Part shown: positions 1 through 48,167 of the stretch, one piece after another
Layout of the letters: each line of letters begins with the position of its first letter
How positions within the stretch are numbered: the stretch's first letter is position 1
Source of the DNA: a virus
Virus record (IMG/VR): IMGVR_UViG_3300018008_000002
Span: 1 to 48,167 of that record
DNA: 48,167 nt
Strand: one strand, 5' to 3'
Made by a program: the position numbers and the translations under genes
The notes under the pieces: model-generated
Database searches by the model: none
What the model was told of the DNA's origin: nothing
The model's input: the letters and a program-made list of their open reading frames with translations, nothing else

Positions 1-123
1 CCGTGCCCCCGCCCTTACTGCCCTTGCTTGCGTTTCCGGTCGCCATTATCCGTGCCCCTTTATGAAGTCATTCAGCTTCTTAGTCTCTGAACTGAGCACA
101 GGAGCTATCATAGGACGCTGCCC
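1..123. repeat. Terminal direct repeat, left copy
   Basis: Bases 1-123 are identical to 48045-48167. This is either the overlap left when a circular or circularly permuted genome is assembled, or a true short terminal repeat. It covers the start codon region of the 67-aa gene and the 3' part of the 75-aa gene, so coding continues unbroken across the junction, which supports joining the ends. Confidence 0.97.
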
Positions 124-273
124 GATTTGAGTCAGCGTGAATACATGCCCGCAGTCTGCGCACCACAGCAAGGCGATCACTGCTCCATCAGGAACGACTT
201 GGTTGCTGTAGTTGAAACGCAAAGGAGTAGTGAGGCACTCCGGGCATTTCGGGTCTTTCGTCTCGCCCGCCAT
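46..273 (-). CDS. Small zinc-ribbon protein (75 aa)
   Basis: The protein has two Cys pairs, CPEC near residue 10 and CADC near residue 38, which would form a four-cysteine zinc ribbon. The linker between them is hydrophobic. It begins with ATG at 273 and its TAA overlaps the ATG of the next minus-strand gene by one base (TAATG), so translation of the two is probably coupled. It lies downstream of the portal and Bbp19-like genes in the packaging/head operon. I do not recognise a specific family; a role in head completion or nucleic-acid binding would be a guess. Its 3' third lies in the terminal repeat and is therefore present twice in the window. Confidence 0.75.
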   Translation of the reverse strand: MAGETKDPKCPECLTTPLRFNYSNQVVPDGAVIALLWCADCGHVFTLTQIGQRPMIAPVLSSETKKLNDFIKGHG

Positions 274-283
274 TTCAATCCCC

Positions 284-679
284 CTACGTCAGTGCTGCCG
301 CAAGTGCGGTCCCGAGATTCGAGTAGGTGTGGACAACGACGCCAGCCGTGCTTTCCGTGATGGTGGCCGTGTTGCTCGTATTCCCGGACACTTCGACAAC
401 GATACTCTCAGTTGAACTCCCGTTGACCACCACCAGAATCTTCCCTGGTATGCAGGCCGGATATATGATCGTCAACGTTCCGTTGGTGGGTGCGGCCTCA
501 ATCACAGTAGCGCCGGTTTCGTCAGGCGTGAGAGTCCTCGATAGTCCTCCCGTCGCGTCCACCGTTCCAAGATTGAGTTCCTTCTGGACCGCGTAGGTTG
601 CTTTCATCACTTCCATAGGTTTGCGGATTCCGTCAGGCCCGCCTTCCCGGATGTTATCGTAATATGGACCGCTCGGCAT
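284..679 (-). CDS. Hypothetical head-operon protein (131 aa)
   Basis: This is an acidic, Thr/Val/Ala-rich protein with a charged N-terminal 45 residues followed by alternating beta-type hydrophobic sequence. That pattern would suit a small beta-sandwich virion or decoration protein. The ATG at 679 is preceded by an AGGGGTGA Shine-Dalgarno-like stretch. The gene is 11 bp downstream of the Bbp19-like gene and in the same operon as the portal. No catalytic motif is visible, and no family is recognised. Confidence 0.7.
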   Translation of the reverse strand: MPSGPYYDNIREGGPDGIRKPMEVMKATYAVQKELNLGTVDATGGLSRTLTPDETGATVIEAAPTNGTLTIIYPACIPGKILVVVNGSSTESIVVEVSGNTSNTATITESTAGVVVHTYSNLGTALAAALT

Positions 680-690
680 GATTCACCCCT

Positions 691-954
691 TCACATTCCT
701 AATTGCAAATAAAACGGATCGAGAACCCCCGCCATGCGGACAATCGTAAGACCCACATTGTACTCCGCCGCTTGCACGGGGTCTTTCGGGTCAAGTGTTT
801 CACCGAAATGGCACAATGTCAAGATGTCACCCAAAACAAGACGGCCCTCTGGAGTTCCGAAGACGTTCCGATAACGCTGCATCATTTCTTCGGCGCGTTT
901 TTGTTTGAGTGTGGTCTCGGGATTGTCAGGATCAAGCGGGTGCTTGTTTTGCAT
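691..954 (-). CDS. Bbp19-like podovirus head protein (87 aa)
   Basis: The sequence around residues 30-80 (a FGTPEGRLVLGDIL stretch, then a CHFGET stretch and a Gly-rich LTIVRMAGVL end) resembles the small Bbp19 family encoded next to the portal in BPP-1-like podoviruses. I chose the ATG at 954 because it begins one base after the portal stop codon. Earlier in-frame starts would overlap the portal and have no ribosome site. The position directly after the portal gene is the usual one for this family, whose function is not known to me. The assignment rests on motif memory and synteny only. Confidence 0.65.
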   Translation of the reverse strand: MQNKHPLDPDNPETTLKQKRAEEMMQRYRNVFGTPEGRLVLGDILTLCHFGETLDPKDPVQAAEYNVGLTIVRMAGVLDPFYLQLGM

Positions 955-955
955 T

Positions 956-2842
956 TTAGTCCACATTCTCCGTGGTGGCCGCACCGCCGCTCATCAGTTG
1001 CTTGAGCGCGCTGCCGGATTCCGGCGCTTTGCTCAGTGCCGCCGCTGCCTTGGCCATCTTGGGAACGATTTCAGCTTGCCGCTCCTGCTCTTGCATCTGC
1101 GTGCGGTGCTGGCGAATTAACTGAATCATGCGCGGGTCACGCAGGCATTCGACAGGGTATCCAAGTTTGTCGAGAACCATCATGGCTTCTTTGTCCGCAT
1201 CAATCACGTCTATCACGGTCGGATTCAACTGCGCGAGTTGAGTGATGATCGTATGGCACGTCTGGATTGTGCGAACCGTATTCAGCCGGGTCTGCGCCTG
1301 CGCCAGAGGGCCAAGATATTCAACTTCCACTGGTCCGTGCTGCGTTTCGAGCAAGATGTCAGGGGGTTGGGGAATGCGGCCGGCTTCTGCCTCTATGGAA
1401 TAAATTCTGTAAATCAGCGGATCGAAAGCCTCAGACTGCAAGTTGCCGACTCGCGTGCCCAGGATCGCGGCCTTCTCGCCTTGCAGTTCCATCACTTGCT
1501 CGACCACCATACGCTCGCTGTGCCCTGACTGGGCAAGCTGGCTCATCATCATAAAAACATCGGTGTGAAAGTGCTGGTTCACAACCTGGCGCACGCGGTC
1601 CTGGTACTCGATGTTGAAGGGAAGGCTCTGCACGCCCGTATAGAGGGGCTGAGGCATGTTGGCCCGCAGGTCGAGATTACGGTTGCGCTCAATATAGGTG
1701 ATGCCATTAGGCCCGCGCTGAATTGCTCCCCTCAAGTCAGCCCACGCACCTAAAGGAGGCTCAGCGGCGCGATGCGCTGTGACCAGATTAGTACGCCCCA
1801 TTTGATTAAGCTGAGAGATAGAAACAAAAGAATCATGAGCCGGTCCACGGCCATATTTCTCGTCATTGTTTTTTCGCCATCGCCAAGCGACGATGGGCAT
1901 AGAGTCATAACCACCTTCTTGCACAATGCTATTCTTTGAATCAGCCACTTGTGGGCTTGTCGCGCCGGTTCCTGGAACGATGATTTTCCCGCCTCGACAA
2001 TATACCCACACCGATTCCCATGGCTTTCCTTTGGCGTCGGCGCGCCACGGCTCATAATCTTCGCGGGGATAGACCGCGTGCAGCACGTCGCGCTCACTGT
2101 GCATGTTCGATTCGTAATCGTTCTTGAAGTTGGGTTCGACCTTAACCATCTCGTCCCAACCGAACTTCTGCGCCAGTTGCCGGAGCGTCATCCTGTAAAC
2201 TCGGTAGCAGGTGTCTACTCTCCCCCACTGATTCTCGGCAATATAGCACTCTCGGAAATGAGGCACAGTGAAAACGATGGCTGCCCGCTCAATGTCCTCC
2301 TCCACCAGAAAATAAGCCGTCCCGCATGTCGCACCGTCCGAAATGAACTCCGTCACCACATCGTAGAAATTCGAGCGGTTCAGAGCGGAGTACATTACCG
2401 TCTGGCAGTCCTGGAGCCATCGCTGGACTTGCGGATATTCATCCACGCGACGGCCCGACCAGGACCGCATCCCCGACGCAGGAGGGAAATTGAACTTCCC
2501 CGGCAATTCGAGAGCAAACCACGGCTGGTTGCGCGAACAGAGGTAGCCTACCATTCCATCGACCAGCATGTTGCGGGCGAGCATGGCGGTGTCATCGTAG
2601 ATTTCCTGTCCCGTCTGCTCTCCCGGCCACTGGTCGCGATCAGTGATAAACCGCCGTCCGTGGTTGACGTAGGCTATGATGTTGTCGATGGCGGGTTCCC
2701 AAAATAATCTTTGCTCGGCCAGAATGAGAAGAGTTTTCAGACAGTCTTTCGCCTTGTCTTCCTCATCTCGACCTCCAAGTTTTGAAGGGGAAAAACCTCT
2801 TGAGCTTGCGTATTGGCGGGATGTTCCGAAAGGGTAAGGCAT
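956..2842 (-). CDS. Portal (head-tail connector) protein
   Basis: At 628 aa this matches the T7-like head-tail connector family, which forms the dodecameric ring through which DNA is packaged and ejected. The N-terminal half has the family's pattern of an ARNMLVDGMVGYL segment followed by W/F-rich sequence and a CGTAYFLVEED strand. The C-terminal part is helical and Gln-rich (residues about 540-600), as expected for the crown or barrel. It lies two genes from TerL and directly ahead of a Bbp19-like gene. The ATG at 2842 directly abuts the upstream small gene. Confidence 0.9.
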   Translation of the reverse strand: MPYPFGTSRQYASSRGFSPSKLGGRDEEDKAKDCLKTLLILAEQRLFWEPAIDNIIAYVNHGRRFITDRDQWPGEQTGQEIYDDTAMLARNMLVDGMVGYLCSRNQPWFALELPGKFNFPPASGMRSWSGRRVDEYPQVQRWLQDCQTVMYSALNRSNFYDVVTEFISDGATCGTAYFLVEEDIERAAIVFTVPHFRECYIAENQWGRVDTCYRVYRMTLRQLAQKFGWDEMVKVEPNFKNDYESNMHSERDVLHAVYPREDYEPWRADAKGKPWESVWVYCRGGKIIVPGTGATSPQVADSKNSIVQEGGYDSMPIVAWRWRKNNDEKYGRGPAHDSFVSISQLNQMGRTNLVTAHRAAEPPLGAWADLRGAIQRGPNGITYIERNRNLDLRANMPQPLYTGVQSLPFNIEYQDRVRQVVNQHFHTDVFMMMSQLAQSGHSERMVVEQVMELQGEKAAILGTRVGNLQSEAFDPLIYRIYSIEAEAGRIPQPPDILLETQHGPVEVEYLGPLAQAQTRLNTVRTIQTCHTIITQLAQLNPTVIDVIDADKEAMMVLDKLGYPVECLRDPRMIQLIRQHRTQMQEQERQAEIVPKMAKAAAALSKAPESGSALKQLMSGGAATTENVD

Positions 2843-3034
2843 TTACTTTACCTTGGCGACAAACAATTGCACCAAATGCCTGTCGTTGGAACCAAAAAAC
2901 TCAATTACGGATTTCTGGACCACAAAATTCCCTTGTGGCAATTTGACTTCTTGATTAACTTCTGGAATTAGGGAAGACTCAAACCTCGCCAATTCCTGTG
3001 GATTTTCACTTTTGCATGTAAACACGATTATCAT
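2843..3034 (-). CDS. Small hypothetical protein between TerL and portal (63 aa)
   Basis: This is a compact protein that starts with a hydrophobic strand (IIVFTC) and has no recognised motif. A GGGAG ribosome site lies 7 nt before the ATG. The preceding gene's stop codon and the portal start are within one or two bases on either side, so it is firmly embedded in the packaging operon. No function can be assigned. Confidence 0.7.
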   Translation of the reverse strand: MIIVFTCKSENPQELARFESSLIPEVNQEVKLPQGNFVVQKSVIEFFGSNDRHLVQLFVAKVK

Positions 3035-3035
3035 T

Positions 3036-3302
3036 TTAAGCTCCCAAAGTCGCTCGCTGCGTTTGCGTTGAACCTGTCACGCCCATTGGCGATGTGAGAA
3101 CCGTTGCGCTCATCCCCCGCCGCTGCATGAGGGCCGTCGCTTGCGCCTGCGCTGCTGCCTGAGCAGCTTCGGCTTGCTGCGTTGAGGTCTGCGTTTGCGT
3201 TGGAGCTACCGGAGCTTTGGGCTGGTTGAATGCGGAATACGTCTCAAGCCCAGTGGCCACAGCGGAGATTCCAAGTATGATGGGCAAAACGGCGGCTGCC
3301 AT
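3036..3302 (-). CDS. Small virion-associated protein with RRG..AT.LTSP motif (88 aa)
   Basis: A hydrophobic N-terminal segment (residues 2-20) is followed by a Gln/Ala-rich helix and a C-terminal RRGMSATVLTSPMG stretch. I recall the pattern 'RRG..S.ILT...G' at the C terminus of small proteins encoded near terminase or portal genes in many podoviruses; their role is unsettled (possibly internal or connector proteins). GGAG sits 5 nt before the ATG. The stop of TerL is one base upstream of the start region. Function is inferred from context only. Confidence 0.7.
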   Translation of the reverse strand: MAAAVLPIILGISAVATGLETYSAFNQPKAPVAPTQTQTSTQQAEAAQAAAQAQATALMQRRGMSATVLTSPMGVTGSTQTQRATLGA

Positions 3303-3303
3303 G

Positions 3304-5013
3304 TCAACTCCTCATGCTCAAACCGTAACTGGTGGGATTGTACGCTGGCTCTTTTTTTGCGTCAAGAAGAGATTTCACGAGAGCCGGGTCGATGTCCGGT
3401 TCCGGTCGTCGGTAGGTTGGCTGTTCGAGAGCCGCGTAGCGCACGCAATCACAAAAATCTTTGAACTCTTCCTGCGGCTTGTCCTTCCCAACGTCCCAAC
3501 TGTAATTGCTCATGTCCTGCCAAGGCCCACGATCGCCACCGCATCCCCGCTCCGCAAACATCATCCCCGGAATTTCCTTGCCCCGCAAGATCGAGAGTTG
3601 GGGCCTGAGATATTCTTTGACCGCTTTGTGCCCCAAAGAAACATCTCCGGGCGCAGAGTGCGAGAGTTGAATCCCATGAATGCCCGCCTTCGCTAACTCA
3701 TCTTCCCAGGAAGTCTCTTCGGCGGCCGTCTTGACGGTCTTCGCGCCGTACTTGGCATCGAGGATAACCATGCCTGGCTCCCGATAACCATGTTGGGCGC
3801 GCCGAACCTTGACCTGCCGCACCATCTCGTGAATAGTTCCCTGCAATAAGAGGTAAGAGTACCAATAAATCCGGTTCGCATTTTTGCCTCCGATGGAGAT
3901 TTCCTCCGGGGAGACGGCGCCGAAAATCCAGCGTGTCGGCTTCGCATCGTGCGGGTCAACCACTTCCAAGCGCATCCAGTCAGAGGGAATTTCAAAGTCG
4001 GGATAGATATGCACCGCGCGGTCCAGTTCCTTGTAAACCAATCCCGAAAGATGCTTCCACTTGCCCTCTTCGCGCGCTTCGCGTTCATCGGGGTCGGTAA
4101 TCTTCTTGAGGTAATTATCAATGCCCGCGCGCGGCATGAAGCCCATGACCTTGCCGCACGCAGGGCACTTATCGACAGGCCTGGTGGCATCAGGCTTCAA
4201 CTTCTCCGGCTGATTTTCGGGAATGGTGACATTGCAGGCCCGGCACCAGTCCTGGCAGTTCTCCCACACCGAACACCGGAAAGCCGCAATCTCCTGGTCC
4301 TGGCCTCCGTTATTGAACGCCTGGAGCGAAAAAAGATTGTAGATGTAAGGCTCTTTCAGCGGCGTCATCGTCAACCACGAAGGCGCGTTTGTGGACATCT
4401 TCCCGCGTTCAGCGGCATTGAGAATCGCTTGCGGTGGAGGCTCGTCCCAGTGTATCCAGTGGGCAATGATGCCCTCGAAGCTCTCCGCCGGCTGCACATA
4501 CGAACGAAAATGAATCGTGCTCCCGCAGGGGTCTCCATTGAAGTCGTAGGTCAGGCAGAGACTCTTGATCGACCCATCCGAGTATCGCGTCTTTTCCGCT
4601 ACGCAGTGCGCCGGAATCAGTTTCATAAACCGAGGCTCGATGTTCTGCGCCAGAGTTTGACCTGCCACCTCGCAACCCACAAGCCCCGTATTCGGAACCT
4701 GAATGGGAATCCTGTAGTCAGGGTCGGTCTTTGGAAGCCACGGGCGAAACCCCATCGCGTGCGCTATGTCCTCAGCCACACCAATCTGCGATTTCCCTGA
4801 TTGATTCGCTCCCTCAAAAAGCCGCGTCGTCGGCATCCTCCCGTACTTGTTCTTGATCCGAACGAATTTCTCCTGCGTGGGAATCATTTGCAGATAGTAA
4901 AGCGGCAGGTACTTCTTCAGCGACTCCGCGATCTTCTCTTTGTCAATCGGATCGCCCGGCTTGTACCCCTTCAGGAAATTCACCGCCCCAGGCGAAAATG
5001 CGGACTTGGCCAT
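3304..5013 (-). CDS. terL: Terminase large subunit (TerL)
   Basis: This is the 569-aa packaging motor. The ATPase domain has a Walker A at residues 68-75 (GANQSGKS) and a Walker B ending in the catalytic pair D190-E191 (HWIHWDEPP). The C-terminal nuclease domain has acidic residues at VVDPHD (351-356), VILDAKYG (D419) and a late DFCDCVRYA stretch. Between the domains is a four-cysteine insertion (C257, C260, C283, C286), probably a zinc ribbon, as in one subset of podoviral terminases. The gene follows terS on the same strand across a 360-bp regulatory gap. A promoter ending 8 nt before its ATG suggests separate, possibly leaderless, transcription. Confidence 0.93.
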   Translation of the reverse strand: MAKSAFSPGAVNFLKGYKPGDPIDKEKIAESLKKYLPLYYLQMIPTQEKFVRIKNKYGRMPTTRLFEGANQSGKSQIGVAEDIAHAMGFRPWLPKTDPDYRIPIQVPNTGLVGCEVAGQTLAQNIEPRFMKLIPAHCVAEKTRYSDGSIKSLCLTYDFNGDPCGSTIHFRSYVQPAESFEGIIAHWIHWDEPPPQAILNAAERGKMSTNAPSWLTMTPLKEPYIYNLFSLQAFNNGGQDQEIAAFRCSVWENCQDWCRACNVTIPENQPEKLKPDATRPVDKCPACGKVMGFMPRAGIDNYLKKITDPDEREAREEGKWKHLSGLVYKELDRAVHIYPDFEIPSDWMRLEVVDPHDAKPTRWIFGAVSPEEISIGGKNANRIYWYSYLLLQGTIHEMVRQVKVRRAQHGYREPGMVILDAKYGAKTVKTAAEETSWEDELAKAGIHGIQLSHSAPGDVSLGHKAVKEYLRPQLSILRGKEIPGMMFAERGCGGDRGPWQDMSNYSWDVGKDKPQEEFKDFCDCVRYAALEQPTYRRPEPDIDPALVKSLLDAKKEPAYNPTSYGLSMRS

Positions 5014-5021
5014 GCGCTTAC

Positions 5022-5049
5022 CCTATACCGTGCCGTACCCCTACGTCAA
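5022..5049 (-). promoter_or_regulatory. Sigma70-type promoter for terL
   Basis: On the minus strand TTGACG (5049-5044), a 16-bp spacer and TATAGG (5027-5022) are followed after 8 nt by the terL ATG. The expected transcription start falls 1-3 nt before the ATG, which predicts a leaderless or nearly leaderless mRNA. A GGGTAAG stretch could act as a weak ribosome site if transcription starts further upstream. Confidence 0.5.
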
Positions 5050-5144
5050 GCCATTATGACTGGGCGTACCCCAACCCCTAATGTCTAATGTCTCGCGCGC
5101 AAAGACTCGAACCATTTGCCATTTGTCTACGCCTATACTATCCC

Positions 5145-5240
5145 CCTAGCCTAGGATAATGCTTTAAGGGGAAAAATCGCTGGGGGGCATAGTACCGATT
5201 TTCGCCCCACCCCCTGTCTAGGGGGGCCTGGGGGGTGGGG
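5145..5240. repeat. G/C-rich inverted repeat and palindrome upstream of terL
   Basis: CCCCACCCCC (5205-5214) is perfectly complementary to GGGGGTGGGG (5231-5240), with a 16-nt loop that itself holds a GGGGGG run. Together with GGGGGG at 5182-5187 the plus strand has four G-runs in 59 bp and could form a G-quadruplex. CCTAG-C-CTAGG at 5145-5155 is a perfect 11-bp palindrome. There is no U-tract, so a simple terminator is unlikely. A packaging or replication signal next to the terminase genes is possible but unproven. Confidence 0.6.
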
Positions 5241-5266
5241 TAGGCTCTCTTTATCGGCACCGTTCT

Positions 5267-5297
5267 AGTTAACATAACATTTGATATTATCAGACAC
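5267..5297 (-). other. dif-like (XerCD) site, left member, 9-bp spacer
   Basis: Read on the minus strand, this is GTGTCTGATAA (5297-5287), a 9-bp centre (5286-5278) and TTATGTTAACT (5277-5267). TTATGTTAA is the highly conserved core of bacterial XerD arms; the presumed XerC arm is degenerate (ends in ATAA). The site is an inverted partner of 5350-5377, 52 bp away. Confidence 0.45.
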
Positions 5298-5349
5298 ACT
5301 CGACGGACTACGCTTGCAATCTGCTGATACTAAAGCACTTACTTGAGTC

Positions 5350-5377
5350 GTGTCTGATAATAGTCATTATGTTAACC
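5350..5377 (+). other. dif-like (XerCD) site, right member, 6-bp spacer
   Basis: GTGTCTGATAA (5350-5360), TAGTCA (5361-5366) and TTATGTTAACC (5367-5377) give the 11-6-11 layout of a bacterial dif site. The XerD arm matches the E. coli arm in its first 9 positions, and the XerC arm matches in 6 of 11. The site overlaps the stop codon of the terS gene. Alternatives are a repressor operator or a packaging signal. Confidence 0.5.
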
Positions 5378-5758
5378 AGTCTTGTCGCCCCGGTCTCCAC
5401 GCACTATGGCCGCAAGATCGAGCAGCACATGCACGTCCATGCCGGTCGGTAAGCCCATGATAAGACGACGCTTATCCTCAAGGATGCCGAATCCCGTAAT
5501 CAAACCGACCGCAGATGTTTTGTTCAGTTTAGCGGGTGTTACTGACTCAAGCAACCGTTGCTGAATAGCGGTAAGCACACCAGGTTTATTAACCTCGAAT
5601 TCTTCGACCTCAGCCTGAGTATGCTCGGTGAAACGAGACAACACTCTAGCGACGTTCTGAACTGAACAACCGACCTGACGAGCAATTGCAGGCTTATTAA
5701 GCTCAGGATACCTCATAGCAAGAGCTCTAATCTTCGCGGCCTTGCCCTTGGTTTTCAT
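5372..5758 (-). CDS. terS: HTH protein, probable terminase small subunit
   Basis: This is a 128-aa protein if started at the ATG at 5758. An earlier TTG at 5794 would add 12 residues. The N-terminal third contains a helix-turn-helix (LNKPAIARQVGCSVQNVARV); the rest is helical. A domain with a GILEDKRRLIMGL stretch resembles those of small HTH proteins encoded just ahead of TerL. Its position directly upstream of terL and its size fit a DNA-recognition subunit of the terminase, which binds the packaging site; a transcriptional regulator is the alternative. No strong ribosome site is visible. Its 3' end overlaps the right dif-like site. Confidence 0.6.
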   Translation of the reverse strand: MKTKGKAAKIRALAMRYPELNKPAIARQVGCSVQNVARVLSRFTEHTQAEVEEFEVNKPGVLTAIQQRLLESVTPAKLNKTSAVGLITGFGILEDKRRLIMGLPTGMDVHVLLDLAAIVRGDRGDKTG

Positions 5759-6059
5759 GCTCGAAAACTTCGCACAAAATGCGCACAAAATCAAGCGAAA
5801 ATTGCGAATGACAATTCACGGCCACCGATTCAGCGCCAAACGAGCGAAACAGAGCACGCGCCTAGCCGTTTAGTTCTGAGGCTAGTTTGACTTGGACTGC
5901 AATTTCAATGGTTTGCGTGCTGTGTAGCCGTGCCATGACACTTAGTGTCCATACGATTTGACCTTTTGCGCTTATAGGTTCACTCATTCTAAAGCACTTA
6001 TTGATCGGCGTGTTTGGCAAGTGAATCTATTTGATTGAAACTAAGCGACTTACCGTTTG
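5759..6059. other. Intergenic region between terS and the early operon
   Basis: This 300-bp divergent region should hold the main early promoter, but I could not find a convincing -35/-10 pair. It contains a perfect palindrome GACACT-T-AGTGTC (5937-5949), one copy of the 12-bp CTAAAGCACTTA repeat (5989-6000), a degenerate copy at 6041-6052, and TTTGGCA twice (6013 and 6056 regions). The palindrome shares GACAC with the inverted repeats beside terL. Confidence 0.5.
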
Positions 6060-6089
6060 GCACGCCTGTTGCAATGAGAAAGGGCGTGC
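6060..6089 (+). promoter_or_regulatory. Leader hairpin 1
   Basis: GCACGCC (6060-6066) pairs perfectly with GGCGTGC (6083-6089). It is followed by a GAACGCACA block and the ribosome site of the first early gene. The same order of hairpin, GAACGCAC-like block and ribosome site recurs before the next two genes. Confidence 0.55.
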
Positions 6090-6119
6090 AGAATGGAACG
6101 CACAGTGAGGAATCGAATC

Positions 6120-6308
6120 ATGGTACGAACTAAAGATGGCTTGTGGATGGATGGAATATACTGGGGTTACACTAAGTCTGAGGCTCGACGATCTCGCAAG
6201 ATGGCAGAACGAGCCACACGCAAGGCAGAGAGACAAATGCGGAAAGATGCGAAGATCTTTGTTGCTCGCAACGAGACTGCATTACACAACCTCTGCGCAG
6301 GTCGCTAG
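6120..6308 (+). CDS. Small basic early protein (62 aa)
   Basis: This very basic protein is rich in Arg/Lys from residue 20 on (an EARRSRKMAERATRKAER stretch), so it may bind nucleic acid. I chose the ATG at 6120 rather than 6093 because GAGG lies 9 nt upstream and the preceding bases (GAACGCACA..GAGG.AATC) are repeated before the next gene's ATG. It is the first gene of the early plus-strand operon, a usual place for host-takeover proteins. No family is recognised. Confidence 0.6.
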   Translation: MVRTKDGLWMDGIYWGYTKSEARRSRKMAERATRKAERQMRKDAKIFVARNETALHNLCAGR

Positions 6309-6318
6309 TCCCTCGTTG

Positions 6319-6338
6319 GGCTCTCCCAGGCGAGAGCC
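6319..6338 (+). promoter_or_regulatory. Leader hairpin 2
   Basis: GGCTCTC (6319-6325) and GAGAGCC (6332-6338) form a perfect 7-bp stem with a 6-nt loop, between the first two early genes. The stop of the upstream gene lies inside a GCTAGTCC element (6304-6311) that recurs at 6570 and 10253. Confidence 0.6.
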
Positions 6339-6385
6339 GAACGATAGATTAAACGTGCCGAAACGAACGCACACGAGGGAATCAA

Positions 6386-6574
6386 ATGCCGCGGTACGAT
6401 ACAGGATTTCCACTCGCAGAACTTGACGGGTTATCGCACGCATGGATAGCCTTATCCCAATACGGCTATCCCTTGGCATGGCGCAAGACTGTTGCAGAGG
6501 CAGTCGAATACGCTCACGGGTTCTATCGTGAGCACGCAGGAACAGTTGAGACTCCAACGATCATTGGGAGCTAG
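6386..6574 (+). CDS. Small hypothetical early protein (62 aa)
   Basis: An aromatic-rich small protein with a central WRKTVAEAVEYAHGFY helix. The ATG at 6386 is preceded by CGAGGGAATCAA, a good ribosome site that also matches the leader of the gene before. The stop codon lies within a GCTAGTCC element and at the base of the next leader hairpin. No family recognised. Confidence 0.65.
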   Translation: MPRYDTGFPLAELDGLSHAWIALSQYGYPLAWRKTVAEAVEYAHGFYREHAGTVETPTIIGS

Positions 6575-6615
6575 TCCCGAGTCGAGCCCTTGACGAGGGC
6601 TCTACTGAGGACTAG
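6571..6615 (+). promoter_or_regulatory. Nested leader hairpin 3
   Basis: An outer stem CTAGTCC (6571-6577)/GGACTAG (6609-6615) encloses an inner stem GAGCCCT (6584-6590)/AGGGCTC (6596-6602). Both stems are perfect 7-mers. The outer arm contains the TAG stop of the upstream gene. A degenerate ACGAGCGC block and AGAGG ribosome site follow. Confidence 0.65.
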
Positions 6616-6646
6616 GGCAGAAACGAGCGCCCAAAGAGGCATGGCA

Positions 6647-6811
6647 ATGAGTCAATCCGAGGTTTTGATGGATGCGAAAGACGCGATTGAATGCGCTCTG
6701 CACTATTTGCGAACTGGCGACGGTCCTCCGCGCTACATTGCCGAACGGCTCCGCACGGCGTTAGAAAATCTTGAAGAGCATGAATGGCCCGAGGAGAGGA
6801 TACGACAATGA
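6647..6811 (+). CDS. Small hypothetical early protein (54 aa)
   Basis: A mostly helical, acidic protein (residues 5-45). I chose the ATG at 6647, 7 nt after AGAGG, over the ATG at 6641, which is only one base from it. The stop overlaps the next gene's ATG (ATGA). No recognised family. Confidence 0.6.
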   Translation: MSQSEVLMDAKDAIECALHYLRTGDGPPRYIAERLRTALENLEEHEWPEERIRQ

Positions 6812-6984
6812 GTATGGACGATGATTATTGCGTCTACTGCGACACCGAATTGCCGAAAGGCTCAGGTAAAGATGTGCCAAAAGCGAGCGATGACGAGGCA
6901 TGGGAGACGCTCGCCGAAGACCATGAGCCAGACTGCGAATGGATTGCGACCCGTGCGTCTCAAGGCCATACTGCCACTTGCTAA
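6808..6984 (+). CDS. Small acidic Cys-containing protein (58 aa)
   Basis: An N-terminal CVYC knuckle is followed by a very acidic helix and single downstream Cys and His residues, so a minimal zinc knuckle is possible. The ATG at 6808 overlaps the upstream stop, and GAGGAGAGG lies just ahead. It belongs to the row of tiny early genes, several of which have Cys pairs. Function unknown. Confidence 0.6.
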   Translation: MSMDDDYCVYCDTELPKGSGKDVPKASDDEAWETLAEDHEPDCEWIATRASQGHTATC

Positions 6985-7048
6985 TCAAAGCCAGCAAAGT
7001 ACAAGGGCGGGAAATAAGGGCTCGTGTCGCTTTTTTTGAGTGATTAAC

Positions 7049-7198
7049 ATGCTCTGCCTTTACTGCAACCGAGACATTGACGAGCGCGACCTGTGGAGGG
7101 CGATTTCGTACCAGATCGTGAAGAAGGTTTTAACCATCCTGAGAGCGGCGCACGAGGCGTGTTATCAGGAGTGGATTCTGAGGAGGCAAACAAAATGA
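7049..7198 (+). CDS. Tiny zinc-knuckle protein (49 aa)
   Basis: ATG at 7049 opens a 49-codon frame with CLYC at residues 3-6 and an amphipathic helix afterwards. The TGA at 7196-7198 overlaps the ATG of the next gene. No strong ribosome site is visible. The N-terminal CxYC resembles that of the gene just upstream, so the two may be related by duplication. Confidence 0.5.
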   Translation: MLCLYCNRDIDERDLWRAISYQIVKKVLTILRAAHEACYQEWILRRQTK

Positions 7199-7464
7199 CG
7201 ATGAGCGGCTGTTGCGCGAACGGTCTGCACGAACGTTGCGAGTATGAAGAGTGCACCTGCTCTTGCCATGAAGGGCTACGCTATCAGGTGCGCTGCGCGC
7301 TGTCGGAGTACGGCCAAGCGTTTGAGGTGGTGGACACGCACACGCCGGGGCAAGTCCCGATAGCGCACGAGTTTTTGACCAGGACGGCCGCAGAGCAAAG
7401 CGCGCGGCAACTGAACGAAGTCTGGGAAGAAGTCGAGGCCGAAAGGCTGGGGAGGGCAGCGTAA
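7195..7464 (+). CDS. Cys-rich small protein (89 aa)
   Basis: The first 30 residues hold six Cys and two His (CC, C, CTCSCH), which would suit a small metal-binding knuckle. The remainder is a beta-then-helix segment. The ATG at 7195 follows GAGGAGG by 8 nt and overlaps the previous stop; a longer in-frame start exists but overlaps the upstream gene heavily. No family recognised. Confidence 0.65.
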   Translation: MTMSGCCANGLHERCEYEECTCSCHEGLRYQVRCALSEYGQAFEVVDTHTPGQVPIAHEFLTRTAAEQSARQLNEVWEEVEAERLGRAA

Positions 7465-7688
7465 TGCTTACCGGACGGTACGCCAAAGACGCGGAGAAAG
7501 CCTACAAGACGCCGCAAGGGAAAGAGCTTTTGGCCGCTGTGCGCGAAGCCATTCGGCTGATTGATGAGGCCATGAAAGGCCCCTCGACCTTCGAGCGCGG
7601 CAAGAGAATGGCGCAGATCGTAGCAGGGTTGGAAATAGCAGCCGACAGGTTTGATCTTTTCGGAGAGAAGAGGGGGAGGGCAGCATGA
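7464..7688 (+). CDS. Small helical protein (74 aa)
   Basis: Almost entirely predicted helix with alternating charged residues. The start overlaps the previous stop by one base (TAATG) and GGGGAGGG precedes it. Its stop overlaps the next start. Function unknown. Confidence 0.65.
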   Translation: MLTGRYAKDAEKAYKTPQGKELLAAVREAIRLIDEAMKGPSTFERGKRMAQIVAGLEIAADRFDLFGEKRGRAA

Positions 7689-7990
7689 GCGAGACGAGAT
7701 TCACGCCGGGACCGTGGGCATTTGGAGGGCGAAGCAGTTGGGAAGTTTACTCCAAGAGCGGGGGCGAGGCTATTTGTACCGTTACTGCCGCCGAGCCTTG
7801 GCAAGACGGGCTGTTAGATGTCAAGCACGAACGCGGCATTGCCGAGGCCAACGCCCGCCTGATCGCAGCGGCACCTACGTTGCTGGAGGCAGCCAAAAAG
7901 TGTTTGGAAGAATGGCATCAAGGATGCTCGTCAGCGGTTGACGTGAAACGGCTGGAAGCGGCCATCGCCAAAGCCGAGGGCCGAGAATGA
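7685..7990 (+). CDS. Conserved phage protein, FTPGPW/NARLIAAAP type (101 aa)
   Basis: Residues 5-11 (RFTPGPW) and 57-66 (NARLIAAAPT, then a Leu-rich helix) are hallmarks of a small protein common in phages and prophages of many bacteria. Its function is not known. GGGGGAGGG precedes the ATG, and both ends overlap neighbouring genes. Confidence 0.75.
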   Translation: MSETRFTPGPWAFGGRSSWEVYSKSGGEAICTVTAAEPWQDGLLDVKHERGIAEANARLIAAAPTLLEAAKKCLEEWHQGCSSAVDVKRLEAAIAKAEGRE

Positions 7991-8187
7991 AGCGTCAACC
8001 GACACTCCGCCCGAAGAGAACCAAGAGGAAAATGCCGGGGTTAAGCCCTGAAGCGTTCAACCGAAAAGCTCTTGCGTTGGCATGGGATATTTTTGGGGAC
8101 CGGATCGGCAAGTGCCGGGTTTGCGGTTATCCGTGCCTGAGAGGCTACGTCCATTGCACGCCTGAATCGGGAGCGTACGACGCGTAG
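7987..8187 (+). CDS. Small zinc-knuckle protein (66 aa)
   Basis: A basic N terminus (Lys/Arg/Pro) is followed by a CRVCGYPC stretch and a later HC, which could bind zinc. The start overlaps the upstream stop (ATGA). Possibly nucleic-acid binding; no family recognised. Confidence 0.6.
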   Translation: MKRQPTLRPKRTKRKMPGLSPEAFNRKALALAWDIFGDRIGKCRVCGYPCLRGYVHCTPESGAYDA

Positions 8188-8215
8188 TTAAATCTGAGAA
8201 GGAGAGAAGGAAGTC

Positions 8216-8428
8216 ATGCACAAATCGTACCAAGAAATTCTGTTGGACGCATACGACCAGGACGTCGAGGCGCACCGCCGAACGGTGGAGGCGTGGCAGC
8301 GCAACGGGCTCCGTGAGTGGCGCAGAGAGCGCCGCGCGCACCTGATTGACCAGGCGATCGACTGGCTCCTTGCCGTAGTCATTGGAGGTATCGCCATCGG
8401 CATCTGCGCCTACATCGTCACGCACTAG
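8216..8428 (+). CDS. Small single-pass membrane protein (70 aa)
   Basis: A charged, amphipathic N-terminal 45 residues are followed by one C-terminal membrane segment (about residues 49-68, with GGIAIGIC). This tail-anchored layout would put the charged part in the cytoplasm. GAAGGAGAGAAGG lies upstream of the ATG. A host-membrane effector is possible. Not a recognised holin. Confidence 0.65.
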   Translation: MHKSYQEILLDAYDQDVEAHRRTVEAWQRNGLREWRRERRAHLIDQAIDWLLAVVIGGIAIGICAYIVTH

Positions 8429-8438
8429 GGGGTAAACC

Positions 8439-8675
8439 ATGTGGGGAGACGTTAGATGGTCAGCCCGTGCTCGCGGGCACAGAATCGTTGTGAAGGCTCG
8501 GACAGCCGCAGAAGCCGAGTTGAAGGCATTCCACCAAGGCGTTTTGGGTTATTGCGGCGAAACGTCAAATGATCGTAGGAAAATAAAAGTCAAGCGGCTC
8601 AAAGGGTTCAAGCCTGAGACTTTGAAAGGAACAAGCCATGTTGAAACCCATCACCAGAAAAGTCCGACACCTTGA
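8439..8675 (+). CDS. Small basic hypothetical protein (78 aa)
   Basis: A basic protein with a strand/helix N terminus (a GHRIVVKARTAAEAELKAF stretch) and a Lys-rich tail. The ATG at 8439 follows GGGGGTAAACC. It overlaps the next gene by 38 bp. The pattern is reminiscent of small adaptor-like phage proteins, but no family is recognised. Confidence 0.55.
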   Translation: MWGDVRWSARARGHRIVVKARTAAEAELKAFHQGVLGYCGETSNDRRKIKVKRLKGFKPETLKGTSHVETHHQKSPTP

Positions 8676-8928
8676 AACCCTGGCATTGATGGATCGCTTG
8701 GGGAAACTGCTCAAGAGGGATGCTGAAATGCGCGGCGCCGACTGGCCAGCACACGGTTACGATTCGTGGCGAAGTCGGACGCCGGCAGAGTACAACCCGC
8801 CTGAGCCCGAGCGCGAGGGGCCGGACCCCGACGCTGAGCGCGAAAGGCTGTTGGACAAATATGAGCGGGACCGGCAAGACGAGGCAGAGGGACCAGACCC
8901 GGAAATGGAGCAACCATCCGTGGATTGA
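8638..8928 (+). CDS. Small charged protein with Pro/Glu repeats (96 aa)
   Basis: The N-terminal half is helical. The C-terminal half is disordered and highly charged, with the pattern EGPDPDAERERL and a related EGPDPEME repeat. AAAGGAACAAGCC precedes the ATG. No family recognised. Confidence 0.6.
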   Translation: MLKPITRKVRHLETLALMDRLGKLLKRDAEMRGADWPAHGYDSWRSRTPAEYNPPEPEREGPDPDAERERLLDKYERDRQDEAEGPDPEMEQPSVD

Positions 8929-9082
8929 GGCGACGATTGTCGAGGCCCAAGCCGCTGAGCGGGAGAGGTGCGCCGAAGCCGTCGCGGGATTCTGCCGGTC
9001 AAGTGAAAGAAAGATTCGCTCCCTCTCCCCCGACCCGAACTACGCCGATCCGCTCCCAGGCGGGGAAGTGAGGCCAAAATGA
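8861..9082 (+). CDS. Small helical protein (73 aa), start uncertain
   Basis: The frame encodes a central helix (an EAQAAERERCAEAVAGFC stretch) of a type common in small phage proteins. Its TGA overlaps the next gene's ATG. The only ATG that keeps this helix lies at 8861, inside the previous gene and without a clear ribosome site. A non-standard start nearer 8910 cannot be excluded. Confidence 0.45.
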   Translation: MSGTGKTRQRDQTRKWSNHPWIEATIVEAQAAERERCAEAVAGFCRSSERKIRSLSPDPNYADPLPGGEVRPK

Positions 9083-9321
9083 GAGCTATCTACGTAATTG
9101 AACTTCGACCAAAGGGAACTCGGGGAAGATGGACCCCCGATTTAACCGAGAGATTCAAACTTTCCAGGATCGCTGCACAAGATGTTTGCAATAGGCTGAA
9201 CGCGGATTTTTCTGAAATATACGACTATCGAGTGCGTGAATATCAGAGCCGCGAGCGCCTCGCCGACCTGGAGAGACGCTTGCAGGGAACCCAGGCGAAG
9301 GAGAAAACACATGCCGAGTGA
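9079..9321 (+). CDS. Small hypothetical early protein (80 aa)
   Basis: It opens with a beta strand (AIYVIEL) and ends in a Glu/Arg-rich helix. Start and stop overlap both neighbours. No recognised family. Confidence 0.6.
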   Translation: MRAIYVIELRPKGTRGRWTPDLTERFKLSRIAAQDVCNRLNADFSEIYDYRVREYQSRERLADLERRLQGTQAKEKTHAE

Positions 9322-9526
9322 CATAAAGCACAAGACATTTCGGGATTTTCGTTCTCCGCTGGCTCGGCTACGAGATCAATGGCTATTCTCTCCCGAAGGA
9401 ATGAAGTGTGGAGAGGGAACGACCAGCGGCGTCTACCTTCAGAATCGCTTGCAGAGAGCATTTGAGGCGGGTTGGAATGCCCTGGAGCGCCGCTTGCAGG
9501 AGTCCAAAAAGAAGGTGACGCCGTGA
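9311..9526 (+). CDS. Small hypothetical early protein (71 aa)
   Basis: ATG at 9311 lies inside the end of the previous gene, behind GGAGAAAACAC. The C-terminal helix (RLQRAFEAGWNALERRLQE) has the FEAGW pattern seen in many small phage proteins of unknown function. Its stop overlaps a GTG start of a tiny membrane protein. Confidence 0.55.
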   Translation: MPSDIKHKTFRDFRSPLARLRDQWLFSPEGMKCGEGTTSGVYLQNRLQRAFEAGWNALERRLQESKKKVTP

Positions 9527-9624
9527 AATTTCTGCGATTTTCAGGCTCCGTGCTGTTGCTCGTGGTGGCAGCGGTCGTCTGGGGATGGATTTCGAAGGAG
9601 GAGGTGAGCGATGGCACTGAGTGA
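9523..9624 (+). CDS. Tiny single-pass membrane protein (33 aa)
   Basis: GTG at 9523 overlaps the preceding TGA and opens a 33-codon frame with a basic N terminus and a membrane segment at about residues 9-23 (SVLLLVVAAVVWGWI), ending inside the next gene. Composition is that of a real membrane peptide, not random sequence. No experiment or family supports it. Confidence 0.45.
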   Translation: MKFLRFSGSVLLLVVAAVVWGWISKEEVSDGTE

Positions 9625-10186
9625 GCGAGACCTACAGCACATTTCCGAAAAGAGGATGAATTACAGCGCTATTGTTGTCATACAGGCGGCAGAGGAAATC
9701 CGCTCCCTCCGCGAGAAGCTGAGAGAGTCCGAAGCCTACGTTGTACTCACGAAAACTCTCCACAACAAGGCTGTCGATGAGCGTGACGAAGCGTATCGGC
9801 AGCGGGACGAGGCGCGGGCGGCTTGCGTGTTCATGCGTCCAAGAATAGTCGAATACCATAGAGACAAGCAAGGAGAAGGCTTCTTCTGTATCGTTTGCGG
9901 AAATCACGAGGCTCCGTGGGGCAAAGACGGGGACGGATTCGGGTTCCCAACGAAGGATGGAACTGAGAAGCACGGCAAAGGCTGCCCAATGTCAGGCAAC
10001 CCCGGCCAGCCTCTCCTCGACCGCCTCCACGCGGCAGAGCAGGCGTTGGCCGAAGCACCTGTGCAGCCTGTCGAATGGCGCGGCGAACGCCCCGATATTG
10101 TGGCGTTTTTCGACCGCTATCGCAGATGGCGTGGTGAGGCCCTCGCCGCGGTCCGTGCGCAGAAAGCCCTTGACAAAGCCCCGTGA
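9611..10186 (+). CDS. Coiled-coil and zinc-knuckle protein (191 aa)
   Basis: Residues 25-70 form a coiled coil rich in Glu/Arg. A CIVC pair (residues about 93-96) with H98, then H120 and C124, could form a zinc site. The C-terminal part is helical. GAAGGAGGAGG precedes the ATG at 9611. It closes the first block of tiny early genes before a run of RNA hairpins. Function unknown. Confidence 0.65.
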   Translation: MALSERDLQHISEKRMNYSAIVVIQAAEEIRSLREKLRESEAYVVLTKTLHNKAVDERDEAYRQRDEARAACVFMRPRIVEYHRDKQGEGFFCIVCGNHEAPWGKDGDGFGFPTKDGTEKHGKGCPMSGNPGQPLLDRLHAAEQALAEAPVQPVEWRGERPDIVAFFDRYRRWRGEALAAVRAQKALDKAP

Positions 10187-10205
10187 CGGCACTACGCTTA
10201 ATCAT

Positions 10206-10307
10206 CGCGCCTGGCCGGGCGCGTGGCCCTCGGGCCTTTGAGAATTGCCGGGGCTAGTCCAGAGCCTAGCCCCTCACTTCTCGCTCTGGAAAGGTCGAAT
10301 CCTTTCC
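10206..10307 (+). promoter_or_regulatory. Four tandem hairpins ahead of the replication genes
   Basis: Four perfect stem-loops follow each other: CGCGCC/GGCGCG (10206-10223), GGCC/GGCC with a CTCG loop (10225-10236), GGGGCTAG/CTAGCCCC (10250-10273) and GGAAAGG/CCTTTCC (10288-10307). The third contains the GCTAGTCC element seen at two earlier hairpins. No U-tract follows, so RNA processing or stabilisation is more likely than termination. Confidence 0.6.
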
Positions 10308-10340
10308 AAAATTGACCCGCTGACCATTGTGGAGTCACAA

Positions 10341-11108
10341 GTGGGTGTCAAGCCTCCAGCGTTCCAGTTCTATGCTAAGGACTGGACGAGTAGCCACACG
10401 ATTGCCGAAATGACCATGCACCAACGAGGAATCTACATCACGCTTTTAGCCGCTGCCTGGGAATCTGAGGAGCCTGGAACACTTCCACTTCCCCTAGAGA
10501 TCGCCGCGAGATCGGCACGACTTGACATCCGAAGTCTCCGCGATTTCATGGCGAAGTTCCCGCGATGTTTCCGAGAGATCGACGGGAAGTTGGTCAATGA
10601 AAAACTACACGAAAATTGGCTTAACTTCAAGGAAATCAGTGATAAGCGTAGAGGAGCGGCGATGGTGAGACACCATGCAAATGCAGAGCAAGAGCAATGC
10701 CCTGCATCTGCTCCTGCTCCTGCTATTGTAAACACACACAAGCGTAGGAAGTTCGCCCCATTCCAGAAACCCACGATCCACCAAGTCACCATCTATATGA
10801 ACGAAATTGGAATCCCCCAACCGGAGTTTGAAGCGGAAGGGTTTATGTCAAATCACGACTCGAAGGGATGGAAGATACAGGGCCGGTCGATGGTTGATTG
10901 GAAAGGTGCAGTGAGAACTTGGAAGCACAATCTTGGACTATTTGGAGGCAATGGCAATGGACGACGACCAAACTCAGCCGAACAACGAACCCTCAGCAAT
11001 ATCGAAGCGGCCAAAGAAGCTCTCAGAATCTCAGCAGAAAGAGATCGTCGCCGCACTAGTGGGGATAGCGGAAGCGGTGGGTCAGACCCTAACGACCCAG
11101 CGAATTGA
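10341..11108 (+). CDS. DUF1376/YdaU-type replication protein (255 aa)
   Basis: The N-terminal 90 residues match the DUF1376 (YdaU) domain: a PAFQFYAKDW stretch, HQRGIYITLL and a EPGTLP motif. This domain is typical of phage replication-initiation proteins. A middle Pro-rich linker leads to a C-terminal helical part with a WKGAVRTWKHN segment like those of O-type proteins. I chose the GTG at 10341 because GGAG sits 6 nt upstream; earlier GTG and TTG starts have no ribosome site. The C-terminal 150 bp overlaps the loader-like gene in another frame. It probably binds the phage origin and recruits the host replisome. Confidence 0.75.
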   Translation: MGVKPPAFQFYAKDWTSSHTIAEMTMHQRGIYITLLAAAWESEEPGTLPLPLEIAARSARLDIRSLRDFMAKFPRCFREIDGKLVNEKLHENWLNFKEISDKRRGAAMVRHHANAEQEQCPASAPAPAIVNTHKRRKFAPFQKPTIHQVTIYMNEIGIPQPEFEAEGFMSNHDSKGWKIQGRSMVDWKGAVRTWKHNLGLFGGNGNGRRPNSAEQRTLSNIEAAKEALRISAERDRRRTSGDSGSGGSDPNDPAN

Positions 11109-11592
11109 CATCTATTTGCAGGCTCTTGATGATCTGCCGTTTGAGCGGTTGAAGATGGCTCTTGATCGAATCCTCTTGGAGTCAGAATGGTTCCCGAAAA
11201 TCCCGCACATCCGGGCGCTGGTGCTTGGCGATCCCGCCAAACTTGAGGAACAAGAAAAGGCGGAGCAGGAAGCTGAGGCTGAGGCCGCATGGCTACGCAT
11301 TATGAACTACGTGAATAAGTGGCACCCCGACATTGGCGCGTGCAGCGATGCGCCAAGCATTACAAAACGCGATGCGCGGGCGCTTGAATTTGCTGGCGGA
11401 ATTTACGGTCTGTGGGAAGTTCAGGACTCAGGCGGAAAGGAACTAGCTTTCATTCGCAGATCCTTCATTGAGTCCTGGAAGCGCGCAGACTTGGTTTCTG
11501 AGGCCCTGATGTTGGGCGGCTTTCCGAAGAGGCAACTCACAAACGGAAACGGATTCAAGAGGATTGACGACATTCTGAGAGGGATGAAGTAG
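10957..11592 (+). CDS. Helicase-loader-like protein (211 aa)
   Basis: The central part (residues about 30-85, containing YLQALDDLPFERLK and SEWFPKIPHIRALV) resembles G39P-type helicase loaders and similar phage proteins that follow an initiator. The C-terminal half is helical with a basic end. ATG at 10957 follows GGAGG by 8 nt. The gene overlaps the DUF1376 gene by 152 bp, an unusually long but clear overlap since both frames keep family-like sequence. The pair may deliver the host DnaB-type helicase, since no phage helicase is visible. Confidence 0.6.
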   Translation: MDDDQTQPNNEPSAISKRPKKLSESQQKEIVAALVGIAEAVGQTLTTQRIDIYLQALDDLPFERLKMALDRILLESEWFPKIPHIRALVLGDPAKLEEQEKAEQEAEAEAAWLRIMNYVNKWHPDIGACSDAPSITKRDARALEFAGGIYGLWEVQDSGGKELAFIRRSFIESWKRADLVSEALMLGGFPKRQLTNGNGFKRIDDILRGMK

Positions 11593-11596
11593 CGAG

Positions 11597-11689
11597 CTTC
11601 GGCGCGCACTTTGCCGAGGAGAAAGGTGGATTGTCAGAGACAATCGCACCGCTTCATTTAGTGCCCAGGGCTACACTGGAGCCTTGGGC
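11597..11689 (+). promoter_or_regulatory. Three tandem hairpins before the ASCH-like gene
   Basis: CTTCGGC/GCCGAGG (11597-11619, one G-U), GATTGTC/GACAATC with a 3-nt loop (11629-11645) and GCCCAGGGCT/AGCCTTGGGC (11663-11689, one G-U) stand in a row. The last ends two bases before a GTGAGGGAAT ribosome site that resembles the one of the first early gene. Confidence 0.6.
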
Positions 11690-11703
11690 AGTGAGGGAAT
11701 GCG

Positions 11704-12267
11704 ATGAGCGATAAGATAAAGGAAAGGCCGATCATCTTCACAGGCGAGAACGTGAGGGCCATCATCGAGGGGCGCAAAACGCAGATGCGTCGGATCGTTG
11801 GAACAGAACCCAAATTCGGACCTTGCCCATACGGAGAAAAGGGAAGCTATTTATGGGTTCGCGAGACTTTTATGTTTGCCAAGGGGGCCGACGTCCGCGA
11901 ATCGTACATCGGAACCGATATGGAGCCGATGCTCGGCCCTAAGCCCTGGTACGCCTACCGCGCCACAGAACCAGACTTCGGAGGCCGGATGTTCAAATGG
12001 CGGCCAGCGATATTCATGCCGCGCCACGCTTCACGCCTGACGCTGGAGATTACGGACGTTCGTGTTGAGCTCCTTCAGGACATCAGCGAAGAGAATGCCT
12101 TGGCGGATGGTGGATGGAAGTATACCAACTGTCCCGTTCATAAAAATCCACAAGAATCGTTTCATTTGTTGTGGGACTCGATCAACGGCAAGCGGCATCC
12201 GTGGGAGTCGAATCCGTGGGTGTGGGTGCTCGGTTTCCGAAAGCTGGAGGGGCAGGCAGTGAGGTGA
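11704..12267 (+). CDS. ASCH-like phage protein (187 aa)
   Basis: The order RPIIFTGENVRAIIEGRKTQ.RR, then LWVRETF, a YRAT stretch, WRPAIFMPR.ASR, LEITDVRVE.LQDISE and a final LLWDSINGKR..PWESNPWVWV is that of a common phage protein with a PUA/ASCH-like fold. The family is thought to bind RNA or modified bases, but its role in phages is unsettled. GAGGG precedes the ATG. It is followed by a new promoter, so it may end the replication transcript. Confidence 0.8.
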   Translation: MSDKIKERPIIFTGENVRAIIEGRKTQMRRIVGTEPKFGPCPYGEKGSYLWVRETFMFAKGADVRESYIGTDMEPMLGPKPWYAYRATEPDFGGRMFKWRPAIFMPRHASRLTLEITDVRVELLQDISEENALADGGWKYTNCPVHKNPQESFHLLWDSINGKRHPWESNPWVWVLGFRKLEGQAVR

Positions 12268-12302
12268 GGCGAAAATATTTTCAGGCGAACTGCAAAAAAC
12301 AC

Positions 12303-12331
12303 TTGACAACTCCGTTTCGCTCAGTTAATAT
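12303..12331 (+). promoter_or_regulatory. Strong sigma70 promoter ahead of RHH gene
   Basis: TTGACA (12303-12308), a 17-bp spacer and TAATAT (12326-12331) form a near-consensus promoter. Only 9 nt separate the -10 from the ATG at 12341, and no ribosome site is present, so the transcript should be leaderless, as for lambda cI from PRM. Confidence 0.75.
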
Positions 12332-12340
12332 GCGAACATT

Positions 12341-12508
12341 ATGAAACAGTCAAAAGACAAACCCACGATGGTTGTTGTTGGTTTCAAGGCGACAAAAGCA
12401 CTTGCGGGAAAACTTAAACAGTTTGCGGACGCTGAAGACCTCAGTGTGTCTCAACTTGTCCGCCGCCTACTGAAAGAAAAACTCACCGAGAAAGGATTGC
12501 TGCCATGA
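12341..12508 (+). CDS. Ribbon-helix-helix regulator (55 aa)
   Basis: A short strand (MVVVGFKAT) is followed by two helices with the turn LSVSQLVRRLLKEKL, the pattern of Arc/CopG-type ribbon-helix-helix repressors. These bind operators as dimers through the strand. The ATG is 9 nt behind a strong -10 box. The stop overlaps the next gene (ATGA), so it heads the recombination operon and may autoregulate it. A different RHH protein is encoded at 33063. Confidence 0.7.
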   Translation: MKQSKDKPTMVVVGFKATKALAGKLKQFADAEDLSVSQLVRRLLKEKLTEKGLLP

Positions 12509-13386
12509 ACGAAATCCAGAAGTCTCCCGAGGATCACATTCAAGAGCGGTTCATCGCGCCGGTGCTGAGGCCAGTATTACCAGCCATCATTCGCAGCGCG
12601 ACCGATTACAGCGTTGCGGATACGTTATTGGCATCTGTTCGCATCAGCCGGAAGAAGCTGGCCGCGTGGATGAAAGAAGAACCCGCAGACATGAACGCAA
12701 TTCGGCCCGCTGAGGGAATGTGCTTTCTTGCGAGAAAGACTTGGGAGAGTGCCAACGCTTTGTTCAATAAGTTCGACGGCATCCTGAAGGCACGCGATGA
12801 AACCTTGACCGAGAGCATGAAGCTGTGGCAGCTCCAAGAGGCTCAGCGCGTGAGGCGGGAAGAAGAAAAGAAACGTGCCGAAGCGGAAGCCAAGGCCGAA
12901 GCGGAACGGGCGCGACTGCGTGCTGAGGCCGAGGCCGAGCGCAAGCGGCTGGAAGAGGAGGCCGCGAAAGAGAGGGCACGCTTAGAAGAATTGGCTCAAC
13001 AAGCAAAAGGCAATAAGGATCTGGAAGAAACGATTCGTTTGCGCACTGAGGCAAAAAAAGCTGAGTGGAGCATAAAACTTGATGCAGCCAATCGTGAAAC
13101 CGAAGTCAGGGAAGAAGCCCGTAATCATCATGCCGAAGAGGTCTTGGTCGAGACACGGATGCCCGAAGAAACCAGCATGAATACGAAGAAAAAATTCAAG
13201 GGGCGCGTGGTTGACATGACAAAATTCGTTCGAGCCATCGCAGACGGCAAGTACAGTCTCGGACTCTTGCTGCCCAATGAATCAGCCCTAAACAAGCTCT
13301 GCGACGCGATGGGAGGAATAAACCTCCCCCCCGGCGTGGTGGCCGAAGAGGTCACGAGCTTTAGCCGAAAGGCGGTTCGGCCATGA
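12505..13386 (+). CDS. Coiled-coil recombination-operon protein (293 aa)
   Basis: A 90-residue N-terminal helical domain leads to a long coiled coil (about residues 95-200, Glu/Ala/Arg repeats) and a C-terminal 60-residue domain (VDMTKFVRAIADGKYSLG, then LPNESALNKLCDAMGG). I recall this arrangement in proteins encoded next to phage recombinases, where the coiled coil may scaffold the complex. It lies two genes before recT and overlaps both neighbours. Function not established. Confidence 0.65.
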   Translation: MNEIQKSPEDHIQERFIAPVLRPVLPAIIRSATDYSVADTLLASVRISRKKLAAWMKEEPADMNAIRPAEGMCFLARKTWESANALFNKFDGILKARDETLTESMKLWQLQEAQRVRREEEKKRAEAEAKAEAERARLRAEAEAERKRLEEEAAKERARLEELAQQAKGNKDLEETIRLRTEAKKAEWSIKLDAANRETEVREEARNHHAEEVLVETRMPEETSMNTKKKFKGRVVDMTKFVRAIADGKYSLGLLLPNESALNKLCDAMGGINLPPGVVAEEVTSFSRKAVRP

Positions 13387-13649
13387 CCCGAGACGAGGCG
13401 TTTAAGAAAGCATGGGAAGAACTTCCAGCGGTTTCTCGACGCGCTAAGGTTAATTTCAAGTTTGGATTCAATGCCGCCTGGGACGCCGCGCTACTCGAAG
13501 CGGCGAAGGTAATGTGCGGGCGTTGCAAAGACCTCAAACCTGTTGTCAGGAACGACGAAGGAGATTTCGTCCACCGTTCTGATCTGAGAAACGATTTTGT
13601 GTGCCACGCTGATCTTATTCACGGGCTCCGCGAAGGGAAGGATAAATAA
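13383..13649 (+). CDS. Small zinc-knuckle protein (88 aa)
   Basis: It contains CGRC (residues 45-48) and later H64, C74 and H75, a plausible zinc site, after a helical N terminus with a FGFNAAWDAALLEAA pattern common in small phage proteins. Starts by ATGA overlap and ends one base before recT. Function unknown. Confidence 0.65.
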   Translation: MTRDEAFKKAWEELPAVSRRAKVNFKFGFNAAWDAALLEAAKVMCGRCKDLKPVVRNDEGDFVHRSDLRNDFVCHADLIHGLREGKDK

Positions 13650-13650
13650 C

Positions 13651-14793
13651 ATGGCAATCGAAAAAGCGAAGCCAGTCCAAATCGCCAAAGACTTCTTTGC
13701 AAACCAGACTCAGCGCGACCGACTGGGGAAAGAAATAGCACGCCTGATGACTCCGGGTTTCGCGCTCGATCCGTCCCGATTCCTGCTCATCGCAGAACGA
13801 GTCGTGAAAAAGAATCCGAAACTCTTGAACTGTACCGCCATGTCCGTGGCGACTTCGATTGTCGAGGCCGCGGTGTTCGGCCTAGAGTTGGACCCACTTT
13901 TAGGCCAGTGTTACATGGTGCCGTTCAAGGACAACAAGAGCGGAACGGTGGTTTGCCAGTTCATGCTCGGGTACAAGGGGTATATTGCGCTTGCCAACCG
14001 GAGCAACCTTCACATCGACGCACACCTTGTTTTTGGCAAGGACAGTTTTTCGATTGACCACGGAGCCGAGCGGCCGATCTCGCACAAGCCGTATGTTCCA
14101 AAGAATCGCGGAGAGGATCGCGGGTATTTGCTCGGGGCCTATGCCCTGATTACATTTGCGGACGGGCATCAGGTGGCCGAATGGATGCCGTTTGAAGACC
14201 TGGAGAAGCGCCGGATGCGCTCGCGGGCATCGAACGATGGGCCGTGGGTGACTGATACGATGGCGATGTACCGTAAAACCGTAGTCCGCGCCGCCGGCAG
14301 TTCCCGAATCCCCTTGGACGTAGGCCGAAACTTGGTAAGGGCGGCAACCTTGGAAGATCAGCGCGAGGTATCGCTCCCGGTTGCCCTACCGGAAGCCTCC
14401 GCAGCGGCAGAAGCGGTTTTTGATGTGACAGACGCCATCGAAGTGACGCCGGAAGCTCCAGAAGTGGCAGGTAATCAACCGGAAACGGCTCCAGAATCAA
14501 CGCAAGCACCCGAGGAGCCACCTACCCCTACGCCGGAGCCTGAACCCCCTCAGAATGGCAAAGAGGACGATACGCTCTTGGAGCGCACCGGCACCATCAC
14601 GGACATTAAGGCTGGCAGGGGTAAAATCCCTGGCTTCATCACAATCGACGGGACCGACTTCAGCGTGTGGGACAAGAAGATCATCGTGGAATGGTCAGGG
14701 CGCAAGGGGGCAAGCGTGTACGCGAATTATCGGAAGGTAATAAAGGGCGACAAGACTTACTTCAATCTCGTTTCGATTGAGAGGCAGGCGTGA
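13651..14793 (+). CDS. recT: RecT-family single-strand annealing protein with C-terminal extension
   Basis: The N-terminal 220 residues match RecT: FALDPSRFLLIA, CTAMSVATSIVEAAVFGLEL, then a GQCYMVPF...CQFMLGYKGY.ALA segment. RecT proteins anneal complementary strands made by a partner exonuclease. Residues about 235-310 are a Pro/Glu-rich linker. The final 65 residues (GTITDIKAGRGKIPGFITID onward) look like a small OB-type beta barrel, not usual for RecT. ATG at 13651 has AAGGAT upstream; an in-frame ATG at 13597 lies inside the previous gene. The probable nuclease partner is at 15913. Confidence 0.88.
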   Translation: MAIEKAKPVQIAKDFFANQTQRDRLGKEIARLMTPGFALDPSRFLLIAERVVKKNPKLLNCTAMSVATSIVEAAVFGLELDPLLGQCYMVPFKDNKSGTVVCQFMLGYKGYIALANRSNLHIDAHLVFGKDSFSIDHGAERPISHKPYVPKNRGEDRGYLLGAYALITFADGHQVAEWMPFEDLEKRRMRSRASNDGPWVTDTMAMYRKTVVRAAGSSRIPLDVGRNLVRAATLEDQREVSLPVALPEASAAAEAVFDVTDAIEVTPEAPEVAGNQPETAPESTQAPEEPPTPTPEPEPPQNGKEDDTLLERTGTITDIKAGRGKIPGFITIDGTDFSVWDKKIIVEWSGRKGASVYANYRKVIKGDKTYFNLVSIERQA

Positions 14794-15209
14794 AACCCGC
14801 CTTCAAAACGATGGCATCTCACGCATCATGGGAGTGGCCGACGCCAAAAGCCTTCTATGAGGAACTTAACCGAGAGTTCCGCTTTGATTTCGATCCATGC
14901 CCGCTTGGTGGAGAGACTGACGGACGGTCGACGCTGTTTGTTAGCTGGAAAGGGAAGCGCGTGTTCTGCAATCCGCCTTATGGCCCCGAGATCCCTAAGT
15001 TCATGGCGCGCGCGTGTGAAGCCGAGGTCGCTGTTTTCCTTGTGCCTGCCCGAACGGACACGCGATGGTTTCACGACATCGTTCTGCTGAAGGCCAAAGA
15101 GATCCGATTCATTCGCGGTCGACTGCGATTCGGGGAAGGCAAAAACCCAGCGCCATTCCCTAGCATGGTGGTGATTTTTGAGCTTGACAACACAACCCGA
15201 CTTTTGTAG
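14790..15209 (+). CDS. Dam-type DNA N6-adenine methyltransferase (139 aa)
   Basis: The phage Dam family pattern is complete: an EWPTP start (residues 15-19), DPCP (35-38) and the catalytic NPPYG (61-65), followed by FLVPARTDTRWFH and a RFIRGRLRFG segment. It would methylate adenine in phage DNA, probably to evade restriction. GTG at 14790 overlaps the recT stop and follows GAGAGGCAGGC; ATG at 14811 is the alternative. No adjacent restriction enzyme is seen. Confidence 0.88.
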   Translation: MKPAFKTMASHASWEWPTPKAFYEELNREFRFDFDPCPLGGETDGRSTLFVSWKGKRVFCNPPYGPEIPKFMARACEAEVAVFLVPARTDTRWFHDIVLLKAKEIRFIRGRLRFGEGKNPAPFPSMVVIFELDNTTRLL

Positions 15210-15296
15210 AGTGGGAGACGCTGCGGGAGTCATGCCCCACAGCAAAGGAAACCACGGGGCGGTGCCCACACGCCGCCCTTCCCTTGTGGGAGGGAT

Positions 15297-15662
15297 ATGG
15301 ACTCTCAACTACATCAAAAGATCATCGAGGATTTCTGGATCAAGTGCGGACACAGGACTGGCAAGAGTCGTGTTTCGAGGCTTCCCAAGAAGCAGACACT
15401 TGAGATTCTTTGGGGTATTGCCAATTACGACTTTCCGAGACGGTCTAAATATAAGCGGGATCACTGCCGCCAAGCGTTCAATTTGGTCAAACGTAAACGC
15501 CATTCTCTCCGATCTCATCAGATTTGTTTCGCGTGCCGAGAGCCTGCTAAGATTCGCCATCACATCATTCCAATTGGTCTTGGTGGCCTTAACTCTAAAC
15601 GCAATCTGGTTTCCCTGTGCGAACCTTGCCATGCTGAGATTCATGAATGGCTAAAAGCCTGA
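15297..15662 (+). CDS. HNH endonuclease (121 aa)
   Basis: The HNH fold is visible: C77-x2-C80, the catalytic HH at 88-89, N103 and C108-x2-C111-H112 with H116, so both metal-binding knuckles and the beta-beta-alpha core are present. GGGAGGGAT precedes the ATG. An 88-bp gap upstream holds a GGGCGG/CCGCCC hairpin. It may be a free-standing homing-type nuclease or part of recombination. The Arg/Lys-rich N terminus may bind DNA. Confidence 0.82.
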   Translation: MDSQLHQKIIEDFWIKCGHRTGKSRVSRLPKKQTLEILWGIANYDFPRRSKYKRDHCRQAFNLVKRKRHSLRSHQICFACREPAKIRHHIIPIGLGGLNSKRNLVSLCEPCHAEIHEWLKA

Positions 15663-15673
15663 ATGGGTGGTCT

Positions 15674-15916
15674 ATGCCTAAAAGAACGAAGCCTCAACTT
15701 TCGGAACGTGACAAGGCTATGTACGAACTGATTCAACGAGACGCCGAAAAGTTCCTTAACACTCGAACGAGATTTACAGGTGAGGTTCAGCATCTTGACG
15801 ACGGGAAGAAGGAATTTCTGGTTGGTTTCAAGTGGAAGGAACTCTTAAAGGTGATGTCGCAGTTCTTTGTGGCTGAGCTTGCGGAGATTCCTAGACTCAC
15901 AGGGAAACAACTATGA
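15674..15916 (+). CDS. Small hypothetical protein before the nuclease (80 aa)
   Basis: A basic N terminus is followed by a helix-strand-helix pattern. I chose the ATG at 15674, after GGGTGGTCT; an in-frame ATG at 15647 lies in the HNH gene. Its stop overlaps the nuclease start (ATGA). It may be a small partner of the nuclease; no family recognised. Confidence 0.6.
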   Translation: MPKRTKPQLSERDKAMYELIQRDAEKFLNTRTRFTGEVQHLDDGKKEFLVGFKWKELLKVMSQFFVAELAEIPRLTGKQL

Positions 15917-16461
15917 AGAAGTTTGTTCCATCAGTCACGCGCATTCTCAAAGACCTCGGTTACATCGACCTCTCAGGAATCCCAATAGAGGCCCTTGAGA
16001 CGAAGCGCGAGCTAGGCATCTCCGTGCATGATCTTTGCGCCCGACTTGCGCGAGGGCAGAAGATTGACCTTGAGCAGTTCCAAGGGCCGCTGAGAGACCG
16101 GGCCGAGAGATTCATTTGGTGGATGGACTTTACTAAAGCGAAGGTGTTGGCTTCAGAGTACCGCATTCACAATAGCTCATGCACAGGGAAGCCGGATTTG
16201 ATCGTAGAAATTGCGCAATTTCGCTGGATAATCGACATCAAGCCGACATTCCGACTTTGGCATAGACTCCAACTTGCGGCTTACAGCGACATCGCGGAAA
16301 CGGAGTTTGGAACAACTTTTCGTGCGGTCTTGGAGTTGGATGCAAGACGACATCCGAGACAGGTATCGTGCTTTGAAGAGTCTGATTTTGATGAGTGGCG
16401 TCGCTGCATAGGATCATGGTACTGGCGGTACAGGAATGGGCTGATAAAGGTGGAGAAATGA
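15913..16461 (+). CDS. PD-(D/E)XK nuclease, probable RecT partner (182 aa)
   Basis: Motifs of the PD-(D/E)XK exonuclease fold are in order: E82, G92-K-P-D95, D108-I-K110 and Q120LAAY, the last being the conserved Gln-Tyr motif of RecB/Cas4-like and phage exonucleases. At 182 aa it is shorter than lambda Exo. Located four genes after recT, it is the natural candidate to make the single strands RecT anneals. ATGA overlap at both ends. Confidence 0.8.
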   Translation: MKKFVPSVTRILKDLGYIDLSGIPIEALETKRELGISVHDLCARLARGQKIDLEQFQGPLRDRAERFIWWMDFTKAKVLASEYRIHNSSCTGKPDLIVEIAQFRWIIDIKPTFRLWHRLQLAAYSDIAETEFGTTFRAVLELDARRHPRQVSCFEESDFDEWRRCIGSWYWRYRNGLIKVEK

Positions 16462-16637
16462 AACCTGCAACGCAAATTGCTCATTGGCCGGGTAAAGACA
16501 CACCAGTATGCGACGATCATCTACGTAAGCTGGTCGGCATTGGTGCGGTCTTAGGGTTTCCGCTCAGTTGGACTCCGTGCGAACCGACCGTTTGCAACAA
16601 CTGCGAGAGTGAAAATAAGTACAAGGCAGACAAATGA
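16458..16637 (+). CDS. Small Cys-containing protein (59 aa)
   Basis: It has a HWPGKDTPVCDDH stretch and a C-terminal CNNC pair, giving four Cys in all, a likely zinc site. Overlaps the nuclease and rusA genes by ATGA-type junctions. The HWPG...VC.DH pattern occurs in small phage proteins near recombination genes. Function unknown. Confidence 0.65.
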   Translation: MKPATQIAHWPGKDTPVCDDHLRKLVGIGAVLGFPLSWTPCEPTVCNNCESENKYKADK

Positions 16638-17089
16638 TAAAGTTCACCGTTTTTTGCAAGCCGGAGCCTCAAGGCTCAACTCGCGCTTTCATGCGCAAGG
16701 GTATGAAGTTCCCTGTCGTGACCAGCGACAACAAGAACCTGAAGTCTTTCAGGCAGCAAGTCTCGATAGCGGCGATTACGGCCATGAATGAGGGGCACTA
16801 TACGCGAATCCCCAAAAAGGTCCCCGTGGATTTGACCGTGACCTTCTATTTCCAGCGGCCGGCATCGAAGAGCAAAAAGGCATTCTGCGTGGTGAAGCCG
16901 GACCTCGACAAGCTCTGCCGGTCCATCGGGGACGCTCTGACGGGCATCTGCTTCGATGATGACTCGCAGATAACGGACCTCTTCGCTCGAAAGTGCTATG
17001 GCGAACCCGAGCGAGCGGAAATTGAGGTTTGGGAAGCGAATGCAGAGGCGGTGCAACATGCCAGCGAGATGGAGAAAGCAAAAGAGTGA
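16634..17089 (+). CDS. rusA: RusA-family Holliday junction resolvase
   Basis: The RusA signature runs from K88-P-D90-x-D92 through G99-D100-A-L-T-G to the acidic D108-D109-D110-S-Q-I. The early KPEPQGSTR motif is also present. These aspartates bind the metal that cuts four-way junctions. The usual DN in the first motif is DK here (K93), a possible variation. It completes the recombination cluster, resolving branched DNA before packaging. Confidence 0.9.
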   Translation: MIKFTVFCKPEPQGSTRAFMRKGMKFPVVTSDNKNLKSFRQQVSIAAITAMNEGHYTRIPKKVPVDLTVTFYFQRPASKSKKAFCVVKPDLDKLCRSIGDALTGICFDDDSQITDLFARKCYGEPERAEIEVWEANAEAVQHASEMEKAKE

Positions 17090-17318
17090 GACTGGACTAG
17101 CGAGGGTCTGCCAAGGTCCGCGAGGGTTTGAACTTTTCGAGCAAGGTGGAAGCCGACCCGTTATTCACGTCGCACCTTATACGAAGGGATTTGATAAGTA
17201 CACGATCCTTGGATGGTACTGGTATGGAATGGGCGAAAACACCCATGCAACCCCGTGCGAGACAGCCGAGGAAGCCAAGACTCAGGCGATGGAATTCTAT
17301 AGGAAGCGGGCGACTTAA
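17058..17318 (+). CDS. Small hypothetical protein (86 aa)
   Basis: Predicted beta strands with many aromatics (GWYWYG) end in a helix. ATG at 17058 lies inside rusA; the true start may be one of the following codons. No recognised family. Confidence 0.5.
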   Translation: MPARWRKQKSETGLARVCQGPRGFELFEQGGSRPVIHVAPYTKGFDKYTILGWYWYGMGENTHATPCETAEEAKTQAMEFYRKRAT

Positions 17319-17353
17319 CGGCCCCGCTCGCTGGTCGAAAGAATGTAAGGGAC

Positions 17354-17500
17354 ATGGGTGAGAGAACACGGAAGGCAATCAAAGAGTGCGCGCAATGGCT
17401 GGCCTACTGTCTGAGTATTGGATGGTCTAAAAGCGATTTAGATGCTCTCGAAGAGTTGTGGTGGAAATACCACGATTACCAAGGTCGGTTAAAGGTATGA
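17354..17500 (+). CDS. Tiny hypothetical protein (48 aa)
   Basis: ATG at 17354 opens a helical, Trp-rich frame (CAQWLAYCLSIGWSKSDLDA) that ends with TGA overlapping the next gene's ATG. AAGGGAC lies directly upstream. The ATGA junction and composition support it. Confidence 0.5.
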   Translation: MGERTRKAIKECAQWLAYCLSIGWSKSDLDALEELWWKYHDYQGRLKV

Positions 17501-17721
17501 TCCGCACCAAGGGCCATCTCGTGTGTTTCCTCTTGGGGGCGATTTTCGTTGCCGCCGATGGCGCGCACTGGTGGTGGGCTACGCTTGCGCTCGCGGTGGC
17601 CGTGCCGTGGGACATCCTCTCTGACGAATTGGCTCCCATGCTCGGACAGTGGTACACTTGGCGACGGGACCGGCGAATGGAGAAGATCACCCGAAGGTTT
17701 TTCAGGAAAGTACAAACGTAA
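17497..17721 (+). CDS. Small membrane protein, possible holin (74 aa)
   Basis: Two hydrophobic segments, residues about 7-19 and 23-38 (WWWATLALAVAV), are followed by a strongly basic C-terminal tail. That is the layout of a small class II holin. ATG at 17497 is translationally coupled to the preceding gene. It precedes a lipoprotein and a papain-like peptidase gene, but their joint role in lysis is only a guess. Confidence 0.55.
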   Translation: MIRTKGHLVCFLLGAIFVAADGAHWWWATLALAVAVPWDILSDELAPMLGQWYTWRRDRRMEKITRRFFRKVQT

Positions 17722-17757
17722 GGGAACCTGGCCCAGTCCAGGGAAAGGAGACCTCGC

Positions 17758-18408
17758 ATGACCAAGGCTTTCGCGTTTTCGTTTGTGAAATGGTTTCTGC
17801 TTTTGAATCTCATTGTTCTAACTGTGCTCTTCACAGCCGGCTGCACGGCCGCTTGGATCACGGCGTACCCTCTCTTTGTTGCCGCTGCGCAGGCCGCATT
17901 GACCGCCATAGGCGCCTTCATCGCTGCACTGGGAGGGCTATCTGACACGGCCAAGGCCGCAGTTCAGAAGATCATCGCCGATGTCATCGCGCAACTCGGC
18001 AACAGCGTTTCAATCCTCCAGGCGGCTGCCGGGAACGTAACGTCTGGCATCATCGCGGAGATCGAGGCGATTCTCCAAGCGGTGTTGCCGATGGTGCAGC
18101 AAATCCTCCAGGCGTTGAGCATCACCAATCCTACAACCTTGAGCAAGCTGACCAATCTGGTGAACCTAGCTATCGCTGGAATTATGGCCTTACTCGCTTT
18201 GCTCCCCGTCGTCAAAGTTGCTATGCCACGGCTCTCCACAATGACCGATGACGAGAAGGAGTCCCTGGATGAAGCGGTCACAAAGCAGATCAAGGCCGCT
18301 CACAAAGCGATTCAGAAGGGCTACCGTACCGCGTGCCAGATGACCGGCGACATGGATACGGACGAAGCGATTGTGGCGATGAAGAAAGCCGTTCCGTCGA
18401 TTCCGTAG
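17758..18408 (+). CDS. Phage lipoprotein (216 aa)
   Basis: The N terminus is a lipoprotein signal: basic start, hydrophobic core and the lipobox LFTAGC (Cys about residue 29). The mature protein has long Ala/Leu/Ile-rich helices (residues 40-160) that could insert in membranes, and a charged helical C terminus. AAAGGAGACCTCGC precedes the ATG. It may be an outer-membrane lipoprotein for superinfection exclusion or lysis; no family recognised. Confidence 0.7.
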   Translation: MTKAFAFSFVKWFLLLNLIVLTVLFTAGCTAAWITAYPLFVAAAQAALTAIGAFIAALGGLSDTAKAAVQKIIADVIAQLGNSVSILQAAAGNVTSGIIAEIEAILQAVLPMVQQILQALSITNPTTLSKLTNLVNLAIAGIMALLALLPVVKVAMPRLSTMTDDEKESLDEAVTKQIKAAHKAIQKGYRTACQMTGDMDTDEAIVAMKKAVPSIP

Positions 18409-18420
18409 CGGGGGTAAAGT

Positions 18421-18648
18421 ATGGCAGTAAGGTTGAAGGTCGGGGATTGCGTAAGCATCGAGGGGAAGGTCATCGCACACTTTCCGAGAGATGGGATGCC
18501 GTGGCGTGTGCAATTTGATGCGCCACTATTCACTTTGCAAGGGGAACTCGTTAAGAACGGCCAGCGCGGCCCCAAGACCTCATACTCAGTCAACTCCTAT
18601 CTGCTTAAAAGGAGTCGGAAGGAGCGCTCTCATGCCAGACGACCCTAA
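18421..18648 (+). CDS. Small beta-rich protein (75 aa)
   Basis: Several short strands with Gly/Asp turns and a basic tail suggest a small barrel. GGGGGTAAAGT precedes the ATG. No family recognised. Confidence 0.55.
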   Translation: MAVRLKVGDCVSIEGKVIAHFPRDGMPWRVQFDAPLFTLQGELVKNGQRGPKTSYSVNSYLLKRSRKERSHARRP

Positions 18649-18760
18649 AGGCGGACCGTTCGCGAGGATCATTATTGCCATTGCGGGCTACGGAGGACGA
18701 GCCATCCTAGCCATCAAGAATCTGTTTAGCAAGGACAAACCTGAACAGAAAGGAAGCTAA
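18632..18760 (+). CDS. Tiny membrane-associated protein (42 aa)
   Basis: ATG at 18632 follows GGAAGGAG by 7 nt, a very good ribosome site. The 42 residues contain one hydrophobic helix (ARIIIAIAGYGGRAILAI) and a charged tail. It ends next to the peptidase ATG, so the two are in one operon. Confidence 0.6.
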   Translation: MPDDPKGGPFARIIIAIAGYGGRAILAIKNLFSKDKPEQKGS

Positions 18761-19576
18761 ATGAATACGACGCTTAGAACTCCGAAGCATGGCTTCTTCA
18801 TGGGGGCAAAGAAAGACCCTTACGACCCGAGAGACTTCATTTGGAGAGCGGCACCACATCTGCTCGCGGCCGGTCCAGCGTTGCCGGCTCTCAGCGTCTG
18901 CGACGGACTGGCGATGCCTGAGAAGTTTGACCAAGCCAACGAGTCGAGTTGTACAGGCAACGCTGGCGCTCGCTGGCGTGCGTGGTTGGGCCTGAAATTC
19001 CAGCAATACGCTCTTCTTCCGATTCCTTTCTCTCGGCAAGCCTTGTATTGGTGGGAGCGCAATCTGCCGTGGAATGCGGATGCGGACCAGGATAACGGGG
19101 CCAACAGCCGGGACATTTTCTATGTGCTGAAAAACATCGGCATCTGCAATGAGAGCTTCGACCCCTATGAGTACAGCACGCTCTTTAATGACCCTGGCCC
19201 GCAAGCTCTCGCCGATGCCGCCAACCGGAAGATAGGAGCCTATCACCGGATCACTACCGTTTCCGACCTCAAGGCGTGCCTGATTTCAGGCTTTGCCTTT
19301 ACGATGGGATTCCAAGTCTATGACAGCTTTGAGAACATCGGTTCGGATGGAATCTGGAGTCCCAACGTGGATGTGGAGAAGGTGGTCGGTGGCCACGAGG
19401 TTTTCTGCCACGGCTACGACGACACTGTGAACGGCGGTTCGTTTTTGTTCGACAATTCGTGGGGAACTTCCTGGGGCAAAGAGGGCTCGTTCTACATGCC
19501 TTACAGCTTCTTGAACAATTACGACGCGTCGCAGTGGGACGCTTGGACCGGCCACTTCGGGATACCTTGGAAGTGA
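18761..19576 (+). CDS. Papain-family (C1) cysteine peptidase (271 aa)
   Basis: The C1 catalytic set is visible: oxyanion Q58, catalytic C64 (in QANESSCTGNA), H212 (GGHEVFCHGYDD) and N232 (DNSWGTSWG). The N-terminal DPYDPRDF stretch is common in bacterial C1 peptidases. It has no signal peptide. Family members cleave proteins, so the target could be a host or phage protein. As no usual endolysin is found, a lysis or host-takeover role is possible. A membrane peptide gene precedes it and a helical 79-aa gene follows. Confidence 0.85.
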   Translation: MNTTLRTPKHGFFMGAKKDPYDPRDFIWRAAPHLLAAGPALPALSVCDGLAMPEKFDQANESSCTGNAGARWRAWLGLKFQQYALLPIPFSRQALYWWERNLPWNADADQDNGANSRDIFYVLKNIGICNESFDPYEYSTLFNDPGPQALADAANRKIGAYHRITTVSDLKACLISGFAFTMGFQVYDSFENIGSDGIWSPNVDVEKVVGGHEVFCHGYDDTVNGGSFLFDNSWGTSWGKEGSFYMPYSFLNNYDASQWDAWTGHFGIPWK

Positions 19577-19593
19577 CCAAAGAGGAGAACACA

Positions 19594-19833
19594 ATGGCCG
19601 ACCCTGCACCAGATGTAAGACCAGCACCAGACGGATTCGATGACAAGCATCCGTGGTACTCCATTTACCGCGAGTTGCGCGTCATTGAAGACACGCTCAA
19701 ACAAGTTTTGTCAGTAGGCCAGCAAGTCCTATTAACCGACCAGCAGATTCTCGAAGTCCTGAAAGCGAGGACGGAAGCCGCTGGACTGATATTCGGTCCT
19801 CCCAGCCAGATCCAAGGGAAGTCCGAAAAGTAA
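19594..19833 (+). CDS. Small helical protein (79 aa)
   Basis: A short Pro-rich N terminus leads to a predicted coiled-coil helix (a IEDTLKQVLSVGQQVLLTDQ stretch). AGAGGAGAACACA precedes ATG 19594. It sits between the peptidase and an Ig-like protein gene. No recognised family. Confidence 0.65.
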   Translation: MADPAPDVRPAPDGFDDKHPWYSIYRELRVIEDTLKQVLSVGQQVLLTDQQILEVLKARTEAAGLIFGPPSQIQGKSEK

Positions 19834-19845
19834 AGGAGAAACACT

Positions 19846-20253
19846 ATGCCCCTTACTCTACCCCTTGGCGACCAAGACCAAGGTTTTGTCACCGTAACAC
19901 TCGATAATCACGATGGGAAAGGTCCGGTCCCGCAGGCTTCGCTTCCGGCCGGGCAAACCATCCAACTCGTTTCTGCCGACCCGCTGGACTTTACCATCGC
20001 ACTCGACAGCCCCGCAGTTGCCGATCCTGATGGCACCGTGACTGTGGCGAGCTTTACCGTTGTAAGCGTCACTCCGCCTTCGCAGCCGGACGTGGCGGTT
20101 GGATGCACGCTGAACATCCTCAACGCCGATGGCAGCGTTGCCGCGACCTTGAGTGACACCGTGACGGTCAGCCAAACCGCGACCGAAGCCGTTGGAGACA
20201 TCTTCGGCTCCCCGGTACCGATTCCGGCGCCGGCCTCTGCGAAGAGGCGGTAA
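19846..20253 (+). CDS. Ig-like beta-sandwich protein (135 aa)
   Basis: Alternating Val/Thr strands across residues 10-115 (VTVTLDNHDG, TIQLVSADPLDF, TVTVASFTVVSVTP, VTVSQTATEAVGD) suggest one Ig-type domain. Such domains often decorate virions or bind surfaces. Its early-region location and lack of a signal peptide are unusual for a structural protein. AAAGGAGAAACACT precedes the ATG. Confidence 0.65.
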   Translation: MPLTLPLGDQDQGFVTVTLDNHDGKGPVPQASLPAGQTIQLVSADPLDFTIALDSPAVADPDGTVTVASFTVVSVTPPSQPDVAVGCTLNILNADGSVAATLSDTVTVSQTATEAVGDIFGSPVPIPAPASAKRR

Positions 20254-20259
20254 TCTCTC

Positions 20260-20397
20260 GCGGCCCCGCATGGTCTGGATTGCGGGTTTCTCTCCTGGTC
20301 CGCAAGCCCTGATCGGCCGTGCGGGGCCGCATAACCTTTGCCCAGTCGATCCCGACCGCATGGGCAACCAAGCGTGGTGGCCGTGCCAGAGGCAAGG
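20260..20397 (+). ncRNA. Candidate structured RNA
   Basis: In a 180-bp gap, GCGGCCCCGCA (20260-20270) pairs perfectly over 11 bp with TGCGGGGCCGC (20320-20330) and encloses TTGCGG/CCGCAA (20280-20305). A second hairpin, TTGCCCA-GTCG/CGAC..TGGGCAA (20338-20367), has 11 paired positions, an ATCC tetraloop and a 4-nt bulge. TGCC-AGA-GGCA follows (about 20384-20394). The stacked stems without a U-tract suggest a folded RNA or an mRNA stability element. The class is not recognised. Confidence 0.5.
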
Positions 20398-20435
20398 AGG
20401 GCTGGCGTAGGCTGGGCGATTTTAGGTAAGAGAAA

Positions 20436-20627
20436 ATGACAAAACGAGAAAAGTCGTCTTTCTATGAAGGAGTCATGTGGGCAGCGTGCTGGCTAGTCCA
20501 AAACCATGACGAGCCGACAATGGCCGCTGAGATGTGCAGGGAGGCCGGAGTTGACGAAATTCGGCTGAAGAACTGTGAACCCTACGACAAACCGGCAGTT
20601 AGAAAGATACTTGAAAATTGGCATTAG
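20436..20627 (+). CDS. Small hypothetical early protein (63 aa)
   Basis: A mainly helical, acidic protein with three Cys and a WAACWLVQ segment. GGTAAGAGAAA precedes the ATG. It sits between two structured gaps. No family recognised. Confidence 0.6.
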   Translation: MTKREKSSFYEGVMWAACWLVQNHDEPTMAAEMCREAGVDEIRLKNCEPYDKPAVRKILENWH

Positions 20628-20640
20628 ATTCTTCCTGCCC

Positions 20641-20692
20641 CGGAGCCACCTGACTCCGACAACGCCGACGCAGTCGTCACGGGATTGCGGCG
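20641..20692 (+). promoter_or_regulatory. Hairpin-rich gap
   Basis: CGGAG/CTCCG (20641-20658), then CGCCG/CGGCG (20663-20692) enclosing GACG-CAGT-CGTC (20667-20678), precede an AGGAGG ribosome site. The pattern resembles the hairpin leaders elsewhere in the early region. Confidence 0.4.
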
Positions 20693-20724
20693 GTCCCGCC
20701 TAAAAGTCCGATAGGAGGTTCGCC

Positions 20725-20913
20725 ATGATGAACGACATTGACCACATGGAACGGCTGTTGAAGGAAAAGGAAGAGGAATTGCAGCGGCTCCGCAATATCA
20801 TCTACCAGGCGAAGCAGGTATGCGGAGGGATGGTCTTTGGGACGACTCTCCAGATGAGGCTCGAGAAAATCCTGAAAGGCGAGTGGGACGCACCAAAGCC
20901 CAGCCAACCCTAG
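20725..20913 (+). CDS. Small coiled-coil protein (62 aa)
   Basis: Residues 5-30 form a heptad-like coiled coil (MERLLKEKEEELQRLRNI). GGAGG lies 6-8 nt before the ATG. It is the last plus-strand gene before the convergent late genes. The 32-bp gap to the minus-strand gene at 20946 holds no clear terminator, only a weak ACCCC/GGGGT pair. Confidence 0.65.
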   Translation: MMNDIDHMERLLKEKEEELQRLRNIIYQAKQVCGGMVFGTTLQMRLEKILKGEWDAPKPSQP

Positions 20914-20945
20914 ATCGTGCAAGGGCGACCCCAAGGAACGCGATT

Positions 20946-21209
20946 CTAGGGGGTACCTTGAGGTTTACTTGCCGCCGTTGTAGCGGCAAAGACTTCGCGT
21001 TCCGTGGAGTGCGTTGTCGAGTCCTTCGCCAGCAAGAGCCCACTTCCCGCCGCAGTCATCGCCAAGCTGACCAAAACAGACTTCCAGTCAACCGGCTTCC
21101 CAGCAGCCCACGCTTGCAGGGCTGAGACGAACGCCGGAACGCTGAAAAGAAATGCAACTATTCCTCCAAGCGACGTCTTCCAATTCTTCGTAAGTGATGC
21201 CCAGTTCAT
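20946..21209 (-). CDS. Small membrane protein, holin-like (87 aa)
   Basis: Two hydrophobic segments (residues about 13-35 and 43-61) surround a short polar loop, and the tail is charged with DSTTHS. The pattern NWKTSLGGI...FVSALQAWAAGKPVDWK is one I know from a widespread family of small phage membrane proteins next to lysis genes. AAAGGAAAGGAC precedes the ATG. A holin or membrane anchor role is plausible. Confidence 0.65.
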   Translation of the reverse strand: MNWASLTKNWKTSLGGIVAFLFSVPAFVSALQAWAAGKPVDWKSVLVSLAMTAAGSGLLLAKDSTTHSTEREVFAATTAASKPQGTP

Positions 21210-21361
21210 GTCCTTTCCTTTCTTGTGTTTAGGTATGAATCCGCCAAGGCGCTGATTCTGAGGAGTGTCATTGTAGTCAGAGTGAGGGCAGTTTTAGGTA
21301 TGACGAATACGCGGTTGTCTCGCGGGACGCCTCGGCGGTTCGAGATCATGTCAATTTCCAT
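21206..21361 (-). CDS. Possible small protein (51 aa)
   Basis: ATG at 21361 overlaps the TGA of the upstream membrane-protein gene by one base and the frame runs to 21206. Composition is unremarkable, no motif is visible, and its end covers the ribosome site of the next gene. It is kept only for its coupling. Confidence 0.3.
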   Translation of the reverse strand: MEIDMISNRRGVPRDNRVFVIPKTALTLTTMTLLRISALADSYLNTRKERT

Positions 21362-21522
21362 CACAGCCTCAGATGGCCGAAGAAATAGAGGAGTATCAGG
21401 ATGATGAGCACGACACCAAAGATGCCGATGCCGCCGCCAGTACCCCATTGTCGATTGCCCCAATAGGCACCGCCCCCGCCGAACAGGAGCAAGAGCACAA
21501 CGATCAACAAAATCAATCCCAT
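21361..21522 (-). CDS. DUF3309-like two-helix membrane protein (53 aa)
   Basis: Two membrane helices (GLILLIVVLLLLFGGGGAYW and IFGVVLIILILLYFFG) are joined by a glycine-rich loop with WG repeats. This is the pattern of the small DUF3309 family, common in bacteria. GGAGG lies 6 nt before the ATG. Its presence in a phage lysis region suggests a membrane or holin-accessory role, which is unproven. Confidence 0.65.
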   Translation of the reverse strand: MGLILLIVVLLLLFGGGGAYWGNRQWGTGGGIGIFGVVLIILILLYFFGHLRL

Positions 21523-21533
21523 GATGAGCCTCC

Positions 21534-21794
21534 CTAGATGTTTTTCATTCCCTTGAACGCCTCGTCAACCCGCCGCCGCCATTCTTCCTTTGGGAAAGAT
21601 CGTGCATACAGGAATGCAATTAGCTCGGACATCCCGAATCCCCCACGGCACCAACCGGTTATGAGAGCGTCCTGCGGCCCGCACAGCTCACAGTAAACCT
21701 CGTAGGCTCTCATCGTAACGGCAGTCGGACATCGTGCGCCTTCATGGTCGCGCTTTACTTGGCTCTGAACGGGATGCGTTTCAATTTCAGCCAT
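21534..21794 (-). CDS. Small hypothetical protein with CELC pair (86 aa)
   Basis: It has C-x2-C in VYCELCGP and further Cys residues, then a C-terminal helix. ATG at 21794 is preceded by GGGTGAGGTA; a TTG start 30 bp upstream is unlikely. No family recognised. Confidence 0.55.
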   Translation of the reverse strand: MAEIETHPVQSQVKRDHEGARCPTAVTMRAYEVYCELCGPQDALITGWCRGGFGMSELIAFLYARSFPKEEWRRRVDEAFKGMKNI

Positions 21795-21798
21795 TACC

Positions 21799-21963
21799 TC
21801 ACCCTTTGAGAACCATTGTAACAAACAGCGACAGCATGTAGAACATCAAGCCCGCGGCGACGAGCTTCAAGCGATATGGCTCAACTGGCGGGGGGTATGC
21901 AAACGCTGCGATAGCGAACAGGACGAACGCAAAAAGTACACAAATCAAAACTGCTACTGGCAT
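21799..21963 (-). CDS. Two-pass membrane protein (54 aa)
   Basis: Two hydrophobic segments (residues 2-22 and 35-51) with a short PPPVEPY loop. AAAGGAG is 7 nt before the ATG. It lies in the presumed lysis block and could be a small holin or pinholin. Too short for family assignment. Confidence 0.6.
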   Translation of the reverse strand: MPVAVLICVLFAFVLFAIAAFAYPPPVEPYRLKLVAAGLMFYMLSLFVTMVLKG

Positions 21964-21995
21964 AGGGATTCTCCTTTAATCGAACGATTCTTGAA

Positions 21996-22139
21996 TCAAG
22001 CCGGTCTCTTCTCTGGCTCGGGCCTATCACTCCACCCGCAGTCCGGGCACTCAAAATGGTCATCCTCGCCCGTTCCCTTCCTTAACACGCAGCGGCATCT
22101 TGGACAGGCGCGGACAATCGGCTGAGCGGTCGGGTTCAT
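21996..22139 (-). CDS. Zinc-ribbon protein (47 aa)
   Basis: C-x2-C-x-C (CPRCRC, residues 12-17) and CPDCGW (31-36) form a textbook zinc ribbon of rubredoxin-like spacing. The ATG overlaps the TGA of the upstream gene. A regulator or nucleic-acid binder is possible. Confidence 0.6.
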   Translation of the reverse strand: MNPTAQPIVRACPRCRCVLRKGTGEDDHFECPDCGWSDRPEPEKRPA

Positions 22140-22504
22140 GGCTTCGGCCTTTGCACCGCCTGTATATCAGCTGGAGGGTCGTCGTCCGGTGGCTCCTCTC
22201 GAAATATCGGCTCAGCCTGTCCGCAGTAGTGAATCTCGCCCTTCTTTCCGTGCCAATGGCGCGGGCAATCCTGATCAATTTGATCCTGCCGTGCCGCTCG
22301 CTTGTCTTCGCGCTTCACGAAGTCCGTCATTCTGCCATGGAAGTCTTTCGCTTCCCGCGCCACATCCGAAAGTCCTTCTCTTGTCATCTGCTCGTGCATT
22401 TTTAGTTCGGTGTAGCCGCCTACGAGTCCAACTACAAGGACGCCGATAGTGATAACGCTCATCAAGTCGATGTGCCAAAACCCTTTTGTGTTGCTGTCAG
22501 CCAC
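22136..22504 (-). CDS. Membrane-anchored protein, possible Rz-like spanin (122 aa)
   Basis: One N-terminal membrane segment (residues about 15-31, SVITIGVLVVGLVGGY) is followed by a charged helical domain of 50 residues and a Pro-rich acidic tail. This type II layout resembles inner-membrane spanins, but no partner lipoprotein is adjacent. GTG start at 22504 lies in the loop of a 6-bp hairpin (22496-22511). GGGAGG precedes it. Confidence 0.5.
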   Translation of the reverse strand: MADSNTKGFWHIDLMSVITIGVLVVGLVGGYTELKMHEQMTREGLSDVAREAKDFHGRMTDFVKREDKRAARQDQIDQDCPRHWHGKKGEIHYCGQAEPIFREEPPDDDPPADIQAVQRPKP

Positions 22505-22511
22505 GGCTGAC
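22496..22511 (-). promoter_or_regulatory. Hairpin holding the start codon
   Basis: On the minus strand GTCAGC-CGTG-GCTGAC forms a 6-bp stem with a tetraloop that contains the GTG start codon of the membrane-protein gene. It could delay translation of a lysis protein. Confidence 0.45.
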
Positions 22512-22516
22512 CTCCC

Positions 22517-25500
22517 TTAGTAGCACCAGATGTCGAAGTTGCCTGAAGCTGTGAGCGAACTCGGATGATGAAAATACACGAACCCCCAGTTGGCTGCCGG
22601 ACTGTCGATGTAGAGACTTGTCATCCCGGATGCGATACTGTTGGTCGGCGTGAAGAAGCACCGCGACCCAGGCGCGATCGCGTTGTTCGTGAGTTGGTCA
22701 TAAGCTCCAGTGGTCGTTGTGATCGTCCCCAGGTAGTTCGGACCAGGCCCGTGAAAGAACTGGTATCCTGCCGTCCACGTCCCTCCGAACAGGCTGCCAC
22801 CGTTAGATACATTGAAGAGCCCGCTTGCGGTGACGGAATTTTGAGCAGTATTGAGATTGCTGAAAAAGGCGTAGCCCGTACCGGCATCTACTTCCGGCTG
22901 CCCGGACATGCTCCCCCACACACCACCCGCGTCGAGCAAGAAAACGGCTGTGCATCCTGTAGAGCCTCCAGACCACGGGCAGGCTCCCGAGGCGTGCAGG
23001 TTGCCCTCGACGTGGATAGTCTCGTTGGTCATCCCCGCGTTGGTCGAGGCGCTGGTGTCGGGCGTGCAAAAGGCGTTCGCTCCGGTCGGACTCCCGGAAG
23101 TTCCCGTGTTACAAACGTCCAAATGAAAGCAGGAATCGCCAGGCGATTGCGTCTGGCAGTATTCCGAATAGGTGCTGTGCTCAAAAGAGCATCCCGCGCT
23201 GTTCGACGTGTCGCATTGCAGGGTGAACCCCGCCGTGTTGTTCGACGCTTGGTTGCTGTCGAAAACGTTCCCTTCCTCGAAATAGGCGTTGTCTTCCTGA
23301 AGAATACCGCTCAGGCAGTTCGTGCGCGTGACGTTCCGCACATCCATCCAGGCCGAGTCGAGCATCCAGATACCGACATTGTTTCGCGTACCCCCGGCGC
23401 TTGTGTTGCTCGTGTTGCAGTTGAAGGAAATATCATGGATGTAATTGTTATGCGTGGCAAGGTCGAATCCTGAAACCTGCATCTTGAGCAAGGCAATCCC
23501 TGTGTGCGCGCTCGTGGTCATGATCGTGCTCGCCCTGCCGACGCCCTGGACGTTGCAGGCGCGATTAGTGATAGCAGTCGGCGTTGCGGTCATCAAGTAA
23601 TTCCCGGTGGGAAAGTAAAGAGTCCCGCCGTTGGAATTGCAATAAGCGATGGCCGAATTGATCGCGGTCGTGTCAGATGTGCTCCCGTTGCCTGTAGCCC
23701 CATAGGGAGACGCCTGAACGTTAATCATCTGCCCGCCCGCTCCCGTATAGACGCCGGTGATCTCGAATTTCTCTTGACCCCCGCTCGGATTGGACGGAGT
23801 GATAGCTAGGCCAGTTGAATTCGTTGTGCTGGCGATGAAATCCAAAAGCGATTGCGAAGAATTGTCCGCTCCGTTGGTTTGGAGTTCTACCGAACTTCCC
23901 CCTCCACCTCCTCCACCGCCTCCGCTTCCGCCACCCCCCGCAGACTCTCCTACACAAATGTAGCTCACGGTATCTCCGGAGACCGGATTTCCACTGGTAT
24001 CTGAAACGCCAAAGGTAACTTGGCTACCACTGATATTGGTGATAGTCCCTACAAAGTGGCTTGTGCCCACATCGTCATTGGCGCTGCAAGTGTATGATTC
24101 TGCCGAGGCAAAGACAGAACCTCCCGTGAAGGTTACAGGAGCGCAAGTGCTACCACTGATGCAAGTGTCCCTCACAATTTGATTATTAGGGATAGGGTCG
24201 CTCGCGTGATTGTAGCCAATTGGAGGGAAGGAAGCAGTGCAGGTCCTTGACGCCACATCTCCAATGCAACCGCTACCGTGGGAAGCCAAGTCCGTGCCAG
24301 TGTTGTTTACAATTCCCAAGTGTGTGCTTGAAGCGCTTTGGTAATACTCGCTCCAGAGCCAGATCCCGCGAGACACGTCTTCCCATGAACCAAGTTGGTT
24401 GGTAACGTTAATTTCGTTCACAAAACCCATCATCCGGGGGTTCTGGGTCGTGACCCCCCAACATGCTCCTATTCTGATACCATCTCCCACAGGAGTAGAG
24501 GCAAGCGACGAAAGCTCAGGGGACAAAATAATCACATCTTTCGATCCTTGCAGATCAATAGCCGTCCCCTGTCCTTCCAAGTGGGGATTTACTATGTCCA
24601 GTCCTTCGATATTTCCCCCCGCCTCGATCCCCACGGTCCCACACAGCACACGCTCTGCATTGGCGTGGTTTATAATCATCGGGAACATGAGGTTTAGGGT
24701 ATTCGTCGCAACAGTTGTGACTCTGTTGAATTCAACGTCAGTCGGTCCGGTGTTATCTCCAATCCACACGGGCGTATTTGCCGAACAAGCCGCCCCGCTC
24801 ACAACATTGAGCGTGCTTGCGCCAGCGGTTTGAGCACCGGACACGGTTGTAACTCCCTGTGAAGCTGCCACCGCACCGGAACCGCTATCTGACGCTTGCG
24901 ATCCTATGATGCTCGTGGTATCCACAAGTGTTGGTGAGCCATAGACCGTGGCGTAATTTATCGCAACGCTGGTCATGTAGACGCCAACCACGTTGATGAT
25001 GCTGATATTACTGGCATTCCAAGCCACGCCCCCCGTGATAGGAGCACCTTCCCCAACACAAATTCCACCTGTTCCGTAAGCGCAGAACACATCTTGAATG
25101 GTCTCGTTCCATCCACCAAGCGTTTCTACGCCAATTCCGACATAGTTAGTGGAACTTCCGCCCTCATAGTCAATGCCCGAAACGTGTGCTCTGGGGCAAT
25201 TAAGCAGTTGGATCATTCCAACTCTGCTATTGCGATAATTTATAACTCCCACGTCCCGTATCGTCAAGTCGTAAAGTCCCGAGGAAAAGCTGCCCGCTAG
25301 AATAGGCGGAGTGGATGCGGACAGACTGGATGGTGCGGTTATCAGCGACACTTGTGAGCCAGAACCTATAATGCCAGAACCATTATGCTGAACATTGAAG
25401 CACTGCACATTACAGGTGATGTTGACTGAGCCAAGAAGGAATATCACTGGCTTTCCGCCATCGCTTATCGTGGTTGTGAGCGTAAGCGGAGTTGTGTCGG

Positions 25501-26071
25501 AAAAACAGACCACGCCGCCAGTAGAGCCAAGTGACGCCACCGCCGCATTTATCTGCGCGCCCACATCGGCCCCTGTAAAGGTCGAGGCATCCGCGTTGCA
25601 TTGAAAGTTTCCCGAACCTGAAGGCCCCGGAGGTCCTGGCGGTCCCGCGACTTGTCCTTGAACGTATTTCCACAATTCCTGGTCAATTTCTGTCAGCTTA
25701 TCCAACCCTCGCTCGAAAGTCTTATAGGGGATCGGCATGTTGTCCGTGAAAATGCTCTGTTGAGTAAGAGGCGTGGTCCGCTTCACAACTAGAGCGGCCC
25801 CCGTGGGACACGCGGAGTTCAGCGTGACGCTTCCGCCGTTTTGGTAAGCATTGTTTACGGGTGCGACGGTATAGCTCGTGGAGGCGAGAGTTGTCCCAGC
25901 CTGAATGACGGTCAAGGCCGTGGGATCGCTAATCGGGAACGTGAAAGGGAAAGGCCCCGTGCTACCCGTGCAGGTAAAAGAGACGCTTGTAGTCTGACTG
26001 GTGACGGTAGCGCGCGCCGCAAAGGGCACCCACAGCAACGCCAAAAGCATTAAAGATAAGTGCTTTCTCAT
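22517..26071 (-). CDS. Tail fibre/tailspike with signal peptide and two beta-helix regions (1184 aa)
   Basis: Residues 1-21 (basic start, LSLMLLALLWVPFA core, ARA cleavage-like end) form a clear Sec signal peptide. Residues about 25-145 resemble the T7-fibre N-terminal domain that docks on the tail (FPFTFPISDPTALTVIQ onward). A collagen-like GPPGPPGPSG and a first beta-helix follow. After a poly-glycine linker comes a second pectate-lyase-like helix beginning ASPYGATGNGSTSDTTAINS. By hand count 32 Cys lie after the signal. I chose ATG 26071, with GGAG 5 nt upstream; a GTG at 26077 is the alternative. It probably binds or degrades a host polysaccharide. Confidence 0.85.
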   Translation of the reverse strand: MRKHLSLMLLALLWVPFAARATVTSQTTSVSFTCTGSTGPFPFTFPISDPTALTVIQAGTTLASTSYTVAPVNNAYQNGGSVTLNSACPTGAALVVKRTTPLTQQSIFTDNMPIPYKTFERGLDKLTEIDQELWKYVQGQVAGPPGPPGPSGSGNFQCNADASTFTGADVGAQINAAVASLGSTGGVVCFSDTTPLTLTTTISDGGKPVIFLLGSVNITCNVQCFNVQHNGSGIIGSGSQVSLITAPSSLSASTPPILAGSFSSGLYDLTIRDVGVINYRNSRVGMIQLLNCPRAHVSGIDYEGGSSTNYVGIGVETLGGWNETIQDVFCAYGTGGICVGEGAPITGGVAWNASNISIINVVGVYMTSVAINYATVYGSPTLVDTTSIIGSQASDSGSGAVAASQGVTTVSGAQTAGASTLNVVSGAACSANTPVWIGDNTGPTDVEFNRVTTVATNTLNLMFPMIINHANAERVLCGTVGIEAGGNIEGLDIVNPHLEGQGTAIDLQGSKDVIILSPELSSLASTPVGDGIRIGACWGVTTQNPRMMGFVNEINVTNQLGSWEDVSRGIWLWSEYYQSASSTHLGIVNNTGTDLASHGSGCIGDVASRTCTASFPPIGYNHASDPIPNNQIVRDTCISGSTCAPVTFTGGSVFASAESYTCSANDDVGTSHFVGTITNISGSQVTFGVSDTSGNPVSGDTVSYICVGESAGGGGSGGGGGGGGGSSVELQTNGADNSSQSLLDFIASTTNSTGLAITPSNPSGGQEKFEITGVYTGAGGQMINVQASPYGATGNGSTSDTTAINSAIAYCNSNGGTLYFPTGNYLMTATPTAITNRACNVQGVGRASTIMTTSAHTGIALLKMQVSGFDLATHNNYIHDISFNCNTSNTSAGGTRNNVGIWMLDSAWMDVRNVTRTNCLSGILQEDNAYFEEGNVFDSNQASNNTAGFTLQCDTSNSAGCSFEHSTYSEYCQTQSPGDSCFHLDVCNTGTSGSPTGANAFCTPDTSASTNAGMTNETIHVEGNLHASGACPWSGGSTGCTAVFLLDAGGVWGSMSGQPEVDAGTGYAFFSNLNTAQNSVTASGLFNVSNGGSLFGGTWTAGYQFFHGPGPNYLGTITTTTGAYDQLTNNAIAPGSRCFFTPTNSIASGMTSLYIDSPAANWGFVYFHHPSSLTASGNFDIWCY

Positions 26072-26073
26072 AT

Positions 26074-26946
26074 TCACTCCACGTAGAACACAGCCGTCAA
26101 TCCCGATGCCGAGCCCATCAGAGAAATGTTGGTGCCATCAACCGCCGTCCACCAGATGTTTCCAGCGGAGGTCATAGATGGAATGATTACGGTTGGGACG
26201 TGGTTCAAAGTATGAGCCACCTTCCACGGCTTGATTGGCTTAGGCGAGATCACTTTCAACGCAAGCAACGTCACCGCTGGTGCAACTGGCGTGGTGGCTG
26301 TTGTGGTAAACGATAGATCACTCCCGTAGCTCGTGCCCACACTATTTGTTGCGAAAGCCCGATAGTAATAGAGCGTGCTCGGAGTTAGGCTAGATAAAGA
26401 GCTTGTAAAAGGCGTAGCCGTGCCGTCAGATGTGCAAGGTGTCGTTGGATTGGCCGTCGTCGCATAGCAGACGCCCTCAGATGTCACCGATGCGCCACCG
26501 TTGGAACTGACTACGCCGCCGGAACTGGCACTGGTCGATGTGATGCTAGTAGCGGTCGTGGTTGTGACGGTGGGCGCGCTAGAACCGCTGGGCGCACTCC
26601 ACGTCACCACGACTGACGAAGTTGGTGTTGCGCTGGCTTCGCTGGAATACTGGCTCTCCGATGTAGCGTAATAGCACCCCGTCCCGCATGAGACCCCGGC
26701 AAATGCGGTCACCACGTAGTAGTAGGTTACGCCATGCGTGACCGAGTTGTCCGTGTACGAGCAACAGGCAACCGGGCCTACGTTTCCCGGAGGGTCGCCA
26801 AGACTGCCTGTCCAGTTCAATCGTGTGTAAGGCCCGCCTGACGTAGTGCTGCGATAGACGTTGTATCCAACGGTTGGGGAAACGGCGTCGAGTCTCGCGC
26901 CCGAAATCAGAAGTAGCACGATGATGCCTTTTGCAATCCACCTCAT
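26074..26946 (-). CDS. Secreted fibronectin-III-like tail protein (290 aa)
   Basis: A signal peptide (residues 1-21, AKGIIVLLLISGARLDA) is followed by two FN3-like domains: about 25-110 (GYNVYRSTTSGGPYT, then TYYYVVTAF) and about 125-210 (VTTTTATSI onward, ending LYYYRAFATNSVG). A C-terminal 70-residue domain contains a NIWWTAVDGTNISL stretch. Six Cys follow the signal by hand count. GGAGG precedes the ATG; start overlaps the luxR-type stop. It probably decorates the tail or aids adhesion. Confidence 0.75.
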   Translation of the reverse strand: MRWIAKGIIVLLLISGARLDAVSPTVGYNVYRSTTSGGPYTRLNWTGSLGDPPGNVGPVACCSYTDNSVTHGVTYYYVVTAFAGVSCGTGCYYATSESQYSSEASATPTSSVVVTWSAPSGSSAPTVTTTTATSITSTSASSGGVVSSNGGASVTSEGVCYATTANPTTPCTSDGTATPFTSSLSSLTPSTLYYYRAFATNSVGTSYGSDLSFTTTATTPVAPAVTLLALKVISPKPIKPWKVAHTLNHVPTVIIPSMTSAGNIWWTAVDGTNISLMGSASGLTAVFYVE

Positions 26947-27164
26947 ATCTCATTCCTCCAAACCGCCCGAGCCAATAAGACTCGCTCGTTGTAATCAGGG
27001 TTTAGAAATCCTTTCCCTCTTTGGGTTCTGGCATAGACCTCGGCCAGATGATTCTTCACAGTCTGCTGGGCGATCCTGAGTTTAAGAGCGATACACTCAT
27101 TGGTCAATCCTTCTCCGACCATCTGGGCGATCTTTTTCTGTCGAACGCTGAGTATCTTCGCCAT
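26943..27164 (-). CDS. Solo LuxR/GerE-type HTH regulator (73 aa)
   Basis: Residues 3-48 (LSVRQKKIAQMVGEGLTN, then IALKLRIAQQTVKNHLAEVY) match the LuxR C-terminal DNA-binding domain: the TNECIA helix and the TVKNHL recognition helix. No receiver or autoinducer domain is present. ATG at 27164 follows a 14-codon frame whose stop is 7 nt upstream. It lies inside the receptor-binding operon and may regulate late genes or host genes. NarL/GerE-like single-domain regulators are known in bacteria but I know few in phage tail cassettes. Confidence 0.82.
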   Translation of the reverse strand: MAKILSVRQKKIAQMVGEGLTNECIALKLRIAQQTVKNHLAEVYARTQRGKGFLNPDYNERVLLARAVWRNEI

Positions 27165-27171
27165 GACGTTT

Positions 27172-27216
27172 TCACCATCGCCTCTCAATCAGGCCGTCAA
27201 TCGGGCGCGTTCCCAT
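27172..27216 (-). CDS. 14-codon leader minigene
   Basis: A strong AGGAGG ribosome site lies 4 nt before an ATG that opens a 14-aa frame (MGTRPIDGLIERRW), ending 7 nt before the luxR-type ATG. The luxR gene has no ribosome site of its own this good, so translation may be coupled. It could also be a chance frame. Confidence 0.35.
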   Translation of the reverse strand: MGTRPIDGLIERRW

Positions 27217-27289
27217 CCGTCCTCCTGCCTCTCGCGGTTGAATCACCCCTAGAACAGCCACGGATGGCTGCGCACGAAGGCCAAATCGC

Positions 27290-29668
27290 CTATTGAATAA
27301 ACGCAAATCCCTTCGCTGCCAAAGACGGAGCATTCTGAAAACTGCCACCTTTCCAATTCCCGACATAGGCATTCGACGTGGCGGTTGTAGGATTCACCAG
27401 CAATCCTGGGGAGCCGCCGACGATATCGTAGTCAGGGGTTAAAGTTTTGGCGATTAAGCCGCCTATGGTGCCCGAGCAACCAAGCGTCGCCGAGCATTGA
27501 TAAACATAAATATTTCCCCCGACAATCGCTGCGGTCAACGTATCGCCCACATTTACGGTAATGGAAGGCAAGGGCGGGGACGAGGTTAGTCGCGTGAAAA
27601 GCGTTCCGATCTTTTTATAAATGACTAGGAGCGCAGGACTCCCCGTGCTGCCAGTCCAGTAAATTTGATATGCAGCATAACCCCCTGTCATTGCTCGCAG
27701 GTCAAGCCCTACGACGGAGCTTGCCGCGCACGCATCAACGGTGATTTGGGACCACTGGTCGGTGGGCCAAGTAATCGCGCTGTAGTAGCTGTCGCAATTA
27801 TCACCCGCTATCGAGCATGTGACTTCGTGCGACACGATTTGGGCGCTGGTATAGCCCGAAGCGGACGAAAGCTGCGTCCAGTTTGCGCCTAACGATCCGT
27901 CAGCACGGGCGAAATTGTCGCTGGCAAGGGTATTAAGGTTTGCGTTCGAGAATGGAATGGGAACATCGTTCACACCCTCATAGCCAGAGACAAGCTGTTG
28001 GAAGTTGTAACCGGAGGCCACTGCCAGATTTACAGTGTAAGCTGCTCCCCCGTCACCCTGTGTGCTTGCTGAGAAGAACATGTAGCAGTTCCCAAGTGCC
28101 GCCGGACAGATAACATCCTGGTCGGCCACTTGCCCGTTAGCTTGTCCGACTCCCTCACTTAGCTGGGTGCGGTAGAAAATCTCAGAGGGAAATTCCGTCC
28201 ATGGCCCCGTAAGGCTGGAGCTTATGATTCGACCGAAATCATTTGGCAGGGTCGCGTTATCTGTGGTCGGAGTATAAGGAGGCACTAACGTGGTATAGCC
28301 GTAGTAAACGCTACCCACCTGTCCATAGGAGGAATTGCCCGAGAAAAACGGAATGGTCGGCGGCGCAGTCGTATTGGCGGCCCAGGTGATGCCATCGGAG
28401 GACGTAGCCAAGTTGCTACCCACGACGATGTTGGAGCCATTGTCTTGGCCGTTATAATACCCATACCAAGTTCCGCTGACGATGTTTAGTACGTTAAGCT
28501 GGCAGACCGAGCAGGTCGTGCTGCTGCTGTCCCACGAGTTCCCGTCAGGCACAATGGTAGCTGATTTTACCTTTGTCCATGTTCCGCCCAGCGATGAAGC
28601 CGTCCACACATCAATTTGCCGCGCGTAATCCCCTTGGGAATTATAGGCGTAGTAGGTCGAGCCATTCTGATAGACTCGGTTTCCCCATGCTCCCGCAATC
28701 ACTGGATTGCTGCCGCCATTTGTACAGGCCATGGGCAGAGTAGTGGTACATTCGGCATAGTTTACGCCCACAGGCGCATTCGCAGGGCCGCTCGTATAAA
28801 GCAGTCCAAAGCACGGACTGGAGATGATCGCACAGCCGCTCGCTAAATAGAAGGCATTCGGCTGCTCGGGATGCGCGTATGCTCCGCTGCCAGGATCGGA
28901 AAGCAAGACACCTTCATCAACCCAGGCGTTGAAGTTCGACGGAGCGGGGAGGCCAGTAATGGCAAGGGAAACGCTCGCAAAAGGAACGCTCGAGGTGTTA
29001 TTACCCGCGGTCGGAGTGATAGGTGCTGCGGTGGCTTGGGAGAAATACTCAATGTTGGCTCCATAGACGGCTGTAAAGGCGTTGGGGCTTGTCCCAGCAG
29101 TCATGGCCCCCCCACTGGCCCCAACCGCGAATCCCAAGATGAGATCGCCGTTATGCGATGGGCTTACCTGTGTGAGTGTGATGCAGTTTGCTCCCGACGC
29201 GCCTCCGGTCTGATTCGCCTGACCGCTGTACCCACTGCCGAGACCGCCATCTATAGCAGCCGTTCCCCCGTAGGCATAGTAGAATTCCGCCGCCCAGGTT
29301 GCATCATTGGCGTGTCCAGTAGTCCCATGCACCGTCACCTGATTGCTGGCGGTAGTATGGGTATTGATGGCATACCAGACCTCCATCGAAATGGCGTTGC
29401 TGCCCGCGCCAAGAAGCCCTTTACCGGAGTCATAGTAAATGTTCCCTGCCGTGTCCGTAGGAACTTGAGCAAAAGCCGTATTGCCGTTTTGGACCGCATG
29501 GACAACGATGATGCTCCCTGGAGTCAAGGCGTTGGCAAAAGCGGCAGTAGTGCAGGACGTTGGCGTCGCGCAGGACGTATTGCTCCCTTGGTTATATTTC
29601 TGCCAGGTAGCGCAAAACGCCGAACTGGACAGCATAAGGCCAAGAATGAACAAAATCGGTTTCTTCAT
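27290..29668 (-). CDS. Secreted tail protein with beta-propeller and lectin-like domains (792 aa)
   Basis: A Sec signal (KKPILFILGLMLSSSAFC, cleavage near AFCATW) starts the protein. An N-terminal beta domain (to about 230) is followed by a repeated pattern of strands around residues 260-560 (GNRVYQNGSTYYAYNS, WTASSLGGTWTKV, SYGQVGSVYYGYTT) like the blades of GH43/GH32-type propellers. The C-terminal 200 residues start DNFARADGSLGANWT, typical of lectin-like sandwich domains. 16 Cys in close pairs follow the signal. ATG at 29668 is coupled to the upstream gene. It may be a glycan-binding or glycan-cleaving tail protein. Confidence 0.75.
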   Translation of the reverse strand: MKKPILFILGLMLSSSAFCATWQKYNQGSNTSCATPTSCTTAAFANALTPGSIIVVHAVQNGNTAFAQVPTDTAGNIYYDSGKGLLGAGSNAISMEVWYAINTHTTASNQVTVHGTTGHANDATWAAEFYYAYGGTAAIDGGLGSGYSGQANQTGGASGANCITLTQVSPSHNGDLILGFAVGASGGAMTAGTSPNAFTAVYGANIEYFSQATAAPITPTAGNNTSSVPFASVSLAITGLPAPSNFNAWVDEGVLLSDPGSGAYAHPEQPNAFYLASGCAIISSPCFGLLYTSGPANAPVGVNYAECTTTLPMACTNGGSNPVIAGAWGNRVYQNGSTYYAYNSQGDYARQIDVWTASSLGGTWTKVKSATIVPDGNSWDSSSTTCSVCQLNVLNIVSGTWYGYYNGQDNGSNIVVGSNLATSSDGITWAANTTAPPTIPFFSGNSSYGQVGSVYYGYTTLVPPYTPTTDNATLPNDFGRIISSSLTGPWTEFPSEIFYRTQLSEGVGQANGQVADQDVICPAALGNCYMFFSASTQGDGGAAYTVNLAVASGYNFQQLVSGYEGVNDVPIPFSNANLNTLASDNFARADGSLGANWTQLSSASGYTSAQIVSHEVTCSIAGDNCDSYYSAITWPTDQWSQITVDACAASSVVGLDLRAMTGGYAAYQIYWTGSTGSPALLVIYKKIGTLFTRLTSSPPLPSITVNVGDTLTAAIVGGNIYVYQCSATLGCSGTIGGLIAKTLTPDYDIVGGSPGLLVNPTTATSNAYVGNWKGGSFQNAPSLAAKGFAFIQ

Positions 29669-31311
29669 GGAAACACCGTCTGGTTGCAAGTGAGTTGGAA
29701 TGTGGCCTGCTCCACGGTGGATGCCGCTGTGATGAAAAACCCAAGCGTGTCGCCTGCTGCGACCGCTGTTGAGGTGAAATCTGTAACCACTGTACTCCGC
29801 ACGAGCGTCCCAGCGGAGATGCTAACTCCTGCCGTTGAAATCGAGTTGGAGGCAAGCGTGGGAAGTGCCGTACCACCTGTAGCTATTTTGGCGGTTCGAA
29901 CGGTCATAGTCCCTTGATTGACCATGATCTGCCAGCCAGTGATGGCGCAAGCGAAGGGAACGGTTATATATCCCGCCTCTGCTGTGCTCAAGGGTAGATT
30001 GGTGGTGGCGTCACCAAAGGAGTAGCCCAGTGCGCGGTTCATGCCATTGCTGATTGTCGTGGCCGTGGCTGCGTTGCCGGTGGTGCCGAGTCCTGTGACA
30101 TCAACTCGCCATACAGAACTTGCAATCGCATTGATCGTCGCACGCTGCCCATTGGTAAGCGCGAAACTTGTTTGTGCCGTCGTCGGTGTGGTGGTGTCAG
30201 CATAGAAAATATTGAACGTCGAGGCGGTTTCTCGGCCGTAAGTCAGGCTACCGCCGCTGGCGTTGTAGACCTTAAATACCGTCCCTACGCCACAACCCGA
30301 GTCTCCCACGTCAGGCACCACAGGGGCCGACGCACCGGAATCAAATTCCACGGTAGCGCCCCTGTCAACCAAGGCCGTACTCGAATCACAGGCCAGCATG
30401 TAGGCGCTTGAAGTTACCGGACTGTTGGGGCTCACGCCGATGCCGGGGGAGAGATACGCTGCCGCCGCGCCGTTTGAGGCTGTTTTAATCTGGCCGGTCT
30501 TTGTGCCTACCTGAGAGCCTAGAGTTGAAGTAGTGGCCCAGTTGGCATCAGCATACAGAGTGCCCGTGCCAGGACCACCTCCGGTCGGGCATGTCTGAAA
30601 ACTTGGGGTTGTCGTTGCATAGCTCGATGCCCCGCTCATCAGGCATTGACCGTTGGCTGTGGGCGTCATCCAAGTCTTTGCGGCGTTGCCAGCGCCGAAA
30701 ACAGAATAGCTCGTGTAGGACGCAAGGTCTGTGGCCGTGGCTGCGTTGCCTGTTACGTTGCTTGGCTGGGCACAATTATTACTCCCCGAAGAAAGTCCCT
30801 GAGAAAAATTAACTCCCGTACAGGCAGACGGATAGCTTGCTAGATTCGTGGCCGTGGGAACAGCAGGAAAGCTCACAAGGTCCAAGGCTGTCGGCGCGAT
30901 GGCGCTACCGGATGGCTGCCATGCGTAAACAAAGGTGTGCCCGGTCGTGGTCGGGCTGGCAATGAAGGTTGTGGTGCTGGCCGCACTCTGATAAGGTGCC
31001 GAGCCGACTCCACCGCCTGAAAGGTTCGTCGCAGTTCCGACCGATGCCCCAGGAAGCTGTAGCACGTTGCTGCTGTCCACATAAATGCAGATGTCCGCAG
31101 TGTTCGCGGCATTCCGCCAGCAAATCTTGTCGGTGTTATTGGCCAAGCGAAGCTGGCCGCTGAGTGCGGGATTGGCGGTCGGAGAAGTTAGGGGGAATGA
31201 GACGCTACTGCCGCTGCTACTGCCACCATTGAAATTGGTCGGACCTACAGTTTGCCCGTAGGCTTGGGAGCACAACAAAAACCAGACCACAAACCAGATT
31301 GTTTTTCGCAT
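29665..31311 (-). CDS. Secreted tail-fibre-like protein with GNAATAT repeats (548 aa)
   Basis: A signal peptide (MRKTIWFVVWFLLCSQAYGQ) leads to a Ser/Thr/Gly-rich fibre. The repeat unit GNAATAT or GTATNL followed by LAS or SG occurs at least five times (about residues 90, 155, 190, 410), like repeats in phage fibres. A C-terminal domain of about 130 residues (AEAGYITVPFACAIT onward) may form the tip. Ten Cys follow the signal by hand count. It overlaps the following gene by ATGA. Confidence 0.78.
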   Translation of the reverse strand: MRKTIWFVVWFLLCSQAYGQTVGPTNFNGGSSSGSSVSFPLTSPTANPALSGQLRLANNTDKICWRNAANTADICIYVDSSNVLQLPGASVGTATNLSGGGVGSAPYQSAASTTTFIASPTTTGHTFVYAWQPSGSAIAPTALDLVSFPAVPTATNLASYPSACTGVNFSQGLSSGSNNCAQPSNVTGNAATATDLASYTSYSVFGAGNAAKTWMTPTANGQCLMSGASSYATTTPSFQTCPTGGGPGTGTLYADANWATTSTLGSQVGTKTGQIKTASNGAAAAYLSPGIGVSPNSPVTSSAYMLACDSSTALVDRGATVEFDSGASAPVVPDVGDSGCGVGTVFKVYNASGGSLTYGRETASTFNIFYADTTTPTTAQTSFALTNGQRATINAIASSVWRVDVTGLGTTGNAATATTISNGMNRALGYSFGDATTNLPLSTAEAGYITVPFACAITGWQIMVNQGTMTVRTAKIATGGTALPTLASNSISTAGVSISAGTLVRSTVVTDFTSTAVAAGDTLGFFITAASTVEQATFQLTCNQTVFP

Positions 31312-31320
31312 GGTTCCTCG

Positions 31321-31713
31321 CTACCGACTGACCAGCCAACTTATAGACGCCCCCGTTGTCGAAGCCACGACATAGAACTCATTCTGATTGTTTGGCGCGC
31401 AGTAAGAATTTCCGGCCGCGAGTTCCATGCCCGTCGAAGTCGTCACGCCCTTTCCCCCGAGATACACGTTGATTGAGTTCCCGGCGAGCGCCTTGATGCA
31501 AATGCTTCCGTAGCTCGTCCCGGTCACAACGGCAGCCGTGGCGGTTACGGCCTGTTGGCCGCTGAGGACATACCCGATGGCTTGGGCGTGCGCCGGCTGC
31601 AACGGCGAATTAATGAGCACTCCAAATGTCAACCCCAAGGCTAAGGCCCCAGCCAAGAAAAATGTCAGAAAGCCCGCCAGCGCCCATCTGATTTTCATGT
31701 TTCGCATTTTCAT
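31321..31713 (-). CDS. Small secreted protein of the tail cassette (130 aa)
   Basis: A long hydrophobic N terminus (residues about 9-30, FLTFFLAGALALGL) ends in PAHAQA, a good signal-peptidase site. The mature 90 residues are beta-rich with two Cys (GSICIKA and NSYCAPN). The ATG at 31713 overlaps the ATP-grasp stop; an ATG at 31707 has better spacing from GGAG. It may be a small surface or tail-tip protein. Confidence 0.65.
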   Translation of the reverse strand: MKMRNMKIRWALAGFLTFFLAGALALGLTFGVLINSPLQPAHAQAIGYVLSGQQAVTATAAVVTGTSYGSICIKALAGNSINVYLGGKGVTTSTGMELAAGNSYCAPNNQNEFYVVASTTGASISWLVSR

Positions 31714-32975
31714 TGCTCCTTCCCCATGATTATCCCCCAATCGGCCAGTTTTGCAAGAGTTTCCCTCAACGCGGGGATGCTGTGCGCGAACGACTCCACC
31801 TGAATACCTTTGATTTGAAGGCTTATTTCCTCAGCCTCGGCAAAGCATTCCTCCAAGTTATCGCCATGCGTGACCACCGCCGCTACGCGCGGACCAGCAC
31901 CTTGAGGCATGATCCATGTACCGTTCTCGAACCGTGAGGCGTACCGGAGCTTGATGCGGTCCCGGAATTCTTCGGGGAATTCGAGGCGCAGGGGATTCTT
32001 GTCGGCCCACTCACTGTGAACGATCAACTCAAATCCGTAGCGGCCGGCGTATTTCGGCTCGACAAGTTTCCCAGCCGCGCCCTCCCAAAGAATCTCTGGC
32101 AGGTTGCGCAGCATATTCAACTGCAACTCGAACGGCGGAGAACCGGCTCGGCAACAGGGATCCCCCAGCCAAACCTCATCTTTTCGGGTCCGACACTCCA
32201 GCGACAAGAAATTCCGGTAGCCGTACTTTTTGAACGTCGGCGACAATTCATAGTAAATGTCGGTCAACTGGGAAGGCAACTCGCTCCAGGATTTCACTGC
32301 GGCAACGTAGGCTTCGCCCTTTTCTTCCGTCCCCAACAAACTGACAGTTGGGTAGGCGCCGTCAATGCAGTGCGTGTCGATGGCAATGTCAATGGTGTCC
32401 GGCAGATCGTCCTCAACAATGAACTGCATCGCCTCCGCAACCGGCCCAAGGTCAGCCTCGATACGGTCCAGACGGTTTTTGACCCCTTCATAGCCCGACA
32501 GCGCGAAGGTTTCAGTGTCTTTGCGCGTCAGGTTAATCTTGATCCATAGCTTGTCTTTGCCCCGGCTCTGGATGTAGCGGCGAAGTTCCGTGATGCCCTT
32601 AGCAATTTTGTATGGCCCTTGGGGGATGTCCAGTTCCTCGAAATGCGTCTTGGCTTCGCCGCGATAGTTCTCCAACTCGTCCCCGCTGCGCGAGCCAAAG
32701 ACCCGCTTGCCTTTGCCATCTAGGTACTCTTGCAGTGGCCCTTGAAACAGGTCGGGGAAAATGAACAGGTCAACGTCATCCACAATCCCCCAAATGTCGT
32801 TCACGCGCTGGAACGAAAAGCCTTCGCCGATTTCGACTTGGTAAGACGACGGGAAAGCCGACACCCACGGCGCGGTGTAGTAGACCTTGCCGAAGGATGC
32901 GCTCAGCGTTTCGGCAAGTTCCGAGAAGATGCCGTTGTCAACCACTGCGACTGAGTGCGTTTTGTGGTCGCTCAT
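31710..32975 (-). CDS. ATP-grasp ligase, PurD-like (421 aa)
   Basis: The protein looks like an ATP-grasp enzyme of glycinamide ribonucleotide synthetase type. The core shows a K-rich strand LWIKINLTRKDTETF (residues 143-157), an acidic strand FIVEDDLPDTIDIAID (185-200) and the metal-site motif SLECRTRKDEVWLGDPCCR (258-276). The C terminus has a VAAVVTHGDNLEECFA segment like PurD. The catalytic details differ from PurD, so the substrate may be another amine or carboxylate. It begins the tail cassette operon behind an extended -10 promoter. It may modify a tail or surface molecule; a nucleotide role is also possible. Confidence 0.72.
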   Translation of the reverse strand: MSDHKTHSVAVVDNGIFSELAETLSASFGKVYYTAPWVSAFPSSYQVEIGEGFSFQRVNDIWGIVDDVDLFIFPDLFQGPLQEYLDGKGKRVFGSRSGDELENYRGEAKTHFEELDIPQGPYKIAKGITELRRYIQSRGKDKLWIKINLTRKDTETFALSGYEGVKNRLDRIEADLGPVAEAMQFIVEDDLPDTIDIAIDTHCIDGAYPTVSLLGTEEKGEAYVAAVKSWSELPSQLTDIYYELSPTFKKYGYRNFLSLECRTRKDEVWLGDPCCRAGSPPFELQLNMLRNLPEILWEGAAGKLVEPKYAGRYGFELIVHSEWADKNPLRLEFPEEFRDRIKLRYASRFENGTWIMPQGAGPRVAAVVTHGDNLEECFAEAEEISLQIKGIQVESFAHSIPALRETLAKLADWGIIMGKEQ

Positions 32976-32984
32976 CTCAGCGCC

Positions 32985-32993
32985 ACTATACCA
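32985..32993 (-). promoter_or_regulatory. Extended -10 promoter for ATP-grasp/tail operon
   Basis: On the minus strand TGG-TATAGT, an extended -10 motif (TGn before a near-consensus hexamer), ends 9 nt before the ATG. No ribosome site is present, so the mRNA is probably leaderless. The -35 region is poor. Confidence 0.45.
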
Positions 32994-33032
32994 CTTCCCA
33001 CCGAGAAAAGATTACTGAAAAAAGAACTTGAT

Positions 33033-33057
33033 AAGTGTGGGACACTGTGCCACACTT
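33033..33057. promoter_or_regulatory. Operator-like inverted repeat between divergent genes
   Basis: AAGTGTGG (33033-33040) and CCACACTT (33050-33057) are perfect inverted repeats around GACACTGTG, with additional GTG/CAC half sites. TTGATA at 33028 could be a -35 box for the RHH gene. The site lies just upstream of the RHH gene at 33063 and of the divergent tail operon, a typical place for an autoregulated operator. Confidence 0.6.
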
Positions 33058-33062
33058 TGAGC

Positions 33063-33308
33063 ATGACAACCAAAACGAGACACGTTTCGCTGAGAATCCG
33101 GCTTGACTTGCTGGAAGAGGTGGACGGTCGGGCAAGAACTTCGCGTCGGAGCCGCAGTTGGGTGATTCAACACGCCATCGAGATATTGGCCATGAGCCCG
33201 AAGCAGAGACGTTTATATGAGGAAGTGGGAGAGGCGGCAGGCTTTGGATCATCCCTTCACGATCCGAAGACGTTCACGGGTCTGGAGACAAGGAGTAAAA
33301 GACAATGA
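33063..33308 (+). CDS. Ribbon-helix-helix regulator (81 aa)
   Basis: A basic strand (TRHVSLRIRLDLLEEVDG) followed by helices with SRRSRSWVIQHAIEIL matches CopG/MetJ/Arc-type regulators. These bind DNA as dimers through their strands. The C-terminal 35 residues are not part of the fold. ATG at 33063 lies 5 nt after the operator-like repeat. A small operon follows on the plus strand, so it likely controls itself and perhaps the divergent tail genes. Confidence 0.75.
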   Translation: MTTKTRHVSLRIRLDLLEEVDGRARTSRRSRSWVIQHAIEILAMSPKQRRLYEEVGEAAGFGSSLHDPKTFTGLETRSKRQ

Positions 33309-33478
33309 AAAACGGAATTGTAGTCGGAAGGATTATACAACTAAGCAATACAACTCCTAAGATCAACGACTGGAAACGGCTACTTCAATCCCTGGGCTTA
33401 ACTCGTGAACAGGCCAAGAAGTTGAGCGAAGCGTTCAGCGAGGAACTTATGAAGAACGGAGGCCATGGACATGGATGA
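33305..33478 (+). CDS. Tiny hypothetical protein (57 aa)
   Basis: ATG at 33305 overlaps the RHH stop. The frame has a helical body (WKRLLQSLGLTREQAKKLSE) and a His/Gly-rich end. AGGAGTAAAAGACA precedes it. Function unknown. Confidence 0.55.
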   Translation: MKNGIVVGRIIQLSNTTPKINDWKRLLQSLGLTREQAKKLSEAFSEELMKNGGHGHG

Positions 33479-33776
33479 AATCAAGGCAACAGAGATTTTA
33501 GAAGAGGCTATTGGACCCGACTGTTGCGGTGCAACGTTGTTGTCTCTACGCCAAAAAACACGATTTGAGAAACCTGAACCTCTGGAACGGGAGGAAGAGA
33601 TGGACAGAATTGTTCGGATGAGACCATGGACTTTCTCATGGAGTCCACCTCATTTACTGGCGGGACTCAATGGATTATTTACGGCGGACGAACTTGAAGC
33701 AATCGCATGGTGGATGAGGAACAAGAAAGAGTCGGTGGATACGCAACTGCCGAGTCTCCGAAAGGAACAGTTATGA
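33471..33776 (+). CDS. Small hypothetical protein (101 aa)
   Basis: An acidic N terminus leads to Trp-rich sequence (RMRPWTFSWSPPHLLAGL). GGAGG lies 8-9 nt before the ATG at 33471. The end is coupled to the next gene. No family recognised. Confidence 0.6.
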   Translation: MDEIKATEILEEAIGPDCCGATLLSLRQKTRFEKPEPLEREEEMDRIVRMRPWTFSWSPPHLLAGLNGLFTADELEAIAWWMRNKKESVDTQLPSLRKEQL

Positions 33777-33979
33777 AACTAGGAACAAATGGAGCGCGCG
33801 AGTTTCTCATTCTTACCGACCCAGGGAGATGCGAGCGGGGAATGTGGGACGTTCCGTGGTGGCTCTATTTCCTTGTTTTGTGGACGGAACGATGGTTCTA
33901 CTGGCTTCAGCGGATTGCGTATCGTCTCGCTCCTGAGAAGGTTAGGAAGGAGTATGACGAGTATGAGGAGTATGAGTAG
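33773..33979 (+). CDS. Small membrane-active protein with acidic repeats (68 aa)
   Basis: The middle is very aromatic and hydrophobic (WDVPWWLYFLVLWTERWFYW), probably membrane-associated. The end carries the repeat EYDEYEEYE, from a nine-base tandem repeat. It overlaps the previous gene and ends 11 bp from a convergent minus-strand gene. Confidence 0.55.
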   Translation: MKLGTNGAREFLILTDPGRCERGMWDVPWWLYFLVLWTERWFYWLQRIAYRLAPEKVRKEYDEYEEYE

Positions 33980-33990
33980 TCTGGAATAGC

Positions 33991-36900
33991 TCATTGTGCC
34001 ATCGCCTTACGGCTCCGAGAGACGCCGGGGATATGAAATTTACCGCCGCCCTTAGACTTGGCCCCTTCATGGATAGTTGTCGATCCGGCTATCCCTAGAA
34101 GAAAATCCTTGTACGTGTAGTCGTGTTCGGAATTGTTGAGCATCCCTTCGATGATGTCCTTGATGGAGAAAGGAACGGGTGCGGCCTCTTCAACGGCAAA
34201 CGCGGCTTGGCGGGCGGTCTTCTCCACAAACCCTTGTTTGGGAGTCGTGATCGGCCTGCTTTGCCAGTCCTTGTTGATGTAGAGTCTCGGGGCAATGCTC
34301 AACAGCGGAGCGGCTTTAAACGCCATAAAATCGACAGTGCCAGTGAGTCCACCATCTTTCTGTACCCTGTTCATCCAAGTGATGAAGTCACGCGGGGCAC
34401 CGGCGAAGAAGATGTTTGAGTAGACTTCTTTGCCTTGCTTGTCTTTCCCAAGGTAGACTTCCGTAGGGTGTTTGGAAAGCTGCCCTGTGAACGCTAGGCT
34501 TGCAGCAGCCGTCATGGTCAGACCGGTGGCAGTAGATTTTAGCCAAAACGCACGCGCCGCTGCTCCACCCGGACCGCGCTCTCCAATATATTTGAGATTG
34601 GCGAAATTCGAGAATGTCCAGTCAGGCGCCAACATGAAAGCCCGCGCCAGTTCTCGGGCGTTTGGCCCCCAACCCATGATCTCCCAATTCAGACCGCCGT
34701 AAACGGCATTGACTTCCTTGGCAATGCTGCGCATGGCCGCGCCATATTCCGCATCAGTCGCGTCGAGATGTTTGGCGAGCCAAGCGGAGCGTTTTAGAGA
34801 GAAGTCCATGACCTTGAACTTGCGTTGTATGACATCGAAGGTTTCATGGGTCAGCGCTTGCGCCGCCGCGTCCAGTTGCTTGACGCCAACTATGCCCCGC
34901 ATCGTGTCGAGCCGCGTGGGGAGGCTGGAGGGTTTGAGACCTTTATAGGCTTCATACGCGGGGCCTGTCATCGTTGTTTCGGTTCCCCAAAGCGCGGCTT
35001 CTCGTTCCCCCTCTTCAAACTCTGGCGAGGAATTGTCTGACCGGAGCGCTTTCACGAAGTCAGTCAACTTCATATTGCTCCAAGCCATCAGCGACAGAGC
35101 TTTCATGTGGAACACAGAGAGCCCCAGCTCCATCGACTTGATGTAGCTTTGCATCGCCCGGACAGCCTTGAAACTGGCAACACCCGACAAAACATTTTGC
35201 TCTAGGATCGGCCGCATGGCGTCCGAAACCACTTGGGGGACATAAAACCCTTGCTGAATTGACTTCGTTTCCCCGGTTCTGGCATCCTTGGTTATGATCG
35301 ACTTGTGGGTTCCCGGAAGTTCCCGCCAATCGGCAGGCACATCGCTACGGCTTCCGTTCTTGCCCAATTCGGTATTTTTCAATTCGGTCTTGAAAATGCT
35401 GGTGGCTACTGCCGTGGCGTGACGGTCGCCGTAGACGGAGAGTTCATCCAAGGCATTGAAGGTGCGAGCCTCGAACTCGCCGCTTTTCAGTGGGTCGAGA
35501 ATCCTCAGATATTCCCTGCGAATCGCGTGAGGAGTTCTTGCCGTGAAGCGCGGACGCCCTTCCCGGCGAGCCTCTTCTTCATCTTCCAGGGCCTTCGTGA
35601 ATAGGCGCGGGCTATACCGTTCAGGGTCGATGCTGCTCTCTAAAATCCCAACTTGCCGTCCGAGACCGAGCGCATTCGTGAAGTATTCCGTCATTTGCTG
35701 GTCTGCCTGTAAAAGCTCAGGAGAGGGACTCAACGCTCTTTCCATCGAAGGGATGTACGCTTTTAGTTTTTCGTTCTTCCCGGCGCGGACTTCCTCGATG
35801 GCAGCGCGCAATTCGTCGGGAGAGCCCTTATAGTCACGAAAGAAGGTCAAGGCTTCCTGGTCGCGGAAGTCAGGTATCAGCTTCGCAAGGCGCGTGCGCA
35901 GTTGTTCGGCTGCGGCACGCAGCATGTTTCGAGGCCCAACGAACAGGTCTATCAACACTGCCTTGCCATACTTGGAGCTTTGAACTCCAGCCTTGATGTC
36001 GTTTAGCTCTGGCCGTCTTCCTGCTACAAACTTCGCCAGTTGCGGCGACCATGCGGCTACACCAGGGTCGCCTTCGGCCATAGTTCGATTCTGAACCCGT
36101 TCGCGGGCCTGCCTGTAATCGTCGGAATGGAATTCCGATTTTTCGTCTTCGGTGATCTCGGACCACTTCGCGTAGACCTCTGGCTCATTTTTCTTGACCC
36201 AGGACTTCGCTTGCTCGCGATTAAGGAACTTGCCTTCGGGGGTGGTAAAGCCCCGTCCAGATTTCGGTGGTTCGATTGCCTCGCCCGTTTGTTCCTTCAT
36301 TAACTCCGCAGCACGGTCGATCACCTGCTGCAAATGACTATCTGGTTGCGCTAATACCCTGTCAGCCAGAGTTGGGGCGCGTTCCAATTCTTCCAACCCT
36401 ACAGGTTTCCGGCCCAACATCTTCTCGGCAAGTTCTGGGTGGCCGTCGCCCTCATCCGCTTCCATAACTGCCTTGCCAGATGTCGCCGCATTTGCGGTGG
36501 ATATTTCGGTGCTATCGAAAGCGGCACCAGCAGTGCGGGTGAATTGAATCGCTGGACGCAATCCCGGCTCCATGTCGGGAATAACGGGAGGTTGCGCTTG
36601 GAGTTTTGCTACCGCCTCAGCCGGCGGAGTGCCATCCTTGGCGTACACGTCCATAAGCGCACGCTGAGCGTTCGCCCGCGTCATCTCGGAGGGAAGCGAG
36701 AGCAATCCCAATCCTGCCACGACAGCGGCAGTGCGGGTAAAGTCCTCCATTTTTGGTACTCGCCAATCGAGGAGCGAGCCAACAGTTGTCAAGGCTGCCG
36801 ACTGGTACAGGGCATGAACTCCGAAGCGGCCTAAGACACTTCCTGCCAACGCTCCGGGAACGGGCAACCCGCCCGCTAGAACCGCGGCCTCACCTGTAAT

Positions 36901-37500
36901 CGCGCCTTTGGCGCCAGCCCATAACGTAGCAGCCGCGCGATCAGTCAGTTCACCAAAACTCTTGACGTTGCCTTTCTGGTAGTGATCCATCAAACCTTTG
37001 CGCAATCCGGCATCTAACGCGAAGGCAAGAGGAATGCCGACCTCGGGACCGCCCAGGAAAGACCCCCCGATAGCTGCACCCAAAAACACCGGATCGCTCG
37101 CAAAACTCGACACGTCGTGGACGAAGTTCTGCAACAGGTCGTGAGACTCGAAAGGGTCTGGCGCACGGCCCCGGATAAGCATTGCCAGCGGAGTTTCCTC
37201 CACACCAGTTTCAGCCGCACGGCCCGCATCCGACCAGTAGTCTCCGCCAACTTCCTGCAACTGACTCTTAATTTTGTCATTGTGCTGATAGGCAAAGCCG
37301 GGGTCAACGCCGAGCATTTTGGAATGGATCGCGGCCTGAAAGGCTTGGCCCGCATCGACGCGCGCAGGTGAACTTGCGCGAGCCGGAAGCGGATTGCCGG
37401 AAGCATCCCATCGAGTTATGGCTGGACCTTGAGGCTGCTCAGGGGCTTGGAGAGGGTTGCCCTGAGCGTCCCAGCGGGTTATTGTGGGGGAAGTTCCCAT
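33991..37500 (-). CDS. Large internal virion (ejection) protein (1169 aa)
   Basis: Size, Cys-free helical sequence and position after two other internal proteins suggest the largest protein of the DNA-ejection apparatus, like T7 gp16. The N terminus holds two copies of ITRWDAxGNPL (residues 7-17 and 28-38). A hydrophobic stretch lies around 130-270 and a helical body follows. ATG at 37500 has GAGGGAAC before it and overlaps the upstream gene by 22 bp. No transglycosylase motif is evident. Confidence 0.7.
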   Translation of the reverse strand: MGTSPTITRWDAQGNPLQAPEQPQGPAITRWDASGNPLPARASSPARVDAGQAFQAAIHSKMLGVDPGFAYQHNDKIKSQLQEVGGDYWSDAGRAAETGVEETPLAMLIRGRAPDPFESHDLLQNFVHDVSSFASDPVFLGAAIGGSFLGGPEVGIPLAFALDAGLRKGLMDHYQKGNVKSFGELTDRAAATLWAGAKGAITGEAAVLAGGLPVPGALAGSVLGRFGVHALYQSAALTTVGSLLDWRVPKMEDFTRTAAVVAGLGLLSLPSEMTRANAQRALMDVYAKDGTPPAEAVAKLQAQPPVIPDMEPGLRPAIQFTRTAGAAFDSTEISTANAATSGKAVMEADEGDGHPELAEKMLGRKPVGLEELERAPTLADRVLAQPDSHLQQVIDRAAELMKEQTGEAIEPPKSGRGFTTPEGKFLNREQAKSWVKKNEPEVYAKWSEITEDEKSEFHSDDYRQARERVQNRTMAEGDPGVAAWSPQLAKFVAGRRPELNDIKAGVQSSKYGKAVLIDLFVGPRNMLRAAAEQLRTRLAKLIPDFRDQEALTFFRDYKGSPDELRAAIEEVRAGKNEKLKAYIPSMERALSPSPELLQADQQMTEYFTNALGLGRQVGILESSIDPERYSPRLFTKALEDEEEARREGRPRFTARTPHAIRREYLRILDPLKSGEFEARTFNALDELSVYGDRHATAVATSIFKTELKNTELGKNGSRSDVPADWRELPGTHKSIITKDARTGETKSIQQGFYVPQVVSDAMRPILEQNVLSGVASFKAVRAMQSYIKSMELGLSVFHMKALSLMAWSNMKLTDFVKALRSDNSSPEFEEGEREAALWGTETTMTGPAYEAYKGLKPSSLPTRLDTMRGIVGVKQLDAAAQALTHETFDVIQRKFKVMDFSLKRSAWLAKHLDATDAEYGAAMRSIAKEVNAVYGGLNWEIMGWGPNARELARAFMLAPDWTFSNFANLKYIGERGPGGAAARAFWLKSTATGLTMTAAASLAFTGQLSKHPTEVYLGKDKQGKEVYSNIFFAGAPRDFITWMNRVQKDGGLTGTVDFMAFKAAPLLSIAPRLYINKDWQSRPITTPKQGFVEKTARQAAFAVEEAAPVPFSIKDIIEGMLNNSEHDYTYKDFLLGIAGSTTIHEGAKSKGGGKFHIPGVSRSRKAMAQ

Positions 37501-39323
37501 GTTCCCTCGTCTGGATTCCACACGGCTTGTTCAGGCACGTTATTTGGACGCTTGGGCACAGGCATCGCGCCAGGGGATGAGGCAGGTCGAGTGCCCCACG
37601 CCGACCTCGCTGGAATGTTGTAGGTTCTGCCAGTAGGTGTCCATGGTCCAGTCTCGGTAGGCATCCCGACCGCTCGCATCATGTTGTTGATGTATTCTCC
37701 GATTTCTTGTTGGCTGGCCTGGTCAAGCATTTCGTTGGTCTGCTTCACGACATCGAATCCCTTCAAGCCCTTCATCTCCACTTCCCGCTGAAGTATCGCG
37801 TGGAGTTCCATCTTTCGCAGACGCTTCCGCTCCTGCACTTCTGCGGAATCCCCTGGTTGCGCTTGCAGAGGGGCGAAGGCGTTAATGAGACTGAGCGATT
37901 CCTTCATAGACGGGTCTTTGCTGGCAGCGTTTACCGCTGATTCCACGCGCTTGATGTCTGCGGGGAGAATTTGACCCGCTCCGACACCCGCCCTGGAATA
38001 GAGTTCTGAAATGTCAATCTTCTCTCCGTTTCCGATGGCCTGATAGTAGGACAGGGCAGTATTGCGGCTGTTGTTTCTAGCGTTCTTCAAGTTTTCCCAA
38101 TCTTTGAATCTCTCCTCGGCCCGCTGCTCTCGCACGTCAGCACGCTCGGCTCGAACTTCGGCGCGTTGAGCGTTCAACTCTTGCCGTTCGATGCGTACAT
38201 TGGTCTGCAACATCTTTTCCAGCGATGCCGCCGTACTCTGACTTATTTGATGGGTATCCCGCAACTGCCAGATTTGCGAAAGGGACAACTTGTGCTCGTC
38301 AACTTGGGGACCGTATTTGTCCAGGTCGTCACGGTTCTGCGCCGCCTGAATTTCTTTTCGGTCTGCATCGTCGGCTCTCAAGTGATTGCGAAGTGCGTCC
38401 CCGCCCAACGTCGCGTTGATGTGATCGGGGTCGGAAGCGGGCAGCCCCTCGCGGCGGTCAACCTCTTTGATCGCTCCCTGCAAATCGAATGACCCATCGG
38501 CACGGCTATACATCTTGCGGAACTCAGGAAGTTCCTTGTCAACGAACTGCTTTACTCCTACCCTCTCCATGAAATCTGTGTTCACACGGAAAGCCGCTTC
38601 GAGCTTTTGCTTGTATTCAGCCTTCTTGTGCGAATCGAGGTCTGGATAGTGCTCGGGGTGTTGAATAAGATCATCTAGGCCAGACTTGTTATCTGCGGGA
38701 TTGGGACTGCTCGAAAATCTGTCCAGAAGTGTCTCTTGCGATGCCACGCGAAACGCATCTTTAGCGGCTTCGGCTTGCCAGCCATCCATCAACTTCGCCC
38801 GCACCGAACCATCCAAGGCGTTATTCCACTTAGCAGAAGCGGCGGCGGCACTTGCAGGGTCAACGACTTCATTCAAAAGTGCTTTGTTCAGATTGGTAAG
38901 ATGCACCTGATTTTCTTTGCCCAACAGATCGACTTGTCTCATGTTGGCCTGGTGCTCAAAGTGGGGAAGATAGCCTTGGGCAGTCAATTCAATGTCGCGC
39001 GAGGCGGGCGATTTGCCCCATTCCTGCATGATGTGGGCTACATTGTCGTTCGCTTGTTTAAGCACACCTTCCACATCGCGAGAGTTTGTAGTCTTGGCAA
39101 GATCGTCCTGCATGGCCAGATAAGCGGCATTTAGTTGGTTCTCTGCGGCGAGTTTGTCAACGTGCTCTTGCGCTTTGCGAACATAGCTCCCAATCCCGGT
39201 AGCGAGTTGCCCGAATTCTTCGCCCAGGCGTTCGACGGTCTCACCCGGTCTCGCGGCCTCTGCCGGGGACATGTACGGCTGGTTTACGGGTTGAAGGGTC
39301 GGGACTCCGGGTATCTGCGGCAT
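37479..39323 (-). CDS. Internal virion protein (614 aa)
   Basis: A helical, charged protein without Cys that has a long coiled coil around residues 375-430 (QRAEVRAERADVREQRAEER) and a Pro-rich C terminus. It lies between the small and large internal virion genes, like T7 gp15. AGGATAACTC precedes the ATG. No family signature is visible beyond this. Confidence 0.65.
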   Translation of the reverse strand: MPQIPGVPTLQPVNQPYMSPAEAARPGETVERLGEEFGQLATGIGSYVRKAQEHVDKLAAENQLNAAYLAMQDDLAKTTNSRDVEGVLKQANDNVAHIMQEWGKSPASRDIELTAQGYLPHFEHQANMRQVDLLGKENQVHLTNLNKALLNEVVDPASAAAASAKWNNALDGSVRAKLMDGWQAEAAKDAFRVASQETLLDRFSSSPNPADNKSGLDDLIQHPEHYPDLDSHKKAEYKQKLEAAFRVNTDFMERVGVKQFVDKELPEFRKMYSRADGSFDLQGAIKEVDRREGLPASDPDHINATLGGDALRNHLRADDADRKEIQAAQNRDDLDKYGPQVDEHKLSLSQIWQLRDTHQISQSTAASLEKMLQTNVRIERQELNAQRAEVRAERADVREQRAEERFKDWENLKNARNNSRNTALSYYQAIGNGEKIDISELYSRAGVGAGQILPADIKRVESAVNAASKDPSMKESLSLINAFAPLQAQPGDSAEVQERKRLRKMELHAILQREVEMKGLKGFDVVKQTNEMLDQASQQEIGEYINNMMRAVGMPTETGPWTPTGRTYNIPARSAWGTRPASSPGAMPVPKRPNNVPEQAVWNPDEGTWELPPQ

Positions 39324-39326
39324 GAG

Positions 39327-39785
39327 TTATCCTGCCAGCGGCACACCTGATGGCACAGCCTGGAATAAAGGCGCAATGCTCTTGGTCATTCCACTTAGGA
39401 ACGTACCAATTCCGCCCATTTCCCCTTGCCAAGCGGCGATCTTTCCGTAATAGCGCTGGAGATTCGCTTCCTCAGTTCCCGCTTGCTCGATTTGTTCGCC
39501 TTGCTGAGCGCCACGGGCGGAAGTGGCTGCCATGACCAGGAGGGGTGAGCCACTGGCAACATCGACTCCCGCCCGAGCGTAGGCGGAGGCTTGCTTGCCG
39601 AGCAGGGCAGAATACCTTTGCTGGCTGGCGATCATCTGCGCCTGCATGTTTTGAAGGGTTATGGTGGCGTTGTAATCGTATGCCGACTTTTCCGCTTGAC
39701 CAGCTTCGTACTGTCCGATGCCAGCGAAGAGCGAGGAAGCCACGCCCAGTCCGGCAAAAGCCCCTTGCTCATTTTGAGGCGTCAA
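39327..39785 (-). CDS. Internal virion protein, T7 gp14-like (152 aa)
   Basis: The pattern YDYNATITLQNMQAQ..ASQQRYSALLGKQ, then YARAGVDVASGSPLLVM and a GEMGGIGTFLSGM end is common in the smallest internal virion proteins of podoviruses. TTG at 39785 has GGAGG 5 nt upstream; a TTG at 39806 is also in frame. It overlaps the GNAT-like gene by 17 bp. It probably forms the first part of the ejection channel. Confidence 0.7.
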   Translation of the reverse strand: MTPQNEQGAFAGLGVASSLFAGIGQYEAGQAEKSAYDYNATITLQNMQAQMIASQQRYSALLGKQASAYARAGVDVASGSPLLVMAATSARGAQQGEQIEQAGTEEANLQRYYGKIAAWQGEMGGIGTFLSGMTKSIAPLFQAVPSGVPLAG

Positions 39786-40239
39786 GGTTGCCTCCGTTAC
39801 TGCCAAAGAATCTCGCGTACATTCGACAGGTCTCGCCGTTCGGGCCGAAATACTTCAGCGTGCCCTCGTACTCAAACCCAAGGTGCTCGAAGAGAGCAAT
39901 CGACACGCCGTCCGCTGCCACAGCTTGAACTCTCACAAATTCCTTCTCGGTCGCCATCTCTGGGAGCATCTTTTTCAAAATCCCGAAGCAGGTTTTATAG
40001 TGCTGTCGAAAGAACGGCGTGGGCAATATCCACGCTTCGCCCCGATGCCATTCCAGATTTACAATCCCGCCCGCGAAGACCGGCTCGCCATCGTCCAGCA
40101 GGCAGTACGCCGCACTCCCTGGAGAAAAGTAAGCGCGCGCTAACTGGTCGGGCTTCATCGGGTCGGCGAATGGGCGAGTGGACCCGTTCAGCAATCTCAA
40201 CAGGTGCACCGGCTCCAAGACGACCGTTTCGAGGCTCAT
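39769..40239 (-). CDS. GNAT-like virion protein (156 aa)
   Basis: A GNAT acetyltransferase-like fold is suggested by VQAVAADGVSIALFEHLGFEYEGT (a typical beta-alpha segment before the end) and by the YCLLDDGEPVFAGGIV strand. GNAT-like proteins are often encoded between tail tubular B and the internal virion genes. The acetyl-CoA motif is not clear. ATG at 40239 has no strong ribosome site. Confidence 0.65.
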   Translation of the reverse strand: MSLETVVLEPVHLLRLLNGSTRPFADPMKPDQLARAYFSPGSAAYCLLDDGEPVFAGGIVNLEWHRGEAWILPTPFFRQHYKTCFGILKKMLPEMATEKEFVRVQAVAADGVSIALFEHLGFEYEGTLKYFGPNGETCRMYARFFGSNGGNLDASK

Positions 40240-40251
40240 ATCATAGCACTT

Positions 40252-43071
40252 TCAATCCGGGTTGTAGCTGAGCCTCATTACGAGGCCCCGCAGCGTGAAC
40301 GGTAAGGGCTCACTCTGCGTGATAATAAAAGCGCTTTCGTCCGTCCAATCCGCGTCGATGTCGCGCGTCACTTCCAGCGTGGCCATTCCTGGCCCTTTGC
40401 CGAGCGAACCCGGCCCGGAAATAATAGGATACATGTGCGCGGGATCTACTCCGAACTTTCCGCCCATGCTCTGATACATCGAGATCGTCACGCGGTCAAG
40501 TTTTTGTTTCATGCCGCGCGTGGTGGCCGAGGGGGAACTGAGGACCGGATTCGTAGGCTGGACTGTGACCGTATACGGAATGCCAATCGTTATCAGGTTG
40601 CAGTAATACGCGAAAGTTACAGCGTCGGCGGTCACTAGGGTAGGTGGCAGAATCAGCGCACTGTCTCCCACGGCCACCACGTTCTCGCCCAAGAGGTAAC
40701 TCATGCCGGTCACTTCGTTCGTTACCTGCATCACCGTACCGCCGCTGACATAGGATGACCACAATGAAGTGTCCATGCCTACAAGCTCAAACGTGTCGCC
40801 AGAGACGCCCGTAACCGTGTACGCCTGAGTTTTGTCTTGGTTGATGCTCTGGTCGCCAGAAGGAGCCGCCATGCCGTTCACGCCGGCAATCTGTATAGTC
40901 CGTCCGTTCACAAAGTCGTGCCCCGGCGCGGTCACTACGCACGGATTCCCGTTGCTAATTTCCGTAATGTTGAATGGTCCCGACCCTTGCCACTGCTGGC
41001 CGCAATGCACAAAAAAGGCGTTCGAGAGTTGGCCGAAGAGTTCTTGCGGCATAAAATACTCGAAATATCTTTGCGTCACCCCGTTGATGGTGCGATTCAC
41101 CACCACAGCAAGTTGGTCCTCTTCGCCGTCGCCAGTAATGACCGCAGCCGATTCGATGACTCCTCCCTCCGGCAGCATGTTCACTCGAAACCACGCGAAC
41201 ACCTGGTCTTGCTGATTGAAGACCAAGCCGATAAGTTGGCCATCGGCCCGGACAGCCCAGAAAATCGGGTAAGGTTCAATCTGCACGGCGGTTTGGACAA
41301 TGCCCGACTGGGCAGCCGAAGGCCCCTTAGTGATGTCCCGATTCAACCGCGTCAAATCGAAGTTGTCCCATTGGTTCGTCACAAAGTTATAAATCAGCAC
41401 CACCACGATTCGAGCGGAACGGCTCACAAAGATCGTGTAATCCCCGATCATTTGCGGCTCAAGTCGGCTCACTCCCCAAGTGGATTGCTTCGCGGCATTC
41501 ACACTTGTTTGGCTCAGGGACTCTCCGTTCGCTCCTACCATCGTCCAAATGCCGCCCGCGCTTCCTAAGAGCAAGGCGTTCGGAGTACCGATCATATTGA
41601 GAATCTGGTCCAGCTTGTTCGATACTAAGGTAAACTGGATCGCATAATCCTCTTCGGTAGGATCGCAAATGAAGTCAGGGTAATCGTCCTGCACACTGCC
41701 GTTCATCTGCGTCGGAGTATCGTCTGCACCCGCCAAACAGAAGCGCTCTTGGTACAAGGTGCAGCAAGCCGGAAAGTTCCCGGCAGTGTTGAAAAGCGGG
41801 TTAACGGGCACAGCAAAACCGCCACCTTGATACGCGAGAAATCCGGTTGAATTTATCAGCCCGCTGAGTGTGATGGCAGTTACCTGAGCCCCGAGAGTTT
41901 TTCCGAGAACAACAAATTGAACGTCGTCTCCGACGTTGTAGCCGGTGCCAGGATTGCCGACAGAAATTGAGGTTATGACCCAAATGGACCCGTAAACGTG
42001 TTGAGATTGGACAATGACCGTCAGGCTAGACCCTATACCTCCCGTGGTGGCATAAGTTCCCGCTGGGTCAGAGAGAAAACTGGCCCCTGTTGGGCCTGAC
42101 AAGGATGCGACTGGGCCAGTTCCACTTGCGCCAAGGGGCAAAAGATTGAACGTATACCCGGCACTGGTGTAGGCTTCATTGGCGACAATGAATTGTCCCT
42201 CGTTAAGCTCGACCATGCCAGAGCATCCGTTGATGTAGATTCGCTGCCCATTGGCTAAGCCGGGACCGCTGGGAGAAAGCGTCACCACTGCGGGATTCGC
42301 TTGGCTAATGTTGGTGATGTATTGACCAAGAGCACTGTAGCCGGTCTTTACGACGCCTTCTGTGCCATAGAGTGCCAACTGGCTGTAAGTCCAACTGGTA
42401 GCGGACAGACGGTTGATTGAGGCGGGAGGATAAAGCGGATGCACGATGTAGAGCACATCGGCGCTCTGCGTGGATACATCGAGATCAAACAGGTCGGCAT
42501 CGGCATAGGGTGTTGGAATCTCAATCGGCGCGCCTCCACTGACAGCCAACCCGAGCGGCCAACTCCCTTCAGTCGTCACTTCCCAAATGCGGACCAGTTG
42601 TTGAGAGAACTCCAGTATCGCACCTTGCTCCGTCGAAAACTGAAACGGCACCAAGCGGCTCCGGCCACTGCTCGCCGTCATCATCTGCTCGATGGCTACT
42701 GTCTGCGAAGGGCTGATTGTGTAATTGCCAAGCCCTCCAGTGCCCGTGCCGAATGCGCTTATCGTGGTCCCTGCCTCGACCCCAACCCCAACAATTGTCT
42801 GGCCTACTTGCAGGACTCCGTATTTGACCGCGGTAACGGTGAGGGTCGTTCCTGCAATGGACCCGGTGAACATCGAGCCACCCAGAGCCGTCGCCCCGCC
42901 GAAATACGTCCCCGGCATCTTCTTGGCTCCGCCTTCCACCAAAGGAAGAGCGTTCTCAAGGATGCGGCAAGCCGACTTGTACTTGGTCAAATCCTCCCGC
43001 ATCCCGGAAATCAGTTCGCTGACTTCGCCAGAATTAAAGGAATTAACGGCGGGATAGGTTTTTGGAGGCAT
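40252..43071 (-). CDS. Tail tubular protein B (gp12-like) (939 aa)
   Basis: The N terminus ([18 protein letters not shown], then [19 protein letters not shown]) is the recognition pattern of T7 gp12-like tail nozzle proteins. A beta domain (residues about 65-125, [13 protein letters not shown]...[10 protein letters not shown]) is inserted early and has a relative in the 259-aa protein. The body is beta-rich. ATG at 43071 is preceded by a 16-bp parS-like sequence, not a good ribosome site. It forms the tail tip with tail tubular A. Confidence 0.88.
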
Positions 43072-43074
43072 CAA

Positions 43075-43090
43075 TGTTCCACGTGAAACA
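43075..43090. other. parS: parS-like centromere sequence
   Basis: TGTTCCACGTGAAACA occupies 16 of the 19 bases between the tail tubular A stop (43091) and the tail tubular B ATG (43071). It matches the bacterial chromosomal parS consensus TGTTNCACGTGAAACA at every defined position. Chromosomal ParB binds such sites and loads by CTP-dependent sliding. No ParA or ParB gene is recognised in the phage. The match is seen; the function is inference. Confidence 0.7.
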
Positions 43091-43840
43091 TTACCAGTTC
43101 ATCCAGCGGCCGGCACGCTCCCACGACTCGCTTCCGGCCTCATCCTTAGAGAAATCCATCGTTTCGTTCTGTGCTTCCGCGCTGTTAAGAGCGTCCTTGT
43201 ACATTTCCATAGCTGTCTGGAATTTGTTCCCCTTATCTTCCGTCACGGCCACCACAAGCTCCGCTGCCAGACGCCACCCGAGGCAGTTTACGAATCCGGG
43301 CATGAGTTGGGTGTAATCACTGATAAGCGGGATGTACGTAATCATGGCGGGACCGTCCCAGCCGCCATAATTCGTCAGAGCGTAGCGTCCAGCCGGAAAC
43401 GGCCCCGGATACGGTACAGGAGGAATGGTCAGGGGAGATTGCCAGCCTGCCGTCAGGGTCTCGATTTTGAACGTGGTGTTGTGAGGCCAGAACGGGGGAT
43501 CGTCGCGGTGATACCAGCCTTCGCCTTCCGGCCCCCATCCCCAGTACCAGTGATGGTGGTCACGCGCGAGTTTCTGAGGCCGCACGAAACGGAGGAAATC
43601 GGCCGGCAAAGCCCATGCGTGTTTGAAGGTGTACAGGGGAATGATTGGACTGAGTTGGAGTGGGGCACGAGTTTTGGCAAATTTCCAGTCCCGCTCCGAC
43701 AATACCTCTTGAAACACAGCATCCCACACGGCCAACACTTTGACCGCGTTCGGGTTGTCTTCGTTGATGTCGGTGATTTGGCCGCGTGCGCCGATGCGGC
43801 CGAGGGCTAAGTTGGAGATTCCACTTTGAGAATAATTCAT
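43091..43840 (-). CDS. Tail tubular protein A (gp11-like) (249 aa)
   Basis: The N terminus [20 protein letters not shown] and the [19 protein letters not shown] stretch are the gp11-like tail adaptor pattern. Family members bridge portal and nozzle. A AGGGGG ribosome site lies in a hairpin (43843-43864). It lies directly upstream of tail tubular B, as in T7. Confidence 0.88.
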
Positions 43841-43842
43841 CC

Positions 43843-43864
43843 GGCCCCCTACGCAGGGGGGGCC
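43843..43864 (-). promoter_or_regulatory. Hairpin sequestering the tail tubular A ribosome site
   Basis: GGCCCCCT (43843-43850) and AGGGGGGGCC (43855-43864) can pair over 8 bp with two bulged bases and an ACGC loop. On the minus strand the right arm holds the AGGGGG ribosome site of tail tubular A, so the fold should limit its translation. It also overlaps the end of the zinc-finger gene. Confidence 0.5.
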
Positions 43865-44397
43865 TGCGCCATTTCCTCACTCGCTGCTGGAGCGACGGGT
43901 TCAGATGGAGTTCTTTCCAAAGGCCGCTCCGTAAATGGTGCCCCTGGACAACTCGGCTTGTGCTTCGTCAGCACGTTGACGTTAGGGAATTCCTGGCCGC
44001 AGCCTTTACAGTGGATGGGTACAAGCCCTCTTAGATCACCGGCTGCATTCAAGCCTGTCGGCACTTCCTCGACTTCCGGCTCGGGTTCAGGCTCGGGTTT
44101 CGGGAGAGTCTTTTTGTGCTCTTGTCGGGTATGAGTTCCCAAGAGATTCAGAGTCTCGAAACGAGCCCCGCAGTCCGAGCAGAAATAGAGCCCGGACGCG
44201 GGGTCGTTCGCAGCGACGCGGTCGAACTGAAAGACGAATTGCCGCATCTGGGTTTTCAGATCGGCGAGCTTTCGATGTGCGGGGTTCTCCAAGTCAAGCT
44301 CGTACAGTCCCCCAGGCAACGGCCCGCCATCAGGAACGTACAAGCGGGACTGAGTGCTATCCCACGCCCGCTGAATGCACTTCGCTTGAACCATCAT
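43849..44397 (-). CDS. Virion-operon protein with two C2H2-like zinc fingers (182 aa)
   Basis: A first finger C-x2-C-x12-H-x4-H (YFCSDCGARFETLNLLGTH, then RQEH) and a second C-x2-C...H-x4-C (CKGCGQEFPNVNVLTKHKPSC) are separated by a Pro/Glu-rich linker (PKPEPEPEPEVEEV). The N terminus is helical. It lies between the capsid block and tail tubular A, where a head-completion or connector protein would be expected. I chose ATG at 44397, one base after the previous stop, with GGAG upstream. Confidence 0.7.
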   Translation of the reverse strand: MMVQAKCIQRAWDSTQSRLYVPDGGPLPGGLYELDLENPAHRKLADLKTQMRQFVFQFDRVAANDPASGLYFCSDCGARFETLNLLGTHTRQEHKKTLPKPEPEPEPEVEEVPTGLNAAGDLRGLVPIHCKGCGQEFPNVNVLTKHKPSCPGAPFTERPLERTPSEPVAPAASEEMAQAPPA

Positions 44398-44398
44398 T

Positions 44399-45178
44399 CT
44401 ACTGTTCTCCGCCAGTCTTCGGCCCGAACCAGGCCACGATGCGACCGCCAAAATTGACGACGGAGGCGGTCGGCAGGTTCGTCCAGAGGAATTGCAGAAA
44501 CTCTAGGACGGCTACCAGTGGCACTGGAATGAAGTAATGCGCTCCGGCCACCTCAAGTTGAGCATTCGTGAAAGTCCGGCTGGCAATCACAGTCGTCGCG
44601 CCAGTGGCCGCCCCGCTCTGGACATCTACCCTAGCCCCTGTAGTGCTTGTCCCAGGGTAGCAGCCGGCAGTGATGATGATGTGAACGCCCATCTCCACTC
44701 CGCCGTCTCCCACAACTTCAGGAGGGAAGGTATAACCCTTCTCGGTCAACGATGGGAATTCAGGAAGCCACGGATAGCTCCCGCCGCTCGCTGGAGCCCC
44801 GAAGTCGAGTTCGAGGTTGCTCTCTTGCGCGGCGCCGCCAACTCCGATGAGGTCGCCCATAAGAGGCGGCGTGGCCAAGATCGTTGCGCTATTCGAGAGT
44901 TGCGGATTGCTGACCACGTAGGTGCCGACTCCGTTGATGGCGCTGATTGAGGTAATCGAGGTCACAACAGTCGGAGGATTCGTGGCGGTCACGGCAGAGA
45001 TGTTGACTCCGGTAAGCACATCCCCGACCAAGAGTGCGGCTCCGGCTGCGCCCGCCGTGATAGTCAAGACCCCGGTGGTGGCGATGGAGCCGGTCAACGA
45101 TTTCGCGGTACTGGTAATCGGCCCGGAAGCTGAAGACCCAGTTCCGTGAAGGTAAAGCAAAGCGTCTGTTACTGGCAT
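44399..45178 (-). CDS. Head decoration/structural protein with beta domain (259 aa)
   Basis: Residues about 28-105 are a beta domain with GSIATTGVLTITAGA, VGDVLTGVNISAV and GVGTYVVS patterns, like the insert in tail tubular B. The C-terminal half is also beta-rich and ends in a helix. The position next to the major capsid gene suggests a decoration or head protein. GGGAGATGAGACT precedes the ATG. Confidence 0.7.
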   Translation of the reverse strand: MPVTDALLYLHGTGSSASGPITSTAKSLTGSIATTGVLTITAGAAGAALLVGDVLTGVNISAVTATNPPTVVTSITSISAINGVGTYVVSNPQLSNSATILATPPLMGDLIGVGGAAQESNLELDFGAPASGGSYPWLPEFPSLTEKGYTFPPEVVGDGGVEMGVHIIITAGCYPGTSTTGARVDVQSGAATGATTVIASRTFTNAQLEVAGAHYFIPVPLVAVLEFLQFLWTNLPTASVVNFGGRIVAWFGPKTGGEQ

Positions 45179-45191
45179 AGTCTCATCTCCC

Positions 45192-46238
45192 TTAACTCAG
45201 TACCGTTTCGGTGGACAGAATTTTTTCCGCCGTGTAGATCGGGATATTCTGGAATTTGGTCACGGACCTGCCGAACACGTCCGTCTCGCCAGAAGTGAAG
45301 TTGGTATAGGCATTGATCTTCTGGACGGTCGCGCGCTGGTCGATCTGCGTTTTCAGATCGCGGTTGACGAAAATCGCCGTTGTCCCACTCTCGCCGAATC
45401 GAGGCAGCCGGTTCTTCGCAGCAATGAAAATGTTCTCATCGAAATTGTTGGCAGAGAGCATGGTGGGATTGATGTTGCAGATTCGCTGGACGCAACGCTC
45501 GTCTCCAATCTGGATGCCAACGTACCAGCGCAACAGAGTGCGAAAAACTTGGTACAGATAATTGGAGCCGACAGACCCGGTGCCGGCCGAAAGTTCTTTG
45601 GTAAATTCTCCCAAGTCCCGCACGCTGAGTCCCGCCGGAGTGTTCGGCGGGTAAATCCCGTAAAACGATTCAGGGCTGAATTCGATCATCCACGCGCTCG
45701 TCACGTTGCCCGATGAAGCTCCGCCATTCCAAACGTTCGGCACCCAGGAGGTGTCGCCGTTGGGATAGGACTCAAGATTGTTGAAACGAGTGGCGAGCCC
45801 GTTGAAGGCTCCGGGATTTTGGGTGAGGTTGCCGTAAATCACCGTGGATTCGATGAGTTGAAACAGGCCCTCGATGTGATTCATGTCCTGGTCGGAGCGC
45901 CAGACATTCGGCTGGTTCTGGATTTCCCACAAGTCCTTGTCCACTTCGGAGTAGTCCTCGAACAAGGCGATGGGGTCCGAGAGCGGGACATTCTTCGAGG
46001 CCGTAGCCTTGATGCCCTCATTCCACCGGCGCGTGCTGGCCACAGGCAGTGAGTCCGTGCGCGTGGCGATATTCGAGAGGATGTTGTTGCTGGGCACCAT
46101 CGGCAGCATCTTGATGAACGGCGTCATCCGGTCCAAGATGCGGGCGGGGATCACGAACTGCGCCCTCGCGTCTGTAGACGAATAGTTGTTGATGATGTCG
46201 TAAAACGTGGAATAGCCCAACTGTGAAATGTCGGCCAT
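45192..46238 (-). CDS. Major capsid protein (348 aa)
   Basis: The position after the scaffold-like gene, the size and the HK97-like features (long N-terminal arm, ITRW-free body, internal RNFLSL-type strands, a C-terminal VFGRSVTKFQNIPIYTAEKI) suggest the capsid protein of BPP-1-like podoviruses. The segments ARILDRMTPFIKMLPM and STRRWNEGIKA are typical. AGGAGAATCGCC precedes the ATG at 46238. Confidence 0.82.
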   Translation of the reverse strand: MADISQLGYSTFYDIINNYSSTDARAQFVIPARILDRMTPFIKMLPMVPSNNILSNIATRTDSLPVASTRRWNEGIKATASKNVPLSDPIALFEDYSEVDKDLWEIQNQPNVWRSDQDMNHIEGLFQLIESTVIYGNLTQNPGAFNGLATRFNNLESYPNGDTSWVPNVWNGGASSGNVTSAWMIEFSPESFYGIYPPNTPAGLSVRDLGEFTKELSAGTGSVGSNYLYQVFRTLLRWYVGIQIGDERCVQRICNINPTMLSANNFDENIFIAAKNRLPRFGESGTTAIFVNRDLKTQIDQRATVQKINAYTNFTSGETDVFGRSVTKFQNIPIYTAEKILSTETVLS

Positions 46239-46249
46239 GGCGATTCTCC

Positions 46250-46978
46250 TTAAACCTTATTGGGCGGAGCGGGGCTCTTGTCGTAGGTGATGAAGGTCCT
46301 TTCCTTCCCGGTCACACGACTTGCCGCTGATTGCGGCGAGCGGTCCTCTCCGGTCAGGGCAGCGACTTTGAGAAGCAGCCTTATCGCGTCGAAACGGTAT
46401 TCAGCCGTTCCGTTCGCAAAGCTCTTGTCAAACTCTTTGCCCAGGTGTTTGTTGTAAACACGTTTCGCCAGTTCCACGTTGGCATCGAACTTGTCGCCCA
46501 ATTCGGTTCGGAGTTTCGATTCAGCCTCGGCAACTTCGTTCTTCCGGCCTTCGTTATAGGAATCGACCATCTTCTGAAGTTGCCCATTCCACTGCGCGCT
46601 CAAACTCTTGGCTTGGGCTTTCGTCAAGCCCAGGGAATGAAATTGCTGTTTCCAAAACCCCGTCCACTCAGGAGCGTTCTTGTCCTCGCCGTCGAACTCG
46701 TAGTCCGCAGCTTTTTCCGGCCTACCCAATGCGTTGTAGTAGATTCCCTTTTCCTCGTCGGTCGCGTTATCCGGCAGTCTGGGTATGAAGTCTTTCAGCT
46801 TAGCCTCGGCGTCAGTCAGCTTCGTTGCCGTGTCAAGATGGGCTTTCGCAAAATCCCCCACGGTCTTGAACGACTTGAAAGTTTCATTTTGCTTGAGGTC
46901 GTCTGGAAGACCCGCACGCCATCCCAAGGATTCCGTCGTCGTTGACTCAGAGGTCGTAGTGGTGGCCGTTTCAGGCAT
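46250..46978 (-). CDS. Scaffolding-like protein (242 aa)
   Basis: An N-terminal Thr/Ser-rich stretch and a helical, Lys/Glu/Ala-rich body with a Gln-rich middle (ETFKSFKTVGDFAKAHLD, AEAKLKDF) are typical of scaffolds. It lies directly before the capsid gene and would be removed or released at maturation. The ATG at 46978 has GGGAG at about -16; a start 33 bp upstream at 47011 is possible. Confidence 0.7.
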   Translation of the reverse strand: MPETATTTTSESTTTESLGWRAGLPDDLKQNETFKSFKTVGDFAKAHLDTATKLTDAEAKLKDFIPRLPDNATDEEKGIYYNALGRPEKAADYEFDGEDKNAPEWTGFWKQQFHSLGLTKAQAKSLSAQWNGQLQKMVDSYNEGRKNEVAEAESKLRTELGDKFDANVELAKRVYNKHLGKEFDKSFANGTAEYRFDAIRLLLKVAALTGEDRSPQSAASRVTGKERTFITYDKSPAPPNKV

Positions 46979-47067
46979 TACTTGTCTTTCTCCCTTTGCA
47001 GTTTTCTCCACTCCACAACCAATCGCAAGTACAAACAGGCGCGAGCAATAAAATTACATGGCAGGAC

Positions 47068-47096
47068 TTGACAGAAGCCGTGAGACATGGTACGGT
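47068..47096 (+). promoter_or_regulatory. Sigma70-type promoter for the plus-strand island
   Basis: TTGACA (47068-47073), a 17-bp spacer and TACGGT (47091-47096) lie 43 nt before the ATG at 47140. The -35 is perfect and the -10 is moderate. It drives the three-gene island ending at 47884. Confidence 0.6.
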
Positions 47097-47139
47097 TCGG
47101 TGAATAGCGGTAAACTTTGGGAATGGGGAAGGAAAGAAA

Positions 47140-47376
47140 ATGAGAGTCGTGGCTGTGAGAGATTTAGGGGAAGTGGAAGAAGAGTACGTGACCCAATTTC
47201 AGTTTGACAATGGCACTACCCTTGAAAGCAAATGTGCGGCCCCAATTCTAGACATGGGGCCTTTTTCTACTCCAGAACAAGTTAGATTGACCTATGACCT
47301 CGGTTTCTTGAAGAGGCATGGTGTAACGATGACGGAAAAGGAATTTTTGCAACTTACGAGCATGCGATGCCGCTAA
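47140..47376 (+). CDS. Small hypothetical protein (78 aa)
   Basis: Strands (MRVVAVRDLGEVEEEYVTQF) and a C-terminal helix, no family recognised. AAGGAAAG precedes the ATG. It is the first gene behind the 47068 promoter and overlaps the Xis-like gene. Confidence 0.6.
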   Translation: MRVVAVRDLGEVEEEYVTQFQFDNGTTLESKCAAPILDMGPFSTPEQVRLTYDLGFLKRHGVTMTEKEFLQLTSMRCR

Positions 47377-47579
47377 CCAAAACCGAGAAATCCCTTTTCA
47401 ATCTCGCGGAAGTCTGCAAGATCACGGGGAAGTGCTACACCACAATCCACCGGGCGATTAAGGCAGGAAAACTCAAATCGGTTCGCCTGGGTGGTTCGAT
47501 CATGGTTCGCAAAGACGAGATTGAGCGAATCCTGATAGAAGGCTGGACCGTATCCAACATGCCAAAGGAAAAACCGTGA
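47367..47579 (+). CDS. MerR/excisionase-like HTH protein (70 aa)
   Basis: Residues 12-50 (NLAEVCKITGKCYTTIHRAI..GKLKSVRLGGSIMV) match the winged HTH of MerR-type excisionases (HTH_17). These bend DNA at attachment sites or act as regulators. No integrase is recognised in the genome, so a regulator or a partner of XerCD-like recombination is equally possible. The ATG overlaps the upstream gene. Confidence 0.75.
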   Translation: MPLTKTEKSLFNLAEVCKITGKCYTTIHRAIKAGKLKSVRLGGSIMVRKDEIERILIEGWTVSNMPKEKP

Positions 47580-47884
47580 ACCAAGCCGAAGAAAAGTGGA
47601 CGAAAATTCAATCTGGCCTTAACCTTGAGCTAAAAAATACAGCGATCAAGTTTTCCAAATTACTGGACCAGTTTTCGAATTCCTGCATAAGTGATGCGTC
47701 TCCAGCAGCGATGGAGCTTCAGCGTGTATCGGCAACATTCCACTTAAAGATAGCGGAGTACCTCCGAGACTCGGCGGCATTCACATTAGATAGATTTGGG
47801 TGGAAACCATCAGAGAAAGTAACGGAGACCATGCAGGAATTCTACAAAAAAACATGTGGCTCTCCTCCGGTCGGGCCTGACTGA
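47576..47884 (+). CDS. Small helical protein (102 aa)
   Basis: Mainly helix, with acidic and basic patches and two Cys. GTG at 47576 overlaps the HTH stop. It ends at a convergent hairpin shared with the minus-strand gene at 47887. No family recognised. Confidence 0.6.
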   Translation: MNQAEEKWTKIQSGLNLELKNTAIKFSKLLDQFSNSCISDASPAAMELQRVSATFHLKIAEYLRDSAAFTLDRFGWKPSEKVTETMQEFYKKTCGSPPVGPD

Positions 47885-47893
47885 CCCTACCGG
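47867..47893. terminator. Possible bidirectional terminator hairpin
   Basis: CCGGT-C-GGG (47867-47875) pairs with CCC-T-ACCGG (47885-47893) with one C.T mismatch and a 9-nt loop. It spans the stop codons of the convergent genes. There is no U-tract, so termination is uncertain. Confidence 0.4.
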
Positions 47894-48090
47894 GCCGGGG
47901 GCTTCGGGGAGTTCGGGTATTTGCAGAGCATGTCCGCTGGCGGGATGGCTGCCTTTTTCGATTTGCGCGAGTTCACCCAGGAGCGAAAGTGTCTCACTCG
48001 CTTCGTCATCAGGTCTTCATCTTCATCGTGAGTGGCAGGGGAGGCCGTGCCCCCGCCCTTACTGCCCTTGCTTGCGTTTCCGGTCGCCAT
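47887..48090 (-). CDS. Small basic protein crossing the genome junction (67 aa)
   Basis: The protein starts in the right terminal repeat (ATG at 48090, equivalent to base 46). It has a Gly/Ser-rich N terminus, a DEDEDL acidic patch and a basic Arg/Lys middle (TKRVRHFRSWVNSRKSKK). The ATG overlaps the zinc-ribbon stop (TAATG), so the two are coupled. It ends the packaging operon. Function unknown. Confidence 0.65.
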   Translation of the reverse strand: MATGNASKGSKGGGTASPATHDEDEDLMTKRVRHFRSWVNSRKSKKAAIPPADMLCKYPNSPKPPAR

Positions 48091-48167
48091 TATCCGTGCC
48101 CCTTTATGAAGTCATTCAGCTTCTTAGTCTCTGAACTGAGCACAGGAGCTATCATAGGACGCTGCCC
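48045..48167. repeat. Terminal direct repeat, right copy
   Basis: These 123 bases equal bases 1-123. They contain the 3' part of the 75-aa zinc-ribbon gene and the start of the 67-aa gene, confirming that both ends join in one operon. Confidence 0.97.

Follow-up and report, generated by a model that had tools for sequence, protein, structure and literature searches.

Tailed-phage assembly is, in the textbook view, a cytoplasmic process. The closest described relatives of the tail fibre considered here are the T7 gp17-type fibres and tailspikes of PHROG 1640 (including Carin1 Dpo31, ZP6, phiV10 and BPP-1 Bbp9), which share with it a single-copy anchor domain, exchangeable C-terminal bodies and a gene position between the internal virion proteins and the lysis genes. 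Sec export of a receptor-binding virion protein has been described for the filamentous phages, whose pIII carries a type I signal (PMC4823517); however, pIII is an integral membrane protein, and these phages are extruded at the membrane. Some tailed phages also export endolysins via the host Sec system, as Sec-exported or SAR endolysins (PMC6116005), but these are lysis enzymes and not virion fibres. In the open-licence literature, we found no report of tail fibres that a tailed phage exports through Sec, although such an absence is weak evidence. Here, we describe a podovirus locus in which a T7-type fibre anchor is preceded by a predicted, conserved Sec signal peptide.

The stretch of DNA analysed (hereafter the window) is IMG/VR virus record IMGVR_UViG_3300018008_000002, 48,167 bases in length. 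It belongs to a podovirus with T7-like architecture, encoding a portal, terminase, major capsid protein, tail tubular proteins and internal virion proteins recognizable with PHROGs. Scans of the window for tRNAs and Rfam families returned nothing, and the genome_contigs collection, searched for a host, yielded no relatives of the fibre anchor or the tail tube protein. A five-gene cassette, read in the order P5, P4, P3, P2, P1, lies beyond the internal virion protein genes and an ATP-grasp-like gene that is conserved (Table 1). The latter occupies the same place in relatives and marks the start of the cassette there. Start codons were adjusted to ATG for P1 (26071, with a Shine-Dalgarno GGAG upstream), P3 (29668) and P5 (31713). 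The small gene that follows the cassette is possibly a lysis or spanin-like gene, judging by its position.

Table 1. Coordinates of the cassette and flanking features in the window, with the supporting matches and signal peptide scores.
Feature	Coordinates	Strand	Evidence
Small protein, one N-terminal hydrophobic segment	22136..22504	-	signal peptide score -5.1 (not a signal peptide); directly after the cassette
P1, tail fibre/spike, 1184 aa; signal peptide, T7-type anchor, beta-helix-like body	22517..26071	-	32 Cys after the signal
P1 mature T7-type virion-anchor domain, Cys34 and Cys88 (counted from ATG 26071)	25652..26008	-	phrog_1640, E=6.9e-15
P1 signal peptide, MRKHLSLMLLALLWVPFAARA	26009..26071	-	score 15.1; predicted cleavage A↓TVT
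P2, 290 aa, FN3-like, 6 Cys	26074..26946	-	PF16656, sub-threshold; phrog_6977 minor tail protein, E=6.7e-4
P3, 792 aa, signal peptide MKKPILFILGLMLSSSAFC↓ATW, 16 mature Cys	27290..29668	-	signal peptide score 21.5; 0/1000 shuffles
P4, 548 aa, fibre-like, GNAATAT-type repeats, signal peptide MRKTIWFVVWFLLCSQAYG↓QTV, 10 mature Cys	29665..31311	-	score 12.8; 0/1000 shuffles
P5, 130 aa, signal peptide or N-terminal anchor, 2 Cys	31321..31713	-	score 18.2; hydrophobic stretch of ~24 residues
ATP-grasp-like gene, conserved	31710..32975	-	profile match to phosphoribosylamine-glycine ligase 2yw2, E=5e-4

P1 is the only T7-type tail fibre of the phage, and in it the predicted Sec signal is joined directly to the anchor domain, with the body following. 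Residues 24-134 (numbered from a GTG start) align with PHROG 1640 'tail protein', beginning at profile position 2. The AlphaFold2 model of the anchor, built with 20 homologs, reaches a pLDDT of ~90 over its first 80 residues, and Foldseek relates it to the fibre anchors of the solved tails of LME-1 (9efk), Carin1 (8ck1), P-SCSP1u (8i4m) and T7 (7boz). The first-pass annotation had recognized a T7-type N-terminal domain in this largest protein and had proposed structure prediction as a check; the profile match and the structural neighbours both bear it out. The C-terminal body contains a beta-helix motif common to known spikes. Matches of P1 to PDB sequences were mostly between its Gly/Ser linker and antibody linkers and were discarded as meaningless. 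The protein ends in ...SGNFDIWCY with no hydrophobic helix, and its genome encodes portal, terminase, head and T7-like tail proteins, which places it outside the pIII-like class of a filamentous phage.

To score signal peptides, we built our own n/h/c model, which considers the basic, hydrophobic and cleavage regions; its training set consisted of 30 well-known E. coli signals. In leave-one-out calibration these signals scored 8.4-32, against a maximum of 7.7 among 54 E. coli cytoplasmic proteins. Sec signals had initially been assigned to all five cassette proteins. P1, P3, P4 and P5 indeed exceed all 54 controls, whereas P2, despite a hydrophobic N-terminus, scores 6.2 and falls below the highest control. 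When residues 2-30 were shuffled 1000 times, the observed score was matched or exceeded 24 times for P1, 18 for P2 and 3 for P5, and never for P3 or P4. A basic n-region, a hydrophobic core and small residues at -3/-1, as expected of Sec substrates of signal peptidase I, are present in P1, P3 and P4, and within the window these three predicted signals are solid. P5 may instead be an uncleaved anchor because its hydrophobic stretch is unusually long. The treatment of P3 as a lipoprotein (SSAFC↓A) was rejected on inspection, as it has no lipobox, and its single-sequence structure model (pLDDT 33) was useless. P4 shares a segment with a signal-bearing 1714-aa protein of G014, and the C-terminal part of P5 is shared with a signal-bearing protein of L049.

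The decisive evidence for the predicted P1 signal is its conservation. A scan of viral contigs with an alignment of signal-bearing anchors recovered 19 near loci (16 distinct) and 10 distant ones. A signal peptide is predicted at the same position in 17/17 distinct P1 homologs (the window and 16 others), and all 19 near loci have signals of 18-23 aa scoring 8.4-22.4 on the same home-made scorer. Mean identity among the near homologs is 40% in the signal peptide versus 57% in the mature domain, which suggests that the property of being a signal is kept while the sequence changes. A Shine-Dalgarno sequence stands at the signal peptide start in each of the 19 near loci. Translation from an internal start, yielding a fibre without the signal, was rejected since the mature end has no conserved start codon across these loci. 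The 10 distant loci have no signal peptide, and neither do the T7-type fibres of 11 cultured phages (T7, ZP6, BcepC6B gp18, HTVC028P, phiVC8, Ab31, DC33, Carin1, phiV10, BPP-1 and Tyrion), which score from -18.6 to +1.5 and, unlike P1, begin with Met at the anchor. The signal-bearing anchors form one clade in the tree (SH-aLRT 100). It could be argued that the hydrophobic N-termini are produced by wrong start codons or by composition, given that P2 is under the threshold and 2.4% of residue shuffles reach the score of P1. That the pattern recurs in 17 distinct homologs, whose signal peptide starts have ribosome-binding sites, and that the threshold is reached by none of the 54 cytoplasmic proteins or 11 cultured T7-type fibres used as controls, make chance or artefact very improbable. 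Export of the fibres of the P1 clade is therefore a well-supported prediction from comparative sequence data.

The alignment also bears on whether the signals are removed. The Met1 of fibres without a signal coincides with the predicted cleavage point of P1 and its homologs (A↓TVT versus MTV or MTI). The N-termini could alternatively stay uncleaved, as hydrophobic segments that remain in the membrane or the virion and serve, for instance, in fibre anchoring or membrane-side assembly, and this would suit the long hydrophobic stretch of P5 and the less than ideal cleavage sites at some signal ends (LFG↓TVT in L069 and L070). However, the residue at -1 is A in 15/17 and G in 2/17 of the homologs (window included), the lengths stay within the narrow range given above, and a domain that begins after the signal exactly where ordinary fibres have Met1 fits removal and not retention. 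We consider retention improbable for the cassette; cleavage by signal peptidase is the reading that we pursue below.

The cysteine content of the proteins is consistent with export. The coordinates and the Cys counts of 32, 6, 16, 10 and 2 (P1 to P5, after the signal where one is predicted) were right on recount. Even parity in five proteins alone is a weak observation (1/32), but the bias extends to a larger set: mature Cys counts are even in 31/39 non-redundant signal-scoring proteins with at least one Cys (binomial p=1.5e-4), versus 49/120 proteins without a signal (Fisher p=2e-5). These parity figures are approximate, since the 39 proteins were filtered by score alone and include a few probable false positives, and the 120 controls come from simple ORF calling. 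Three P1-type proteins have odd counts (15, 15 and 33). Within the anchor, the Cys pair at positions 34 and 88 occurs in signal-bearing anchors (the second Cys is shifted in L068 and L074), whereas the aligned anchors without a signal do not have it; BPP-1 Bbp9, which has no signal and stands outside that alignment, carries a lone Cys near the first of the two Cys positions. The signal and the Cys pair both fall on one and the same branch, which argues against repeated independent gains in the P1 family. The pairing of these cysteines with the signal and the even-Cys bias lend indirect support to disulfides in the exported proteins. A further contrast drawn by the first-pass annotation, that the internal virion proteins have no Cys, is true (0 Cys at 33991, 37479 and 39327) but unspecific, as Cys counts are likewise 0-2 in 22 internal virion proteins from nine cultured podoviruses; we dropped it as support for export. 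Overall, comparison across relatives strengthened the Sec-export and T7-anchor parts of the earlier reading, while the Cys-free contrast and the P2 signal proved weak props.

Exactly one T7-type anchor was present in 19/19 related records with a match (eight of them a set including G015, a distant relative without the signal; the others in the signal-bearing clade), and a second fibre without a signal was not found in these records, which may be fragments. The bodies of the relatives differ while signal and anchor persist, indicating that the signal is tied to the anchor rather than to a particular enzyme. In most loci of relatives, the slot that runs from the ATP-grasp-like gene to the lysis genes encodes at least two signal-bearing, Cys-containing proteins (for example three in L070, three in L074 and two in L075). 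Such proteins could be exported and never join the virion, acting instead as glycan-degrading or receptor-masking proteins, either secreted or bound to the envelope, in superinfection exclusion or in the clearing of debris or matrix. The beta-helix-like body of P1 and a segment of P3 that is weakly GH43-like (PF04616, E=6.9e-4, under the curated cut-off) would agree with that role, which would account for export and cysteines. It would not account for the complete virion-anchor domain that P1 retains, needless for a free enzyme or decoy, or for the single anchor per matched record, with no signal-less copy found to equip the virion. For the P1 clade we regard a purely secreted function as unlikely, and virion attachment, which the T7-type anchor suggests, as the preferred reading.

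A second family also bears on this secreted role. BcepC6B gp19, annotated 'tail fiber protein', and Xanthomonas phage PBR31 orf035, a 'putative structural protein', have signal peptide scores of 21.4 and 19.0, respectively. They resemble P1 in being fibre-related, in carrying a predicted Sec signal and in adjoining a tail spike gene, but they have no T7-type anchor. Relatives are encoded on 114 contigs, and a signal peptide is predicted in 32/59 of the 5'-complete ones read; L147 is a longer fibre without a signal that has the C-terminal domain of this family. In the PBR31 paper (PMC10975493), the gp40 esterase is the only protein for which a signal peptide is mentioned. The existence of two unrelated signal-bearing families suggests that export signals on fibre-related proteins arose more than once. 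Unlike P1, the signal-bearing protein is here preceded by a conventional, signal-less tail spike (BcepC6B gp18/gp19 and PBR31 orf034/orf035), so the protein may have a secreted, non-virion role in those phages.

Taken together, the Sec signals and the many, mostly even cysteines suggest that in these uncultured short-tailed phages the tail fibre and its neighbours are exported, become oxidized outside the cytoplasm and join the virion at lysis, a reading that we think rather probable. P1, P3, P4 and probably P5 would be made as Sec preproteins, translocated, cut by signal peptidase and folded with disulfides outside the cytoplasm, while the head, tail tube and internal proteins would be assembled in the cytoplasm. 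Holin and endolysin would then open the cell and bring exported fibres and virions together, and the mature anchor, which starts at the equivalent of residue 1 in ordinary fibres, would dock on the tail. Docking of exported fibres at lysis would explain where the signal lies, why the anchor is intact, why there is no other fibre and how the cysteines are distributed. The individual events of cleavage, disulfide formation and docking are what we infer from these features. As a counterpoint, large fibres would need to cross Sec unfolded and then trimerize outside the cytoplasm. The broader picture, in which a tailed-phage virion is made in two compartments and joined only at lysis, with a second, unrelated fibre family having gained export signals independently, appears to us evenly poised between right and wrong.

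If this route is real, the tail of these phages is built differently from the textbook route, and it would make the evolution of Cys-rich, disulfide-dependent fibres understandable. The export and oxidative folding machinery (Sec, signal peptidase and Dsb/VKOR) would become host factors for phages, and studies of such fibres would need a different way of expressing them. For annotation, a useful rule is to check for a signal peptide ahead of a fibre anchor. The related case can be tested in two cultured systems, BcepC6B and PBR31.

Sec signals also occur in a second fibre-related protein family, which is unrelated to the anchored tail fibre family of the window and is represented by BcepC6B gp19 and Xanthomonas phage PBR31 orf035. 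Among the 5'-complete relatives read, the signal is present in 32 of 59; there are also proteins that share the C-terminal domain and lack a signal.

Cysteine is nearly absent from the internal (ejected) virion proteins, both in the window and in cultured podoviruses, where 22 such proteins from nine phages hold 0–2 residues each, with none in T7 gp15 or gp16. The 200-aa window protein tabulated below has counterparts in relatives that, like it, contain several cysteines.

Directly upstream of the fibre cassette lies an ATP-grasp-like gene, which is kept there in nearly all relatives.

Coordinates of the features discussed (L-numbers, loci outside the window)
Feature	Location	Remarks
ATP-grasp-like gene	window:31710-32975	weak profile match to phosphoribosylamine-glycine ligase
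BcepC6B gp19 / PBR31 orf035 family	L086:5932-6741; L094-L173	
Cysteine protease, papain family (Peptidase_C1)	window:18761-19576	plus strand
200-aa protein, sub-threshold C2H2 zinc-finger matches	window:43849-44451	adjoins tail tubular genes
Internal virion proteins	window:33991-39806	

The record of Limnohabitans phage DC33 (PQ492659; locus L088) gives its taxonomy as Inoviridae, yet its tail and fibre genes are T7-like, and this assignment therefore looks erroneous.
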